This document shows, in pieces, positions 1 through 64,000 of a stretch of 64,000 nucleotides of DNA (the first letter of the stretch is position 1; every line of letters begins with the position of its first letter). The notes beneath the pieces are model-generated. The model was not told the origin of the DNA and did not search any database. It saw nothing but the letters and a program-made list of their open reading frames with translations. The DNA lies in contig NZ_JAGFVL010000064.1 in assembly GCF_017599345.1 (NCBI RefSeq), forward strand, positions 1 through 64,000, in the 5' to 3' direction. The position numbers were made by a program, and so were the translations under genes. This stretch comes from Gracilibacillus suaedae (GTDB lineage: Bacteria > Bacillota > Bacilli > Bacillales > Amphibacillaceae).

Positions 1-117
1 TGCCCCCGGAAAGGGAGTGTTTTTCCGCAGCGACAAATGAGCACTCAACTTCAGAAGAATGGAAGAAAGCTCACTAAACAGAGTTTTCACTACTTCGCAG
101 TATATATCTACTGCGAA
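1..117. repeat. Remnant of intergenic repeat family
   Basis: The first bases (CCCGGAAAGGGAGTG) resemble the right end of the repeat unit at 51641-51757 and 62191-62310. The segment around 84-117 shares TTTTCACTACTTCGCAGT with 51834-51851. Positions 94-101 and 110-117 form a perfect 8-bp hairpin (TTCGCAGT/ACTGCGAA, loop 8), and a similar hairpin lies at 51843-51870 with different bases. The window start probably cuts a longer copy. No gene is visible in 1-209. Confidence 0.55.
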
Positions 118-138
118 TCAGATGACGTTTTTCTTTAT

Positions 139-167
139 TGAAGGAAGTAATTATTATTCTTTATTTT
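139..167 (+). promoter_or_regulatory. Weak candidate sigma-A promoter for rnhB
   Basis: TTGAAG at 139-144 and TATTTT at 162-167 are separated by 17 bp, upstream of rnhB. Each box matches the consensus at four positions, so this is only a candidate. Confidence 0.28.
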
Positions 168-209
168 TTTGAAAAAGTGCCGATAAATTAGGAAACGAGG
201 TTTTTAGCG

Positions 210-968
210 ATGGAGAAAAAATGGACGATTAATGAAATTAAAGATTATTTAACAGAAGAACCTACTGAAGAAATGTTACAAGTACTGTACCAAGATCAAC
301 GCAAAGGCGTGCAAACATTACTAAAGCAATATGAAAAAAGACAACAAGAAGCCCAAGCTCAACAGGAACTATTTAAGACGATGTGTCAAAACGAGAAAAA
401 GTTATGGAATAAAGATATTACATATATTGCAGGTGTGGACGAAGTCGGCAGAGGACCATTAGCAGGACCAGTTGTAGCAGCTGCTGTGATTTTACCAAGT
501 GATTTTAAATTACTAGGGATAAATGATTCTAAAAAATTATCAAAGAATAAACGAGAGTTATTTTATCAATATATTACCAAGCATGCGATTGACTATGCTG
601 TAGGAATTGTGGATGCAGATGAGATTGACCAGATCAATATTTTACAAGCATCTAAAAAAGCGATGTATCAAGCGTTAAATAAATTAAAACAAATAGATTA
701 TGTGCTGATAGATGCAGTGAACCTAGAGCAATTGGAAGTACCTAGTGACGCAATCATAAAAGGAGATCAAAAAAGTATTTCGATTGCTGCTGCCAGTATC
801 ATTGCCAAGGTAACACGTGATGACATGATGGGAAAGTTACATCAGAAGTATCCTGTATACGCTTTTGACCAAAACAGTGGATATGGAACGAAACAGCACT
901 TAGGTGCAATAAATAGTCATGGTTTAACACCATATCACCGAAGAAGTTTTCTGAAATCCTATTCGTAG
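210..968 (+). CDS. rnhB: Ribonuclease HII
   Basis: RNase HII cleaves the RNA strand of RNA-DNA hybrids and removes misincorporated ribonucleotides from DNA. The 252-residue protein has the AGVDEVGRGPLAG motif (metal-binding Asp77 and Glu78), Asp168 in YVLIDAVNL, the SIAAASIIAKVTRD segment with Asp204, and the DSKKLS motif near 106. About 70 residues precede the catalytic core, as in other Bacillus RnhB proteins, and are probably the substrate-binding extension. The start is preceded by AAACGAGG. It lies 15 bp before the FliK-like gene and may share its transcript. Assignment is firm. Confidence 0.95.
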   Translation: MEKKWTINEIKDYLTEEPTEEMLQVLYQDQRKGVQTLLKQYEKRQQEAQAQQELFKTMCQNEKKLWNKDITYIAGVDEVGRGPLAGPVVAAAVILPSDFKLLGINDSKKLSKNKRELFYQYITKHAIDYAVGIVDADEIDQINILQASKKAMYQALNKLKQIDYVLIDAVNLEQLEVPSDAIIKGDQKSISIAAASIIAKVTRDDMMGKLHQKYPVYAFDQNSGYGTKQHLGAINSHGLTPYHRRSFLKSYS

Positions 969-983
969 AGAGGAGGTAGCCAT

Positions 984-3053
984 ATGAGAAGTATTGCTTC
1001 ATTTTCAAACGTATTGCGTTCTGAAAATACACGACTGAAAATGACACAAAATGCGTTAAAACCTGGGCAAATGCTAACCGGAAAAGTACTCGAATTGTAT
1101 CCTAATCAAAGAGCAGCGATCCAGTTAGGTAGCTCACAAGTGGTGGCCCAGTTGGAAACAGCATTAACCTCCAAGCAGGATTATCTCTTTCAAGTAACTT
1201 CTATTGGTGATGTGATAAGGCTAAAAAAAATAAGTGATTCACCTTTGCAAAGTAATAGGCCAGTAAGTGATCAAATAATGCAGCAACTCGGATTAAATAA
1301 TAATCAACAACTAAAAAATTTGATTCAACAACTCGTTAGTCAAAACATACCGTTTACCCATAAAGATGGCCAAGCATTAGCTAAACTTCTAGAGCAATTT
1401 GGTGGGAATAGTGCCAATCGAGAGTTACTTTTAATAATGACAAAGCAAAACTTTCCGTTAACAGAACAAGTATTTCGAAGTTTACAAGTATTTCAATCGT
1501 CACAATTAGGTACACAAATTAACCAACTTTATCAGCAATTAGCACCATTTAATCAAAGTAATTCCTTATTATCACAGTTGCAACAACAACTTTCATTGTT
1601 TGCTGCTCCATCACTGCCACAAGAGCAGTCGATGTTACAACAGTTTGTGCATACTAATCAGCCAGCACTTGAACAAGTATTGTCAAAGGCGACACCTGAT
1701 CAACTGTCGTCTTTACAACAGTTAACAAATGGCGAGCGTTTAACGAATAATCAAACACAGGATTTCACACAACAACTAAATCAAATATTAAAGCAACAAT
1801 TGCCATTTCAAAAGGGGGAGCGCCAAGCTTTTCAATTATTTTTACAACGTTTTGAACAAATGTTGCAGCAAGGATCGGTGACTAACACCTTTAAAAGTAT
1901 TGTGCAGCATCAAGGCTTTTTTCAAAAGGTAATGCAAGTAATCCCAAGCCAAGACCGGCAAATGCTTCAACAGTGGTTACAATCTTCATCACAGCCAAGT
2001 GTGAGTCAAGAGCGGCAAGTTCTCACCGTGTTACAACAACTACATGCACAACAATTGCCACAATCCGGGCAAAATATAGTCCGAGCTCTTTTGTTACATC
2101 TAGGTACTTCAAACCCACAGTCGCTACAAGTTAAAGATCAATTTTTGCATGTAATGAAGCACTTTGTACAAACTAGCGGAATCCAAGATGAAGCACAACT
2201 AGCGCAAGCTAATCGTTCCAATAGCACGCCACATAGTGCTAGTCAATTATTACAATCCATGATGACGGGAATGTCACCACAAAATCGGCAAGTAATGGAG
2301 CGGTGGGTTGCTCAAGCGCAACCTACCATGACACAAAATCAACAGGTAGCTGAAGTGTTACAGCGAATCAATTTACAACAAATACCTCAGTCTGAGCAAT
2401 CTCTAGTTCGACAGCTGCTGTTATCATTAGAAGCAAGTGATCAAGTTATAAACAAAGAACAATTCTTGCAATTGGTTCGTCAAGTAATTCAACAGGCGGA
2501 AGTAACGATCCAAACAAGAGAAATGGAACATTCTTTAAAGCAAAATCTATTATTAGCAAATCAACAGCATCCGGATACAGCCAATAATCAGATGCAACGC
2601 TTGATTCAAAGTTTAACAGGAATGCAATTAAATATGCTACAAGATGAACAAGCAATTACTCAGCAAAGCTTTCAAATTCCTGGTGAACGCTTTGGTTTAG
2701 CAAAGGATATTCGTATGCAATTTGAAGGAAAAAAGCGCAAGGATAGTGAAGAGATTGATCCGGAATTTTGCCGTGTATTGTTTCATCTTCATTTGCATAC
2801 ATTAGGCGAAACAATGATTACCATGTCCATTCAAAAAAGAATCGTGCATATTGCGGTCTACAATGACCAACAAGGAATAAAACCTTTAATGGATAGTTTC
2901 ACGCCATTATTAAAAGAGAAACTATCCAGTTTAAATTATCAATTATCTTCTGTAACACAAAAACCATTATCAGATAAAGAACAGCACGCAATAAATAGTA
3001 ACCGTACAGCGTATAAACCTATGCAAAGAGAAGGGATTGATTACCGGGTATGA
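984..3053 (+). CDS. FliK-like (YlqG-type) Gln-rich protein with C-terminal hook-length-control domain
   Basis: The 689-residue protein is very rich in Gln and Leu. Its C-terminal ~100 residues (LHLHTLGETMITMSIQ and onward) look like the FliK C-terminal domain that contacts FlhB. The middle holds a degenerate duplication: about residues 322-400 and 432-506 share the order RQxxxxW, VLQQL/VLQRI, QQLPQS/QQIPQS, VRxLLL, QFL. The N-terminus (residues ~25-80, KPGQMLTGKVLELYPNQRA) looks like a small beta domain. It overlaps the downstream FlhB-C-like gene by 4 bp, which implies translational coupling. The location matches B. subtilis ylqG. A role in export switching is inferred from domains; the true hook-length FliK is at 20281-21657. 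Confidence 0.7.
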   Translation: MRSIASFSNVLRSENTRLKMTQNALKPGQMLTGKVLELYPNQRAAIQLGSSQVVAQLETALTSKQDYLFQVTSIGDVIRLKKISDSPLQSNRPVSDQIMQQLGLNNNQQLKNLIQQLVSQNIPFTHKDGQALAKLLEQFGGNSANRELLLIMTKQNFPLTEQVFRSLQVFQSSQLGTQINQLYQQLAPFNQSNSLLSQLQQQLSLFAAPSLPQEQSMLQQFVHTNQPALEQVLSKATPDQLSSLQQLTNGERLTNNQTQDFTQQLNQILKQQLPFQKGERQAFQLFLQRFEQMLQQGSVTNTFKSIVQHQGFFQKVMQVIPSQDRQMLQQWLQSSSQPSVSQERQVLTVLQQLHAQQLPQSGQNIVRALLLHLGTSNPQSLQVKDQFLHVMKHFVQTSGIQDEAQLAQANRSNSTPHSASQLLQSMMTGMSPQNRQVMERWVAQAQPTMTQNQQVAEVLQRINLQQIPQSEQSLVRQLLLSLEASDQVINKEQFLQLVRQVIQQAEVTIQTREMEHSLKQNLLLANQQHPDTANNQMQRLIQSLTGMQLNMLQDEQAITQQSFQIPGERFGLAKDIRMQFEGKKRKDSEEIDPEFCRVLFHLHLHTLGETMITMSIQKRIVHIAVYNDQQGIKPLMDSFTPLLKEKLSSLNYQLSSVTQKPLSDKEQHAINSNRTAYKPMQREGIDYRV

Positions 3054-3331
3054 CGAAGCAGGAAAGATACCGTAAACGAGCAGCAGCCTTACAGTTTGAT
3101 GCGGAAATGGATGTAGCACCAAAAGTAACCGCTACAGGTAAAGGTTATGTGGCAGAGGAAATTTTGGATAGAGCAAAAAAGAACAATATTCCGATTCAAT
3201 CAGACCCGTCTCTTGTAGAATTATTATCCGAATTAAATATCAATGAACAGATACCAGAGGAATTATACCAAGTAGTGGCAGAAGTGTTTGCATATATATA
3301 TCAAGTAGACCAAAAAGCAGCTAAAAAATAA
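3050..3331 (+). CDS. Stand-alone FlhB C-terminal-domain protein (YlqH/FlhX type)
   Basis: The 93-residue protein aligns with the part of FlhB that follows its NPTH autocleavage site. ALQFDAEMDVAPKVTATGKG matches FlhB AIKYDERKADAPYVVAKG, and ELYQVVAEVFAYIYQ matches EFFQAVAEILAYVYR. It has no membrane segments and no NPTH of its own, so it resembles the cleaved cytoplasmic half of the export-gate protein. Such proteins (FlhX/YlqH) can partly replace FlhB-C in other bacteria. The ATGA overlap with the FliK-like gene suggests the two are made and act together. Confidence 0.8.
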   Translation: MTKQERYRKRAAALQFDAEMDVAPKVTATGKGYVAEEILDRAKKNNIPIQSDPSLVELLSELNINEQIPEELYQVVAEVFAYIYQVDQKAAKK

Positions 3332-3380
3332 TCATCTCTATCATTTGTAAGAAAAAAGCTAGAATATGCATAGTCTTTTC

Positions 3381-3410
3381 TAGACAATTGAAGGCACTTT
3401 TTTATACAAT
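3381..3410 (+). promoter_or_regulatory. Sigma-A promoter candidate for sucCD
   Basis: TAGACA at 3381-3386 and TACAAT at 3405-3410 each match the consensus at five of six positions. The spacer is 18 bp and the boxes lie 35 bp upstream of the sucC ATG. Confidence 0.55.
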
Positions 3411-3445
3411 GAGAATGCAGTGATTAATTGATGGGAGGATGAAAG

Positions 3446-4612
3446 ATGAATATTCACGAGTATCAAGGCAAAGAGATTTTGCGCAGTTACGGTGTTGCCG
3501 TACCTAACGGAAAAGTAGCCTATACAGTAGATGAAGCTGTGGAAGCTGCGGAACATTTAGGTTCAACGGTATCGGTTGTAAAAGCACAAATTCACGCTGG
3601 GGGAAGAGGTAAAGCAGGCGGTGTGAAAGTAGCTAAAAATATCGATGAAGTCCGTACATATGCTGATGAAATTTTAGGAAAAACGCTGGTAACACATCAA
3701 ACAGGACCAGAAGGCAAAGAAGTAAAGCGTTTACTGATTGAGGAAGGCTGCGACATTCAAAAAGAATACTATGTCGGCCTTGTTTTGGATCGTGCTACTT
3801 CACGAGTGACCATGATGGCATCTGAAGAAGGCGGTACAGAAATCGAAGAAGTAGCAGAGAAAACACCTGAAAAAATCTTTAAAGAAGTGATTGATCCAGT
3901 TACTGGTCTATTACCATATCAAGCGAGACGTCTTGCATTCAATATTAATATTCCAGCTGAATACTTGTCGAAAGCGGTTAAATTTATGATGGGATTATAT
4001 CAAGTATTTGTCGAAAAAGATTGCTCTATTGCGGAAATTAACCCACTTGTTACGACTGGTGACGGTGACGTTTTAGCATTAGATGCGAAGCTCAACTTTG
4101 ATGATAATGCCCTATTCCGTCAAAAAGATATTGTCGAGTATCGAGATTTAGATGAAGAGGACGAAAAAGAAATTGAAGCATCTAAGTATGACCTAAGTTA
4201 TATTGCACTCGATGGTAATATTGGATGTATGGTAAATGGTGCTGGTCTTGCAATGGCAACCATGGATATTATCAAGCATTATAATGGAGATCCGGCTAAC
4301 TTCCTAGATGTTGGAGGCGGAGCAACTGCAGAGAAAGTAACAGAAGCGTTCAAGATCATTCTGTCGGACGACAATGTAAAAGGTATTTTTGTAAACATTT
4401 TCGGCGGAATTATGAAATGTGACGTTATTGCAGAAGGTGTCGTCCAAGCAACGAAGGAAGTTGGTTTAACTATTCCTTTAGTAGTACGTCTTGAGGGTAC
4501 CAATGTTGATGCTGGTAAGAAGATATTAGCTGATTCCGGCTTGAATATTACACCAGCTGAGTCAATGGCAGACGGTGCAGAAAAAATTGTGGGACTTGTT
4601 AATGAAGCATAA
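3446..4612 (+). CDS. sucC: Succinate-CoA ligase (ADP-forming) beta subunit
   Basis: This is the TCA-cycle enzyme subunit that interconverts succinyl-CoA and succinate with nucleotide phosphorylation. At 388 residues it has the family length. The N-terminal ATP-grasp domain begins [17 protein letters not shown] and contains the [12 protein letters not shown] nucleotide-binding loop near residues 50-62. The C-terminal part carries [17 protein letters not shown]. The start follows a GGGAGGA ribosome site. It forms an operon with sucD, 35 bp downstream. Confidence 0.97.
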
Positions 4613-4647
4613 AATTATCTCTAAGGGAAAAAGGAGGAGCCATTTAC

Positions 4648-5550
4648 ATGAGTGTTTTTATCAATAAAGATACCAAAGTGCTTGTTCAGGGTATAACCGG
4701 TTCAACAGCACTTTTCCATACCAAACAAATGTTAGAATATGGGACAAAGATTGTCGGTGGGGTAACACCAAAAAAAGGCGGTACAGAAGTTGAAGGTGTA
4801 CCTGTATTTAATACAGTTGCAGACGCTGTAAATGAAACAGGTGCTAATGCGTCTGTTATTTATGTACCAGCTCCATTTGCTGCAGATGCTATTATGGAAG
4901 CAGTGGATGCTGAACTTGACTTGGTTATTTGTATTACGGAGCATATTCCTGTTATGGATATGGTCAAAGTAAAACGATACATGGAAGGTAAGAAAACTAG
5001 ATTAGTAGGACCAAACTGTCCAGGTGTTATTACACCAGAAGAATGTAAAATTGGTATTATGCCAGGATATATTCATAAGAAAGGTCATATCGGAGTTGTG
5101 TCTCGTTCTGGTACTTTAACATATGAAGCAGTACATCAACTATCAGAAAATGGCTTTGGTCAATCCACTGCTGTAGGTATTGGTGGTGACCCTGTTAACG
5201 GTACTGACTTTATTGATGCGCTTAAAGCATTTAACGAAGACCCTGAAACAGAAGCAGTAATGATGATCGGTGAAATTGGTGGTACAGCAGAAGAAGAAGC
5301 GGCGGAATGGGTAAAAGCCAACATGACAAAGCCTGTAGTTGGCTTTATTGGTGGTGCGACTGCACCTCCTGGAAAACGTATGGGTCATGCAGGAGCAATT
5401 ATTTCAGGTGGTAAAGGTACAGCTGACGAAAAAATTAAAACTATGAACGCTTGTGGCATACAAGTAGCTGAAACACCTTCTGTCATGGGTGAGACGTTAA
5501 TAAATGTATTAAAAGATAAAGGTCTATATGATAAATGTAAGACACACTAA
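4648..5550 (+). CDS. sucD: Succinate-CoA ligase alpha subunit
   Basis: This subunit binds CoA and carries the phosphohistidine. The 300-residue protein has the N-terminal CoA-binding fold ([19 protein letters not shown]), the VGPNCPGVI segment, and the active-site His247 in [22 protein letters not shown] precedes the start. A strong terminator follows directly, closing the sucCD operon. Confidence 0.97.
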
Positions 5551-5556
5551 TTTACT

Positions 5557-5590
5557 GAAATAAGCTGAGAATCTTCTCAGCTTATTTCTT
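5557..5590. terminator. Terminator after sucD
   Basis: A perfect 15-bp stem (5557-5571 with 5574-5588) has a 2-base loop. The T-rich arm and the flanking bases fit intrinsic termination; the symmetry could work on either strand, but no convergent gene is present. Confidence 0.8.
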
Positions 5591-5614
5591 ATATTGAAAG
5601 AGGTGTATTTATGA

Positions 5615-6499
5615 ATGAAAAAGAAAGAATGGCGATTAGTTCATTTACATTATATTATAGGTACGAATCGTAAGCTGATATGGAATGTAATGAAAAAGGA
5701 TCCAGATATGGAACAGATCTATCGATGGGACAAACAACAATGGAAAGAATTTTTTCATATTAATGACAAAAATGCCTCTTTCCTAGTAGAACAGTTACAG
5801 GATAACTCATCAAAACGAAAAATCGTTCGTTACGTAAAAGAATACCATGTAGTAACCCTATTTAGTGAAGAGTACCCTGTTAGTCTAAGAGACATTCCAG
5901 ATCCTCCATTAGTATTATACCTCAACGGAAATCAAAGGCTGCTTTCACATTCACCTAACCTCAGTGTTGTAGGAACAAGATATCCTTCAAAATTCGCAAA
6001 GCCCATCATGGCTAATATTCTGACCCCCTTATTCAAAAATGATTTTCTGATTACGAGTGGCATGGCTATCGGTATCGACGGATTTGCCCATCAGCTAGCC
6101 TTACAACATAGGAGTCCAACAATTGCTGTACTCGGTAGTGGTTTCGAACATATCTATCCAAAGCAGCATTTATCTTTATATAGTCAATTAGCAGCAAAAG
6201 ATTTAATTATATCGGAATATCCCCCAGATCAACCTCCAAGAAAATATCATTTTCCTGAGAGAAATAGAATTATTAGTGGATTAAGTTTTGGAACATTAGT
6301 CATTGAAGCAAAAGAAAAAAGTGGTACACTTATTACCGTTGATCAAGCCTTAGAACAAGGGAAAGAAGTGTTTGCAGTTCCTGGATCAGTGCTGGCAGAA
6401 ACAAGTACAGGGTGTAATCAACTGATTAAAGATGGAGCAAAATTAGTTCAAACAAGTCGTGATATCTTAGAAGAATACCAGCTAAAGCAGGGGATTTAA
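5615..6499 (+). CDS. dprA: DNA-processing protein DprA
   Basis: DprA loads RecA on incoming single-stranded DNA during natural transformation. The 294-residue protein has the Rossmann-like DprA/Smf domain: VVGTRYPSKFA, SGMAIGIDGFAHQLAL, PERNRIISGL and the run LITVDQALEQGKEVFAVPGS. The N-terminal ~95 residues are the usual variable domain. AAAGAGG lies 11 bases before this ATG; another ATG 4 bases upstream is out of frame. It sits between sucD and topA as in B. subtilis. Presence of dprA alone does not show that the cell is competent. Confidence 0.93.
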   Translation: MKKKEWRLVHLHYIIGTNRKLIWNVMKKDPDMEQIYRWDKQQWKEFFHINDKNASFLVEQLQDNSSKRKIVRYVKEYHVVTLFSEEYPVSLRDIPDPPLVLYLNGNQRLLSHSPNLSVVGTRYPSKFAKPIMANILTPLFKNDFLITSGMAIGIDGFAHQLALQHRSPTIAVLGSGFEHIYPKQHLSLYSQLAAKDLIISEYPPDQPPRKYHFPERNRIISGLSFGTLVIEAKEKSGTLITVDQALEQGKEVFAVPGSVLAETSTGCNQLIKDGAKLVQTSRDILEEYQLKQGI

Positions 6500-6543
6500 G
6501 AAGAAGGATAAATGAATTTTATGCAATTTTGTTATTGCTTTGT

Positions 6544-6573
6544 TTGACAAACACTAACAAAGTATTTAATAAT
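6544..6573 (+). promoter_or_regulatory. Sigma-A promoter candidate for topA
   Basis: A perfect TTGACA (6544-6549) is followed after 18 bp by AATAAT (6568-6573, five of six matches). Transcription from here would include the repeat at 6613-6750 as the topA 5' leader, about 220 nt long. Confidence 0.5.
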
Positions 6574-6612
6574 AGGGAAGATTTATCATATCTAATAGCA
6601 AACATTTATTAC

Positions 6613-6750
6613 GGTGCTAACCGTCCGTAAAATCCCTACTTCAAGATTCAACTAAATCAAGAAGTGGGGTTAAGGACGCTAACATCCTGATAAGTTTCGC
6701 TTGCCATCAATGATGGTCACAAATAACCCTAGTGATGGAAGTCTTATCTT
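6613..6750 (+). repeat. Structured repeat, copy 1 (possible IS200/IS605-type end or guide-RNA-like remnant)
   Basis: It starts GGTGCTAACCGTCCGTAAAA and ends near GATGGAAGTCTTATC. Visible pairings are a 9-bp stem at 6634-6642/6661-6669, an outer pair CGTCC 6622-6626/GGACG 6674-6678, a hairpin CCATC 6704-6708/GATGG 6712-6716, and GATAAG 6689-6694/CTTATC 6743-6748. A second copy with the same orientation and ends lies at 56577-56702. No protein is encoded. The link to transposon ends is inference from overall look. The rest of the 6500-6802 gap holds only the promoter and the topA ribosome site. Confidence 0.55.
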
Positions 6751-6802
6751 ATAATATGAATGAATACGAATTGATTTTGCCTCTTGGGAGGGTGTAAGTA
6801 AT

Positions 6803-8881
6803 ATGGCACAATATCTAGTAATTGTTGAATCACCGGCAAAGGCCAAAACTATTGAAAGATATTTAGGAAAAAAATATAAGGTGAAAGCATCGATGGGGCA
6901 CGTAAGGGATCTTCCAAAAAGTCAAACAGGTGTGGATGTTGAAAATGGCTACGAGCCCAAATATATAACCATCCGTGGAAAAGGTCCTGTATTAAAAGAA
7001 TTGAAAACCGCCGCTAAAAAAGCAGATAAAATCTTTCTCGCAGCTGACCCTGACCGTGAAGGGGAAGCAATAGCATGGCACTTGGCACATAGTCTAAATA
7101 TTGATTTAGATTCTGAGTGTCGGGTAGTGTTTAATGAGATTACCAAAGATGCCGTAAAGGACTCTTTTAAACACCCAAGAACGATCAATATGGATTTAGT
7201 AGACGCACAACAAGCGCGAAGAATTTTGGATCGCTTAGTTGGTTATAATATCAGTCCACTACTATGGCAAAAAGTAAAGAAAGGTCTTAGTGCCGGACGT
7301 GTCCAATCTGTTGCGGTTAAAATGATTATTGATCGCGAAAATGAAATCAAAAATTTTAAACCAGAAGAATATTGGAGTATCGAGTCGATCTTTAAAAAGG
7401 GGAAACAATCTTTTGATGGTGCTTTTTATGGGATAGATGGCAAGAAAAAAGCACTTCATTCCAAAGATGATGTAGATAGCATTTTATCTACTTTAGAAGG
7501 AAAAGATTTCTTAGTAGAAAAAGTATCGAAGCGGGAAAGAAAACGCAATCCATCTCCAGCTTTCACAACGTCTTCATTACAACAAGAAGCAGCAAGAAAA
7601 CTTAATTTCCGAGCGAGAAAAACGATGATGGTAGCACAACAATTATATGAAGGTATTGATTTAGGTAAACGCGAAGGCGGTATTACAGGTCTCATAACAT
7701 ATATGCGTACGGATTCAACAAGGGTATCAGATACAGCTAAATCGCAAGCAAGACAGTTTATCGAAAACAAATACGGAAAAGAATTTAACGGTTTCACAAA
7801 AAAATCTAAAAATGCTGAAGGTGCACAAGATGCTCATGAAGCGATTAGACCAACAAATGCCCTGAGAGCTCCACAGTCACTAAAATCAGTTTTGTCCAGG
7901 GATCAATTCAGGTTATATAAGTTGATTTGGGAACGATTTATTGCCAGCCAAATGGCACCGGCTGTTATGGATACCATGACTGTCCATTTAACAAATCAAG
8001 GTGTAGAGTTTAGAGCAACTGGTTCTAAGATTAAGTTTAAAGGTTTTATGGAAGTATATATCGAGGGTTCTGATGATCAGCAAAAACAAAAAGATAAATG
8101 GCTACCTGATTTAACAGAGGGTGAAACTGTAAAAGCTGAAAAAATCACACCGAATCAACACTTTACCCAGCCTCCTCCAAGGTATACAGAAGCAAGGTTA
8201 GTAAAAACAATGGAGGAAAAAGGGATCGGTAGACCATCGACATATGCTCCTACCTTAGATACGATTCAAAGACGAGGTTATGTTGCTCTTGACAATCGAC
8301 GGTTTGTCCCGACGGAGCTAGGGGAAATTGTGATCAAATTAACAGAGGAATTTTTCCCTGAGATTATTGATGTCACATTCACGGCAAAAATGGAAGGTGA
8401 TTTAGACGCTATTGAAGAAGGAAAAACAGAATGGGTTAAAATTATTGATCAATTTTACTCAGGGTTTGAGCAACAATTACAAAAAGCAGAAAAGGAAATG
8501 GAGAAAGTTGAAATTCGTGATGAACCCGCTGGCATTGATTGTGAAAAATGTGGTCATGAAATGGTTTATAAAATGGGCCGCTATGGTAAATTTTTAGCTT
8601 GTTCGAATTTTCCTGACTGTCGAAATACGAAACCAATCTTAAAAGAAATCGGAGTAAAATGTCCGAACTGTAAAGATGGAAATATTGTAGAAAGAAAAAC
8701 AAAGAAACGAAGAACATTTTATGGTTGTGACAATTACCCTGACTGTGAGTTCATTTCTTGGGATAAGCCAGTCGGGAGAAACTGTCCGAAGTGTAACAAT
8801 ATGCTAGTCGAGAAGAAGTCCAAGAAGAAAGTACAAGTTCAATGTGCATCATGTGACTATAAAGAAGAAGCACAAAGCTAA
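6803..8881 (+). CDS. topA: DNA topoisomerase I
   Basis: Type IA topoisomerase that relaxes negative supercoils. The 692-residue protein begins with the TOPRIM domain ([17 protein letters not shown], then [12 protein letters not shown] near residue 83). The catalytic Tyr300 lies in [12 protein letters not shown]. Three C-terminal four-cysteine zinc ribbons follow (about residues 575-690): CEKCGHE...CSNFPDC, CPNC...CDNYPDC, CPKCNN...CASC. GGGAGGGTG precedes the start. In B. subtilis trmFO follows; here a terminator follows and xerC is the next gene. Confidence 0.97.
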
Positions 8882-8894
8882 GCAAGCCATGCAA

Positions 8895-8934
8895 AAAGGT
8901 GATTCCGACAAACGAACCGGAATCACCTTTTTTT
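8895..8934. terminator. Terminator after topA
   Basis: A 13-bp stem (AAAGGTGATTCCG at 8895-8907 with its complement at 8918-8930) is followed by a run of T. The stretch 8935-9124 before xerC shows no gene. Confidence 0.88.
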
Positions 8935-9124
8935 AAAAGTTCTAAGAATGTTACTATAAAAATAATATAGTGTATTGATAACTAAAAGGCTTCATTTGTA
9001 TTGGTTTAAAGCATCTAATAAAAGGGAATCAATGTAATAATGGAGAAAGTAGTGACAATTTTGCAAATTTAATTGCAGACTTGAATCTATTGTGTTAATA
9101 TTTTAACGCATTTAGAGGTGACTT

Positions 9125-10030
9125 ATGAACTTTTTTAACAATTGGCTAGCTTATTTAGATTACTTACAAATCGAAAAAAATGCATCCAAACTCACCATTG
9201 AAGCGTATGAAAAAGATATAGCTGATTTTTTTAATTTTTTGACTTCTGAAAATATTTCGTCATTAGAGGATGTAGAGTATAGTATCATTCGTACATATTT
9301 AACTACTCTATATGATAATGCTTTATCTAAAAGGTCGATTAACCGCCGTATTTCTACGTTAAGGTCGTTCTATAAGTTTTTGCTGAGAGAACAAATTGTA
9401 TTAGAGAATCCCTTTGTTCATTTACATTTACCCAAAACTGCTCATACCATCCCTGAATTTGTCTACCAAGAGGAAATGAAAATACTAATGGAATCGATCG
9501 ATCAAAGTACTATGCTTGGCAAACGAAATATTGCTATATTAGAAGTTTTATACGGTACCGGGATTCGTGTTAGTGAATGTGTTCAACTAACATTAGACAG
9601 AATCGACTTTGATCTTCAAACCATCTTAGTAACAGGCAAAGGTAACAAGGAAAGATATGTTCCATTTGGGGATTATGCAAATCAGGCTTTACAATCTTAT
9701 ATCAAGGAAAGCCGGCCATCATTAATAACGGAAAAAAGCCAACCGCAAAATATTTTATTTCTTAATGCAAGAGGAAATCCATTGACAGCCAGAGGCATAA
9801 GGTTAATTATTAATAAATTGGTGGAAGAAGCAGCAATAACGTTACATATTCATCCGCATAAATTACGACATAGCTTTGCTACGCATTTGCTTGATAATGG
9901 AGCAGATTTAAGAGCAGTGCAAGAGCTATTAGGGCATTCTCATTTATCATCCACTCAAATTTACACACATGTTTCAAAAGATCGATTAAGTAATGTATAC
10001 AAAACAGCTCATCCGAGAGCGAAACGGTAG
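9125..10030 (+). CDS. xerC: Tyrosine recombinase XerC
   Basis: XerC works with XerD at dif to resolve chromosome dimers. The 301-residue protein has an N-terminal SAM-like domain (1-95) and a catalytic domain with Arg148 (GTGIRVSE), Lys172 (GKGNKER), His245 and Arg248 ([12 protein letters not shown]), His271 (LLGHSHL) and the nucleophile Tyr280 (STQIYTH). All are intact. AGAGGTG precedes the start. It is followed by hslV after 11 bp, the B. subtilis codV-clpQ-clpY-codY arrangement. It is the chromosomal Xer protein by context, not a mobile integrase. Confidence 0.94.
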
Positions 10031-10041
10031 GAGGAATCAGA

Positions 10042-10584
10042 ATGGACTCATTTCATGCAACCACGATATTTGCTATCCAACACAATGGAAAATCTGCGAT
10101 GTGTGGTGATGGGCAGGTGACATTTGGAAATCAAGTAGTGATGAAGCATACTGCAAAAAAAGTAAGAAGGTTATTTCGAGATCAGGTTTTAGCAGGTTTT
10201 GCAGGCTCAGTAGCAGATGCATTTACCCTCTTTGAAAGTTTTGAAACAAAACTTGAAACGTTTGATGGCAACTTATCAAGGGCTGCTGTTGAGCTGGCAA
10301 AAGATTGGCGAAATGATAAATATTTACGAAAATTGGAAGCGATGTTAATCGTAATGAATAAACAGGAAATACTATTAGTGTCAGGTACTGGTGAAGTAAT
10401 AGAGCCTGATGATGGTATTCTTGCAATTGGTTCAGGTGGTCATTATGCTTTAAGTGCAGGAAGAGCGTTGAAAAAGCATGCTTCGGATATGGAAGCAAAT
10501 GAAATTGCAAAAGCCTCACTTGAAATTGCAGGAGAAATTTGTGTTTTTACAAATAACCAACTTGTGTTAGAAGAATTGGAATAA
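10042..10584 (+). CDS. hslV: ATP-dependent protease peptidase subunit HslV (ClpQ)
   Basis: This is the proteolytic ring of the HslUV protease. The 180-residue protein has an N-terminal-nucleophile fold ([34 protein letters not shown]). The N-terminus reads [10 protein letters not shown], so a short propeptide must be removed to expose the nucleophile. By homology this is the Thr of the TTI motif, although B. subtilis ClpQ is reported to use an N-terminal Ser. GGAGGAAT precedes the start. hslU follows after 10 bp. Confidence 0.95.
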
Positions 10585-10594
10585 GAAAGGATGG

Positions 10595-12004
10595 ATGACT
10601 ATCGTGTCTATCAATTTAACACCAAAGCAAATTGTTGAAAAATTAAATGAGTACATCATTGGACAACAAGATGCCAAAAAAGCAGTCGCAGTTGCTTTAA
10701 GAAATCGGTACCGAAGAATGCAATTACCTGAAGAACTAAAAAATGAGATTGTTCCTAAAAATATATTAATGATAGGACCAACTGGTGTCGGTAAGACAGA
10801 AGTAGCTAGAAGGTTAGCGAAACTAGTCGGGGCTCCGTTTATTAAAATTGAAGCTACTAAGTATACGGAAGTAGGCTATGTCGGTCGTGATGTAGAATCA
10901 ATGGTTCGTGACCTAGTTGAAACATCTGTTCGAATGGTAAAAGAAGATGCAATGGAAGAAGTAAAAGAAAAAGCTGAACAGTTAGCAAATAAACGGCTAG
11001 TAGAAATCCTTGTACCATCCAAAAAGAAAACGACTACGTCAAAAAATCCATTTGATATTTTTATGAACCCGAATCAGCAGCAAAACAATACAGAAGATAC
11101 GAATGATTCACAAGAAAAAGAAAATATTAAACAGCAAAGACAGCAAACAAAAAAATTATTAGACCTTGGTGAATTAGAAGATCGTACAGTAACGATAGAA
11201 GTAGAGGAACAAGCATCAAATATGTTTGATATGTTACAAGGTTCTGGCATGGAACAGATGGGAATGAATATGCAAGATGCATTAGGACAACTATTTCCTA
11301 AAAAGAAAAAGAAACGAAGCTTAACAGTAAAAGAGGCAAGAAAAGTTTTAACCCAGCAGGAAGCACAGAAGTTAATTGATATCGATGATGTGACTCATAA
11401 AGCGATAGAAAAAGCAGAGCAAACGGGTATTATTTTTATCGATGAAATGGATAAAATTGCTGTTAAACAAGAACAGTCTGCAAATGTATCACGTGAGGGT
11501 GTACAGCGCGATATACTACCGATTGTAGAAGGTTCTCAGGTTGTTACTAAATATGGTCCGGTTAAGACAGACCACATGTTATTTATTGCAGCCGGAGCTT
11601 TTCATATGGCAAAACCTTCTGATCTCATTCCTGAGTTGCAAGGACGTTTTCCGATACGTGTTGAATTTGACAAGTTAACGGTGGCAGATTTTAAACGAAT
11701 TCTTTCAGAGCCTTCAAACGCACTATTGAAGCAATATAAAGCATTGTTGGAAACAGAAGGAATAACTATTTCGTATACAGAGAAAGCAATCAATCGCTTA
11801 GCAGAAATTGCTTATGAGGTAAATCAGGAAACCGACAATATTGGGGCAAGGAGATTACACACTATTTTAGAAAAACTATTGGAAGAACTATCATATGAGG
11901 CTTCTGAAATTGGAATTGGAAATATTGAAATAACAGAAAACTATGTTAATGAGAAATTAAAGTCAATAGCAACGAACAAAGATTTAAGTCAATTTATTTT
12001 ATAA
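10595..12004 (+). CDS. hslU: HslUV protease ATPase subunit HslU (ClpY)
   Basis: This AAA+ unfoldase feeds substrates to HslV. The 469-residue protein has Walker [10 protein letters not shown] near 62-70, the pore motif GYVGRD, the inserted I-domain (roughly 110-230, rich in Gln, Lys and Met), Walker [12 protein letters not shown], and the C-terminal sensor 2 segment [10 protein letters not shown]. The end, DLSQFIL, matches the tail that docks into HslV. The start could also be GTG at 10604; AAAGG at 10586-10590 lies 4 bases from the ATG and 13 from the GTG. Confidence 0.95.
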
Positions 12005-12021
12005 TATGGATGGTGAAAAAT

Positions 12022-12798
12022 ATGCAATTATTAGAAAAAACAAGGGAAATTAATGCAATGCTCCAAAAAACGAAAGGGAAATCAGTTGATTTTTCAGATA
12101 TGTCGAAAACGTTAAGGGATGTTATTGGAGCAAATATATTTATTGTAAGTCGAAAAGGAAAGCTATTAGGTTTTGCGATTAATCAACAGATTGAAAATGA
12201 GCGAATGAAAAAAATGTTGGAAGAAAGACAGTTTCCTGAAACGTATACCGATAATTTATTTAATATCTCAGCTACAACCACAAATATTGATATCGATAGT
12301 GAATACACGGCTTTCCCAGTAGAAAATCGTGATTTGTTTGCGCAAGGTTTAACAACCATTGTACCTATTATTGGTGGCGGTGAGCGACTCGGGACCCTTA
12401 TATTAAGTCGTTTGTCAAATAGTTTTGATGATGGTGATCTAGTACTGGCGGAGTATGGTGCAACTGTAGTTGGTATGGAAATATTACATGAAAAAACAGA
12501 AGAAATAGAAGAAGAAGCTCGTAGTAAAGCAGTGGTACAAATGGCAATAAGCTCATTGTCATACAGTGAATTGGAAGCAATTGAGCATATTTTCGAAGAA
12601 TTGGATGGTAATGAGGGATTACTAGTAGCTAGTAAAATAGCTGATCGTGTTGGGATTACTCGCTCTGTCATTGTCAATGCACTTAGAAAACTAGAAAGTG
12701 CCGGTGTCATTGAATCCAGATCATTAGGAATGAAAGGAACATATATCAAAGTTTTAAACAACAAATTCTTAAACGAACTCAAACATCATCACATCTAA
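12022..12798 (+). CDS. codY: GTP- and branched-chain-amino-acid-sensing repressor CodY
   Basis: CodY is a global regulator of stationary-phase metabolism. From the chosen ATG the protein has 258 residues. An N-terminal GAF domain (about 1-155) binds isoleucine/valine. A winged helix-turn-helix follows near 200-250 ([20 protein letters not shown]), with the conserved recognition helix. I chose ATG 12022 because GGATGGTG lies 6 bases upstream and the protein then starts [11 protein letters not shown], like B. subtilis MALLQKTRIIN; a start at 12010 would add four residues and lack a ribosome site. In B. subtilis CodY represses the fla/che promoter, which lies directly downstream here. Confidence 0.95.
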
Positions 12799-12802
12799 AA
12801 AT

Positions 12803-12835
12803 GGTCTCCTCTAAATAATGAGGAGATCTTTTTTT
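12803..12835. terminator. Terminator after codY
   Basis: GGTCTCCTC (12803-12811) pairs with GAGGAGATC (12820-12828) and is followed by seven to eight T residues. It separates codY from the motility operon. Confidence 0.88.
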
Positions 12836-12936
12836 GTAGGCTTTGCACAGTCTTCTGATTGTTGAAAGACCACCCCCTCTGAACTTAATTCCTAAATATT
12901 TACGGTTTTTAAATGTTTGAACATTCTAATTAACGA

Positions 12937-13030
12937 CAGAATACATAGGCTCCTGAGGACTCTCAAGAGCTGAAGATCCGCTTCGTCAAGTGGTTCGCTT
13001 TACCAAGTTTGCTAAAAAACGAGTATTCTG
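12937..13030. repeat. Intergenic repeat copy upstream of the fla/che promoter
   Basis: The 94-bp element has 8-bp terminal inverted repeats (CAGAATAC 12937-12944, GTATTCTG 13023-13030). Its inside (CTCCTGAGGACTC, AGAGCTGAAGATCC, CAAGTGGTT, TTTGCTAAAAAACG) matches the reverse complement of the unit at 51341-51453. The remaining bases of the 12836-13233 gap show no gene or clear structure. Confidence 0.65.
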
Positions 13031-13233
13031 AATTTCACTAATTCGTAGTTTGGATAGGTGCAGGTCGTTTTTTGTATTATTTCTCGATTTAGCATGAATT
13101 ATGAATTAAGTCTTTAGGTTTAATCCGACATAAAAACACATAAAATAACAATTTCATCCACGAGAAAGTAAGACTAAAGTCCTGTTCGAATAAAAAAAAT
13201 ACCCTACTTTAGTCAGAATATGACGATAAGTCA

Positions 13234-13262
13234 TAGACAGTGTAGATCATTTACTTTACAAT
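13234..13262 (+). promoter_or_regulatory. Sigma-A promoter candidate for the fla/che operon
   Basis: TAGACA (13234-13239) and TACAAT (13257-13262) have a 17-bp spacer, with five of six matches in each box, 59 bp before the flgB ATG. The same two hexamers make the sucC promoter. I saw no convincing sigma-D promoter nearby. Confidence 0.6.
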
Positions 13263-13320
13263 ATTCGATAGATAAATGATTTTTATGGCGGTAAAAATAA
13301 AAAAGAGAGGAATTTTTTTA

Positions 13321-13713
13321 ATGTCTTTATTTAGTGGGACTATTCAGACCCTAGAAAATTCACTTGACTATGCTTCAGTAAAGAATAAAACGATAGCACA
13401 TAATATATCGAATGCAGACACAGCCAACTTCAAAGCGAAACGAGTTCAATTTAATGATGTATTGAAAAATGAATTATCAGAACAATTTCAAGCAACAAGA
13501 ACGAATGAACGACATATTCCTTTTTCTTCTAATAAATCGAATATACATATAACAACAGATCGTAGCACAATGTATAACCACAATGGAAACAACGTAGATA
13601 TCGATAAAGAAATGACAGAATTAGCCAAAAACCAAATCTACTATCAGGGATTAGTAGATCGAATCAATGGCAAGTTTAATAGCTTACAAAGTGTCATTAG
13701 GGGAGGTAACTAA
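13321..13713 (+). CDS. flgB: Flagellar basal-body rod protein FlgB
   Basis: FlgB is a proximal rod subunit exported by the flagellar type III system. The 130-residue protein has the N-terminal rod motif (HNISNADTANFKAKR) and the heptad-rich C-terminus (EMTELAKNQIYYQGLVDRINGKF). I chose ATG 13321, preceded by GAGAGGAA. An upstream in-frame ATG at 13276 would add 15 non-family residues. It is the first gene of the fla/che operon; flgC follows after 2 bp. Confidence 0.94.
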   Translation: MSLFSGTIQTLENSLDYASVKNKTIAHNISNADTANFKAKRVQFNDVLKNELSEQFQATRTNERHIPFSSNKSNIHITTDRSTMYNHNGNNVDIDKEMTELAKNQIYYQGLVDRINGKFNSLQSVIRGGN

Positions 13714-13715
13714 TA

Positions 13716-14171
13716 ATGTCCATATTTAATGCGATTAATACAAGCGGAAGTGGTTTAACCGCTCAACGTCTAAGAATGGATACGATCTCTTCCAACATTG
13801 CGAATGCAGACACAACAAGAGCGACAGTAAATGCAGATGGAGAATATGAACCCTATCGAAGAAAAATGACAGTGTTCAGTCCTAAAGATCAAAGTTTTTC
13901 ATCCATTCTCAACCGGACTACTCAAAGAGGAGAAAGCGCTGGGGATGGAGTGAAAGTATCTCAAATTGTGGATGATGAAGAACCATTCAAACAAGTGTAT
14001 AACCCTAATCATCCTGATGCAAATGAAGATGGTTATGTAGAAATGCCTAATGTCGATCCATTAAAAGAAATGGTTGACATGATGAGTGCTACAAGGTCCT
14101 ACGAAGCAAACGTCACCTCTTTAAATGCTTCAAAAACAATGTTGATGAAAGCACTGGAAATTGGCAAATAG
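13716..14171 (+). CDS. flgC: Flagellar basal-body rod protein FlgC
   Basis: Proximal rod subunit of 151 residues. It shows the rod signature near the N-terminus (LRMDTISSNIANADTTR) and the C-terminal helix with MVDMMSATRSYEANVTSLNASKTM, which packs in the rod core. GGGGAGG overlaps the flgB end and serves as its ribosome site, so translation is coupled. Confidence 0.95.
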   Translation: MSIFNAINTSGSGLTAQRLRMDTISSNIANADTTRATVNADGEYEPYRRKMTVFSPKDQSFSSILNRTTQRGESAGDGVKVSQIVDDEEPFKQVYNPNHPDANEDGYVEMPNVDPLKEMVDMMSATRSYEANVTSLNASKTMLMKALEIGK

Positions 14172-14194
14172 TAAGAAGGATGTGAATACATAAA

Positions 14195-14494
14195 ATGAAT
14201 ATTTACTCATTAGAAAACATACAGCCAAATACGGCTGAAACTATAAATAAAAAGCAAACCGTAGGAGAGTCACAACAACAATTTGCTGATAGCTTTAAGC
14301 AAGCTATCGACAATATTAATAAAGCACAGCATGAGTCAGATCAAAAAACACAAGCACTTGCCAAAGGTGAAATCGATGACTTACACGATGTTATGATCAC
14401 AGCACAAAAAGCAAGTGTTATGCTACAAACTGGTGTACAAGTTCAGAAAAAAATGGTGGATGCATACAACGAAGTAATGAGGATGCAAGTTTAA
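14195..14494 (+). CDS. fliE: Flagellar MS-ring/rod adaptor FliE
   Basis: FliE joins the MS ring to the rod and lies next to the export gate. The 99-residue protein has the family C-terminus (LHDVMITAQKASVMLQTGVQVQKKMVDAYNEVMRMQV). AGAAGGATGTG precedes the start. Order flgB-flgC-fliE-fliF is as in B. subtilis. Confidence 0.95.
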   Translation: MNIYSLENIQPNTAETINKKQTVGESQQQFADSFKQAIDNINKAQHESDQKTQALAKGEIDDLHDVMITAQKASVMLQTGVQVQKKMVDAYNEVMRMQV

Positions 14495-14538
14495 TACATT
14501 GATTGTTGTAAGCAAGTAATGATTTTTGGGGGCACAAA

Positions 14539-16137
14539 ATGAACGAGAAATTCAAACAATACAAGGAAAAAGTATCTAGCTATTATACATCGATGTCAAA
14601 AAAGCAAAAAGGGTTACTTTTCGGTGGAATTGCAGCACTTATAGCTATCATCGTTCTCGTCACAGTAATGACATCTGCTAAAAGTGATATGGTAGCACTG
14701 TATAATGACCTTTCCGTACAAGAAGTAGGTCAAATTAAAGAGGAACTTGATGCCCGTGGCGTAACATATGAAATTACGGATGCTGGCTCAGGTGTAAAAG
14801 TACCGGAAACAGCTGCAGATTCGCTGTTAGTAGATCTTGCTGCACAAGGAATACCAGATAGCGGAAGTGTTGACTATTCTTTTTTTGCTGAGAACAGTTC
14901 CTGGGGAGTAACTGACAACGAATTTGAAGTAATGAAACTAGATGCAATGCAAACGGAATTAGCAAATTTAATTACGCAAATAGATGGGATTAATGGAGCA
15001 GAAGTAAATCTAAATATACCAGAGGAACCTGTTTTTATTAGTGATCAACAACAACCATCCACAGCGTCTATTGTCATTGAAACAGCACCTGGATATCAGT
15101 TTGAAGCAAGTAATGTGAATGCTTTATATAACCTTGTTTCTAAATCAGTTCCTAACCTTTCGACAGAAGACATTGTAATTATGAATCAAAACTTCGAGTA
15201 TTTCGACTTAGATAATCAACATGCTTCCGGAGATGGTAATACTTTTACTTCACAACAACAAATTAAAAGCGATATTGAGAAAGATATCGAGAGAAATGTT
15301 CAAAAAATGTTAGGTTCCATGATAGGAATGAATAAAGTAGCTATTTCAGCGACTGCTGATGTTGATTTCACTCAAGAACAGCGAGTGGAAGAACTGGTAG
15401 AACCGGTTGATGAAGAAAATGACACGTTACCAGTCAGCGTTGAAACGATTACTGAATCATTTACAGGTGCACAACCAGAAGACGGTGCAGTTGGAGTTGA
15501 AGAAGGGGAAATTGCTAACTATCCGGCAGGTTTAGAAGGCAACGTAGGAGACTACGAGCTTGTCAAAGAATCTGTGAATAATGAATTCAATCGAATTCAA
15601 AGAGAGATTGTAGAAAGTCCGTATAAAATCAGAGACCTAGGTATCCAAGTAGCGATTGATAATACGAGAGTGGTAGAAGATGGAGAAGTTGAAGAATTGA
15701 CTGCACAAGAGCAAACAGATGTAGAGGAAAGTGTAGCTTCTATTTTGAATTCTATAATATCTACTTCTATCGACAAGTCATATGGTGAAGTTGCACCAGA
15801 GGAAAAAGTATCAATTGTATTCCAGCCATTTGAAGGAACGGACACGATAGCGAACCCTACGGTAAGTCCAACTATTCCTGCATGGGTATACATAGTTGGA
15901 GGCTTGTTGCTATTAGCTATTATTGTTTTGATATGGATGTTAAGAAGAAAACGTTCAGCAGAAGAAAAAGTGATTGAAGAGGTAGAAACCTCGGAGATTC
16001 GAGAACAGGAAGTTCCGCCAATCACAGATACGGATGACTCAGATTCATCTATGAGAAGAAAACAACTAGAGAAATACGCTCAGGAAAAACCAGAAGAATT
16101 TGCGAAATTATTAAGAAGCTGGATTACAGAGGATTAA
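14539..16137 (+). CDS. fliF: Flagellar MS-ring protein FliF
   Basis: FliF forms the membrane ring that anchors the basal body. The 532 residues hold a first membrane helix near 24-44 (GLLFGGIAALIAIIVLVTVM), periplasm-side ring-building motifs, an acidic beta-collar region (about 280-340), a second membrane helix near 453-473 (VYIVGGLLLLAIIVLIWML) and an acidic C-terminal tail that binds FliG. GGGGGC lies 7 bases before the ATG. fliG follows after 15 bp. Confidence 0.96.
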   Translation: MNEKFKQYKEKVSSYYTSMSKKQKGLLFGGIAALIAIIVLVTVMTSAKSDMVALYNDLSVQEVGQIKEELDARGVTYEITDAGSGVKVPETAADSLLVDLAAQGIPDSGSVDYSFFAENSSWGVTDNEFEVMKLDAMQTELANLITQIDGINGAEVNLNIPEEPVFISDQQQPSTASIVIETAPGYQFEASNVNALYNLVSKSVPNLSTEDIVIMNQNFEYFDLDNQHASGDGNTFTSQQQIKSDIEKDIERNVQKMLGSMIGMNKVAISATADVDFTQEQRVEELVEPVDEENDTLPVSVETITESFTGAQPEDGAVGVEEGEIANYPAGLEGNVGDYELVKESVNNEFNRIQREIVESPYKIRDLGIQVAIDNTRVVEDGEVEELTAQEQTDVEESVASILNSIISTSIDKSYGEVAPEEKVSIVFQPFEGTDTIANPTVSPTIPAWVYIVGGLLLLAIIVLIWMLRRKRSAEEKVIEEVETSEIREQEVPPITDTDDSDSSMRRKQLEKYAQEKPEEFAKLLRSWITED

Positions 16138-16152
16138 AGGAGGTTAATAGAC

Positions 16153-17163
16153 ATGGCTAAAAGACAACGACTGACAGGAAAACAAAAAGCTGCTATTTTA
16201 TTAATCTCTCTAGGTCCTGATGTTTCTGCCCAAGTGTATAAGCATTTAACGCCAGAAGAGATTGAAAAACTAACATTAGAAATTTCATCTGTTAAGAAAG
16301 TAGATGGAACTCAAAAAGATGAGATTTTGGAGCAATTCCATGAAATTGCGATGGCTCAGGATTATATTTCTCAAGGTGGTATCAGTTACGCCAAGACCGT
16401 TCTTGAAAAAGCATTAGGAGAGGAGAAAGCAGGTGATATCCTAAACAGATTGACTTCCTCCTTACAAGTAAAACCATTTGATTTTGCAAGGAAAGCTGAG
16501 CCTAGTCAAATTATAAATTTTATTCAAAATGAACATCCTCAGACAATTGCACTTGTTTTATCTTATTTAGATTCTGAACAATCTGCTCAAATCTTGTCAG
16601 AATTACCACAAGAAATGCAAGCTGATATCGCAAGACGAATAGCAGTTATGGATTCTACATCACCGGAAATCATTTCTGAGGTAGAGCAAATTCTTGAACG
16701 AAAGTTATCTACTACTGTTTCACAAGATTATACTCAAACTGGTGGTATCCAAGCAGTTGTTGAAGTGTTAAATGGTGTGGATCGAAGTACGGAGCGAACT
16801 ATTTTAGATACGCTTGAGATTGATGATCCAGAATTAGCAGAAGAGATCAAGAAAAGAATGTTTGTATTTGAAGATATTGTTACTCTGGATAATCGAGCTA
16901 TCCAACGCGTTATTCGTGAAGTTGAAAATGATGATTTACGCTTATCCTTAAAAGTTGCGAGTGATGAAGTGAAAGAAATTGTCTTTAATAATATGTCTAC
17001 TCGAATGGCAGAAACATTTAAAGAAGAAATGGAATTTATGGGGCCAGTTCGATTACGTGATGTAGAAGAAGCACAATCACGTATTGTATCTGTTATAAGA
17101 AGATTAGAAGAAGTTGGCGAGATTGTCATAGCTAGAGGTGGAGGAGATGATATTATTGTCTAA
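16153..17163 (+). CDS. fliG: Flagellar motor switch protein FliG
   Basis: FliG transmits stator force to the rotor. The 336-residue protein has the N-terminal FliF-binding domain, the middle-domain EHPQ motif (NEHPQTIALVLSYL, near 122), and the C-terminal torque helix with charged residues (RMFVFEDIVTLDNRAIQRVIREVE, near 235-258). AAAGGAGG precedes the start. Its last codons carry the ribosome site of fliH. Confidence 0.96.
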   Translation: MAKRQRLTGKQKAAILLISLGPDVSAQVYKHLTPEEIEKLTLEISSVKKVDGTQKDEILEQFHEIAMAQDYISQGGISYAKTVLEKALGEEKAGDILNRLTSSLQVKPFDFARKAEPSQIINFIQNEHPQTIALVLSYLDSEQSAQILSELPQEMQADIARRIAVMDSTSPEIISEVEQILERKLSTTVSQDYTQTGGIQAVVEVLNGVDRSTERTILDTLEIDDPELAEEIKKRMFVFEDIVTLDNRAIQRVIREVENDDLRLSLKVASDEVKEIVFNNMSTRMAETFKEEMEFMGPVRLRDVEEAQSRIVSVIRRLEEVGEIVIARGGGDDIIV

Positions 17164-17923
17164 TCGTTCCTTACCACCTAGGCAAATCCAATTAAGAAAA
17201 ATAGAAGCACCGAAAACAAAGCAAAACTCATCTGAACGAGATAATAAAGAAACATTACATAATATCTATCAGCAAATAGAGAATGCAGAGCGGAAATATA
17301 AAGAAACATTAAACAAAACAGAACAAAGGAAAGAAGAAGTACAAGCAGAAATCAATCAATGGCGTCAAGAGTGGGAGCAAGAAAAAGCAAACTATATTGA
17401 GCAGGCCCAGCAAGAAGGGTATCAACAAGGTTTTAAGCAAGGACAAGAAGATAGTATCCAACAATTTCAGAAGATAGTGGAAGAAGCTAGAGATGTACTG
17501 AAAACAGCTAATCAAGAATATCACAGAATTATTGCAGAGAGTGATGAAACAGTTTTACAAATTGCGATGGCCGTAGCGGAGAAGGTTTTGAAACAGTCAA
17601 TCCAACAAGAGCATGCGAAATTTGTTGGAATTGCGCAATCTTTGATAGAACAGGTGAAAGACCAATCAAGTATTAAATTATTTGTCTCTAGTAATTATTA
17701 TCCTTTCCTAATAGAAAATAAGGATGAGTTAAGTTCGATGATCCATGATGATATCGAATTTAGGATATACCCATCGGTTGAACTGCAAGGAGAACAAATT
17801 ATGATAGAAACACCATCTGGTAGAATTGATGCTTCTGTTGATAGCCAATTAGAAGAAATTAGAACAAGACTTTTTCATGTAGTGGAGGAGATCACACGTG
17901 AAAACACAAATGATATTGAATGA
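17156..17923 (+). CDS. fliH: Flagellar export ATPase regulator FliH
   Basis: FliH binds the FliI ATPase and tethers it to the C ring. The protein has a long coiled-coil N-terminal half rich in Glu, Lys and Gln, a GYQQGFKQGQE Gly-repeat segment typical of FliH, and a globular C-terminus. The start is uncertain: TTG 17156 lies 9 bases after GGTGGAGGAG, while GTG 17138 and ATG 17147 fall inside or next to that ribosome site. The gene overlaps the end of fliG by 8 bp. Confidence 0.85.
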   Translation: MSNRSLPPRQIQLRKIEAPKTKQNSSERDNKETLHNIYQQIENAERKYKETLNKTEQRKEEVQAEINQWRQEWEQEKANYIEQAQQEGYQQGFKQGQEDSIQQFQKIVEEARDVLKTANQEYHRIIAESDETVLQIAMAVAEKVLKQSIQQEHAKFVGIAQSLIEQVKDQSSIKLFVSSNYYPFLIENKDELSSMIHDDIEFRIYPSVELQGEQIMIETPSGRIDASVDSQLEEIRTRLFHVVEEITRENTNDIE

Positions 17924-19214
17924 AATATATGATGTAGATGCTTATAAACGATATGGAAAAGTAGACCGTGTGATTGGTTTATTAATTGAAGCAAGGGGAC
18001 CCGAAGCACGCATCGGTGAAGTGTGCTACATCCACACGAAAAAAAAGAACGAAAAAATAATGGCAGAGGTAATTGGTTTTTATGAAAGAAAGGTCCTTTT
18101 AATGCCTTATTCAACAGTGCATAATATTGCAGCAGGTTGTTTAGTAGAGGCGAGCAAGAATGCTTTACAAGTAAAAGTAGGTAGAGCATTAATAGGAAAG
18201 GTAATCGATTCAACTGGTAATTTACTAGATGGTTCTCATTTACCCAAAGGATTAAAAGAATATCCAACAGAGCAAGCTCCACCTAATCCGATCGAGAGAC
18301 CTAGAATAAAAGAACCAATTCAGATTGGTGTAAAAGCAATTGATACGATGCTAACGGTTGGAAAAGGTCAAAGAATTGGGATTTTCGCAGGAAGTGGCGT
18401 AGGGAAAAGTACCTTGTTAGGTATGATAGCTCGCAATAGTAATGCTGATATTAATGTAATTGCTCTGATTGGGGAGCGTGGACGAGAAGTAAAAGAATTT
18501 ATTGAACGCGAGCTAGGTACTGAAGGTTTACAGAAGTCAATTGTAGTGGTGGCTACCTCTGATCAGTCTGCATTAATGCGAATTAAAGGTGCTTATACAG
18601 CAACTGCAATTAGCGAATACTTTCGTGATCTAGGTTATGATGTGAATTTAATGATGGATTCTGTAACAAGGGTTGCAATGGCACAACGAGAAATAGGGCT
18701 TGCCATTGGAGAACCACCGACAACAAAAGGATATACACCGTCAGTGTTTGCAATGCTACCTTCTCTACTAGAAAGAACAGGTACAAGCAAAAATGGTTCC
18801 ATAACAGCTTTTTACACTGTTCTGGTTGATGGAGATGACTTTAATGAACCGATAGCTGATACAACAAGAGGTATATTGGATGGTCACTATATTTTGGATC
18901 GCAAACTAGCAGAAAAAGGACAATTCCCAGCGATCAATGTTTTGCAGTCTGTAAGCAGGGTAATGCCTGAGATTGTTTCAAAAGAAAGGCTGGAATTAAC
19001 ACAGAAGATTCGTTCAATTCTTTCTACTTATGATGATAATCAGGAGTTAATTCAAATAGGTGCTTACAAAAGAGGGTCTAATAAATTCGTTGACCAGGCG
19101 ATTCAACTTCAACCAGGAATTCTAAACGTCTTAAAGCAAGATATGAATGAAAACGCAGATGAAAATACGGCGCTACAACAATTACAAGAACTGGCAAAAA
19201 GGAGTAGTTCCTGA
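17898..19214 (+). CDS. fliI: Flagellum-specific ATPase FliI
   Basis: FliI powers and assists flagellar type III export and is related to the F1 beta subunit. The 438 residues include Walker A GIFAGSGVGKSTLLGM (near 162-177), GERGREVKEF, and the Walker B region VNLMMDSVTRVAMAQREIG. It starts at GTG after GGAGGAG and overlaps fliH by 26 bp. The stop overlaps the fliJ start (TGATG). Confidence 0.95.
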   Translation: MKTQMILNEIYDVDAYKRYGKVDRVIGLLIEARGPEARIGEVCYIHTKKKNEKIMAEVIGFYERKVLLMPYSTVHNIAAGCLVEASKNALQVKVGRALIGKVIDSTGNLLDGSHLPKGLKEYPTEQAPPNPIERPRIKEPIQIGVKAIDTMLTVGKGQRIGIFAGSGVGKSTLLGMIARNSNADINVIALIGERGREVKEFIERELGTEGLQKSIVVVATSDQSALMRIKGAYTATAISEYFRDLGYDVNLMMDSVTRVAMAQREIGLAIGEPPTTKGYTPSVFAMLPSLLERTGTSKNGSITAFYTVLVDGDDFNEPIADTTRGILDGHYILDRKLAEKGQFPAINVLQSVSRVMPEIVSKERLELTQKIRSILSTYDDNQELIQIGAYKRGSNKFVDQAIQLQPGILNVLKQDMNENADENTALQQLQELAKRSSS

Positions 19215-19654
19215 TGATGAATCAATTACACGGGTATGAAAAAATCAGAATGATAAGAGAGAATGAAAAAAATGACGCCCAACTTAAATTTCAAGAAGCC
19301 ACAGCGGAATTTGAAAAGCATGCCAGTCACTTATATGATTTGCTCAAAAAGAAAGAGAAGATAGAAGAAAGCTATAAGCAATCATTGTCAGACAAATCCC
19401 AAATTGAAACGATTAAATCCTATCATCAATATTTAGATTTTCTTATGCCCAGCATCATCAATGTTCAAAAAAAAGTGGATGCGGCGAGAAAGTATATGGA
19501 CCAAGTACAAGAGTATGTAACTGATCATTATATCGAAGTGAAAAAAATAGAGAAAATAATCGACAACAAAGAGCAGCAGTATAAACAATTGGAAGATAAA
19601 AAAGACTTAATGCTGATGGATGAAGTTTCCATTCGCAAGTATCTAGAAAAGTAA
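19214..19654 (+). CDS. fliJ: Flagellar export chaperone FliJ
   Basis: The 146-residue, highly charged protein is nearly all coiled coil, as expected for FliJ, which inserts into the FliI ring and links it to FlhA. Sequence similarity is weak in this family, so the call rests on length, helical composition and position right after fliI. The start overlaps the fliI stop by one base. A second in-frame ATG follows directly at 19217. Confidence 0.85.
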   Translation: MMNQLHGYEKIRMIRENEKNDAQLKFQEATAEFEKHASHLYDLLKKKEKIEESYKQSLSDKSQIETIKSYHQYLDFLMPSIINVQKKVDAARKYMDQVQEYVTDHYIEVKKIEKIIDNKEQQYKQLEDKKDLMLMDEVSIRKYLEK

Positions 19655-19668
19655 GGATAGGTGAAGAA

Positions 19669-20253
19669 ATGGCAACCAATCCAAAGAAAAATAATGAAAA
19701 AAAACCGAGTGTTTTTCAATGGTTAATAGTAATACTTGTATCGTTAATTTTTGCATTGCTGATAACGGTATTAATCCTATACGTGATGGGCGTGGATGTT
19801 GGTAAATATACAAAGGAAACATTAAATAAGGTTCCATTTATAGACGAGCAAGTGACAACGGACCAAGAAGAATTACACGCTAATCAGTTAGAGGAGAAAG
19901 ATCAACAAATTGATAAGCTTCAAGAAGAGCTTGACGCATTACAATATGAAGTTCAAACAAAAGACGGAACTATTTCTGAACTGGAAGAAGAAATATCAGA
20001 TTTGTCTTCACAAATTGTAGAATTGGAAGATGCTCAGGAGAACGATACAGAAAATTCAGACTCAATTGATGAGCTTGCTGCTTCTTTTACTGCGATGAAA
20101 CCGAAAACGGCAGCACCTATATTGGAAACGATGGAGGCTGATATCGCTGTACCATTATTACGTCAATTAGATTCAGAAGTTAGAGGAGAAATCTTAGGTG
20201 GGATGGACCCGGAAATAGCAGCTGAATATTCAGATTTATTAGTGAATGAATGA
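19669..20253 (+). CDS. ylxF: MotE-like flagellar protein (YlxF), MgtE N-domain family
   Basis: The 194-residue protein has one membrane helix near 18-40 (VFQWLIVILVSLIFALLITV), a long coiled coil (about 65-125) and a C-terminal MgtE-N-like domain (FTAMKPKTAAPILETMEADI). In other bacteria MotE-type proteins act as chaperones for stator components; the B. subtilis counterpart is ylxF between fliJ and fliK. The position here is identical. The stator role is known for relatives and inferred here. Confidence 0.82.
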   Translation: MATNPKKNNEKKPSVFQWLIVILVSLIFALLITVLILYVMGVDVGKYTKETLNKVPFIDEQVTTDQEELHANQLEEKDQQIDKLQEELDALQYEVQTKDGTISELEEEISDLSSQIVELEDAQENDTENSDSIDELAASFTAMKPKTAAPILETMEADIAVPLLRQLDSEVRGEILGGMDPEIAAEYSDLLVNE

Positions 20254-20280
20254 TGAGGCAATTTGAAAGGAGGTGAAAAA

Positions 20281-21657
20281 ATGATTGTAGCACCTGAATG
20301 GTTTGCGAATGGCTCAGCCGTGCCTACACTTAAAACTATAAGAGATAAAGTAGAAGGAAAAGGTTTTTCTGATCTTATGTCAGCCAATATGGCAAGCAAT
20401 AGACAACAAGCAAGTCTAACAGAACCTGATGGTGACACAAACACAGTAAAGCTAATTGATACAGAATCGTTACGAGATACCTTAGGAAGTTTATCGGAAG
20501 AACAATTGAATGGACTAACAGAATTAATCAACATGATCAACAATAATTCGGAGCATACTGACAATGAAGGTTTATCACAAGAGGAATTAATGACATTTAT
20601 CAAGGAGAACCTAAATGATGATCAAATAGAATTATTAGAAGGACAACTTGAAGTATTAGCTGACTTGATCAAGAAATTGCTAGAAGTCGATCACATAGGT
20701 AAGAGTACAGGAGGGCAAGACACTAATCTTTATTTTAAGGATGCCTATCTCGTGCAAAATAGTATAGTCCAACAAAGCCAAAATACAGAAGTTGTTTTAG
20801 GTGAAAAAACAACAACACTAGTCGAACAAACAGAAAAAATAGTACAACAAATTCAAAACCAAACTATTAATAATCGTGATTACAAACAAATTTTACAATT
20901 GTTAAAGCAATGGTCACAAATGAATCATCAGACATTGCAAGCAGCACAGAATCTTCTATCAGAAGCTACCAATGAGAAAAGTAGTGAAATATGGTCGAAG
21001 TTGTTAGCAAATTTTCAAAATCGCAGGTCTATGCAGCAGCATTATGGAAGTACGCAAAAGGTTACGCAACAAGATGTAAAGCGTTGGATTGAAAGTGCAA
21101 TGGAAAGAATAGAACCTATAAGTAAGCAGGAGCAATCGCAGGTCGTTAGAAATGATACCGGAAGTCAACAAGTTCAATCGAAAATACAACAATATGTGAT
21201 TCACCTGTCCCAAACAAATAGTGATCAACAGTTAGCTCAGAAACAACTTATTGATCAATTTCAGCAAGTCATGCAAAAAAGTAATTTTATGAAGCTATCA
21301 AGCGGAGCTAACCAACTGATGATACGACTTCAACCGAAACACTTAGGGGATGTTACCGTTAAATTGACCCAAATCAATGGTGAAATGACAGTTAAAATGA
21401 TTGCTAGTACACAAGGTGCTAAAGAATTGTTAGAGGGGAACCTGAAGCAGCTTCGTCATATGTTCTCGCCACAACAAGTAATCATTGAAAAACAAGAAAA
21501 CTTTACTCAGATTAACCAAGAAGAATTAACGGATGACAACTTGAATTCTCAAGAAGAAGAAAAGCAACAACAGCAGGACGATCAGAAAGAGGAGGAATCC
21601 TATTCTGATAACCAAAATTTAAGTTTCCATGATATGTTGATGGATGCGAAAGTGTAG
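20281..21657 (+). CDS. fliK: Flagellar hook-length control protein FliK
   Basis: FliK measures the hook and makes FlhB switch to filament export. The 458-residue protein has a Gln-rich, variable N-terminal two thirds and a conserved C-terminal Flg_hook domain near 340-425 (LMIRLQPKHLGDVTVKLTQI, then a Gln/Glu-rich tail). I chose ATG 20281 because AAAGGAGGTGA lies 3-6 bases upstream; the TTG at 20263 sits before this site. flgD follows after 10 bp. Confidence 0.9.
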   Translation: MIVAPEWFANGSAVPTLKTIRDKVEGKGFSDLMSANMASNRQQASLTEPDGDTNTVKLIDTESLRDTLGSLSEEQLNGLTELINMINNNSEHTDNEGLSQEELMTFIKENLNDDQIELLEGQLEVLADLIKKLLEVDHIGKSTGGQDTNLYFKDAYLVQNSIVQQSQNTEVVLGEKTTTLVEQTEKIVQQIQNQTINNRDYKQILQLLKQWSQMNHQTLQAAQNLLSEATNEKSSEIWSKLLANFQNRRSMQQHYGSTQKVTQQDVKRWIESAMERIEPISKQEQSQVVRNDTGSQQVQSKIQQYVIHLSQTNSDQQLAQKQLIDQFQQVMQKSNFMKLSSGANQLMIRLQPKHLGDVTVKLTQINGEMTVKMIASTQGAKELLEGNLKQLRHMFSPQQVIIEKQENFTQINQEELTDDNLNSQEEEKQQQQDDQKEEESYSDNQNLSFHDMLMDAKV

Positions 21658-21667
21658 GTGATAAACA

Positions 21668-22120
21668 ATGACTTCTATTGATCCATCCTATTATTTATCT
21701 AACCAAAATCAATCAAGAGAGGTTAATAATAGTTTAGGGAAAGATGAGTTTTTAAAAATTTTAATGACACAATTGCAAAATCAGGATCCATTAAACCCGA
21801 TGGAGGATAAAGAGTTTATCTCACAAATGACAACTTTTTCATCATTAGAGCAAATGATGAACATGTCTAATTCTATTGATACGCTAGTACAAAACCAAAC
21901 CGTTTCTCCTGTTATACAATATAGCCATTTAATCGGAAAAGAAGTTAGTTATTATCGTATAGATGAAGAAACTGGTGAAGTAGCAGAACCGAAAGAGATT
22001 GCTACAAGTGAAGTGAAGGCAATCTCACAAAATGGAGGTTATGCCGTAATAGAATTAGATAACGAAACGAAAATATACACCGATGAGGTACTCAGAATCA
22101 ATGATCCTTCCGCGGAATAA
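21668..22120 (+). CDS. flgD: Flagellar hook-capping protein FlgD
   Basis: FlgD caps the growing hook and lets FlgE add at the tip. The 150-residue protein has the conserved N-terminal part LGKDEFLKILMTQLQNQDPL and NPMEDKEFISQMTTFSSLEQ. The C-terminal part is short, as in Bacillus. It lies between fliK and flgE as in B. subtilis. Confidence 0.95.
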   Translation: MTSIDPSYYLSNQNQSREVNNSLGKDEFLKILMTQLQNQDPLNPMEDKEFISQMTTFSSLEQMMNMSNSIDTLVQNQTVSPVIQYSHLIGKEVSYYRIDEETGEVAEPKEIATSEVKAISQNGGYAVIELDNETKIYTDEVLRINDPSAE

Positions 22121-22135
22121 AAGAGGAGGGATACT

Positions 22136-22495
22136 ATGGATAATCGGATCCATGCTTATCATCATCCACTTGTTCCAAAAAACTTAAAAGTTCAACAAAA
22201 TAAATCTAGTGATTTTGCTAAAGTCTTAAAAGAGCAACAGGAAATTGAAATAAGTAAACATGCTAGTGACAGAATGACTCAGCGAGATATTCATTTGAGT
22301 GATACAGATTGGAACAAGATGAACGAGAAATTGAATCAAGCTAAGGACAAAGGTGTAAAAGAGTCATTAGTGATAATGGGTGATGCAGCATTTATTGTGA
22401 ATGCAGAAAGTAAGAAAGTGATAACTGCATTGGATAAAAGTGAGTTAAGCAGTAAAATCTTTACCAATATTAATGGAACGATCGTAATGGATTAG
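22136..22495 (+). CDS. Flagellar operon protein, TIGR02530 family
   Basis: The 119-residue protein resembles a conserved small protein found between flgD and flgE in Firmicutes. The central motif is EISKHASDRMTQRDIHLSD, and the C-terminus (VIMGDAAFIVNAESKKVITALDK) looks like a small beta-rich fold. AGAGGAGGG precedes the start. The function is not known to me; the operon position suggests a role in hook assembly. Confidence 0.82.
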   Translation: MDNRIHAYHHPLVPKNLKVQQNKSSDFAKVLKEQQEIEISKHASDRMTQRDIHLSDTDWNKMNEKLNQAKDKGVKESLVIMGDAAFIVNAESKKVITALDKSELSSKIFTNINGTIVMD

Positions 22496-22519
22496 GCTGG
22501 ACCCACAAGGGAGGCTTAC

Positions 22520-22545
22520 AAGCTATCAACCGACAGCGATAGCTT
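22520..22545 (+). other. Intercistronic stem-loop before flgE
   Basis: AAGCTATC (22520-22527) pairs perfectly with GATAGCTT (22538-22545) around a 10-base loop. No T-run follows, so it is not an intrinsic terminator. It lies 28 nt before the flgE start, whose own ribosome site is GGAAAGGAAG. It could protect or process the mRNA ahead of the abundant hook protein. Confidence 0.55.
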
Positions 22546-22572
22546 AATAAATAACGGAAAGGAAGTTTATAA

Positions 22573-23430
22573 ATGTTACGTTCAATGTATGCTGGTATTT
22601 CAGGTATGAAGAGTTTTCAAACAAAATTAGATGTGGTAGGTAACAATATAGCCAACGTAAATACAGCAGGCTTTAAAAAAGGCCGTGCAACTTTTCAAGA
22701 TATGATGAGTCAAACTGTCTCTGGCGCAAGTGCTCCAACTGCTAATCGTGGGGGGATCAATCCTGCCCAAGTGGGGACAGGCTCTCAGTTAGGATCGATT
22801 GACAATGTTCATACACAAGGAAATCGCCAAACGACAGAACGCCCATTAGATCTTCAATTAGAAGGGGACGGCATGTTTGTTTTTCAAGAAGGTGATGAAT
22901 TACAGTATTCACGTGCAGGTAATATGTACCTTGATGATGATGGTAATATCGTAAATGCTAATGGTCAATATTTAATGGGTTTTCAACCACAAGGTGCTGA
23001 ACCTTCGTCACTTGATGATATTGACCATACGCAAGTTGGAGTTATTAATATCCCTGATACTGCATCAAGTTTCAGTATTGAAGGGAATGGAGTGGTTAAT
23101 TATGTGGAAGATGGTGAAACGAGAGTTGCGGGCCAAATTGCTTTAAGTAAATTTGCTAATGAAGGCGGCTTAGAAAAGGTAGGAGCGAATATGTATCAAA
23201 CTACTGTTAATGACGGTCAGTTTGATACTGGAGAAAATGACTCGATTTATTTCCAACCAGAAGAAGGCGGAACTGCTTCTATTGTTGCTGGTGCATTAGA
23301 AATGTCTAACGTAGATCTTTCAGAAGAATTTACTGAAATGATTACAGCTCAACGTGGTTTTCAAGCAAATACAAGAATTATTACAACATCTGACGAAATA
23401 TTACAGGAACTAGTGAACTTAAAACGATAA
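22573..23430 (+). CDS. flgE: Flagellar hook protein FlgE
   Basis: FlgE forms the hook. The 285-residue protein has the N-terminal rod/hook signature (MYAGISGMKSFQTKLDVVGN and NIANVNTAGFKKGR) and the C-terminal signature (ALEMSNVDLSEEFTEMITAQ, then RGFQANTRII). Its length is close to Bacillus FlgE (once named FlgG). The next gene, swrD, is read from an unusual ribosome site just past this stop. Confidence 0.93.
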   Translation: MLRSMYAGISGMKSFQTKLDVVGNNIANVNTAGFKKGRATFQDMMSQTVSGASAPTANRGGINPAQVGTGSQLGSIDNVHTQGNRQTTERPLDLQLEGDGMFVFQEGDELQYSRAGNMYLDDDGNIVNANGQYLMGFQPQGAEPSSLDDIDHTQVGVINIPDTASSFSIEGNGVVNYVEDGETRVAGQIALSKFANEGGLEKVGANMYQTTVNDGQFDTGENDSIYFQPEEGGTASIVAGALEMSNVDLSEEFTEMITAQRGFQANTRIITTSDEILQELVNLKR

Positions 23431-23479
23431 GAAGGAGGAAGAGGGTTAAGGCTCTGTCCCTTAACTCTCTAAATCTATG
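23431..23479 (+). promoter_or_regulatory. Hairpin-bridged Shine-Dalgarno of swrD
   Basis: GAAGGAGG (23431-23438) is a strong ribosome site with no ATG, GTG or TTG at normal distance. The bases 23440-23451 and 23459-23470 form a 12-bp stem (one G-U pair) with a 7-base loop. The swrD ATG is at 23477, 38 nt from the site in linear sequence but about 7 unpaired nt if the hairpin forms. No other purine-rich site precedes the ATG. Confidence 0.7.
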
Positions 23480-23701
23480 ATTACATTAACAAAATTAAAA
23501 GGCGACACGATTACTATTAATGCGATATACATAGAACGTATTGAATCTTTTCCCGATACAACTATCACTATGACTAATCAGAAAAAAATATTTGTGAAAG
23601 AGTCAGAAGAAGCAGTGAAGGAAATGGTGAGAGAGTTTTATAAGGAAATTGGTCTCTTTCAACTTCAAAGAGAAGTAGGTGAACAAGGTAATGAATCCTA
23701 A
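23477..23701 (+). CDS. swrD: Flagellar motor-power protein SwrD (FlbD family)
   Basis: The 74-residue protein matches FlbD/SwrD: MITLTKLKGDTITINAIYIE, then PDTTITMTNQKKIFVKESEEA. In B. subtilis SwrD raises flagellar motor power and supports swarming. The ATG is fixed by the family N-terminus. Its ribosome site is displaced and appears bridged by a hairpin. It overlaps fliL by 11 bp. Confidence 0.88.
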   Translation: MITLTKLKGDTITINAIYIERIESFPDTTITMTNQKKIFVKESEEAVKEMVREFYKEIGLFQLQREVGEQGNES

Positions 23702-24107
23702 GTTAATCAAAATCCTAGTTGTCGTTTTATTAACTATTACGATAGCAGGAGCTGTAACATTATATTTTCTATTAAACAGTACCTCTAATGAAGGAGAGGC
23801 TATGTCAATAGATGATATGGTGAAAAACTCTTATACAACTGAAGAAATAAGAACAGATTTAAATGATGGTAATTACGTTCTCATACAATTTCAATTTATT
23901 ACGAATAGTAATGATGCTTTAGATGAAATTGAAAAGAGAGAATTCCAAGTGAAAAATGAATTTATAAAATTATCAGTTGATCTGACAGCAAAAGATTTTC
24001 AAGACAATTTATCGGAGTTAGAAAGTGATATGAAAACAGCTATGAATAAACATATGACGGAAGGTCAAATCGTCGATGTCTTAATTATAAGTAAAGTTAT
24101 CCAGTAA
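23691..24107 (+). CDS. fliL: Flagellar basal-body-associated protein FliL
   Basis: FliL is a single-pass membrane protein that surrounds or supports the stators. The 138-residue protein has one helix near 7-27 (ILVVVLLTITIAGAVTLYFL) and the typical periplasm-side domain (YVLIQFQFITNS, REFQVKNEFIKL). I chose ATG 23691, preceded by GTAGGTG within swrD; a GTG at 23679 lies too close to that site. Confidence 0.9.
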   Translation: MNPKLIKILVVVLLTITIAGAVTLYFLLNSTSNEGEAMSIDDMVKNSYTTEEIRTDLNDGNYVLIQFQFITNSNDALDEIEKREFQVKNEFIKLSVDLTAKDFQDNLSELESDMKTAMNKHMTEGQIVDVLIISKVIQ

Positions 24108-24132
24108 GTATACTCCGAATGGAGGTGGAAAA

Positions 24133-25134
24133 ATGGCAGATGAAGTTCTTTCGCAAAATGAGATTGACGCCTTATTATCAGCTTTATCATCTGGTGAAAT
24201 GGATGCCAATCAATTAAAAGAAGAAGAAAAAGATAAAAAGGTAAAAGTATATGATTTTAAAAGAGCATTAAGATTTTCTAAAGATCAAATTAGAAGTATT
24301 TCCAGAATCCATGATAACTTTGCCAGATTGTTATCAACGTATTTTTCAGCACAGTTAAGAACCTATGTGCATATTGCTGTTGCTTCTGTAGATCAAATTC
24401 CTTATGAAGAATTTATTCGATCGATTCCAAGCCAAACGATTTTAAATGTCTACAGTGTTGAACCATTAGATGGTAGAATTATTTTTGAATTCAACCCGAA
24501 TATAGCTTATGCTATGCTAGACCGTATGCTAGGTGGAAAAGGAAGCAGTGTTAATAAGATTGATAATTTAACCGAAATTGAAACATCACTTATGTCACAA
24601 CTGTTTGAAAAAGCTTTAGACAATCTTCAGGAAGCTTGGAGTTCAGTAGTTAATATTGATCCAATGTTGGAGGACTTTGAAGTAAATCCACAATTTCTAC
24701 AACTAGTTTCTCCTAACGAAACGGTTGTTGTAGTTTCTCTAGATACTACAATTGGTGATAGTAGCGGTATGATTAACATTTGTATTCCTCATGTAGTACT
24801 TGAACCGATTATACCCAAATTATCTGTTCATTATTGGATGCAAAATGAAAATTCTAAGGAAAGAAAGCCAGAAGAATATGAATCTATTTCACATAACATC
24901 AAACAAACGACATTGGACATGACCGCTGTATTAGGTGAAACATCGATTACATTAGAAGAATTTTTATTTTTAGGTATAGACGATACCATTGTATTGGATA
25001 AGAATATCGATCAAGCTTTAACATTACAGGTTGGTCAAGAGCCTAAGTTTCTTGTACAACCGGGAAAGAAAAAACAGAAGATTGCAGTGCAAGTAATAGA
25101 CGAAATTAAGGGAGGGGATCACGATGATGAATGA
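24133..25134 (+). CDS. fliM: Flagellar motor switch protein FliM
   Basis: FliM is the C-ring protein that binds phosphorylated CheY. The 333-residue protein begins with the CheY-binding peptide (VLSQNEIDALLSALS), followed by the CheC-like middle domain (about 45-225) and a SpoA domain (about 250-325). The ribosome site is TGGAGGTGG. It overlaps fliY by 11 bp. Confidence 0.96.
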   Translation: MADEVLSQNEIDALLSALSSGEMDANQLKEEEKDKKVKVYDFKRALRFSKDQIRSISRIHDNFARLLSTYFSAQLRTYVHIAVASVDQIPYEEFIRSIPSQTILNVYSVEPLDGRIIFEFNPNIAYAMLDRMLGGKGSSVNKIDNLTEIETSLMSQLFEKALDNLQEAWSSVVNIDPMLEDFEVNPQFLQLVSPNETVVVVSLDTTIGDSSGMINICIPHVVLEPIIPKLSVHYWMQNENSKERKPEEYESISHNIKQTTLDMTAVLGETSITLEEFLFLGIDDTIVLDKNIDQALTLQVGQEPKFLVQPGKKKQKIAVQVIDEIKGGDHDDE

Positions 25135-26302
25135 TGGAATGTTATCCCAAGATGAAATAGATGCACTATTAAATGGTTCTGATGATACCGATGAAGATGT
25201 GAATGCAAATGAGGCTCCTTCCACAGATGATTGCCTATCATCTATCGAAGAAGATGCTTTGGGGGAAATTGGGAATATATCATTTGGAAGTTCGGCAACT
25301 ACTCTTTCTACTTTATTAAATCAAAAAGTAGAGATTACAACACCTATCATCAGTGTTCTTCACAAAGGTGAATTAGAGGAAGAATTTCCGGTACCGTATG
25401 TAGGGATTGAAGTGAAATATACAGAAGGCTTTAGTGGAGCTAACTTATTTATACTAGAATCAAAAGATGCAGCGATTATTGCTGACCTCATGCTTGGTGG
25501 AGATGGTAATCCTGAAACACAGGAATTAAATGATATCCATTTAAGTGCTGTTCAAGAAGCAATGAATCAAATGATGGGAACTGCAGCCACTAGTATGTCT
25601 ACTGTTTTTAATAAGAAGGTAGATATTTCTCCACCGACAACATCTATTATGGATGTAACAGAAGAAGAAACACAATTCTTAACGCCAGATGATGATGTCT
25701 TAATCAAGGTTTCGTTTCAATTAAAAATTGGAACATTAATAGATTCAAAGATTATGCAGTTATTACCTGTAACATTCGCTAAAGATTTAGTAGATCAATT
25801 GCTGAATTCATCAGAGGAAACAGATAGATTAGATAATGAAACGACAGATGAAGCTGAAATCAATCAAAAAAATGAAACGACAGTATCAGTTCCTAATTCA
25901 CAAACCATACAGCAACAAGCACATAGCAATACCGGGCAACACCAGCCAAAACAATTAGGAACTCAATCAGCGGGAACAAATCAAGAGGTACAAGCGGCTG
26001 CATTCTCTAGTTTTGAGGATGTACCTATACAACAAAGCGAAAAGCGAAATCTAGACTTATTAATGGATATTCCATTACAAGTTACCGTCGAATTAGGAAG
26101 AACGCAACGAACGGTAAAAGAGATTTTAGAACTATCCTCAGGTTCCATTGTAGAATTAGACAAGCTCGCAGGTGAGCCAGTTGATATATTAGTCAACCAA
26201 AAACTAATAGCCAAAGGGGAAGTAGTAGTCATCGATGAAAACTTTGGTGTGCGGGTAACAGATATCGTAAGTAAAGAAGATAGATTAAAGCAACTAAAAT
26301 AG
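25124..26302 (+). CDS. fliY: Flagellar switch phosphatase FliY
   Basis: FliY is the Gram-positive C-ring protein that also dephosphorylates CheY-P. The 392 residues hold an N-terminal peptide like that of FliM (MLSQDEIDALLNG), two CheC-type active centres (EEDALGEIGNISFG near 43 and LSAVQEAMNQMMG near 140), a Gln- and Asn-rich linker (about 230-300) and a C-terminal SpoA/FliN domain (LMDIPLQVTVELGRTQRTVK). Both Glu and Asn pairs are intact. Confidence 0.95.
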   Translation: MMNDGMLSQDEIDALLNGSDDTDEDVNANEAPSTDDCLSSIEEDALGEIGNISFGSSATTLSTLLNQKVEITTPIISVLHKGELEEEFPVPYVGIEVKYTEGFSGANLFILESKDAAIIADLMLGGDGNPETQELNDIHLSAVQEAMNQMMGTAATSMSTVFNKKVDISPPTTSIMDVTEEETQFLTPDDDVLIKVSFQLKIGTLIDSKIMQLLPVTFAKDLVDQLLNSSEETDRLDNETTDEAEINQKNETTVSVPNSQTIQQQAHSNTGQHQPKQLGTQSAGTNQEVQAAAFSSFEDVPIQQSEKRNLDLLMDIPLQVTVELGRTQRTVKEILELSSGSIVELDKLAGEPVDILVNQKLIAKGEVVVIDENFGVRVTDIVSKEDRLKQLK

Positions 26303-26325
26303 GTTATCGAAAGGATGGATAAAAC

Positions 26326-26688
26326 ATGGCTAAAACAGTATTAATCGTAGATGACGCTGCTTTTATGAGAATGATGATCAAGGATATTTTAACAAAGAAT
26401 GGGTATGACGTAGTAGGTGAAGCGCAGGATGGACAAGAAGCTGTTGAAAAATATAAAGAATTGCAACCTGACCTAGTAACAATGGACATTACCATGCCAG
26501 AAATGGATGGAATTGCTGCTTTAAAAGAAATTCAAAGTATCAATGGAGATGCTAAGGTTATTATGTGTTCTGCTATGGGACAACAAGCGATGGTAATTGA
26601 TGCAATCCAAGCAGGTGCCAAAGACTTTATTGTAAAACCATTTCAAGCTGACAGGGTAATCGAAGCCATTTCAAAAGTTTTAGGTTAA
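26326..26688 (+). CDS. cheY: Chemotaxis response regulator CheY
   Basis: A 120-residue single-domain receiver. The acid pocket is DD at 9-10, the phosphorylated residue is Asp54 (VTMDITMPEMDG), and Thr/Ser and Lys positions are present (MCSAMGQQ, FIVKPF). CheA phosphorylates it; FliM reads it and FliY, CheC dephosphorylate it. A GGATGG site precedes it. Confidence 0.96.
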   Translation: MAKTVLIVDDAAFMRMMIKDILTKNGYDVVGEAQDGQEAVEKYKELQPDLVTMDITMPEMDGIAALKEIQSINGDAKVIMCSAMGQQAMVIDAIQAGAKDFIVKPFQADRVIEAISKVLG

Positions 26689-26692
26689 TGAG

Positions 26693-27355
26693 GTGATTAG
26701 CATTAACCTGAAATTATGTATAAGTATATTATTTATATCGCTTCTAGTATGGCTTTCACCTATTAATCTAGAGGCAAGAATGGTAAATGAAATATTGGAT
26801 AATCAAGAAGAAATACAACTAGAAGAAGAGAATGAAGTGAATGATAGTGAAGGAGTCACAGAAACAGATGATCAGCTTACTGTTGAGTCCCCTACTTTTA
26901 TTGGTAGTTTCATTAAACTCATTCTCGCCTTAGCTATTGTGATTGGTTTGATTGTACTGATCTCAAAGTATTTGCGCAAAAAAAACGGGTTTCTCAAAAA
27001 GCATCAAGTAATTGAGAATTATGGTGGTATAACCGTTGGATCGAATAAATCGATTCAAACGATAAAGATAGGGGATCGTTTTTATGTCATTGGTGTTGCA
27101 GAGAACATTGAATTATTAATGGAAATAACGGACCCTGTTACAATCGAACAGTTAATCAAACAAGAAGAAACAAGTGATTCTTTAGATAAACTCAAGGCGA
27201 AACTGACAAAACAACCATCGGAGTCAACGAAAAGTAGCAATCAAAACTTTACTTCGCTATTTAATAAGGAGCTTAATACAATGAAAGAAGGAAGAAAAAA
27301 AGTATATCAAAAACTAAAGGAAAGTAGTCAAAAAAATGATGATTCATCTCATTGA
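26693..27355 (+). CDS. fliO: Flagellar export-gate protein FliO (FliZ)
   Basis: The protein has an N-terminal signal-like helix (LCISILFISLLVWLSPINLEA), an acidic segment, a second membrane helix (IGSFIKLILALAIVIGLIVLI near 73-93) and a cytoplasmic basic tail, as in FliO/FliZ, which helps assemble FliP. The start is odd. No ATG precedes the signal helix. GTG 26693 lies inside the strong site GAGGTGAT (26690-26697). ATT 26702, eight bases after GAGG, is at ideal distance and may be the real start. Coordinates give the outermost normal start codon. Confidence 0.82.
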   Translation: MISINLKLCISILFISLLVWLSPINLEARMVNEILDNQEEIQLEEENEVNDSEGVTETDDQLTVESPTFIGSFIKLILALAIVIGLIVLISKYLRKKNGFLKKHQVIENYGGITVGSNKSIQTIKIGDRFYVIGVAENIELLMEITDPVTIEQLIKQEETSDSLDKLKAKLTKQPSESTKSSNQNFTSLFNKELNTMKEGRKKVYQKLKESSQKNDDSSH

Positions 27356-28013
27356 TGTTTTCTCCGGTACTGATCCTGAGAGTATATCTACATCTGTCCG
27401 TTTACTTTTATTATTAACTGTTCTTTCATTGGCTCCTAGTATATTGATATTAATGACTAGCTTTACTAGAATTTTGATTGTTTTATCATTTGTGCGGACG
27501 TCTCTGGCGACACAGCAAATGCCACCAAACCAAGTATTGATCGGTCTCGCTTTATTTATGACATTTTTTATTATGGCACCTACATTTCAAGAGGTAAACG
27601 AGGAAGCATTACAGCCGTTATTCGAGGAAGAGATACCGTTAGAAGAAGCATATGATAATGCAACTATTCCGATTAAAGAGTTTATGTCCAAGCATACAAG
27701 GGAAAAAGATTTAGCGTTATTTATGAATTATGCAGAAATAGACAGGCCGGAAACTGTTCAAGATATTCCATTGACAACATTAGTTCCAGCTTTTGCAATT
27801 AGTGAATTAAAAACAGCTTTTCAAATGGGCTTTATGATATTTGTTCCATTTCTAGTGATTGATATGGCAGTAGCAAGTGTCTTAATGTCTATGGGAATGA
27901 TGATGTTACCGCCGGTGATGATTTCATTACCATTTAAAATATTATTGTTTGTTCTAGTAGATGGGTGGTATTTAATTACACATTCATTATTAGATGGTTT
28001 CTTACCACTTTGA
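27336..28013 (+). CDS. fliP: Flagellar export-gate protein FliP
   Basis: FliP makes the five-subunit core of the export gate. The 225-residue protein has four membrane helices and the family motifs MTSFTRILIVLSFVRTSL, QMPPNQVLIGLALFMTFFIM and AFQMGFMIFVPFLVIDM. It overlaps fliO by 20 bp. Either of two adjacent ATGs could start it. Confidence 0.96.
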   Translation: MMIHLIDVFSGTDPESISTSVRLLLLLTVLSLAPSILILMTSFTRILIVLSFVRTSLATQQMPPNQVLIGLALFMTFFIMAPTFQEVNEEALQPLFEEEIPLEEAYDNATIPIKEFMSKHTREKDLALFMNYAEIDRPETVQDIPLTTLVPAFAISELKTAFQMGFMIFVPFLVIDMAVASVLMSMGMMMLPPVMISLPFKILLFVLVDGWYLITHSLLDGFLPL

Positions 28014-28038
28014 CATAGTTTGAGAGGAGATACTGATA

Positions 28039-28308
28039 GTGAGTGGAGAATTTGTTGTTTCATTAGCCGAACAGGGGATATTTACCATTTTAATAGTGGC
28101 AGGGCCAATCCTTATATTGGCGCTAGTAGTAGGTTTATTAGTAAGTATTTTTCAGGCTACTACCCAAATTCAAGAACAAACACTTGCATTTATACCGAAG
28201 ATTGTTGCTGTTTTATTAGGTATTGTTATCTTTGGCCCATGGATGTTAGCGACAATGGTAGAATATGCAACAAATTTATTTCAGAATATGAATCAGTTTG
28301 TGAGATAG
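28039..28308 (+). CDS. fliQ: Flagellar export-gate protein FliQ
   Basis: The 89-residue protein has two membrane helices (near 15-38 and 50-74) and the core motif GLLVSIFQATTQIQEQTLAF. It starts with GTG after GAGAGGAG. With FliP and FliR it forms the gate complex. Confidence 0.94.
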   Translation: MSGEFVVSLAEQGIFTILIVAGPILILALVVGLLVSIFQATTQIQEQTLAFIPKIVAVLLGIVIFGPWMLATMVEYATNLFQNMNQFVR

Positions 28309-28311
28309 ATT

Positions 28312-29082
28312 ATGTTTGAGTTAATTGATATTAATCGTTTTCCAGCATTTATTTTAATTTTAGTCAGAGTAATATCATTTTTTGCCACCGTACCGATCTT
28401 TTCTTATCGTAATATACCAACACAATTAAAAATTGGTATTGGTGTTTTTATAGCATGGATTATGTTTTATACACTGGAGATTCCAGAGCTTGCATTTGAT
28501 GGCATGTATATCTTACTCATTATGAAAGAGGCAGTCATCGGATTGTTATTAGGATTAATTGCTTATGTAATTTTATCAGCTATTCAGATTGCAGGTGGCT
28601 TCATCGATTTTCAAATGGGTTTTGCGATTGCAAATGTTGTTGACCCACAAACAGGAGCTCAAAGTCCGTTAATAGGACAATACTTTTATACAATCGCTAT
28701 ACTATTTTTGCTATCGGTTGATGGTCATCACCTGTTGCTTAATGGGATGATGTATAGTTTTGAAGAATTGCCGTTAGATCAGTTATTTCAATTTAATAAT
28801 CTAGATTTGATTCTACAAACGTTCAGTCAAATGTTTTTAATGGCATTTCAATTAGCTCTTCCAATAGTTGGTTGTTTATTTTTAGTGGACGTAGCATTAG
28901 GTATTATTGCCAGAACCGTGCCACAGCTCAATGTTTTTGTCGTGGGACTCCCATTGAAAATTCTTGTTTCTTTTGCTGTACTATTTATGTTTGTACCTTT
29001 TTTTATGATGATTGTGCAGCAACTTTTTCAATATACTTTAGAAACGATGCAAAGTCTTATTCAAATGTTCGGAGGTGCTTAA
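28312..29082 (+). CDS. fliR: Flagellar export-gate protein FliR
   Basis: The 256-residue membrane protein has about six helices and the motifs AGGFIDFQMGFAIANVVDPQ and FVVGLPLKILVSFAV. It starts 3 bp after fliQ, and flhB starts 3 bp after it, so the gate proteins are translated in close succession. Confidence 0.94.
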   Translation: MFELIDINRFPAFILILVRVISFFATVPIFSYRNIPTQLKIGIGVFIAWIMFYTLEIPELAFDGMYILLIMKEAVIGLLLGLIAYVILSAIQIAGGFIDFQMGFAIANVVDPQTGAQSPLIGQYFYTIAILFLLSVDGHHLLLNGMMYSFEELPLDQLFQFNNLDLILQTFSQMFLMAFQLALPIVGCLFLVDVALGIIARTVPQLNVFVVGLPLKILVSFAVLFMFVPFFMMIVQQLFQYTLETMQSLIQMFGGA

Positions 29083-29085
29083 TAG

Positions 29086-30165
29086 ATGGAATTACGGCTT
29101 GATCTTCAATTTTTTGCAGGCGAAAAAACAGAAAAAGCCACTCCGAAGAAAAGACAAGACGCTCGTAAAAAAGGCCAAGTTGCCAAGAGTCAAGATGTAA
29201 ATACAGCGATTTTACTATTTTTTGTGTTTATTATTTTGTTAGTGACAGGTGATAACCTGAAAAGCACGATGTCAGACATGTTTAGCAAATCATTCACGGA
29301 ATATATCCATCATGATGTAACAGAAGAAGAACTATTCAGCATGTTCTTAGATGTTTTGTCCCAAATAAGTATAGCTATCGCACCCATTATGCTTATAGCA
29401 ATTGTTGCTGGGCTTGCTTCGAATTTTATGCAAATAGGCTTTTTGTTTACAACTGAACCGTTGAAAATGAAGTTAAATAAAATTGATCCCATTCAAGGTG
29501 CGAAGAGGATATTTTCCGCCAGAGCACTAGTGGAGTTAGTAAAATCTTTACTAAAAATTGTCGTTGTAGGTGTGATTACATTCTCTATCATATGGATCAA
29601 TCGAGATGAAATGATGATGTTAGCGGATAAAGAGGTTCATGGTGCATTAGCTTTCTTTGGACAGATGACGATTCAAATGGGAGTTGCAGCAGCAATCGGC
29701 CTGCTAATTATTTCGGTGATTGATTATGCTTATCAAAAATATGATTTTGAAAAACAAAACAGAATGTCTAAAAATGATGTTAAAGATGAGCATAAAAATA
29801 TTGAAGGAGATCCATTGATCAGATCAAAAATAAAAGAAAAGCAAAGACAGATGGCGATGCAAAGGATGATGAGTGAAGTACCTAATGCAGATGTTGTGAT
29901 CACTAATCCAACTCATTATGCAATTGCGATTAAATATGATGAACGAAAGGCAGATGCGCCATATGTTGTTGCCAAAGGTGTCGATTTTGTTGCGATGCGA
30001 ATCAAAGATATTGCTCGAAATCATGATGTGGTGATGGTAGAAAATCGACCTTTAGCAAGAGCATTATACGATCAAGTCGAGATTGATGAAATCATAAGTG
30101 AAGAATTCTTCCAAGCTGTAGCAGAAATTTTAGCTTATGTTTATCGAATTCAAAAGAAGATTTAA
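29086..30165 (+). CDS. flhB: Flagellar export switch protein FlhB
   Basis: FlhB changes export from rod/hook to filament subunits. The 359-residue protein begins with the basic stretch EKTEKATPKKRQDARKKGQV, has four membrane helices (about 35-215) and a cytoplasmic domain with the autocleavage motif Asn274-Pro-Thr-His277 (VVITNPTHYAIAIKY). The part after this motif is the region that the stand-alone protein at 3050-3331 resembles. Confidence 0.96.
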   Translation: MELRLDLQFFAGEKTEKATPKKRQDARKKGQVAKSQDVNTAILLFFVFIILLVTGDNLKSTMSDMFSKSFTEYIHHDVTEEELFSMFLDVLSQISIAIAPIMLIAIVAGLASNFMQIGFLFTTEPLKMKLNKIDPIQGAKRIFSARALVELVKSLLKIVVVGVITFSIIWINRDEMMMLADKEVHGALAFFGQMTIQMGVAAAIGLLIISVIDYAYQKYDFEKQNRMSKNDVKDEHKNIEGDPLIRSKIKEKQRQMAMQRMMSEVPNADVVITNPTHYAIAIKYDERKADAPYVVAKGVDFVAMRIKDIARNHDVVMVENRPLARALYDQVEIDEIISEEFFQAVAEILAYVYRIQKKI

Positions 30166-30203
30166 GAACGTTTGTGTGTTTTACGTAAAGGAGTTGTAAG
30201 AAG

Positions 30204-32237
30204 ATGAAAGCTAGAGATTTTTCCGTTTTATTTGGTGTTATATCTATTATTATTATGTTAGTTATTCCTCTTCCAGGGTGGTTATTAAGTATATTAATTT
30301 TAACCAATATATCTCTAGCATTAATCGTGATTTTAGTCTCCATGAATACAACAGAGGCTTTGCAGTTCTCTGTTTTCCCTTCTTTACTATTGCTACTGAC
30401 ATTATTTCGGTTAGGTTTGAATGTATCTACTACCCGATCTATTTTATCAGAGGCAGATGCAGGTGGCGTAGTGGAAACATTTGGTACTTTCGTTATCGGT
30501 GATAATCCTTTGGTAGGTTTTGTTGTGTTCGTTATTTTAGTTATTATTCAATTTTTAGTTATTACCAAGGGTAGTGAGCGTGTATCAGAAGTAGCAGCTC
30601 GCTTTACATTAGATGCAATGCCAGGTAAGCAAATGAGTATCGATGCTGATTTAAATGCAGGAATGATTAATGAACAGCAAGCAAAAGAGCGACGAGAAAA
30701 AATTGAGCACGAAGCTGATTTTTATGGCGCAATGGATGGTGCCAGTAAATTCGTAAAAGGTGATGCAATTGCAGGTATCATCATTGTACTTATTAATATT
30801 ATCTTTGGGTTAATAATTGGTATAGCACAGCTTGGATTAAGTTTTAATGAAGCAATTGATACATATATGCGTTTAACGGTTGGTGATGGATTAGTTAGTC
30901 AGATCCCAGCTTTACTAATATCGACAGCTACCGGTATCGTTGTTACTAGAGTTGCCTCAGATGGTAACCTGAGTGCGGATGTTAGCAAGCAGCTACTGAG
31001 ATATCCTATCCTGCTTTATGTTGCGGGTGGTACGATTTTCTTTTTAGGTCTAACACCGATCAATTTTTTTCTGACAACGTTGATCGCTGCAATATTAATT
31101 GTTAGTGCTTATCTGTTATCAAGAAGAACACAAGTTGATGAAGCACCTAGTGATGAACAGGTGGATGAGGCAGAGTCGGCAGAAATGCAATCACCAGAAA
31201 ATGTAGTTGGTCTGATTAATATGGATCCGATTGAATTCGAATTTGGGTATGGTCTAATTCCGTTAGCCGATACTAATCAAGGTGGAGATTTATTAGATCG
31301 TGTTGTGATGATTAGGCGGCAATTAGCAATTGAATTAGGTTTAGTTATTCCGGTGGTAAGAATTCGAGACAATATTCAGTTAAATCCTAATGAATATAGG
31401 CTTAAAATAAAAGGTAATGAAATTGCTAGGGGAGAGCTACTTCTTGATCATTATTTAGCGATGAGCCCAGGTATTGAAGATGATGAATTAGACGGAATTG
31501 ATACCGTTGAACCGGCATTTGGATTACCTGCTAAATGGATTACAGAAGATGTTAAAGATGATGCAGAAATGTCTGGTTATACCGTTGTAGATCCTCCTTC
31601 TGTAGTCTCTACGCATATTACAGAGTTAATAAAACGTTTTGCACACCAATTAATTGGTCGTCAAGAAACACAACAATTAATTGATCATTTAAAAGAGTCC
31701 AATCCAATTTTGGTAGAAGAAGTAACACCAGAGCCATTAGCGGTTGGGGATGTTCAAAAAGTATTAGCTAAGTTGTTACGTGAAAATGTCTCTATTAAGA
31801 ATTTACCTGTTATTTTTGAAACATTAGCGGATTTTGCCAAAATGACGACTGATACAGATTTATTGACCGAATATGTAAGACAATCATTATCTGTTCAAAT
31901 CACGAATGATATCGTACAAGGAAAGCAACAATTAAAAGTGATAACTGTTTCAGGAGAAGTAGAAAAGCTAATTGCTGAGCATATACAGCAAACCGAGCAT
32001 GGAAGTTATTTAGCGATGGATCCTGATACACAGCAACAAGTAATTCACTCTGTGTCGGAAAATGTCGAGAACATGAGTTTACAAGAGGTGACACCAGTCA
32101 TCTTATGTTCACCGACGATTCGGATGTATTTCAAGCAATTATTGGATCGCTTTTATCCACATGTAATTGTCCTGTCTTACAATGAAATTGAACCAACTGC
32201 AGAAATTCAGAGCATCGGGGTGGTGAACGTAGCATGA
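30204..32237 (+). CDS. flhA: Flagellar export-gate protein FlhA
   Basis: FlhA is the large export-gate ring with a cytoplasmic substrate-docking domain. The 677 residues have about eight membrane helices in the first 310, the FHIPEP signature (RFTLDAMPGKQMSIDADLNAG near 131-151), a charged linker (about 310-340) and the C-terminal domain. The site AAAGGAG precedes the start. It overlaps flhF by 4 bp. Confidence 0.96.
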   Translation: MKARDFSVLFGVISIIIMLVIPLPGWLLSILILTNISLALIVILVSMNTTEALQFSVFPSLLLLLTLFRLGLNVSTTRSILSEADAGGVVETFGTFVIGDNPLVGFVVFVILVIIQFLVITKGSERVSEVAARFTLDAMPGKQMSIDADLNAGMINEQQAKERREKIEHEADFYGAMDGASKFVKGDAIAGIIIVLINIIFGLIIGIAQLGLSFNEAIDTYMRLTVGDGLVSQIPALLISTATGIVVTRVASDGNLSADVSKQLLRYPILLYVAGGTIFFLGLTPINFFLTTLIAAILIVSAYLLSRRTQVDEAPSDEQVDEAESAEMQSPENVVGLINMDPIEFEFGYGLIPLADTNQGGDLLDRVVMIRRQLAIELGLVIPVVRIRDNIQLNPNEYRLKIKGNEIARGELLLDHYLAMSPGIEDDELDGIDTVEPAFGLPAKWITEDVKDDAEMSGYTVVDPPSVVSTHITELIKRFAHQLIGRQETQQLIDHLKESNPILVEEVTPEPLAVGDVQKVLAKLLRENVSIKNLPVIFETLADFAKMTTDTDLLTEYVRQSLSVQITNDIVQGKQQLKVITVSGEVEKLIAEHIQQTEHGSYLAMDPDTQQQVIHSVSENVENMSLQEVTPVILCSPTIRMYFKQLLDRFYPHVIVLSYNEIEPTAEIQSIGVVNVA

Positions 32238-33343
32238 AAGTAAAAAAATTTAAAGGTGCAACAATGCCAGAAGTGATGCAAGTCGTCAGAAAAGAATTAG
32301 GGTCAGATGCTGTTATCTTAAATTCGAAGGTGATATATGATGGTGGATTTTTGGGGCTTTTCAAGAAGAGAAAAATCGAAGTCTTAGCGGCAATGGATCA
32401 AACAAAACTGCCGAACAGAAAGAATAACGTGAGTAGACATGCAGCAGAACCTAAATTAGATGCTAAACCTACAGTCAAAAGTCCAAATCAAGAAGAGGTT
32501 TTAAAAGAATTGCGGGAAATGAAACAATGGATGCAGAAGAATGCTACCAATGATATGACCTTTAAGCTTCCTTATCAAGTGGTTTACGATCATTTAATCA
32601 AGCAAGAAGTAGATGAGACAATCGCTTACGAATTAATCGAATCTATTCAAACAAGATTTGATAATGAGGAGGTAGCAGAAAGTAAAGTTTGGGATCAGTT
32701 ATCTTTTGAGATAAAACACCGTATCGCAAACAAAGGGACTTTTGGTGGAGAAATATTTGATAAACAATTCATTCATCTAGTTGGACCTACAGGGGTAGGA
32801 AAAACGACAACTATCGCAAAATTAGCAGCACATTGTGTGTTAAACCTCCAAAAAAAAGTAGCATTTATAACAACAGATACGTATCGAATTGCAGCGATTG
32901 AGCAACTAAAGACTTATTCAAAAATTTTGGATGTCCCAATAGAAATTGCTTATAATTTGGATGATTATCAAAAGGCGAAGCAAAAGTTTCAAGAATACGA
33001 TTATGTTTTCGTTGATACGGCTGGAAGAAATTTCAGAGATGAAAAATATATTAAAGAATTGGGTAAAATAGTGGATTTAAACCACGAGGTTAATACTTAT
33101 TTAGTCCTTTCATTAACGACTAGGGCAAAGGATCTAGAAGAGATATATCAACAATTTAATAATATTCCAATGAAGCAACTAATTTTAACCAAGAAAGATG
33201 AAACAACCACTTATGGTCCTGTATTAAACTTATGCTTAAAATATCAAATTGGTATTGCATATATAACAAATGGTCAGGATGTACCTGATGATATTGAAGA
33301 AAGTTCGATAGACCAAATTGCAAAATTAATAGTTGGTGATTAA
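32234..33343 (+). CDS. flhF: Flagellar SRP-type GTPase FlhF
   Basis: FlhF sets the number and place of flagella. The 369-residue protein has a basic N-terminal B domain, a helical N domain (about 90-170) and the G domain with P-loop [15 protein letters not shown] (near 186), DTYRIAAIEQLKTYS and DTAGRN. It is followed by its partner flhG one base after the stop. Confidence 0.95.
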   Translation: MKVKKFKGATMPEVMQVVRKELGSDAVILNSKVIYDGGFLGLFKKRKIEVLAAMDQTKLPNRKNNVSRHAAEPKLDAKPTVKSPNQEEVLKELREMKQWMQKNATNDMTFKLPYQVVYDHLIKQEVDETIAYELIESIQTRFDNEEVAESKVWDQLSFEIKHRIANKGTFGGEIFDKQFIHLVGPTGVGKTTTIAKLAAHCVLNLQKKVAFITTDTYRIAAIEQLKTYSKILDVPIEIAYNLDDYQKAKQKFQEYDYVFVDTAGRNFRDEKYIKELGKIVDLNHEVNTYLVLSLTTRAKDLEEIYQQFNNIPMKQLILTKKDETTTYGPVLNLCLKYQIGIAYITNGQDVPDDIEESSIDQIAKLIVGD

Positions 33344-33344
33344 A

Positions 33345-34199
33345 ATGGCTGATCAAGCAGCAAAGCTAAGACAAAAATTAAGAGGGGAACACAGTCATTA
33401 TCATGCAAAAACGATAGCAATAGTTAGTGGTAAAGGAGGAGTAGGAAAGTCAAATATTGCATTGAATTTTTCTTTATCTCTAGCTAATAAAGGAAAAAAA
33501 GTTTTATTATTTGATCTGGATGTGGGTATGGGAAATATTGACATATTACTAGGGAAAAGTTCTAACTATTCTATTATAAATCTGTTCGAGAATAATTTGT
33601 CAATATATGATATTATAGAAATAGGTCCAAAATCACTGTCTTATGTTGCTGGTGGTAGTGGACAAGATCATATCTTCTATCTAGATGAGGAAAGACTGCA
33701 ACATTTCATCGGGCAATTAGAACTATTAATGAGAGAATACGACTACATTATTTTTGATATGGGGGCAGGTGTTACACGAGAAACGATCCATTATATTTTA
33801 GCTGTTGATGAATGTATTCTTGTAACAACTCCAGAACCAACATCGATGACAGATGCATATTCCATGATCAAGCATGTGTTATTACAACAACCAATAAAGT
33901 TTCATTTAATTATTAATCGAGCTAAAAATAAAAAGCAGGGTATCGATATCATGAATCGTATGAATAGTGCTGTGAAACGTTTCTTACATCATGATGTTAT
34001 CCCGCTTGGAACAATCCCTGATGATTCAGCTGTTACAGACGCTGTATTAGCACAGCAACCTTTTCTTATACATAACCCTAAATCAAAAGTATCAGTGGCA
34101 ATCGAACATGTCACTAATCAGTACCTAGGGGAACCATCCGAAAAATCAGATGACTCAGGATTTCTAAACAAACTCAGAAGATTAATTACAGAAAGGTAG
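33345..34199 (+). CDS. flhG: Flagellar-number ATPase FlhG (YlxH, MinD-like)
   Basis: FlhG is a MinD/ParA-type ATPase that activates FlhF and limits flagella. From ATG 33345 it has 284 residues. The N-terminus carries the DQAAKLRQKL sequence, which fits the DQAxxLR motif known to stimulate FlhF. The deviant Walker A is SGKGGVGKSNIALNF, with DLDVGMGNIDILLG and a C-terminal amphipathic end. An upstream ATG at 33333 lies within flhF; GGTGAT fits the chosen start. Confidence 0.94.
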   Translation: MADQAAKLRQKLRGEHSHYHAKTIAIVSGKGGVGKSNIALNFSLSLANKGKKVLLFDLDVGMGNIDILLGKSSNYSIINLFENNLSIYDIIEIGPKSLSYVAGGSGQDHIFYLDEERLQHFIGQLELLMREYDYIIFDMGAGVTRETIHYILAVDECILVTTPEPTSMTDAYSMIKHVLLQQPIKFHLIINRAKNKKQGIDIMNRMNSAVKRFLHHDVIPLGTIPDDSAVTDAVLAQQPFLIHNPKSKVSVAIEHVTNQYLGEPSEKSDDSGFLNKLRRLITER

Positions 34200-34205
34200 A
34201 AATCT

Positions 34206-35255
34206 ATGAACAAAAAACTTGTATTAGTCGTTGATGATTCAGCATTTATGCGAAAAATGATTTCAGATATTATTCATTCCTCTGCCTATTTAGAAGTGAT
34301 TGCTACAGCGAGAAATGGTGAAGATGCTTTAAAGAAAGTGATGGAATTAAAGCCTGATGTTATTACTTTAGATGTAGAAATGCCACTAATGGACGGTATA
34401 TCAACGTTAAAAGAAATCATGAAAAAGATGCCTACTCCTGTTGTTATGCTTTCCAGTTTAACAAAATCTGGTGCAGATAAAACAATAGAGGCAATGTCTT
34501 ACGGGGCAGTTGACTTTATCGCAAAACCTTCAGGGTCAATTTCTTTAAATATTAAAGACGTTGAATCAGAAATAGTGCAAAAAGTAGAGCATGCGTCACG
34601 TGCTAATTACAAGTTACCCATAAATGCGTCCTCCCCTATAAAAAAGAAAAGCTATAAACCTATTTTAAGTAACCGTCCAATTATCGCGATAGGTTCTTCA
34701 ACAGGGGGACCTAGAGCATTACAACAAGTCATCACCAAATTGCCAGCTGGTTTTCCATCACCAGTTGTTATTGTTCAGCATATGCCAAAAGGATTTACCA
34801 AATCATTGGCTGAGCGTCTCAATAAATTATCCAATATCACAGTTAAAGAAGTAGAAAATGGGGATTTAATAGAGAATGGTAAAGTTTATCTAGCGACCGG
34901 TGGTAAGCAATTTAGAGTAAAAGAAATCGACAGCAGAGTGTATGCAGAAGTTAAAACAGAACAGCCCGTTAATGGACACCAGCCATCCGTTGATGTACTG
35001 TTTGAATCGATTGCCAATGTACAGAATTGTCACCCTCTTGCAGTCATACTGACAGGTATGGGGAATGATGGATCAAATGGCCTGTTACACCTCAAACAAA
35101 GACATCCTAGAACCATTGCTATATCTCAGTCGGAAGAAACCTGTGTAGTATATGGTATGCCTCAAGCAGCAGTAAAAACTAGTTTAGTAGATTACGTAGA
35201 AGACTTGGACAATATTAGTGACATATTAGTGCAAAAAATCCAAACGAAGAGGTGA
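34206..35255 (+). CDS. cheB: Chemotaxis glutamate methylesterase CheB
   Basis: CheB removes methyl groups from chemoreceptors. The 349 residues hold a receiver domain (Asp56 in ITLDVEMPLMDG) and a methylesterase domain with Ser165 (IGSSTGGPRAL), the HMP motif (VIVQHMPKGFT) and Asp in LTGMGNDGSNG. AGAAAGG precedes the start. cheR is not in this window. Confidence 0.95.
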   Translation: MNKKLVLVVDDSAFMRKMISDIIHSSAYLEVIATARNGEDALKKVMELKPDVITLDVEMPLMDGISTLKEIMKKMPTPVVMLSSLTKSGADKTIEAMSYGAVDFIAKPSGSISLNIKDVESEIVQKVEHASRANYKLPINASSPIKKKSYKPILSNRPIIAIGSSTGGPRALQQVITKLPAGFPSPVVIVQHMPKGFTKSLAERLNKLSNITVKEVENGDLIENGKVYLATGGKQFRVKEIDSRVYAEVKTEQPVNGHQPSVDVLFESIANVQNCHPLAVILTGMGNDGSNGLLHLKQRHPRTIAISQSEETCVVYGMPQAAVKTSLVDYVEDLDNISDILVQKIQTKR

Positions 35256-35262
35256 AATACCG

Positions 35263-37308
35263 ATGGAAAATAACGAGTATCTTGAAGTATTTATTGAGGA
35301 AAGTAAAGAACATATTCAATCTTTGAACGATCAACTATTAATTTTAGAAAATGAACCAGAAAACATGGATACAGTAGGCGAAATCTTCCGGTCTGCACAC
35401 ACGTTAAAAGGTATGGCTGCGACAATGGGTTTTCAAGACCTAGCAGATTTAACCCATAAGATGGAAAATGTCCTAGATGCAGTCCGAAATGATCAAGTGA
35501 AAATAACTTCTGAGATCATTGATGTGATATTTCAGGCGGTTGACCAACTGGAGGGAATGGTTTTAGATATCGCTGAAGGTGGCGATGGTTCCTCAGATGT
35601 ACAAGAGCTTGTGAATACATTACAAGCAATCGAAAGTAATCAAGGTTTTGAAAAGATAAATGAATCAACTGCCAAGATAACCGATAATGTAACAAAAGTA
35701 GTGACAAGAGATCAAGCACATTTTGACCAACTAGATCAATTTGAATTAGCAATATTAGATCAATCAAAAGAAAATGGTTTCGAGAACCTAGAAGTTACTG
35801 TGAAATTAAATGACAATTGTTTATTAAAAGCTGCTCGCGTTTATATGGTGTTCGAAGTCTTAGAACAAATTGGCGAAGTAATTAAGGCCGACCCGACCGT
35901 TCAAGAATTAGAAGAAGAAAATTTTGATCTGCAGTTTCATGTGTTACTAGTAACGAAAGATAGCGCTGAAGATGTAAAACAAAAAATTCTTAAAGTGTCT
36001 GAGATAGAGGAAGTAATTGTATCAACATTTGAACAGGGTGAGAACGTACAGGAAGAGAATGATGAGAAAGACAACGTTGAAAAACAATCAAATGAAGTTA
36101 AGGAATCATCTAAGAATAAAACTGCAGATGATAGCAAGAAAAAAGCTGGCAAAGGTGTTGCAAATAAGACGATTAGGGTTAATATCGATCGTCTTGATGG
36201 CTTAATGAATTTGTTTGAGGAATTAGTAATCGACAGAGGCCGCTTGGAGCAGATTTCAGCAAATCTTAAACATGCAGAATTACAAGAGACTGTAGAGCGC
36301 ATGTCGAGGATTTCGGGAGATTTACAAAATATTATATTAAATATGCGTATGGTTCCAATTGAACAAGTGTTTAATCGTTTTCCAAGAATGGTGCGTCAGC
36401 TTTCAAAAGATTTAGGCAAAAAAATTAATCTTGAAATTGTTGGTGCAGAAACGGAATTAGACCGAACAGTTATCGACGAAATTGGTGATCCATTAGTACA
36501 CTTGATTCGCAATGCATTAGATCATGGAATTGAAACACCTGAGAAACGACAAGAAGCAGGAAAAAATGAAGAAGGACACTTATTATTAGAAGCTTATCAT
36601 AGCGGAAATCATGTCTTTATTGAAATCTCTGATGATGGAGCAGGAATTAACAGAGAAAAAGTGGTAAACAAAGCAGTGTCTAATCACGTTATTACAGAAG
36701 AGGAAGCTAAACAATTAACAGATAAAGAAGTATACCAACTGATTATGTCTAGCGGCTTCTCTACTGCTGATAAGATTAGTGATGTTTCAGGTCGTGGTGT
36801 AGGTTTAGATGTAGTAAAAAATACTATCGAGTCACTTGGTGGAACGATTACGATTGAATCAGAAGAAGGAAAAGGTTCGCTATTTTCTATTCAATTACCA
36901 TTAACACTATCTATTATATCTGTTCTATTAGTAGAAGTAGAGAAAGAAAAATACGCGATTCCGTTATCATCTATTATTGAAACAGCAATTATAAGCAGGT
37001 CAGACATTCTAAATGCTCACAACAAGGAAGTAATAGATTTTCGAGGAAAAGTAGTCCCATTAATAGACCTGAAAAATGTATTCGAAGTACCATCTGAAAC
37101 AGAAGACGATGAATTATATTCAGTGGTTATTATTCGTAAAGGGGACAAGATGGCAGGTCTAGTTGTGGATACATTCATTGGTCAACAGGAGATCGTTTTA
37201 AAATCATTAGGGGACTATTTAGGAGATGTATTTGCAATATCAGGTGCGACTATTTTAGGTGATGGACAAGTAGCGTTAATTGTTGATACGAACACATTAA
37301 TAAACTAG
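35263..37308 (+). CDS. cheA: Chemotaxis histidine kinase CheA
   Basis: CheA is the receptor-coupled kinase that phosphorylates CheY and CheB. The 681 residues contain the HPt domain with phosphorylated His46 (SAHTLKGMAATMGF), a response-regulator-binding P2 domain (about 160-260), a Lys/Glu-rich linker, the dimer domain (from NKTIRVNIDRLDGLMNLFEE), the ATP-binding domain (DPLVHLIRNALDHG, SDDGAGI, SDVSGRGVGLDVV) and a C-terminal CheW-like domain. GAGGTG precedes it. Confidence 0.96.
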   Translation: MENNEYLEVFIEESKEHIQSLNDQLLILENEPENMDTVGEIFRSAHTLKGMAATMGFQDLADLTHKMENVLDAVRNDQVKITSEIIDVIFQAVDQLEGMVLDIAEGGDGSSDVQELVNTLQAIESNQGFEKINESTAKITDNVTKVVTRDQAHFDQLDQFELAILDQSKENGFENLEVTVKLNDNCLLKAARVYMVFEVLEQIGEVIKADPTVQELEEENFDLQFHVLLVTKDSAEDVKQKILKVSEIEEVIVSTFEQGENVQEENDEKDNVEKQSNEVKESSKNKTADDSKKKAGKGVANKTIRVNIDRLDGLMNLFEELVIDRGRLEQISANLKHAELQETVERMSRISGDLQNIILNMRMVPIEQVFNRFPRMVRQLSKDLGKKINLEIVGAETELDRTVIDEIGDPLVHLIRNALDHGIETPEKRQEAGKNEEGHLLLEAYHSGNHVFIEISDDGAGINREKVVNKAVSNHVITEEEAKQLTDKEVYQLIMSSGFSTADKISDVSGRGVGLDVVKNTIESLGGTITIESEEGKGSLFSIQLPLTLSIISVLLVEVEKEKYAIPLSSIIETAIISRSDILNAHNKEVIDFRGKVVPLIDLKNVFEVPSETEDDELYSVVIIRKGDKMAGLVVDTFIGQQEIVLKSLGDYLGDVFAISGATILGDGQVALIVDTNTLIN

Positions 37309-37318
37309 GAGGGGTAGC

Positions 37319-37789
37319 ATGGAAGAAGTTACAAGCAATCATCAATCGATTATTATTGAATTGGATAAAGAAGAATATGCGATTCCTGTAGAAGTCGTCG
37401 GAGCTATCGAACGGATGCAACATATTACAAGAGTACCAAAGACAGCTAATTTCGTAAAAGGTGTTATAAATCTTCGTGGTGTAGTTACACCAATTATCGA
37501 TTTGCGTGAGCGATTCGGAATGGAAAAGGCAGAGCATACAGAAAGTACAAGAATCATTATTATTCATATGGAGAATTATGATGTTGGTTTTATTGTAGAT
37601 GCTGCTTATGATGTATTATATATTCCTGAAGATGCAATTGAACCTGCTCCACAGGTAATTGGAACGGTTGACGCAGATTATATAGGTGGAGTAGCAAAAG
37701 TCGACAAAAGGTTGATTATGCTTTTAGAATTGGAAAAAGTATTATCCAAAGAATCATACCAGGCAGCATTTTTGGGACAAGAAGGTTAG
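37319..37789 (+). CDS. cheW: Chemotaxis coupling protein CheW
   Basis: The 156-residue CheW domain protein links receptors to CheA. Motifs include YAIPVEVVGAIERM, ITRVPKTANFVKGVINLRG and VTPIIDLRERF. AGGAGGGG precedes the start. Confidence 0.95.
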   Translation: MEEVTSNHQSIIIELDKEEYAIPVEVVGAIERMQHITRVPKTANFVKGVINLRGVVTPIIDLRERFGMEKAEHTESTRIIIIHMENYDVGFIVDAAYDVLYIPEDAIEPAPQVIGTVDADYIGGVAKVDKRLIMLLELEKVLSKESYQAAFLGQEG

Positions 37790-37793
37790 ATAC

Positions 37794-38420
37794 ATGGTTC
37801 AGATGGAAAATTTATCTCAACATCATTTAGACGTATTAAAGGAAGTAGGCAATATTGGTGCCGGGAACGCTGCTACAGCACTCTCGAGCTTATTAGGGAA
37901 AAAGATAGAAATGTCTATTCCATCAATTAAGATTGTTGATTTTAATGAATTAATGGATTATGTGGGTGGGCCAGAACAAGTCATTGTAAGTGTATTTTTA
38001 AGAATACAAGGTGAAGCACCTGGGAGTATGTTTTTTGTACTGTCACCAGAAGAGTCAAGTTCATTAGTGGAACAATTGACAGGTTCATCAGGGGATAATA
38101 TTGAAGAAAATGATCTTGCGATTTCAGCTATTTCTGAAATTGGCAATATTCTTTCTGGATCTTACTTATCTGCATTATCAGATTTTACATCTATTAATAT
38201 GCAACCAACCGTACCTAATTTAACGATTGATATGGCAGCGGCTATTTTGATGCAAGGGCTTCTTGAGATTTCGCAAGAGAGTGATTATGCCATCATCATT
38301 GATACGATGATAGAGGAAGAAGAACAGTCAAACGAGTCGGTGAAAGGCCATTTCTTTTTATTACCAGACCCTGACTCATTTGATGAAATTTTCAAAGCAC
38401 TAGGGGTCGAACAGGAATGA
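37794..38420 (+). CDS. cheC: CheY-P phosphatase CheC
   Basis: CheC dephosphorylates CheY-P and binds CheD. The 208-residue protein has two pseudo-symmetric active centres: DVLKEVGNIGAGNAATALS near 15 and AISAISEIGNILSGSYLSAL near 105, each with the Glu and Asn needed. It overlaps cheD by 4 bp, which fits CheC-CheD complex formation. A start at ATG 37803 is also possible. Confidence 0.95.
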   Translation: MVQMENLSQHHLDVLKEVGNIGAGNAATALSSLLGKKIEMSIPSIKIVDFNELMDYVGGPEQVIVSVFLRIQGEAPGSMFFVLSPEESSSLVEQLTGSSGDNIEENDLAISAISEIGNILSGSYLSALSDFTSINMQPTVPNLTIDMAAAILMQGLLEISQESDYAIIIDTMIEEEEQSNESVKGHFFLLPDPDSFDEIFKALGVEQE

Positions 38421-38908
38421 CAATCATAACAACTGTTGTAAAAGTTGGCATAGCAGATTTAAAAATAACACAAATACCAAACACCTTAAAAACATCTGGA
38501 TTAGGATCTTGTGTAGGTGTTGTCATCTATGAACAGAAGATAGCAGGACTCGCGCATGTCATGTTACCAGATTCAACTGCATCGAAGAAAAGTCTAGTAA
38601 ACGAAATGAAGTATGCAGATACATCGATTGATTTATTATTGGAGCAACTCTTAACGGAAGGTGTTAGTAAATCTAGGTTGAAAGCCAAAATAGCAGGTGG
38701 AGCACATATGTTTTCTTTTCAGTCAAACAACAATATGTTGAAAATTGGTGAACGAAATGTCGAAGCAGTACTTGCTAAATTAAAGGAACATAAGATTCCG
38801 GTGGTTGCGCAGGATGTTGGCGGTAATAAAGGGAGAACAATTGAATTCGATATCGAAACAGGAATGCTCGAAGTAAGAAAGGTAAATAGTGGTATTATGC
38901 AAATTTAA
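38417..38908 (+). CDS. cheD: Chemoreceptor glutamine deamidase CheD
   Basis: CheD deamidates receptor glutamines and regulates CheC. The 163-residue protein has the Cys nucleophile in LGSCVGVVIY, the His in AGLAHVMLPDS, and the KIAGGAHMF and DVGGNKGRTIEFD motifs. The start overlaps the cheC stop. Confidence 0.95.
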   Translation: MTIITTVVKVGIADLKITQIPNTLKTSGLGSCVGVVIYEQKIAGLAHVMLPDSTASKKSLVNEMKYADTSIDLLLEQLLTEGVSKSRLKAKIAGGAHMFSFQSNNNMLKIGERNVEAVLAKLKEHKIPVVAQDVGGNKGRTIEFDIETGMLEVRKVNSGIMQI

Positions 38909-38942
38909 TTACGGTTCATTATTTTTGAGATGAGGTGATTCG

Positions 38943-39707
38943 ATGGTCAAAGATACGTCAATGGAAAAAAGCCTGTGGAATAAGTGGTTAAGCAACAAAA
39001 GTGAAGAAAATACGAATGAATTAATAGAAAACTATATGTATCTTGTACATTACCATGTCCAACGAATCGCTGTTAATCTGCCTAAGAGTGTTAACAAAGA
39101 TGATATCAAAAGTTTAGGGTTATTTGGATTGTTTGATGCATTATTAAAATTTGATAATAGTCGTGATTTAAAATTTGATACCTATGCTTCTTTTCGGATC
39201 AAGGGAGCCATAATTGACGGATTAAGAAAAGAAGATTGGCTACCTCGAACGACACGAGATAAAGTAAAAAAAATAGACCATGCAATGGAATCGTTAGAAC
39301 AATCACTTCAACGAGAAGTAACAACAGAAGAAGTTGCTGAATATCTGGGTTTGACTGTGGAAGAAGTAGAGGATTCATTAAAGGATAGTTTTTTTGCAAA
39401 CTTGTTATCAATGGAGGAGAAAAGTAAAAACAACACTGAAGAATCAAAAGAAGGAATTGGCTATCTTATTCGAGATGATCGGGAACCATTACCTGAAGAT
39501 AATATTGTACGAAAAGAAAACTATCAAGAATTATCAAAATGCATCCAACAATTAAACGAAAATGAGCAAATGGTATTAAGTTTATTTTACGATAAGGAAT
39601 TAACATTTACAGAAATAGGTAAAGTATTAGGATTAACAACATCAAGGATCTCACAAATTCATAAACAAGCTATAGTAAAAGTTCGTCATTTATATAAAAA
39701 AATATAA
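38943..39707 (+). CDS. sigD: Motility RNA polymerase sigma factor SigD (FliA)
   Basis: This alternative sigma factor transcribes late flagellar and chemotaxis genes. The 254-residue protein has region 2 (YHVQRIAVNLPKSV, DALLKFDNSRDLKFDTYAS, FRIKGAIIDGLRKEDWLPR), region 3 (about 115-140) and region 4 with the helix-turn-helix (LTFTEIGKVLGLTTSRISQI). GAGGTGATTC precedes it. As in B. subtilis it lies near the operon end, so its level depends on full read-through. Confidence 0.95.
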   Translation: MVKDTSMEKSLWNKWLSNKSEENTNELIENYMYLVHYHVQRIAVNLPKSVNKDDIKSLGLFGLFDALLKFDNSRDLKFDTYASFRIKGAIIDGLRKEDWLPRTTRDKVKKIDHAMESLEQSLQREVTTEEVAEYLGLTVEEVEDSLKDSFFANLLSMEEKSKNNTEESKEGIGYLIRDDREPLPEDNIVRKENYQELSKCIQQLNENEQMVLSLFYDKELTFTEIGKVLGLTTSRISQIHKQAIVKVRHLYKKI

Positions 39708-39728
39708 GAGTATAGGCGGGGCTTGATC

Positions 39729-41096
39729 ATGAATGAAATAAAGGAAAAAGTTGATATTAATGTCTCGAAAAATCGATTAGTGGCAACGCTGTATGTGAAA
39801 GATCCAGATGCAACAGAAGACATAACAGAAGAAGATATTCAAGAGTTAATCAAAAGTTATGACATCGTATTTGGAGTTATTAATCTAGCTGAGATAGAAT
39901 GGAAACAAAAACTAATAGAGGATGAGGAATTTATCATCGCAGAAGGAAAAAAACCGGAAAACGGTACAGATGGTAAATTAATAGTAAAGCAATCGACAGA
40001 CAGCTCTTTAGCCGAAGAAGAAAAAACGAATTTTAGAGATATTACTAGAATCCCAATGGTTGAGAAAAATGACATTTTAGCACAATTAATACCACCAACT
40101 GATGGTGAACAAGGGGTTGATATCTATAATAACCCGGTTAAACAAAAGAAGGGGAAGCCTTATAAGTGTAGGTCGGGAGAAAATGTTTCTTTTGATGAAT
40201 CAACATATACTTTTATTGCTACTTCAGATGGACAATTATCCGTTGGTGATCAAGTAATAAATGTGTATCCACTCTATGAAGTAAATGGTGACTTGTCCCT
40301 TAAAACTGGTAATATACAATTTAATGGTTCTGTAACAATTAAAGGTAATGTTCCCACTGGCTATAGTGTAACAGCAAACGGTGATGTAACGGTATATGGA
40401 ATTGTAGAAGCCTCATATATCCATGCAGGTGGTAATGTCTTAATAAGAGAAGGTATTGCAGGTATGGAGAAAGCCATTGTAATGGCTGGTGCGGATATTG
40501 AAGTAGGTTATATCAATCAAGCAGAAGTAACTGCAGGTAAAGATCTGAAGGTAAAGAAATCGATTATGCATTCCAATTGTGTTGCGCAGCATAATATTTT
40601 CTGTACGAACGGAAGTATCATTGGAGGCAGTTGTTCGGCTGGAAAAATCATTGAAGTAAAAAATTTAGGGAATTTGGCAAATTCAAAAACGGAATTAGCG
40701 TTTGGAATCAGTAGAAAAACCTTAGATCGTGTAAGCGATTTAAAACGAAACCAGAAAGAGTTAAAAGAGAACCAACAGAAATTACGAATTTTAGGTGACC
40801 AATTGAAGCAGAAGAAAGATGCTGTAGGGGAGCTACCAACGAAAGAAAGAATTATGTTATTAAAACAGCGTAATATGTTTGATAAAATTAATGAAAAATT
40901 ACAGTTAATTCAAGATGAATTAAGTGAATTACAATTAGAAATTGGTAATTATGCTAGTATGAAATTAATGGTTAAAGGAAAAGCGCATGAAAATGTTGAA
41001 TTAATGTTTGGTAAATATAAACGGGTCTTATATCAAGAGCATCAATACTTTCAAGCTTTTTTAGAAGAAAAAGAAATAACGATTCAATCTTTATAG
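39729..41096 (+). CDS. FapA-like protein (DUF342)
   Basis: The 455-residue protein has an N-terminal mixed domain, a central beta-helix-like repeat region (about 170-300: NGSVTIKGNVPTGYSV, NGDVTVYGIVEASYIHAGGN, NVLIREGIAGMEKAIV) and a C-terminal coiled coil (about 335-420). This is the DUF342/FapA organisation. Such genes lie next to sigD in many Bacillaceae but not in B. subtilis. A polymer-binding or cell-surface/polarity role is speculative. I chose ATG 39729, 8 bases after GGCGGGG; a TTG at 39723 is less likely. Confidence 0.8.
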   Translation: MNEIKEKVDINVSKNRLVATLYVKDPDATEDITEEDIQELIKSYDIVFGVINLAEIEWKQKLIEDEEFIIAEGKKPENGTDGKLIVKQSTDSSLAEEEKTNFRDITRIPMVEKNDILAQLIPPTDGEQGVDIYNNPVKQKKGKPYKCRSGENVSFDESTYTFIATSDGQLSVGDQVINVYPLYEVNGDLSLKTGNIQFNGSVTIKGNVPTGYSVTANGDVTVYGIVEASYIHAGGNVLIREGIAGMEKAIVMAGADIEVGYINQAEVTAGKDLKVKKSIMHSNCVAQHNIFCTNGSIIGGSCSAGKIIEVKNLGNLANSKTELAFGISRKTLDRVSDLKRNQKELKENQQKLRILGDQLKQKKDAVGELPTKERIMLLKQRNMFDKINEKLQLIQDELSELQLEIGNYASMKLMVKGKAHENVELMFGKYKRVLYQEHQYFQAFLEEKEITIQSL

Positions 41097-41112
41097 CTAA
41101 ACTGTTATACTG
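41084..41112 (+). promoter_or_regulatory. Weak internal promoter candidate
   Basis: TTCAAT (41084-41089) and TATACT (41107-41112) are separated by 17 bp, at the fapA end and before the 101-residue gene. Only the -10 box is good. Confidence 0.25.
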
Positions 41113-41160
41113 GAAACAAATGAAAGTGCGGATATTTATTTCATATATTGGAGGTATCCC

Positions 41161-41466
41161 ATGAGTTGGAAAGCAGTAGAAATGCAGGTTGCGTTACCTA
41201 GAACACAAGATGCTGGTAAAATTCAGGATCAGATGCAACAACAAGGTAGGATTGATCAAAATCAACTAGCACAGTCAATGGCTAAAGAAGACTTGAGAAG
41301 ACGAAAACAGGTTTTAGAACAAGAAGCAAGTGAACAACTAAAGAACAACAAGCAAAAAAGGGATAACAACTTCAAAGAAGCATCAGAAGATAAGAAAAAA
41401 GAGAAACAACACCAACATCAATTCAAACATCCTTACTTAGGAAATAAAGTGGATTTTAGTGGTTAA
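41161..41466 (+). CDS. Small charged protein of the motility operon, unknown function
   Basis: I do not recognise a characterised family. The 101-residue protein is strongly hydrophilic: a short N-terminal part (MSWKAVEMQVALPRTQDAGK) is followed by Gln-, Lys- and Glu-rich sequence that should form a long helix or be disordered, with no membrane helix or cysteine. TGGAGG lies 7 bases before the ATG. Similar small genes follow fapA in related Bacillaceae as far as I recall. It is 10 bp before the swrB-like gene. Confidence 0.7.
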   Translation: MSWKAVEMQVALPRTQDAGKIQDQMQQQGRIDQNQLAQSMAKEDLRRRKQVLEQEASEQLKNNKQKRDNNFKEASEDKKKEKQHQHQFKHPYLGNKVDFSG

Positions 41467-41476
41467 GAGGTAGATT

Positions 41477-41953
41477 ATGTTATATATATTATTATTGTTT
41501 AGTTTTATTATTCATATTGTAACTTTTGTTATCATCCGGCAACTAAAATTAAAACAAGATACATTGGCTGGGGTAGAAGATAATGTTAACCAGCAAGTGA
41601 AAAATATTGAAGATACTCTTGCTGTTTATTTGATAGAATTAAAAGAAGAAAACGAGAAATTTGTACAACAAGTGGGACAGTTTAATAGTGACACCTCAGA
41701 TCAGCATAGTCATAATCAAATGCAAAATGAAGTCAGAAAATCTGTTGAAGAAGTTAATACACCTAAACAGACAACAAAAGAATATCAAGCCATTTCACAT
41801 GTTGAACAAGTCGAAGATGTTGTTGAACGTTCAACTACAGCTTCTGTGTTACATTTGAATGAAAAAGGTTATACAGTAGATGAAATAGCAAAAGAACTGG
41901 ACAAGGGTAAAACAGAAGTTGAGCTATTATTGAAATTTCAACAAAAAAAATGA
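41477..41953 (+). CDS. swrB: SwrB-like membrane protein
   Basis: The 158-residue protein has one N-terminal membrane helix (YILLLFSFIIHIVTFVIIRQ), a coiled-coil/linker region and a C-terminal helix-turn-helix-like module (LNEKGYTVDEIAKELDKGKTEVELLL). In B. subtilis SwrB, the last gene of the fla/che operon, promotes maturation of the export apparatus and swarming. Topology and position match; residue similarity is modest, so the name is by synteny. Confidence 0.75.
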   Translation: MLYILLLFSFIIHIVTFVIIRQLKLKQDTLAGVEDNVNQQVKNIEDTLAVYLIELKEENEKFVQQVGQFNSDTSDQHSHNQMQNEVRKSVEEVNTPKQTTKEYQAISHVEQVEDVVERSTTASVLHLNEKGYTVDEIAKELDKGKTEVELLLKFQQKK

Positions 41954-41961
41954 AATATCGC

Positions 41962-41990
41962 TTGATTGCAACTATACATTATGGTATATT
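41962..41990 (+). promoter_or_regulatory. Sigma-A promoter candidate for rpsB
   Basis: TTGATT (41962-41967) and TATATT (41985-41990) have a 17-bp spacer. Transcripts would carry a leader of roughly 110 nt before the rpsB ATG at 42109. Confidence 0.6.
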
Positions 41991-42108
41991 TGTTTTCGGT
42001 GTTAAATACACACGTTTGTGGAAGGTGCAAGTGGTGCTATTTTATTAGTCCTTGTATCGTATGAAACAAATGGAGGAATAAAAACCAATTTACAGGAGGA
42101 AAAAATTC

Positions 42109-42861
42109 ATGGCAGTTATTTCAATGAAACAACTACTAGAAGCTGGTGTTCATTTTGGACATCAAACACGCCGTTGGAACCCAAAGATGAAGAAATATAT
42201 CTTCACAGAGCGTAACGGTATTTATATTATTGACTTACAAAAGACAGTGAAAAAGGTAGAAGAAGCGTACAATTTCGTAAAAGAAATCGCTGAAAATGAT
42301 GGAACTGTTTTATTCGTAGGTACAAAGAAACAAGCACAAGAATCCGTAAAAGAAGAAGCAATCCGTTCAGGAATGTTCTTTGTAAACCAACGTTGGTTAG
42401 GTGGAACATTAACTAACTTTGAAACAATTCGCAAACGTATTAATCGCTTAAAAGATATCGAAAAAATGGAAGAAGACGGAACTTTCGATGTATTACCGAA
42501 GAAAGAAGTTGTAGGTCTTCTTAAAGAAAAAGAACGCCTAGTGAAATTCTTAGGTGGTATTAAAGAAATGAATAAAATTCCTGATGCTTTATTTATTATT
42601 GATCCGAGGAAAGAGCGTATTGCTGTTGCAGAAGCACATAAATTAAACATTCCGATCGTAGGTATTGTTGATACAAACTGTGATCCAGATGAGATTGATT
42701 ACGTAATCCCAGCGAATGATGATGCTATTCGTGCTGTGAAACTTCTTACAGGTAAAATGGCAGATGCTATTTTAGAAGCGAAACAAGGAGAAGTAACAGA
42801 AGAAGCTGCTGAGCAAGCAGAAGCTACAGAAGAAGCAGAAGTTGAATCTGTAGAAGAGTAA
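42109..42861 (+). CDS. rpsB: 30S ribosomal protein S2
   Basis: The 250-residue S2 begins [20 protein letters not shown] and has the coiled-coil insertion (about 100-155) and [20 protein letters not shown]. The acidic Ala/Glu-rich tail ([14 protein letters not shown]) is typical of this group. CAGGAGG precedes the start. A terminator-like hairpin separates it from tsf and would lower tsf read-through. Confidence 0.97.
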
Positions 42862-42872
42862 TGAAAGGTTTT

Positions 42873-42907
42873 GGTGATAAGAGGGAGACCTTTTATCACC
42901 TTTTTTT
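42873..42907. terminator. Terminator or attenuator between rpsB and tsf
   Basis: GGTGATAA (42873-42880) pairs with TTATCACC (42893-42900), followed by seven T. No separate tsf promoter is obvious, so partial read-through is likely. Confidence 0.8.
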
Positions 42908-42940
42908 CAGCAATATATGATATTAAAGGAGGAAATTCTA

Positions 42941-43828
42941 ATGGCAATTACAGCAAAATTAGTAAAAGAACTAAGAGAAAAAACTGGTGCAGGCATGATG
43001 GATTGTAAAAAAGCACTTCAAGAAACTGATGGTGACATCGAGCAAGCTATTGATTATCTACGTGAAAAAGGTATCTCTAAAGCTGCGAAAAAAGCGGACC
43101 GTATTGCTGCAGAAGGTTCTGCTCATGTAGAAGTTTCTGGAAACGAAGCAGTGTTATTAGAATTAAACTGCGAAACAGACTTTGTTACCAAAAACGACCA
43201 GTTTAAGACTTTAGCACAGGATCTTGCTAAACATATTCTTTCTCAAAAACCAGAAACTGTTGAAGATGCTCTAAAACAGCCGCTTAATGGCGATGGTGAA
43301 ACACTAGAAGAATTTATCAACTCCAATATTGCTAAAATCGGCGAGAAAATTTCTTTGCGTCGTTTTACATTATTTAACAAAACAGATAATGATGCGTTTG
43401 GAGCATATATCCACATGGGTGGTAATATTGGTGTAGTTACAGTTCTTGAAGGAACTACTGATGAACAAGTAGCCAAAGACATTGCAATGCACGTAGCAGC
43501 TGTAAATCCTAAATATTTATCTCGTGATGCTGTTTCAGCAGAAGATGTTGAAAAAGAACGCGAAGTACTTAAAACACAAGCATTAAACGAAGGTAAACCA
43601 GAACATATTGTTGAAAAAATGGTAGAAGGTCGTCTTAATAAATTCTTTGAAGAAATTTGCTTATTAGAGCAAAGTTTTGTAAAAGATCCTGATCAAAAAG
43701 TAAAACAAGTTGCAAAGAATCACAACGCAACAGTTAAATCTTTCGTTCGCTATGAAGTTGGTGAAGGAATTGAAAAGCGTGAAGATAACTTTGCTGAAGA
43801 AGTAATGAGTCAAGTAAACAAAAAATAA
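42941..43828 (+). CDS. tsf: Translation elongation factor Ts
   Basis: EF-Ts is the nucleotide exchange factor of EF-Tu. From ATG 42941 (AAAGGAGG upstream) it has 295 residues. It shows the N-terminal UBA-like domain ([19 protein letters not shown]), the TDFV motif in [12 protein letters not shown] and the two core subdomains. An upstream ATT/TTG-type start at 42917 would include the ribosome site and is rejected. Confidence 0.97.
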
Positions 43829-43842
43829 CAGTGATGAAAAAG

Positions 43843-43866
43843 AGGGGCACTTGGTGTCCCTTTTCT
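43843..43866. terminator. Terminator after tsf
   Basis: AGGGGCAC (43843-43850) pairs with GTGTCCCT (43854-43861) around a 3-base loop, with a T-rich tail. Confidence 0.7.
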
Positions 43867-43928
43867 TTGAAAAGTAACGATAATAAACCAATTTATATTT
43901 TAGAAATTGGAGATTCTTACCCTTTTAC

Positions 43929-43957
43929 TTGGCTAAAATCTTCGTTTTCTTTATAAT
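43929..43957 (+). promoter_or_regulatory. Sigma-A promoter for pyrH
   Basis: TTGGCT (43929-43934) and a perfect TATAAT (43952-43957) have a 17-bp spacer, 22 bp before the pyrH ATG. Confidence 0.65.
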
Positions 43958-43979
43958 ATTTACATATATGGAGGTAATT

Positions 43980-44702
43980 ATGGCTACTGCTAACTACAGA
44001 AGGATTGTTCTTAAATTAAGTGGAGAAGCTCTGAGTGGTGAACAAGGATTTGGTCTTGAGCCATCTATCATTCAATCAGTGGCAAAACAAGTAAAAGATA
44101 TAGTTGAATTAGGTGTAGAAGTTGCAATTGTTGTTGGTGGTGGCAATATTTGGCGTGGTAAAGTAGGAAGCGAAATGGGCATGGATCGTGCAAATGCTGA
44201 CTATATGGGAATGTTGGCTACTGTCATGAATTCCTTAGCTCTTCAGGATAGTCTTGAAAATGTAGGTATTCCAACACGAGTCCAAACTTCCATTGAAATG
44301 CGTCAGGTAGCAGAACCATATATTCGCCGTAAAGCAATTCGACATCTAGAGAAAAAGCGTGTGGTTATTTTTGCTGCCGGAACCGGTAATCCGTATTTCT
44401 CAACTGATACAACTGCGGCTTTAAGAGCAGCAGAAGTGGAAGCTGATGTTATTTTAATGGCGAAAAATAACGTAGATGGTGTATACACTGCTGATCCAAA
44501 AGTTAATAAAGAAGCTAAAAAATACGATGAGCTATCTTATTTAGAAATTTTAAATGAAGGATTAGGTGTTATGGACTCAACCGCATCATCATTGTGTATG
44601 GATAACAACATACCTTTACTTGTATTCTCCATTTCAGAGGAAGGAAATATTAAGAAAGCTGTAATTGGCGAAAATATTGGAACTATTATAAGGGGGAGCT
44701 AA
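43980..44702 (+). CDS. pyrH: UMP kinase
   Basis: PyrH phosphorylates UMP to UDP. From ATG 43980 (GGAGGT upstream) it has 240 residues. Amino-acid-kinase motifs are [41 protein letters not shown] and [17 protein letters not shown] start at 43929 would coincide with the -35 box and is rejected. frr starts 2 bp after the stop. Confidence 0.97.
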
Positions 44703-44704
44703 AA

Positions 44705-45262
44705 ATGTCTGAACAGTTAATGAAAGAAACTCGCGAGAAAATGGACCAAGCGGTAAAAGCATATTCTAAAAACCTAGCAACAGTAAGAGCTGGAAGAGCA
44801 AACCCAGCTTTATTAGATAGTGTACAAGTGGAGTATTATGGTGCATTAACACCATTAAACCAATTGGCATCTATTTCTGTGCCGGAAGCTCGGTTATTAG
44901 TTATAACACCATTTGATAAATCTACCGTTTCTGATATCGAGAAGGCTATTCAAAAAGCTGATCTAGGTTTATCACCATCAAATGACGGAAATGTAGTTCG
45001 AATCAGTATTCCTCCACTAACTGAAGAACGTCGTAAAGATTTAGTGAAAGTAGTTGGTAAGTATGCGGAAGAATCAAAAGTGCAAATCCGTAATATTCGC
45101 CGTGACACTAATGATCAGTTGAAGAAAGATGAAAAGAATGGTGACCTTACAGAAGATGAATTGAGAGGTTTCCAAGATGATGTACAATCCATAACAGACA
45201 CACACATTCAAAAAATTGATGAATTAACGAAAGAAAAAGAACAAGAAATTATGGAAGTCTAA
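44705..45262 (+). CDS. frr: Ribosome recycling factor
   Basis: RRF splits post-termination ribosomes together with EF-G. The 185-residue protein has the three-helix-bundle parts ([53 protein letters not shown]). GGGGGAG in the pyrH end is its ribosome site. Confidence 0.97.
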
Positions 45263-45298
45263 GCAAAAAAAAGGTAGAATATATGATGAGTGTAGAAG

Positions 45299-45323
45299 CC
45301 CTCTTAATAAGAAGAGGGTTTTT
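45299..45323. terminator. Terminator after frr
   Basis: CCCTCTT (45299-45305) pairs with AAGAGGG (45312-45318), followed by five T. It separates pyrH-frr from uppS. Confidence 0.75.
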
Positions 45324-45395
45324 CCACTTTACATGACAGCCATATATATTATGGAGTATTGAATAGAACGGTTTTTTTAATGATGGAGGATAATT

Positions 45396-46163
45396 ATGCG
45401 TTTGTTTAAACTTCCTTTTAAGAATAGTAAAGACAATACTGTAGAAGTATCACAAACAGTGTCTGAAAATATACCTAAGCACATTGCTATCATCATGGAT
45501 GGGAATGGCAGATGGGCACAAAAAAGAGGATTGCCACGTGTTGCAGGTCATCGAGAAGGAATGGATAATGTCAAGCGAATTGTAAAAGCAGCCAATCAAT
45601 TACAAGTTGAAATATTAACATTATATGCGTTTTCAACTGAGAATTGGAAACGACCATCAACTGAGGTAGAATATATTATGAAGTTGCCTATCGATTTCTT
45701 ACAGCATTATTTACCTGAATTAGTTGAAGAAAATGTTCGGATTCAAACAATCGGTGAATTCGATGACTTACCAAAAAATACAAAAGCAGCGATTCAGAAA
45801 GCTAAAGATCAAACCTCTGATAATAATGGATTAATATTAAATATTGCTATTAATTATGGTAGTAGGTTTGAAATGATTCGTTCGATCAAAGAGATTTGCC
45901 AAGAAGTACAAGAAGGTAAGTATGGAATTGAAGAGATTACAGAAGCTACGTTAAGTGGCCATTTATATACTTCTCATATTAAAGATCCTGATCTATTAAT
46001 CCGCACGAGTGGTGAATTAAGACTTAGTAATTTTTTACTTTGGCAATCCGCTTATACAGAATTGTGGTTTACAGATACATTGTGGCCTGATTTTAGTACA
46101 GCAGAATTTGAAAAAGCTATCAACGATTTTCAGAAACGAAAACGTCGTTATGGTGGAATATAA
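45396..46163 (+). CDS. uppS: Undecaprenyl diphosphate synthase
   Basis: UppS makes the C55 lipid carrier of cell-wall synthesis by adding isopentenyl units to farnesyl diphosphate. The 255-residue cis-prenyltransferase has the catalytic Asp35 (IAIIMDGNGRWAQKRG), the AGHREGMDNVK helix, LYAFSTENWKRP, and the C-terminal RTSGELRLSNFLLWQSAYTE and ELWFTDTLWPDF segments. ATGGAGG precedes the start. cdsA follows after 14 bp. Confidence 0.96.
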   Translation: MRLFKLPFKNSKDNTVEVSQTVSENIPKHIAIIMDGNGRWAQKRGLPRVAGHREGMDNVKRIVKAANQLQVEILTLYAFSTENWKRPSTEVEYIMKLPIDFLQHYLPELVEENVRIQTIGEFDDLPKNTKAAIQKAKDQTSDNNGLILNIAINYGSRFEMIRSIKEICQEVQEGKYGIEEITEATLSGHLYTSHIKDPDLLIRTSGELRLSNFLLWQSAYTELWFTDTLWPDFSTAEFEKAINDFQKRKRRYGGI

Positions 46164-46177
46164 GGTGTGAAAATAAT

Positions 46178-46960
46178 ATGAAAACAAGAATTATTACTGC
46201 GATTATTGCAATTTTGCTTTTCTTCCCATTTATATTTTTAAGTGGTTTACCCTTTCAAATAATCATGTATATCATTGCCACAATAGGTTTTCTGGAACTT
46301 TTACATATGAGAAGGATGATAAAGTATCCAATCCCCACTGTTCTAAGTGTTATTTTATTATGGTCTTTGTTATTTCAAGATGAATATTTATTTTTTTCTA
46401 CACGTTTAGAGTTGCTCATGTTTTTTGTATTAGTTTTACTAGGGTATACAGTGTTAGTTAAAAATAAATTCACTTTTGAAGATGCCGGTTTTTTAATTTT
46501 AGCTTCGATCTACGTCGGTTTGGGCTTTCACTATTTCATCCAAACTAGGGAAGTAGAAGATGGACTAGTTTATATTTTTTATGCTATTCTAGTAATATTG
46601 TCAACTGATACAGGAGCTTATTTCTTTGGAAGAGCATTCGGCAAGCACAAACTTTGGCCGCAAATTAGTCCAAAGAAAACAGTCGAAGGAGCACTTGGTG
46701 GCATATTTGTAGCTTGTATAGTAGCCATTATTTTTCAATACTTTTTCCAAGTGCATGAATCGATGTTGTTAGTTGTTATTGTTACAATTATCGCTTCTAT
46801 ATTTGCTCAGATAGGTGATCTAGTCGAGTCTGCTATCAAAAGGCATTATGATGTGAAGGACTCTGGAAAAATACTGCCTGGTCATGGCGGGATACTAGAC
46901 CGCTTCGATAGTTGGTTATTTGTTTTTCCTTTATTACATTTTATTCATTTTATATCATAG
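46178..46960 (+). CDS. cdsA: Phosphatidate cytidylyltransferase
   Basis: CdsA makes CDP-diacylglycerol for phospholipid synthesis. The 260-residue protein has about seven to eight membrane helices and the C-terminal CdsA signature ([29 protein letters not shown]), with [12 protein letters not shown] before it. The start follows GGTGTG. It lies between uppS and dxr as in other Bacilli. Confidence 0.96.
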
Positions 46961-46985
46961 ATATTTATTAATAGGAGTATCAGTT

Positions 46986-48128
46986 ATGAAAAACATCACT
47001 TTATTAGGAGCAACAGGTTCTATAGGTTTACAAACATTAGATGTTGTGAGGGAGCATCCTCATCAATTTCGGTTATATGGGATCGCTTTTGGTCAAAATG
47101 TAGACAAGGCTAAAGAAATTATAGCGGAATTCAAACCTGAAAAAGTTGTAGTTCAAGATGAAAAAATCCGCAACGAGCTGTTAGTTAATACTGATCAAAT
47201 CACGATATTAGTTGGTAGCGAAGGGATGGAAGAAGTTAGTGCTGATCCAGAAACAGATGTATTAGTGAATGCTGTAATGGGTAGTGTTGGACTAGGGGCA
47301 ACTTTAACTGCGATCAAACACAACAAGCAAATTGCGATAGCCAATAAAGAAACATTAGTGACAGCTGGTCATCTAGTTATGGAAGAAGCGAAAAAATATG
47401 GTGTTGACCTATTACCTGTAGATAGTGAGCATTCTGCTATTTTCCAAGCGTTAAATGGAGAATCATATCAAGACATTAATAAAATCATATTAACAGCATC
47501 AGGTGGTAGTTTCCGTGATAAAACCAGGGAACAGCTTAAAGGTGTCACCGTATCAGATGCTCTTAATCACCCTAATTGGAGTATGGGCGCTAAAATCACA
47601 ATCGATTCTGCTACGATGATGAACAAAGGACTAGAAGTCATTGAGGCGCATTGGCTATTTGACGTACCTTATGACAAAATAGAAGTTATTCAGCACAAAG
47701 AAAGTATTATCCATTCAATGGTTGAATATGCTGATAAAAGTATTATCGCTCAATTGGGAACACCAGACATGCGTGGACCTATTCAGTATGCTCTCACGTA
47801 TCCAGATAGGTTGCCGCTGTCATCATCTAAAAGCCTTGATTTTGTAGAAATTAGTGCACTTCATTTTTCGATAATGGACATGGAACGATTTCCGTGTTTA
47901 GCTTTTGCTTATCATGCAGGCAATAAAGGTGGTTCATTGCCTACTGTGTTAAATGCGGCAAATGAAGCTGCAGTAGATTTATTTTTGCGTGAAAAGATTA
48001 CATTTCTAGAGATTGAAGATGTAATTGAGAATGCAATGGAGAATCATAGTTTTATTGAACAGCCTGATTTAGAAACAATCAATGCGATCGATCAGGAAAT
48101 AAGAAATAAAACGTACGAAAAATACTAA
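46986..48128 (+). CDS. dxr: 1-deoxy-D-xylulose 5-phosphate reductoisomerase
   Basis: Dxr carries out the first committed step of the MEP isoprenoid pathway, using NADPH. From ATG 46986 (AATAGGAG upstream) it has 380 residues: nucleotide-binding [47 protein letters not shown], the metal and substrate segment [20 protein letters not shown] and AANEAAVD. A longer frame from 46920 lies inside cdsA and is rejected. Confidence 0.96.
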
Positions 48129-48158
48129 GGAAGTGTTAGTGGGAAGGAGTGCTTCAGA

Positions 48159-49415
48159 GTGACAACTGTTATTGCCTTTATTTTAATGTTTGGACTGCTT
48201 GTATTCGTTCATGAGTTTGGTCACTTTTATGTTGCTAAAAAGACCGGGATGCTTGTACGAGAGTTTGCAATTGGTTTTGGACCTAAAGTATTCTCTACTG
48301 TAAAAAATGAAACGTTATATACCATTAGATTATTACCAATGGGTGGATATGTACGAGTTGCTGGAGAAGACCCAGAAATCATTGATATTAAACCCGGTCA
48401 ACATATCGGGTTAACTTTTAATAATGATGGTGAAGTAAAAGAAATTATTGTAAACAACAAAGAAAAACATCCCGATGCTTTTGTGATAGAAGTAGAACAT
48501 ATTGATTTAGATCATGCTTTAACCATACAAGGCTATGAAATTAATGGAGATGAAAAGTATTCCTTCCGTGTCAATAGAAAAGCATCCTTTATTATGGATG
48601 AAAAGGCAACTCAAATAGCTCCTTACGATCGCCAATTTGCTTCCAAAACAGTTGGTCAAAGAGGATTGCAATTGTTTGCTGGGCCATTTATGAACTTTGT
48701 ACTTTCTATAGTGATCTTTCTGGTGTTAGCCAATTTACAGGGTGTTCCAGTAAAAGAAATGCAAGTTGGATCTGTCGCAGATAACAGCCCTGCCCAAGAA
48801 GCTGGTTTTCAAGCTGATGATAAAGTAATTGAGATTGAGGGTCAAAGCATTAGCAAATGGGAAGAATTTCAAGAAATTGTCCAAGAAAGTCCGAATGAAA
48901 CGTTGGAAATGATTGTTTTACGTGGCGAACAACAAGTTCCACTTGAAGTCACTCCGGCATTAATCGAATCACCTGAGGGAGATTTTGGACAAGTAGGTGT
49001 AATTCAAGCGACAGAGAAATCGTTTGTACGAAGCATTCCTTATAGTTTAGAAGAAACATATCGTTGGTCGACGATGATCTTAACCAATTTAGGAAAATTG
49101 ATAACTGGGCAATTTTCTATAGATGTATTATCTGGACCAGTGGGAATTTATGATGCTACAGATCAGGTCATTAAAACGGGCTTTTTAAACTTTTTAATGT
49201 GGACAGCAGCATTAAGTGTTAATTTAGGAATTATTAATTTATTGCCGTTACCCGCATTAGATGGAGGAAGGCTCTTGTTTGTTGGGCTAGAAGCAGTTCG
49301 AGGTAAACCGATCGATCCGCAAAAAGAGGGTGTCGTTCATTTTATTGGCTTCGCATTATTGATGTTACTGATGATCATCGTTACATGGAATGACATCCAG
49401 AGACTATTTTTATAA
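48159..49415 (+). CDS. rseP: Site-2 membrane protease RseP (RasP)
   Basis: RasP/RseP cleaves membrane-embedded anti-sigma factors and signal peptide remnants. The 418-residue protein has zinc ligands His18, Glu19 and His22 (FVHEFGHF), a PDZ domain (about 195-275: GSVADNSPAQEAGFQADDKV), and the third ligand region NLLPLPALDGGRLLF. Four membrane helices are visible. It starts with GTG after GGAAGGAG. Confidence 0.95.
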   Translation: MTTVIAFILMFGLLVFVHEFGHFYVAKKTGMLVREFAIGFGPKVFSTVKNETLYTIRLLPMGGYVRVAGEDPEIIDIKPGQHIGLTFNNDGEVKEIIVNNKEKHPDAFVIEVEHIDLDHALTIQGYEINGDEKYSFRVNRKASFIMDEKATQIAPYDRQFASKTVGQRGLQLFAGPFMNFVLSIVIFLVLANLQGVPVKEMQVGSVADNSPAQEAGFQADDKVIEIEGQSISKWEEFQEIVQESPNETLEMIVLRGEQQVPLEVTPALIESPEGDFGQVGVIQATEKSFVRSIPYSLEETYRWSTMILTNLGKLITGQFSIDVLSGPVGIYDATDQVIKTGFLNFLMWTAALSVNLGIINLLPLPALDGGRLLFVGLEAVRGKPIDPQKEGVVHFIGFALLMLLMIIVTWNDIQRLFL

Positions 49416-49478
49416 AAAAGCGAAATATGTATTCATAAAATGCGAGAAATATCGATATTATCGAGGTGAGTTGAGAAG

Positions 49479-51179
49479 ATGAGACAAAGTCAAACTTTAA
49501 TTCCTACATTAAAGGAAACACCTGCAGATGCTGAGATTAAAAGTCATCAGTTGTTAGTGCGTGCAGGATTTATTAGACAAACAGCTTCAGGTGTATACAG
49601 CTTTTTACCAATGGGCAATAAAGTATTAAAAAATGTCGAAAAAATTGTACGTGAAGAAATGGAAAAAGCAGGAGCTGTCGAGATGTTAATGCCCGCTCTG
49701 CAACTATCTGATCTGTGGAAAGAAACAGGAAGATGGTATACGATGGGCCCAGAATTGATGCGATTAAACGATCGTCATGAAAGAGAGTTTGCTCTTGGAG
49801 CGACACATGAGGAAGTTGTTACAAGCCTTATTGGTGATGAAGTAAAAAGTTACAAAAAACTACCCCTATATGTGTACCAAATTCAAACGAAATTCCGTGA
49901 CGAAAAACGACCTAGATTCGGTCTTTTAAGAGGACGAGAATTTATTATGAAAGATGCTTATACGTTCCACACTGATCAAGAGAGCCTTGACGAAGCGTAT
50001 CGAAAAATGTATCAAGCATATTCAAACATTTTTACTCGTTGCGGCTTGAATTTCCGAGCAGTTATTGCTGATTCTGGTGCAATGGGTGGTAAAGATACAC
50101 ATGAATTTATGGTACTATCAGAGATCGGTGAAGATACGATCGCATATTCCGATACTTCTGATTTTGCCGCTAATATTGAAATGGCACCGGTCCATGTTAC
50201 ATATGAACAAAGTGTTGAAGCTGAACTGGATTTAGAAATGGTTGATACACCGGGCTATAAAACTATGGTGGAAGTCTCTCAATTTTTAGGACTACCATTA
50301 GAACAAGGAATCAAGTCTTTACTGTTCAAAGTAGATGAACGATTTGTTTTAGTTTTATCCCGTGGTGACCATGAAATCAATGATATTAAGTTGAAGAATG
50401 CGTTAGCGGCTACGAATGTAGAATTAGCAACAGGGCAAGAAACCAAACAATTATTGAATGCAGAAGTAGGCTCGATTGGACCAGTTGATGTACCTGAAGA
50501 TATCGAAGTTATGGCTGATCATGCCGTTGCCGTTATTCGTAATGGTTATTGCGGTGCTAATAAGAATGACAAGCATTACCAAAATGTAAACCCAGTTCGA
50601 GATTTTAAGGTATCTTCTTATCAAGATCTTCGTTTTATTCAAGAAGGGGATCCGTCTCCAGACGGTCAAGGAAAGATTAAGTTTGCTAAAGGAATTGAAG
50701 TTGGCCATATATTCAAATTAGGGCAATTCTATGCAGAAAAATTAGGCGCACAATATTTAAACGAACAAGGTAAACAAGAAACGATGACAATGGGTTGTTA
50801 TGGTATTGGAGTGTCTCGGACTCTAGCTGCAATTGTAGAACAATATCATGATGATAATGGTATTAAATGGCCAAAAGAAATTACGCCATATCATGTCCAT
50901 CTCATTGCAGTAAACCCAAAAAATCAGGAGCAAACGGATCTAGCAGAGAATATTTATCAACAACTGCAAGAAAACAATATTTCCGTATTATTTGATGATC
51001 GAAAAGAACGACCAGGAGTTAAGTTTGCTGATAGTGATTTGATCGGATTGCCAGTTAGAATAACAGTTGGTAAAAAAGCTGCAGAAGGATACGTAGAGTG
51101 CAAGTTAAGAGAGAACGGGGAGCAAGAAGATCTTCACGTGTCAGAATTAATTGATAAAATCAACTCATTACTAAAATAA
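49479..51179 (+). CDS. proS: Prolyl-tRNA synthetase
   Basis: Class II synthetase of the bacterial type, 566 residues. Motif 1 lies near 55-75, motif 2 contains [21 protein letters not shown], a YbaK-like editing insertion occupies about 225-390 ([33 protein letters not shown]), and motif 3 contains [15 protein letters not shown]. The anticodon-binding domain forms the end. GAGGTGAG precedes the start; no T-box leader fits the 63-bp upstream gap. Confidence 0.97.
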
Positions 51180-51183
51180 CCGC

Positions 51184-51216
51184 ATTCCCTTGTCTCAACA
51201 TCGCAGGCAAGGGAAT
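51184..51216. terminator. Stem-loop after proS, weak terminator
   Basis: ATTCCCTTG (51184-51192) pairs with CAAGGGAAT (51208-51216). The following bases are only modestly T-rich. Confidence 0.5.
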
Positions 51217-51267
51217 TATCTATTTAACAAAAAGACAACCATTCTATAAACATGTCACAGTTTACAA

Positions 51268-51840
51268 AAACTGCACAGTAACGAGGACATAGATTTGCTC
51301 TCTTCCATACTGCATTTTGATGAGTGCTGCCATACGCTCCGGCAGAATACTGCGCTTTCCGTGGGCGGTTTTTAGCTAACTTTGCAAAGAAAACCACTTT
51401 GCAAAGTGGATTTTCAGCTCTCGTGAGTCCCGCAGGAGTCTCCGTATTCTGCCTCCGCTATTGTTGTGCTCTGGTTATAGAGAGGATAAGAACTCATGGG
51501 ACTAAACTCTTTGGATTTCTTGTCACTTGATCAGAACAGTATACTAAGCTGTGGAAAAATGTGACATTCCTGGAACTACATATGGTGGAGAAATCGATTG
51601 GTTGATTTCGGATTAGTGTTGTAGGGCATATCTTAACGAAGGCCGCCCACTTCCACTCCTGTGGGACCTGTTTGACCTGAAGATCCACTTTTTCGAGCGG
51701 TTTTTGCTCGAAAAAGTTAGCTGAAGGGCAAACCCCACGGAACGGAAGTGGGCAGCCGAAGTGGCTGTTATCATCACGATATATGTCAAAATTACTTCAT
51801 AGGTGACTGTACATTTAGTTACGAACAAACAGTATTTTCA
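51268..51840. repeat. Composite inverted-pair repeat, copy 1 (upstream of polC)
   Basis: This ~573-bp stretch is matched almost base for base in its two halves by 61824-62390. The left unit has perfect 10-bp ends (51341-51350/51444-51453, GGCAGAATAC) and an inner 16-bp palindrome (51394-51409). The right unit has 14-bp ends (51641-51654/51744-51757) and a perfect 11-bp hairpin (51688-51698/51706-51716). Read on the reverse strand, the left unit shares CTCCTG-GGGAC, CTGAA-ATCCACTT, AAAGTTAGCT and CCCACGGAA with the right unit, so the two are inverted relatives. The 51217-51267 stretch shows nothing clear. Confidence 0.8.
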
Positions 51841-51842
51841 CT

Positions 51843-51875
51843 ACTTCGCAGTTTGTATCTGTTACGAAGTTTTTT
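51843..51875. terminator. Terminator-like hairpin before polC
   Basis: ACTTCG (51843-51848) pairs with CGAAGT (51865-51870), followed by further T residues. A related hairpin exists at 94-117. Confidence 0.4.
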
Positions 51876-51896
51876 AGGAGAGAAGATGGAACTGGT

Positions 51897-51924
51897 TTTG
51901 CGTGGTTTTGTCTTATGATAAAAT
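51897..51924 (+). promoter_or_regulatory. Weak promoter candidate for polC
   Basis: TAAAAT (51919-51924) is a fair -10 box; TTTTGC (51897-51902), 16 bp upstream, is a poor -35 box. polC needs a promoter here because the repeat and hairpins separate it from proS. Confidence 0.28.
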
Positions 51925-51957
51925 AATAGGAAGATTAATAGGTAAAGGAGATCAAAG

Positions 51958-54900
51958 ATGAGTATCTCTAGTCAGGAAAAATTTCAGCTACTAATGAAAC
52001 AGATTGGTATTGCTGATGATATGAAAAATAAATACTTTCAAAATGGTGCTATTGAAAAGCTGGAAGTTTATCGGTCCAATCCGTTATGGCACTTCTATTT
52101 TCATCTGGAACAGACGATCCCTGCTGATATATATCAAGCATTTATTTTGAAATTAACCGAAGCTTTTTCATCCATTGCTAAAGTTTCATGGACGATTAGA
52201 GTGGATCAACATGCATTAGACGAACAGGAGCAATCCCGTTATTGGCAAATCTTTTTATCAGAATTGATGAGAGAATCACCCAAGTATCGTACATTTGAAA
52301 ATAAAAAACCTCTATTTAACGATAATAATATTATGTTAACTGTGAGTAATCAAATTGAAGCACAGTGGAACAAAACCATTCAATCACAATTTGATCAGTT
52401 CTGCATGAAAGTTGGTTTACCGAAACAACTTATTCAACTTGAAGTAGCAGCACAACAAGAGGAAATTGAAAAATTCCAACAGGCGAAGGCAATGGAAGAC
52501 CGTAAGAAAGTAGAAGAGGCTTTTAAAGAACAAGAAAAGCGTGCAAAAGAAGCGAAACCAGAAAATCCATCAGGTCCAGTTCAACTGGGTTATCCTATCA
52601 AAGAAAATTCTATTCCCATGAAGGATGTAGTAGAAGAAGAAAAAAACGTTATCTTTCAAGGGTTTGTTTTTGATGCTGAAATTAGGGAACTACGTTCTGG
52701 TAGACATTTATTAATACTTAAAGTAACAGATTACACCGACTCTTTTCAGATAAAGATGTTCTCTAAAGGTGACCAAGATGCCGAGAAGTTCAAACAGTTA
52801 AAAGAAGGTATGTGGATTAAAGCTAAAGGGATGGTTCAGACTGATAATTTCTCGAATGAATTAACCATGATGGCCAAAGATATTCAAGAGGTAGCTTCGA
52901 TTACACGAGAAGATCAAGGTTATGATGACGAAAAACGCGTAGAATTGCACGCACATACATTAATGAGCCAAATGGATTCCGTTGTGTCCGCTTCGAAATT
53001 GATTGAACAAGCTGGTAAATGGGGACATAAAGCAATTGCCATTACAGATCATGCCGTAGCTCAAGCTTATCCTGAAGCATATGCTGCTGGACAAAAACAC
53101 GGTGTGAAGGTTGTTTATGGTGTGGAAGCAAATATTGTCGATGACGGAGTGCCGATTGCCTATAATGAATCAAACCGTATATTAGCAGACGATACGTATG
53201 TTGTATTTGACGTCGAGACGACAGGATTGTCGGCAATATATGATACCATTATCGAGCTCGCTGCCGTTAAAGTTCATAATGGAGAAATAATTGATCGTTA
53301 TGAATCTTTTGCCAACCCACATCACCCATTATCTGAAACAACTACTAACCTGACTGGCATAACAGATGACATGGTAAAAGACGCGCCAGAAGTAGAAGAA
53401 GTATTAAAAGAATTTCATGAATGGATGGGAGATGCTATTTTAGTAGCACATAATGCTGATTTTGATATGGGCTTTTTGAATACTGGGTTTAAGCGTATTG
53501 GTTATGAAGAAGCAAATAATCCTGTCATTGATACATTGGAATTAGCTCGTTTACTGTTCCCTGAATTAAAGAATCACCGTTTGAATACGCTGTGTAAGAA
53601 GCTTGATATCGAGCTTACCCAGCACCACCGTGCGATTTATGATGCAGAAGCAACGGGATATTTATTATGGAAGTTTGTTAAACTATCAATTGAGCGAGGT
53701 ATTGTGAATCATAACCAATTTAATCAGCATATGGGAGAAGGAAACGCTTATCAACGTTCTCGTCCGTTCCATGCTACATTATTAGCTGTTGATCAAGAAG
53801 GGTTGAAAAATATTTATAAATTGGTTTCACTAGCCCATATTGATTATTTCTACCGTGTTCCACGTATACCTCGATCTAAATTACAACAATATCGCGAAGG
53901 TATTTTAGTAGGCACGGCTTGTGACCAAGGTGAAGTATTCGAAACGATGATGCAAAAATCAAAAGAACAAGCTGAGAAAGTTGCACAGTTCTATGATTTT
54001 ATCGAGGTTCAACCTCCTGAGAATTTTGTGCATCTTTATGATCGAGAATTAGTTCAGAACGAGGCACAGTTATTCGATATTATTCGCAATATTGTTCAGC
54101 TTGCTCAAGAACTAGATAAGCCTTGCGTTGCTACAGGAAATGTCCATCATTTAGAAAAGAATGATATGGTTTACCGGCAAATACTGATTGCTTCTCAAAG
54201 TGGTAATCCATTAAATAGACAAACATTACCGAATACGTATTTTCGCACAACGAACGAGATGATGGATGCATTTTCGTTTTTGGGACAAGAAAAAGCAAAA
54301 GAAATTGTTATTACCAATCCAAACGCACTTGTCGATCAAATTGATGAGGTCAAACCAGTAAAAGAAGATCTTTATACACCAAATATCGATGGTGCAGAGG
54401 AAGAAATTCGTGAATTAAGTTATAACTTTGCTAAATCAGTCTATGGTGAACCAATTCCGGAAATTGTGGAGAAACGGGTGGAAAAGGAACTGAAAAGTAT
54501 TATTGGTCATGGATTTGCGGTTATTTACTTAATTTCACAAAAGCTAGTAAAAAAATCATTAGATGATGGCTATTTAGTAGGATCACGTGGATCTGTCGGT
54601 TCATCATTAATCGCGACTTTTACTGAGATTACAGAAGTTAATCCATTACCACCTCATTATGTATGTCCAGAATGTAAGTATAGTGAATTTTTTAATGATG
54701 GGTCAGTTGGTAGTGGATTCGATTTGCCTGATAAGAAATGTCCAAAATGTAATGCAGAATTGAAGAAAGATGGACAAGATATTCCGTTTGAAACTTTCTT
54801 GGGCTTCAAAGGGGACAAGGTTCCAGATATTGACTTGAACTTTTCCGGTGAATACCAGCCACGTGCCCACAATTATACGAAAGTGCTTTTTGGCGAAGAT

Positions 54901-56244
54901 AATGTATACCGAGCAGGAACAATAGGTACGGTAGCCGAAAAAACAGCTTATGGATATGTTAAAGGGTATGCAAGTGACAAAGAACTTACACTAAAACAAG
55001 CAGAAGTAGACCGATTGGTAAAAGGGTGCACCGGTGCTAAACGGACAACGGGACAACACCCTGGAGGTATCATTGTTGTACCAGATGACAAAGAAATTTA
55101 TGATTTTACCCCAATTCAATACCCTGCAGATGATCGAAATTCGGAATGGCGGACAACCCACTTTGATTTCCATTCGATCCATGATAACTTGTTGAAACTT
55201 GATATCCTTGGACACGATGATCCGACCATGATTCGCATGCTTCAAGATTTAAGTGGTATAGATCCACAAACAATACCGACTGATGACGATGAGGTAATGA
55301 AGATATTTTCCGGTCCTGAAGTGTTAGGTGTGACACCAGACCAAATTATGTGTAAGACCGGAACATTGGGCGTACCAGAATTCGGTACAAGATTCGTTCG
55401 GCAAATGCTCGAAGATACCAAGCCCAAAACCTTTGCGGAGTTAGTTATCATCTCAGGTCTAAGTCACGGCACAGATGTATGGTTAGGTAATGCGCAAGAA
55501 CTTATAAATAATGGTATTTGTGGATTGCCAGATGTTATTGGATGTCGTGACGATATCATGGTGTATTTAATGCATAAAGGTTTAGATGCGTCACTTGCCT
55601 TTAAGATTATGGAGTTTGTGCGTAAAGGGAAGGGTCTAGAGTCAGAATGGATCGAAGAAATGAAGAAACATGATGTACCAGATTGGTATATCGACTCTTG
55701 TAAAAAGATAAAATATATGTTCCCGAAAGCACACGCTGCTGCGTATGTACTAATGGCGATTCGAATAGCTTATTTTAAAGTTCATCATCCGATTTATTTC
55801 TATGCAGCATACTTTACTGTAAGAGCCGATGACTTTGAATTAGATACGATGATCAAAGGTTCAGAAGCAATGCGTAAACGGATCAAAGAAATACTGGACA
55901 AAGGTAATGATGCGCCACCTAAAGAAAAAAGTTTACTTACCGTTTTAGAATTAGCATTGGAAATGAGTGAACGAGGCTTCCATTTTCAAAAAGTAGACCT
56001 TTATCGTTCTTCCGCGACGGAGTTTTTAGTAGATGGTGACAGCCTGATCCCTCCATTTAATGCTGTGGATGGATTAGGAACAAACGCCGCAATCAATATT
56101 GAAAAAGCACGAGAAGACGGAGAATTCTTATCAAAAGAAGATTTAAGAGAACGTAGCCGTATTTCTAAAACTGTATTGGAATACTTGGATCAACATGGTT
56201 GTTTAGATGGGATGGCAGAGAAAAATCAATTATCCCTGTTTTAA
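51958..56244 (+). CDS. polC: DNA polymerase III alpha subunit, Gram-positive type PolC
   Basis: PolC is the main replicative polymerase of Firmicutes with built-in proofreading. The 1428 residues show an N-terminal domain, an OB fold (about 230-320), a PHP domain ([14 protein letters not shown]) split by the DEDDh exonuclease (about 418-590: [36 protein letters not shown]), a four-cysteine zinc site (about 900-942: CPEC, CPKC), the catalytic palm ([26 protein letters not shown]) and the clamp-binding C-terminal QLSLF. AAAGGAG precedes the ATG. Complete and intact. Confidence 0.98.
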
Positions 56245-56348
56245 TAAGATGGGTAAAAGAACTTCTGTTGGATAATTCCAGTAAACCCCTTGCATTATTC
56301 CAACATTCATGCTATATTTTATACAGATTTCATTTGATGCGGACAGAA

Positions 56349-56377
56349 AAGAGTGGGCCATCCCACTCTTTCTTCTT
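56349..56377. terminator. Terminator after polC
   Basis: AAGAGTGGG (56349-56357) pairs with CCCACTCTT (56362-56370), followed by TCTTCTT. Confidence 0.7.
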
Positions 56378-56407
56378 AGCCATCAACAAAGAGCGATATA
56401 GGGTTTT

Positions 56408-56443
56408 GATAAATCCCTTGCCATTATTGGCAAGGGATTTATC
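56408..56443. other. Perfect 15-bp stem-loop between polC and rimP
   Basis: GATAAATCCCTTGCC (56408-56422) pairs with its exact complement at 56429-56443 around a 6-base loop. No strong T-run follows. The CCCTTG/CAAGGG core is shared with the stem-loops after proS and rbfA. It may be a second terminator or a repeat. Confidence 0.6.
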
Positions 56444-56576
56444 ATTCCGACTTCGCTAAATGTGAAGGGTTCCATGAAACTTGTTGGGTTACATAAATTA
56501 TTTATCAACTTGGAATTTTGAAAATGAATAAAAAATAGAATACACCTAGCAATTAACTTAGTACCAAATTTATCAT

Positions 56577-56702
56577 GGTGCTAATCGTCCGTAAAAATCC
56601 CACTTCCAGGTTTGAGCAAATCAAAGAAACCTAAAATGGTGAGTAGGAGAGCTAATCCACAGATAGGGACAACGGACCTCACCAAGGGAAGTCTCACTTT
56701 AT
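56577..56702 (+). repeat. Structured repeat, copy 2 (upstream of rimP)
   Basis: It begins GGTGCTAATCGTCCGTAAAA and ends GGAAGTCTCACTTT, matching both ends of 6613-6750 in the same orientation. The middle is shorter and diverged; AGGTTT/AAACCT still forms a stem in the place of the 9-bp stem of copy 1. Other bases of the 56245-56771 gap, apart from the two stem-loops, show no gene or clear promoter. Confidence 0.55.
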
Positions 56703-56771
56703 GCGTGTATCGTTTCATAAATATGGGAAATATATCTTAAAGAACATAATCGCAGAAGAGGAGGTATCAGA

Positions 56772-57245
56772 ATGGCAAACAAGATAGTGCAGCAAACAGA
56801 AGAACTAGTTCAACCCATATTAGATGAGCTTTCTTTAGAACTCGTAGATATTGTCTATGAAAAAGAAGGACCAAATTGGTTTTTACGAGTATATATCGAT
56901 AAAGATGGCGGTGTAGATATTGAAGAGTGTGGTAAAGTTTCGGAAAGGCTAAGTAGCGAGTTAGATGAGAAAGACCCTATCACAGAAGCATATTTCCTAG
57001 AAGTTTCTTCACCAGGTGTAGAACGCCCATTAAAAAAAGAGGCTGATTTTGAACAGCATATCGGAAAACATGTATATGTAAAGCTGTATGAGCCGATTGC
57101 GGGTGAGAAGGAGTTTACAGGAGATTTGATTGATTTCAAGGATGGTTACGCAACTATTCAATATAAAGAAAAAACGATGCAAAAAGAAGCGGAGATTCCA
57201 TTTGCCAAAATTGCGAAAGCTCGTCTAGCTGTAACTTTTGATTAA
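56772..57245 (+). CDS. rimP: Ribosome maturation factor RimP
   Basis: RimP assists 30S subunit maturation. The 157-residue protein has the N-terminal alpha/beta domain ([51 protein letters not shown]) and a C-terminal SH3-like domain. GAGGAGG precedes it. It starts the rimP-nusA-rnpM-ylxQ-infB-ylxP-rbfA operon. Confidence 0.96.
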
Positions 57246-57259
57246 AGGGGGAGACATTT

Positions 57260-58408
57260 GTGAACAGAGAATTGTTCGATGCGATGAATTATTTAGAAAA
57301 GGAAAAAGGAATCAACAAAGAGATTCTGATGGAAGCTTTAGAAGCTGCCTTAATTTCTGCTTATAAAAAGAACTTTAAATCAGCAACTAATGTTAGAGTG
57401 GATTTAAATGAGGAAGCGGGAACGATGGGTGTTTTTGCTCAAAAAGAAATCGTAGAAGAGGTAGAAGATCATAATCAGCAGATCTCGCTTGAAGAAGCAC
57501 ATAGCATTAATCCTGCATATGAGATTGGTGATGTAGTAGAAATTGAAGTAACACCAAGAGATTTTGGTCGAATAGCAGCTCAAGCCGCCAAACAGGTGGT
57601 AACACAGCGGGTTCGAGAAGCAGAACGAGGGATTATCTACAGTGAATATATTGACCGTGAAGAAGACATCATGAATGGTACGATTCAGCGCATGGATGGT
57701 CGTTTTATTTATGTCAATTTAGGTAAAGTCGAAGCCAAATTACCGGAGTCTGAATGTATGCCAACTGAGACATATCATGTTCATGACAGAATTAAAGTGT
57801 TTGTAACCAAAGTGGAAAATACCAATAAAGGGCCTAATATTTTTGTATCCAGGACACATCCTGGATTATTGAAGCGATTATTTGAAATGGAAGTACCGGA
57901 GATTTATGATGGAACCGTCGAAGTTAAATCTGTAGCGCGTGAAGCAGGAGACCGTTCTAAAATCTCTGTTCATGCGGAGGATCCTGAAATTGATCCAGTA
58001 GGTTCATGTGTTGGTCAAAAAGGACAAAGAGTACAAACGATTGTCGATGAATTAAAAGGAGAAAAAATTGACATTGTAGAATGGTCTGAGGACCCTGTTG
58101 TTTATGTATCCAATGCGCTCAGCCCTTCCAAGGTGATCCAAGTAAATGTTGATGAGGAGGAAAAAGCAACTACTGTAATCGTTCCAGATTATCAATTATC
58201 ACTTGCGATTGGGAAGCGAGGACAAAATGCTAGATTGGCTGCCAAATTAACAGGTTGGAAAATTGATATTAAAAGCGAATCTGAAGCAAAAGAAGAAGGT
58301 CTCATTTCAGAAGAAGAAATTGAAGAAAGTCTAGAGGCCTTAGAATATGAGGATAGCTTGGAATATGAAGAATCCTACGAAGATATGGACGAAGATCTGT
58401 TTAAGTAA
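57260..58408 (+). CDS. nusA: Transcription termination/antitermination factor NusA
   Basis: NusA binds RNA polymerase and nascent RNA. The 382-residue protein has the N-terminal polymerase-binding domain (1-125), an S1 domain (about 135-200), and two KH domains (VGSCVGQKGQRVQTIVDEL near 247, LSLAIGKRGQNARLAAKLTG near 312). It ends with an acidic tail and lacks the extra repeats of enterobacterial NusA. It starts with GTG after GGGGGAG. Confidence 0.97.
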   Translation: MNRELFDAMNYLEKEKGINKEILMEALEAALISAYKKNFKSATNVRVDLNEEAGTMGVFAQKEIVEEVEDHNQQISLEEAHSINPAYEIGDVVEIEVTPRDFGRIAAQAAKQVVTQRVREAERGIIYSEYIDREEDIMNGTIQRMDGRFIYVNLGKVEAKLPESECMPTETYHVHDRIKVFVTKVENTNKGPNIFVSRTHPGLLKRLFEMEVPEIYDGTVEVKSVAREAGDRSKISVHAEDPEIDPVGSCVGQKGQRVQTIVDELKGEKIDIVEWSEDPVVYVSNALSPSKVIQVNVDEEEKATTVIVPDYQLSLAIGKRGQNARLAAKLTGWKIDIKSESEAKEEGLISEEEIEESLEALEYEDSLEYEESYEDMDEDLFK

Positions 58409-58420
58409 GGAGGTATTCAT

Positions 58421-58690
58421 ATGGCTAAAAAACGAAAGGTACCATTAAGAAAATGTGTCGTAACACAAGAAATGATGCCTAAAGAGTCATTAATTCGAGT
58501 GGTAAAAACCAAAGAAGGTGAAGTTTTTGTAGATCCTACTGGCAAGAAAAATGGGCGAGGAGCTTATGTGTCTAGGGATTTACAAGTAATCGACAAAGCA
58601 GAGAAAAATGCTGCACTAGAGAAACAGTTAGAAATAAAGGTTCCGCAAGAAATATATGATGAATTAAGAACACAGATTGAAGGCGAATAA
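58421..58690 (+). CDS. rnpM: RNase P modulator RnpM (YlxR)
   Basis: The 89-residue YlxR-family protein has the signature KVPLRKCVVTQEMMPKESLI and the GRGAYVSRD motif. In B. subtilis it binds the RNase P RNA and lowers its activity. TAAGGAGG precedes the start. It lies in the conserved nusA-ylxR-ylxQ-infB order. Confidence 0.92.
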   Translation: MAKKRKVPLRKCVVTQEMMPKESLIRVVKTKEGEVFVDPTGKKNGRGAYVSRDLQVIDKAEKNAALEKQLEIKVPQEIYDELRTQIEGE

Positions 58691-58691
58691 T

Positions 58692-59012
58692 GTGGTTAGT
58701 CATAAATCTTATCTTAATATAATTGGATTAGCCAATCGTGCTGGAAAATGTACGTTTGGTGAAGAACTAATTGTCAAAGAAATTCAGTCAAAAAAGTCAA
58801 AAATTGTATTAATTGCAAGTGATATAGGCGGTCAGACTCGAAAGAAATTAACAGATAAATGTACGTTTTATAACATACCTTATTTCTTCGTAGATGATCG
58901 AGAAACACTTTCACAAGCAGTTGGTAAATCAGGTCGTGTAGCTATTTCCATTCATGAAAATGGATTTGCGAAGAAATTGATTGCATTACTTGATGAAAAT
59001 ATTCGGGGGTGA
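58692..59012 (+). CDS. ylxQ: YlxQ, L7Ae-family RNA-binding protein
   Basis: The L7Ae/L30e/Gadd45-like protein should bind kink-turn-type RNA. Motifs are [20 protein letters not shown] and [22 protein letters not shown] chose GTG 58692 (106 codons plus stop) because GAAGGCG lies just upstream and the protein then starts near the family N-terminus; a TTG at 58677 would add five residues. It starts right after the rnpM stop. Confidence 0.88.
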
Positions 59013-59016
59013 ACGT

Positions 59017-61095
59017 ATGTCAAAAATACGAGTATATGAGTACGCTAAACAAGTAAATAAAACCAGTAAGGAAGTCATTAATAAACTAAAAGAATTAGAG
59101 CTACCAGTTTCCAACCATATGTCTACTATTTCTGATGAAATGAAAGCAAAACTAGATCAAAGCTTTCAACCAAAACCAAAAGAGCAACCAAAAAAGACAC
59201 AGGACCATAAACAATCTAAAAACACAAAGCCAAATAATAATCAACAATCTAACAAGAAAAAGAATAATAATAAACATCAGAAAAAAAACAATCAGAAAAA
59301 CAGCAAACAAGAGGCTAAAAAGCCAACTAATACCCAACCACAACAGCCTGAAAAAATAACCTATTCAGGTTCTATAACTGTTGGAGAACTGGCAGAAAAG
59401 TTAAATAAAGAGACAAATGAAATTATTAAAAAGCTGATGTTTTTAGGAGTTATGGCTACTAAAAACCAAGATCTTGATGAGGATGCTCTAGAATTAATTT
59501 GTGGTGAATATGGAGTAGAAGTAGAACAAGAAATTGCAATAGATAAAGCAGATCTTGAAACATATATTGAAGAAGACGATCCAGATAAATTAGCGGAACG
59601 TCCTCCAGTTGTAACGATAATGGGGCACGTAGACCATGGTAAAACTACTTTACTTGATTCTATTCGCCATACGAAAGTTACAGAAGGTGAAGCAGGCGGG
59701 ATCACTCAACATATTGGTGCATACCAGGTTAGAGAGAACGGTAAAAAAGTAACTTTCCTAGACACACCAGGTCACGCAGCGTTTACGAGCATGCGTTCAC
59801 GTGGTGCTCAAATTACAGACCTTGCTATCCTAGTAGTAGCAGCTGATGATGGTGTCATGCCACAAACTGTTGAAGCGATCAACCATGCTAAGGCAGCCGA
59901 AGTACCAATAATTGTGGCAGTGAACAAAATGGATAAAGAAGGTGCAAATCCGGATCGTGTCATGCAAGAATTAACGGAATATGAATTAATCCCAGAAGAC
60001 TGGGGTGGAGATACTATCTTCGTACAACTATCTGCTATAAAAGGTGAAGGAATCGATGACTTGTTAGAAATGATCCTCCTTGTAGCGGAAGTGGAAGAAT
60101 TAAAAGCAAATCCAAACCGTCGTGCTAATGGTACAGTAATTGAAGCACAATTGGATAAAGGTCGAGGTTCTGTTGCATCATTACTTATACAAAATGGTAC
60201 ACTAAAAGTAGGAGATCCGATTGTAGTTGGTAATACGTTTGGTCGTGTTCGTGCGATGGTAAATGATTTAGGTAAACGTATTAACTCAGCTGGACCTTCA
60301 ACACCTGTTGAGATTACAGGTCTTAATGATGTACCATTAGCAGGAGATCGATTTGTTGTATTTAAAGATGAAAAACAAGCACGACAAATCGGTGAAATGA
60401 GACAAGAAAAACAATTAGAAGAAAAACGTGGTACCCAGTCTCGCGTCAGCTTGGATGATTTATTCGAACAAATTAAACAGGGTGATATCAAGGACATTAA
60501 CGTGATTATCAAGGCAGACGTACAAGGATCTGCCGAAGCACTAGCTGCATCATTGCAAAAAATTGATGTAGAAGGTGTAAAAGTCAACATTATTCATACA
60601 GGTGTTGGTGCCATTAAAGAATCAGATATTATTCTCGCTTCAGCATCTAACGCTATTGTTATTGGGTTTAATGTTCGACCAGATAATAACGCGAAAAAAG
60701 CAGCAGAATCTGAAAATGTTGATATTCGTCTTCACCGTGTTATTTATAAAGCAATTGAAGAAGTAGAAGCTGCTATGAAAGGTCTCTTAGACCCTGAATA
60801 TGAAGAAAAAGTAATTGGTCAAGTAGAAGTAAGAGAGATCTTTAAAGTGTCCAAAATTGGTACGATAGCAGGTGCATATGTTACAGATGGCAAAGTAACC
60901 AGAGATTCTGGTGTTCGTTTAATTCGTGATGGTGTAGTCATCTATGAAGGTGAAATTGATACATTGAAACGCTTTAAAGATGATGTCAAAGAAGTTGCCC
61001 AAAATTACGAATGTGGTATCACGATTAAAAACTACAATGATATTAAAGAAGGCGATATAATCGAAGCATACGTAATGGAGGAAATTGAAATTTAA
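59017..61095 (+). CDS. infB: Translation initiation factor IF-2
   Basis: IF-2 delivers initiator tRNA to the ribosome with GTP. From ATG 59017 (GGGGGTGA upstream) it has 692 residues: an N-terminal IF2-N domain, a long Lys/Asn/Gln-rich linker (about 55-115), a second IF2-N domain, the GTPase domain ([15 protein letters not shown] near 203, [12 protein letters not shown]) and the C-terminal domains. Upstream starts fall inside ylxQ. The stop overlaps the next start (TAATG). Confidence 0.97.
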
Positions 61096-61373
61096 TGATT
61101 ACCTATGCAGAAGTGGAAATCTTTTTGTATGAATGTCATTCTTTAAAGGATAAACGATCTGTATTAAAAAGAATTAAAAATCGTCTTAGTAAAGATTTAA
61201 ATATTGCCATCTCTGAAATGGATTATCAAGACTTATGGCAACGATCTAAACTGGGGATAGTCACCGTATCGGAGTCGAGCGAAATTGGACAGCGAATTAT
61301 CCAACAAGCATTAGGTATACTCGATTCCTTTACGGAAATTGAACGGACTATTACAAATACTGAAATAAGATGA
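61095..61373 (+). CDS. ylxP: YlxP, DUF503 family protein
   Basis: The 92-residue protein belongs to the small DUF503 family found between infB and rbfA: ITYAEVEIFLYECHSLKDKR, then KDLNIAISEMDYQDLWQRS. Its exact role is not known to me; context suggests ribosome assembly. Start and infB stop overlap. Confidence 0.9.
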   Translation: MITYAEVEIFLYECHSLKDKRSVLKRIKNRLSKDLNIAISEMDYQDLWQRSKLGIVTVSESSEIGQRIIQQALGILDSFTEIERTITNTEIR

Positions 61374-61399
61374 AGTAAGATAGGAAAGAGGTGATACAG

Positions 61400-61756
61400 A
61401 TGGGAGAATTACGCTCTAATCGAGTCGCCGAACAAATGAAAAAAGAGCTTGGTGATATCATATCCCGTAAAATCAAAGATCCCAGAGTAGGATTTGTTAC
61501 CATTACAGATGTAGAAGTTACCGGAGACCTGCAACAGGCAAAAGTATTTATCTCGGTTTTAGGTGATGAAAATAAAAGGCAAGATACTTTAATTGGTCTT
61601 GCCAAAGCAAAAGGTTTTATCCGTTCAGAGATTGGTAAACGAATCAGGTTAAGAAAGACACCTGAATTAATGTTTGACTTTGACGATACAATCGAACGAG
61701 GTAACCGAATTGAACATATTTTGAGAGAATTAAACGAGTCTGAAAAAGAACAGTAA
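61400..61756 (+). CDS. rbfA: Ribosome-binding factor A
   Basis: RbfA is needed for late 30S maturation and cold growth. From ATG 61400 (AAAGAGGTGAT upstream) it has 118 residues with a KH-like fold: [63 protein letters not shown] at 61391 sits in the ribosome site and is rejected. A terminator follows; in B. subtilis truB follows directly. Confidence 0.95.
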
Positions 61757-61762
61757 GAATGG

Positions 61763-61790
61763 AAAACCCTTGTCTTTCAACAAGGGTTTT
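61763..61790. terminator. Terminator after rbfA
   Basis: AAAACCCTTGT (61763-61773) pairs with ACAAGGGTTTT (61780-61790) around a 6-base loop; the 3' arm ends in T. It closes the rimP operon. Confidence 0.75.
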
Positions 61791-61823
61791 CTGACTGAAA
61801 CAACGAAATCAAACAGTATCCAT

Positions 61824-62390
61824 AAACTGCACAGTAACGAGGACAAGGATTTGCTCTCTTCCGTACTGAATTTTGATGAGTGCTACCATATGCTCCGGCA
61901 GAATACTGCGCTTTCCGTGGGCGGTTTTTAGCTAACTTTGCAAAGAAACCCACTTTGCAAAGTGGAGCTTCAGCTCTCGTGAGTCCCACAGGAGTCTCCG
62001 TATTCTGCCTACGCTATTTTGGTTCTCTGATTATAGAAAGAAAGGAAATCATGATACTAAATTTTTCTGTTTTGTTACAGTGCTAATCGGCTGTAAATGC
62101 CCCTTTAGCATAGTCGCACCCTTTGCTACATTTGGTGTAGAAATCGACTGGTTGATTTCGGATTAGTGTTGTGGAGCATATCTTAACGAAGGCCGCCCAC
62201 TTCCACTCCTGTGGGACCTGTTTGGCCTGAAGATCCACTTTTTCGAGCGGTTTTTGCTAGAAAAAGTTAGCTGAAGGGCAAACCCCACGGAAAGGGAAGT
62301 GGGCAGCCGGAGTGGCGGTTATGATCACGATATATGTCAAAATTACTTCATAGGTGACTGTGCATTTAGTTTCGAACAAACAGTATTTTC
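61824..62390. repeat. Composite inverted-pair repeat, copy 2 (between rbfA and truB)
   Basis: This copy matches 51268-51840 in both halves and in orientation. The left unit keeps the 10-bp ends (61897-61906/62000-62009) and the 16-bp palindrome (61950-61965). In the right unit the inner hairpin has one mismatch (GCTAG for GCTCG). The spacer between halves (about 62020-62125) differs from copy 1 and contains GTGCTAATCGGCTGTAAATGCC, resembling the start of the structured repeats at 6613 and 56577. Bases 62391-62462 hold a possible TACAAT -10 box (62437-62442) and the truB ribosome site. Confidence 0.8.
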
Positions 62391-62462
62391 GTTTGCATAA
62401 TGTGAGAAAAAAAGGTGATTTATGCTCGTTTTTGTCTACAATATATTGAGTGGAGGTGACGT

Positions 62463-63374
62463 ATGGACGGGATTTTACCATTATGGAAAAGTAAAGGAAT
62501 GACATCACACGATTGTGTATTTAAGGTGAGAAAGTTACTTGGCACCAAAAAGGTAGGGCATACTGGTACACTAGACCCGGAAGTAGAAGGGGTCTTGCCT
62601 ATTTGTATAGGGGAAGCAACCAAAATTGTTCCTTATTTAACAGATACGACAAAAACGTACCGAGCAACGGCAACATTAGGATTTTCAACCGATACGGAAG
62701 ACCAAACGGGTGAAATTTTGCATGATGAGAATGTTGCTAACGAAATATCCAAAGAATCCATTTCTCAAGTATTACAAGCATTCTGTGGGATCATTACCCA
62801 ACAAGTCCCTTTATATTCTGCAGTCAAAGTGAATGGCAAAAAGCTTTATGAATATGCAAGAGCCAATGAACCGGTTGAAAGGCCATTTCGTCAAGTAAAG
62901 ATACACAATATTCGTTTTTTGTCTACCACGTATGATAAAGTAAAGAAGAAGCAATCACTAGAATTTGAAGTTAGCTGTTCAAAAGGTACATATATCCGTA
63001 CATTATGTGTTGATATCGGAAAAGCTTTAGGATTCCCTTCCCATATGTCACATTTAGTGAGAATAGCTACAGGAAATTTATCAGAAGAAGACACTCTCAC
63101 TCTTGACCAAGTTCAAGAATGCTTGGACCATAATCAACCAGTACCACTTGTATCGATAAACAAAAGTCTTGCTCATCTAGATAATTGGGTAATAGACGAA
63201 AAAACAATGGGAAAAGTTTTACATGGACAAAAATTGCCATTACCAAGCCCGATGCCTAAGACAACTTTTTTCCGAGTAACCTGTCACGATAGAATGGTAG
63301 CTATTTATCAAGTACATGATAATAAAAAAGAAATAAAACCAGCACGTGTTTTCAGATTGAATGAAAGAAAGTAG
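62463..63374 (+). CDS. truB: tRNA pseudouridine-55 synthase
   Basis: TruB makes pseudouridine 55 in the T loop of tRNAs. The 303-residue protein has the catalytic Asp38 in KVGHTGTLDPEVEGVLPI, QVPLYSAVKVNGKKLYEYAR, the CSKGTYIRTLCVDIG motif and a C-terminal PUA-like domain. GGAGGTGAC precedes the ATG. ribF follows after 9 bp. Confidence 0.96.
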   Translation: MDGILPLWKSKGMTSHDCVFKVRKLLGTKKVGHTGTLDPEVEGVLPICIGEATKIVPYLTDTTKTYRATATLGFSTDTEDQTGEILHDENVANEISKESISQVLQAFCGIITQQVPLYSAVKVNGKKLYEYARANEPVERPFRQVKIHNIRFLSTTYDKVKKKQSLEFEVSCSKGTYIRTLCVDIGKALGFPSHMSHLVRIATGNLSEEDTLTLDQVQECLDHNQPVPLVSINKSLAHLDNWVIDEKTMGKVLHGQKLPLPSPMPKTTFFRVTCHDRMVAIYQVHDNKKEIKPARVFRLNERK

Positions 63375-63383
63375 GTGAGACAG

Positions 63384-64000
63384 GTGGAAGTGCAATCACT
63401 TGTATATCCCCATGGCTTTAAAAGAGAAAATTTGCCGGATACGGTAGCTGCTATTGGATTTTTTGATGGGGTTCATAAAGGACACCAAGCGGTAATACAC
63501 CAAGCAATGAATATTGCCAGTCAATCAAAAAAAGAATCTGCAGTAATTACGTTTGATCCGCATCCTTCTGTGGTATTACAAAAACAAAAAGAACAAGTAC
63601 GGTATATTACCCCCATTGATGATAAAATTAAAAAGATGGAAGCATCAGGGGTGGACCGTTTATATATTATACGATTTGATCAATCATTAGCTAAATTAAC
63701 ACCAAAACAATTTATTGACCATTTTATTGTAAATCTACATATATCTCACTTAGTTGCGGGATTTGATTTTACGTTTGGACATAAAGGTTCAGGAAATATG
63801 GAAAATATTCATGATTTTACTGGTAATGAACTGGAAATAACAACGGTCAACAGATTAGATTATCAGGAAGATAAAATTAGTTCAACAAGAATTCGTCGTG
63901 AGTTGAAACAAGGGAATATGAAAAAAGCTGAGATATTACTTGGCAGGCCCTATTCTTTAATTGGAGAAGTTATTCATGGTGATAAACGTGGTCGAACAAT
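63384..64000 (+). CDS. ribF: Bifunctional riboflavin kinase/FAD synthetase, 3' end cut by the window
   Basis: RibF makes FMN and FAD. A frame from GTG 63384 (GTAGGTGAGA upstream) stays open to the window end, about 205 residues. It shows the adenylyltransferase HIGH-like motif (AIGFFDGVHKGHQAVI), TFDPHPSVVL, LVAGFDFTFGHKGSGN and the ISSTRIRREL segment, then the start of the kinase domain (GRPYSLIGEVIHGDKRGRT). It pairs with truB as in B. subtilis. Confidence 0.93.
   Translation, partial: MEVQSLVYPHGFKRENLPDTVAAIGFFDGVHKGHQAVIHQAMNIASQSKKESAVITFDPHPSVVLQKQKEQVRYITPIDDKIKKMEASGVDRLYIIRFDQSLAKLTPKQFIDHFIVNLHISHLVAGFDFTFGHKGSGNMENIHDFTGNELEITTVNRLDYQEDKISSTRIRRELKQGNMKKAEILLGRPYSLIGEVIHGDKRGRT

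Follow-up and report, generated by a model that had tools for sequence, protein, structure and literature searches.

The bridged ribosome sites known to us are those of two genes of phage T4. In gene 38, an RNA structure cuts the distance between the Shine-Dalgarno (SD) sequence and the AUG from 22 to 5 nt, and in gene 25 the SD-start distance is cut from 27 to 11 nt, the latter as followed by reporter assays and DMS probing; the gene 25 structure is restricted to close T-even phages, in which the stem is conserved (available part of PMC3014915). Within the open-licence literature, neither a hairpin-bridged ribosome site of a bacterium nor anything on the flgE-swrD junction was found, and the available part of PMC6429828 mentions none of flagella, flbD, swrD and flgE.

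SwrD is reported to enhance motor power under swarming conditions (available part of PMC9195833). In the window, i.e. the whole stretch of 64,000 nucleotides of Gracilibacillus suaedae DNA analysed here, a hairpin lies between a strong SD and the start codon of swrD. We consider it probable, with a rough probability of 0.86, that this junction constitutes a split ribosome-binding site which is bridged by the intervening hairpin. The likeness to T4 gene 38, which was drawn in a first, sequence-only reading of this DNA, is borne out, as the accessible part of PMC3014915 also describes an SD at a non-functional distance that is shortened by structure.

Geometry of the swrD junction

In the window, swrD is positioned between flgE and fliL, and each part of the junction lies on the forward strand. 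The open reading frame of flgE (22573..23430), a member of the flagellar hook/rod family with the Pfam domains Flg_bb_rod, LlgE_F_G_D1 and Flg_bbr_C, ends in a TAA read directly at 23428-23430 and is followed by the distal SD GAAGGAGG of swrD (23431..23438), which pairs with the anti-SD at -15.2 kcal/mol. A single A (23439) separates this SD from the stem. The hairpin comprises the 5' arm AGAGGGTTAAGG (23440..23451), an apical loop CTCTGTC of 7 nt (23452..23458), at which some relatives carry ∼110–330 nt extra, and the 3' arm CCTTAACTCTCT (23459..23470), both arms being assigned from sequence, fold and covariation. Behind the stem, the 6-nt gap AAATCT (23471..23476; 6–11 nt in 206 of the 230 hairpin-bearing junctions considered below) leads to the ATG of swrD (23477..23701), an open reading frame of 74 aa whose residues 1–58 match the FlbD (SwrD) family (Pfam PF06289, E 8.8e-22).

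The sequence-only reading had proposed a strong site at 23431-23438, 38 nt from the ATG, and between the two a 12-bp hairpin (23440-23451/23459-23470) with one G-U pair and a loop of 7 nt. The former is read directly in the sequence and the latter was confirmed at base resolution, with 11 Watson–Crick pairs and one G-U pair. The ∼7 nt that folding was said to leave between SD and ATG correspond to the 1 + 6 nt counted outside the stem. Likewise, no other SD precedes the swrD ATG: at 3–13 nt from the start, the best pairing amounts to -0.9 kcal/mol by our own scoring, compared to -15.2 kcal/mol for the distal SD. A missed start nearer to this SD, considered earlier as a reason to reject the arrangement, does not occur, since the FlbD profile aligns from residue 1 of the 74-aa frame, in line with N-terminal conservation, and an in-frame TAA (23462-23464) lies ahead of the ATG; a nearer in-frame start is thereby ruled out. 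At the distal end of the gene, the start of fliL (ATG 23691 or GTG 23679) overlaps the end of swrD (stop 23701; overlap region 23679-23701 in the window), so that swrD and fliL may be translationally coupled. The flgE coding sequence itself contains a 16-nt inverted repeat (22956-22971 / 23018-23033) with 88% complementarity.

The 38-nt spacer of the window folds at -16.1 kcal/mol (z -5.16), which was equalled by none of 200 shuffles. Over 121 nt the energy lies within the ordinary range (z -1.26, matched by 23 of 200 shuffles), and the stem was not listed by an inverted-repeat finder, probably due to its G-U pair. Among the 346 ORFs called in the own genome, bridge geometry is seen at some candidate start of 95, with swrD ranking fifth by energy, and thus represents weak evidence when taken alone. 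Both this frequency and the ordinary 121-nt energy would fit a chance hairpin or a misplaced swrD start codon, an explanation whose probability we regard as negligible: it is at odds with the z score of the spacer, with the conservation and covariation of the hairpin among relatives and with the FlbD alignment from the first residue, and the comparative data in our view refute it. Without L365, which duplicates window bases, 28 of 327 called ORFs (356 kb of the own genome) have no local SD, many of these 28 being short and possibly not genes, and bridge geometry is present in two of the 28, namely in swrD (-31.3) and, weakly, in one further ORF (-17.1). It is solely through the combination of the geometry with a missing local SD and with conservation that swrD stands out. 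Hairpin scoring uses the very folding that defines the hairpin, for which shuffles, arm swaps and a sequence-only alignment are a partial remedy. The conservation of the structure rests on the comparison of relatives, with its pairing and covariation, and not on the 121-nt energy. As another identity of the hairpin, an intrinsic terminator was rejected: no terminator-like site was found at 23440-23470, there is no T run and the tail reads AAATCT.

Conservation in Gracilibacillus and across the order

Of 17 Gracilibacillus genomes, 16 gave a swrD match, and 15 of these 16 loci exhibit the compact SD-hairpin-ATG layout. In G. ureilyticus (L015; named record L044) an insertion lies between the arms while the outer stem is kept, placing the SD 149 nt from the ATG; due to this loop insertion, L015 was left out of the covariation alignment, which was made from sequence alone and holds 15 of the 16 genus rows. 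Nine of the 12 stem pairs show two-sided changes in this alignment. Paired cells account for 92.8%, compared to 83.6% after shuffling (0 of 500 as high), and pairing falls to 37–62% if the partners are slid along the alignment. RNAalifold recovers 11 of the 12 pairs unprompted. The flgE-swrD junction hence passed the covariation check proposed in the earlier reading, and the stem structure is kept through compensatory change.

For the comparison across the order, a main set of 260 loci was assembled from genome-search matches in the genus, the family and the order, from 80 named loci and from fetched stretches; the GTDB order of the named loci was unchecked, and some of them, e.g. Lysinibacillus, may fall outside the order. 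By our own count, the loci touch 38 of 47 family codes. Removal of 24 duplicates (judged over the stretch from 60 nt upstream to 30 nt downstream of the start) left 236 distinct junctions, 233 of which were scored, while L111, L168 and L185 were dropped as no flgE stop was recognised within 290 nt. The genomes of L168 and L185 were refetched with longer stretches (L334 and L403), in which the SD and both arms are present together with large loops. In the final scoring, SD and hairpin were evaluated jointly, which puts the SD at a wrong position in a small number of cases (e.g. L103, L108, L112, L146 and L257). An earlier SD caller often took the purine-rich 5' arm for the SD, and 44 of the 233 rows were flagged, many of them for that reason as judged by eye.

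A hairpin is located between SD and start in 230 of the 233 scored junctions, and 229 of these hairpins have 6 bp or more and an energy of -6 kcal/mol or lower; the junctions share descent, so that the counts are not independent. The linear SD-start spacing of the hairpin-bearing junctions ranges from 23 to 253 nt in the main set, mostly 30–45 nt, and the stems have a median length of ∼11 pairs. The SD core lies 0–3 nt from the stem in 218 of the 230, and 5–14 nt remain outside the hairpin in 215. For the 227 junctions with spacers of 20–100 nt, the quartiles of the effective spacing are 9, 10 and 11 nt, so that a stable hairpin leaves a functional distance both in these relatives (median 10 nt) and in the window (7 nt); the median z score of the spacer fold is -4.4, with 208 of 227 below -2. 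An effective spacing of 6–14 nt is reached by 92% of the real but 39% of the shuffled spacers. The bridged median of 10 nt exceeds that of ordinary genes, for which the SD-start spacing has a median of 7 nt and quartiles of 6–8 nt (177 genes of the own genome). It is the distance left after folding which is nearly constant, and not the sequence, the loop or the linear distance. This constancy supports a bridge, since a bridge must keep that distance and no rival explanation requires it.

Of 7 outer positions, 6.7 are paired between the arms of one junction, compared to 4.0 between arms swapped among junctions (213 stems with 143 distinct 5' arms). Fewer start codons than expected lie 4–13 nt past the distal SD (70 of 214 junctions vs 119 expected from shuffles), ATG included (18 vs 46 expected), and in 33 of 214 junctions an in-frame alternative start is found further upstream without a stop. 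Judging from these sequence comparisons, the hairpin is real and deeply conserved and most probably bridges a split ribosome site.

Named genera and species with this layout include Priestia megaterium, Anoxybacillus, Lysinibacillus and Psychrobacillus, and in a second genus the layout was present in 18 of 18 genomes, as judged by eye and by single folds. Bacillus subtilis was not recognised among the genomes searched, in which a flagellin query for this species reached at most 71% identity over the full length. One genome (G918, 3% contamination) carries a swrD intergenic stretch (L396) identical to that of Fictibacillus aquaticus (L059) but unlike that of the 17 further genomes in the genus where G918 is placed, pointing to contamination or gene transfer in G918. 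Among the 260 loci before deduplication, 24 use TTG and 13 use GTG as start codon (e.g. L054, L061-L063 and L076-L080); with so many relatives having such a start behind the hairpin, low expression of swrD may be favoured.

Missing hairpins, enlarged loops and the wider Bacillota

A strict bridge test was preferred, as a lenient one inflated the class having both a bridge and a local SD in the wider taxa (45 of 91, many of them false). With the strict test, a strong SD too distant from the start and no other SD were found, as in the window, in 209 of the 236 main-set junctions, which have a bridge without a local SD; 7 have both, 6 a local SD only and 14 neither, and we read 7 of these 14 as long-loop cases past the 75-nt reach of the test. 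Three of the 6 local-only junctions (L074, L109 and L230) have weak local SDs of -7.6 to -7.7, and L230 fits the bridge layout weakly. Local SD and bridge thus mostly exclude each other. Where the hairpin is absent (L233, L241 and L242), an SD is found at 7, 9 and 7 nt from the start (-10.9, -7.6 and -12.4 kcal/mol, respectively), that of L241 being weak. L217 lacks both a clear distal SD and a good hairpin.

Some species have loops longer by ∼110–330 nt with the outer stem retained. In L015, L107, L156 and L403, in which SD and start are 149, 253, 172 and 364 nt apart, the effective distance is 8–12 nt, and only 0–3 of 184 foreign 3' segments pair equally well. Pairing can also be made out in L334 (266 nt), yet in the arm test it is no better than the null (45 of 184 as low), and similar outcomes were obtained for L214 and L109 (43 and 52 of 184 as low). 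The inserts in the hairpin loops of three other lineages (L107, L334 and L403) resemble one another as related copies, and those of L107 and L334 match stretches elsewhere in the own genome. They represent an interspersed repeat, to which matches are found in the window at 61984-62020, 61892-61924, 51332-51368 and 2-33. The idea of a bridging hairpin, put forward in the sequence-only reading, is supported by covariation, by the narrow effective spacing, by the nearby SD of junctions that have no hairpin and by loop insertions that keep the stem.

From the class and the phylum, a wider sample of 95 loci was drawn, of which 91 were used and L340-L343 were dropped as no start was located. A nearby SD is present in 74 of these 91 junctions. 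The strict test assigned 13 to a bridge without a local SD, 61 to a local SD without a bridge, 13 to both and 4 to neither, and the bridged junctions belong to the family codes f49, f55, f65 and f77. A strong hairpin (z below -2) stands ahead of the local SD in 44 of 61 scored wider junctions, a count that omits 6 junctions which are too short and 10 without a recognised flgE. Examples from outside the order in which a flgE-flbD hairpin precedes a normal SD are L279, L301, L302, L337-L339 and L345-L353.

Conservation of a hairpin at this junction consequently need not reflect bridging. Given its position in front of a normal SD in the wider Bacillota, the hairpin may predate the bridge and may serve a further purpose in the operon. 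In agreement with this, it could be an intercistronic element for stability, processing or insulation of the flgE mRNA, with swrD being translated through re-initiation by flgE ribosomes; the 44 of 61 wider junctions would fit this explanation, as would the closeness of flgE stop and SD core (median 5 nt, quartiles 3–8 nt, 233 junctions). However, it leaves unexplained why a narrow range of 9–11 nt is found outside the hairpin, why a local SD is missing in 209 of the 216 strict main-set bridges and why the distal SD is strong and has few starts in its vicinity. Moreover, in 11 of 233 junctions the flgE stop and the SD core are >25 nt apart, and the 156, 188 and 372 nt between flgE stop and swrD in L015, L156 and L403, where the stem is kept, appear unfavourable for re-initiation. 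We therefore consider this explanation quite unlikely. With the bridge as the preferred reading, the arrangement presumably arose when the SD came to be placed 5' of a pre-existing hairpin between the cistrons, and in Bacilli the stem would have become indispensable once the SD lay 5' of it.

Proposed function and comparison with known systems

We propose that the strong SD just past the flgE stop codon is bound by the 30S subunit through base pairing, while the hairpin would remove 31 nt from the path of the mRNA. Due to this removal, the swrD start would be placed 7 nt past the SD (typically 9–11 nt in the relatives) and would be able to enter the P site. Ribosomes would thus initiate from the distal SD over the folded hairpin, which is expected to be required for translation of swrD rather than inhibitory, and to act as a constant structural part instead of a switch. 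Breakage of the stem should consequently lower SwrD.

A switch responding to temperature, salt or an RNA-binding protein had been suggested in the sequence-only reading but is unsupported, the stem being predicted to fold at 65–75 °C, the SD being normally accessible and the loop variable. In such a switch, the hairpin or an extension of it would hide the SD, and temperature, salt or a protein would open or close it. The SD core, unpaired about half the time in the local ensemble (0.46 in the window), could be taken in its favour, but SD accessibility is the same as for ordinary genes (median P unpaired 0.44 for both, 217 bridged sites and own-genome genes) and shuffling of the post-stem gap leaves it unchanged (mean 0.46 vs 0.45). 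The isolated window hairpin is modelled at -6.9 kcal/mol at 65 °C and -4.1 kcal/mol at 75 °C, the loop size varies from 3 to 16 nt with no constant loop sequence by eye, and positions 20000-27000 yielded no hit to Rfam covariance models with E values up to 1. A regulatory switch is therefore very unlikely. An RNA thermometer in particular was rejected, as SD and start lie outside the main stem, the modelled stem is stable at 65 °C and the accessibility of the SD is ordinary.

It is also conceivable, although unlikely, that the junction serves as an order-of-assembly device, for which the old Bacillota hairpin was recruited as the SD came to lie 5' of it. A flgE ribosome on the stop codon ∼5 nt before the SD core would cover the SD and open the base of the stem, so that heavy translation of the hook gene would suppress swrD. 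Once hook translation drops, the hairpin would refold and bridge, SwrD would be made and motor power would rise.

Most of the sampled members of a bacterial order appear to have retained the bridged site. Its enlarged loops (∼110–330 nt) and its losses with a nearby SD are ready-made experiments on the tolerance of the 30S subunit for structure between SD and start. Should the bridge hold true, swrD of these genomes would be misjudged by tools for start-site prediction or ribosome-site calculation which rely on linear spacing. The element could further allow a factor of motor power to be manipulated genetically in tractable laboratory Bacilli.

RNA thermometers and SD-sequestering hairpins also have a hairpin at the ribosome-binding site, but at swrD both the SD and the start codon are outside the main stem. 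With translational coupling and re-initiation, the junction shares a start codon 3' of a stop codon within an operon (available part of PMC12548453), while it differs in that the SD of swrD follows the stop, that the start is typically 40–55 nt past the stop across a stable hairpin and that stop and start do not overlap.

By analogy, the swrD junction may operate like the T4 cases. As in gene 38, a structure between SD and AUG would shorten the spacing, although gene 38 has a shorter spacer and is a phage gene. The 'accommodated' site of T4 gene 25 likewise consists of a distant SD made functional by structure, with a conserved stem, at the intercistronic junction of genes 26 and 25 (the latter according to a cited title). 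In contrast to this phage gene, swrD is a chromosomal flagellar gene in which the putative bridge occurs in most sampled members of the order and in some others. Its gaps are mostly 30–45 nt and reach up to 364 nt with loop insertions, and while the gene 25 structure is known from experiments, that of swrD is known from sequence and predicted folds.
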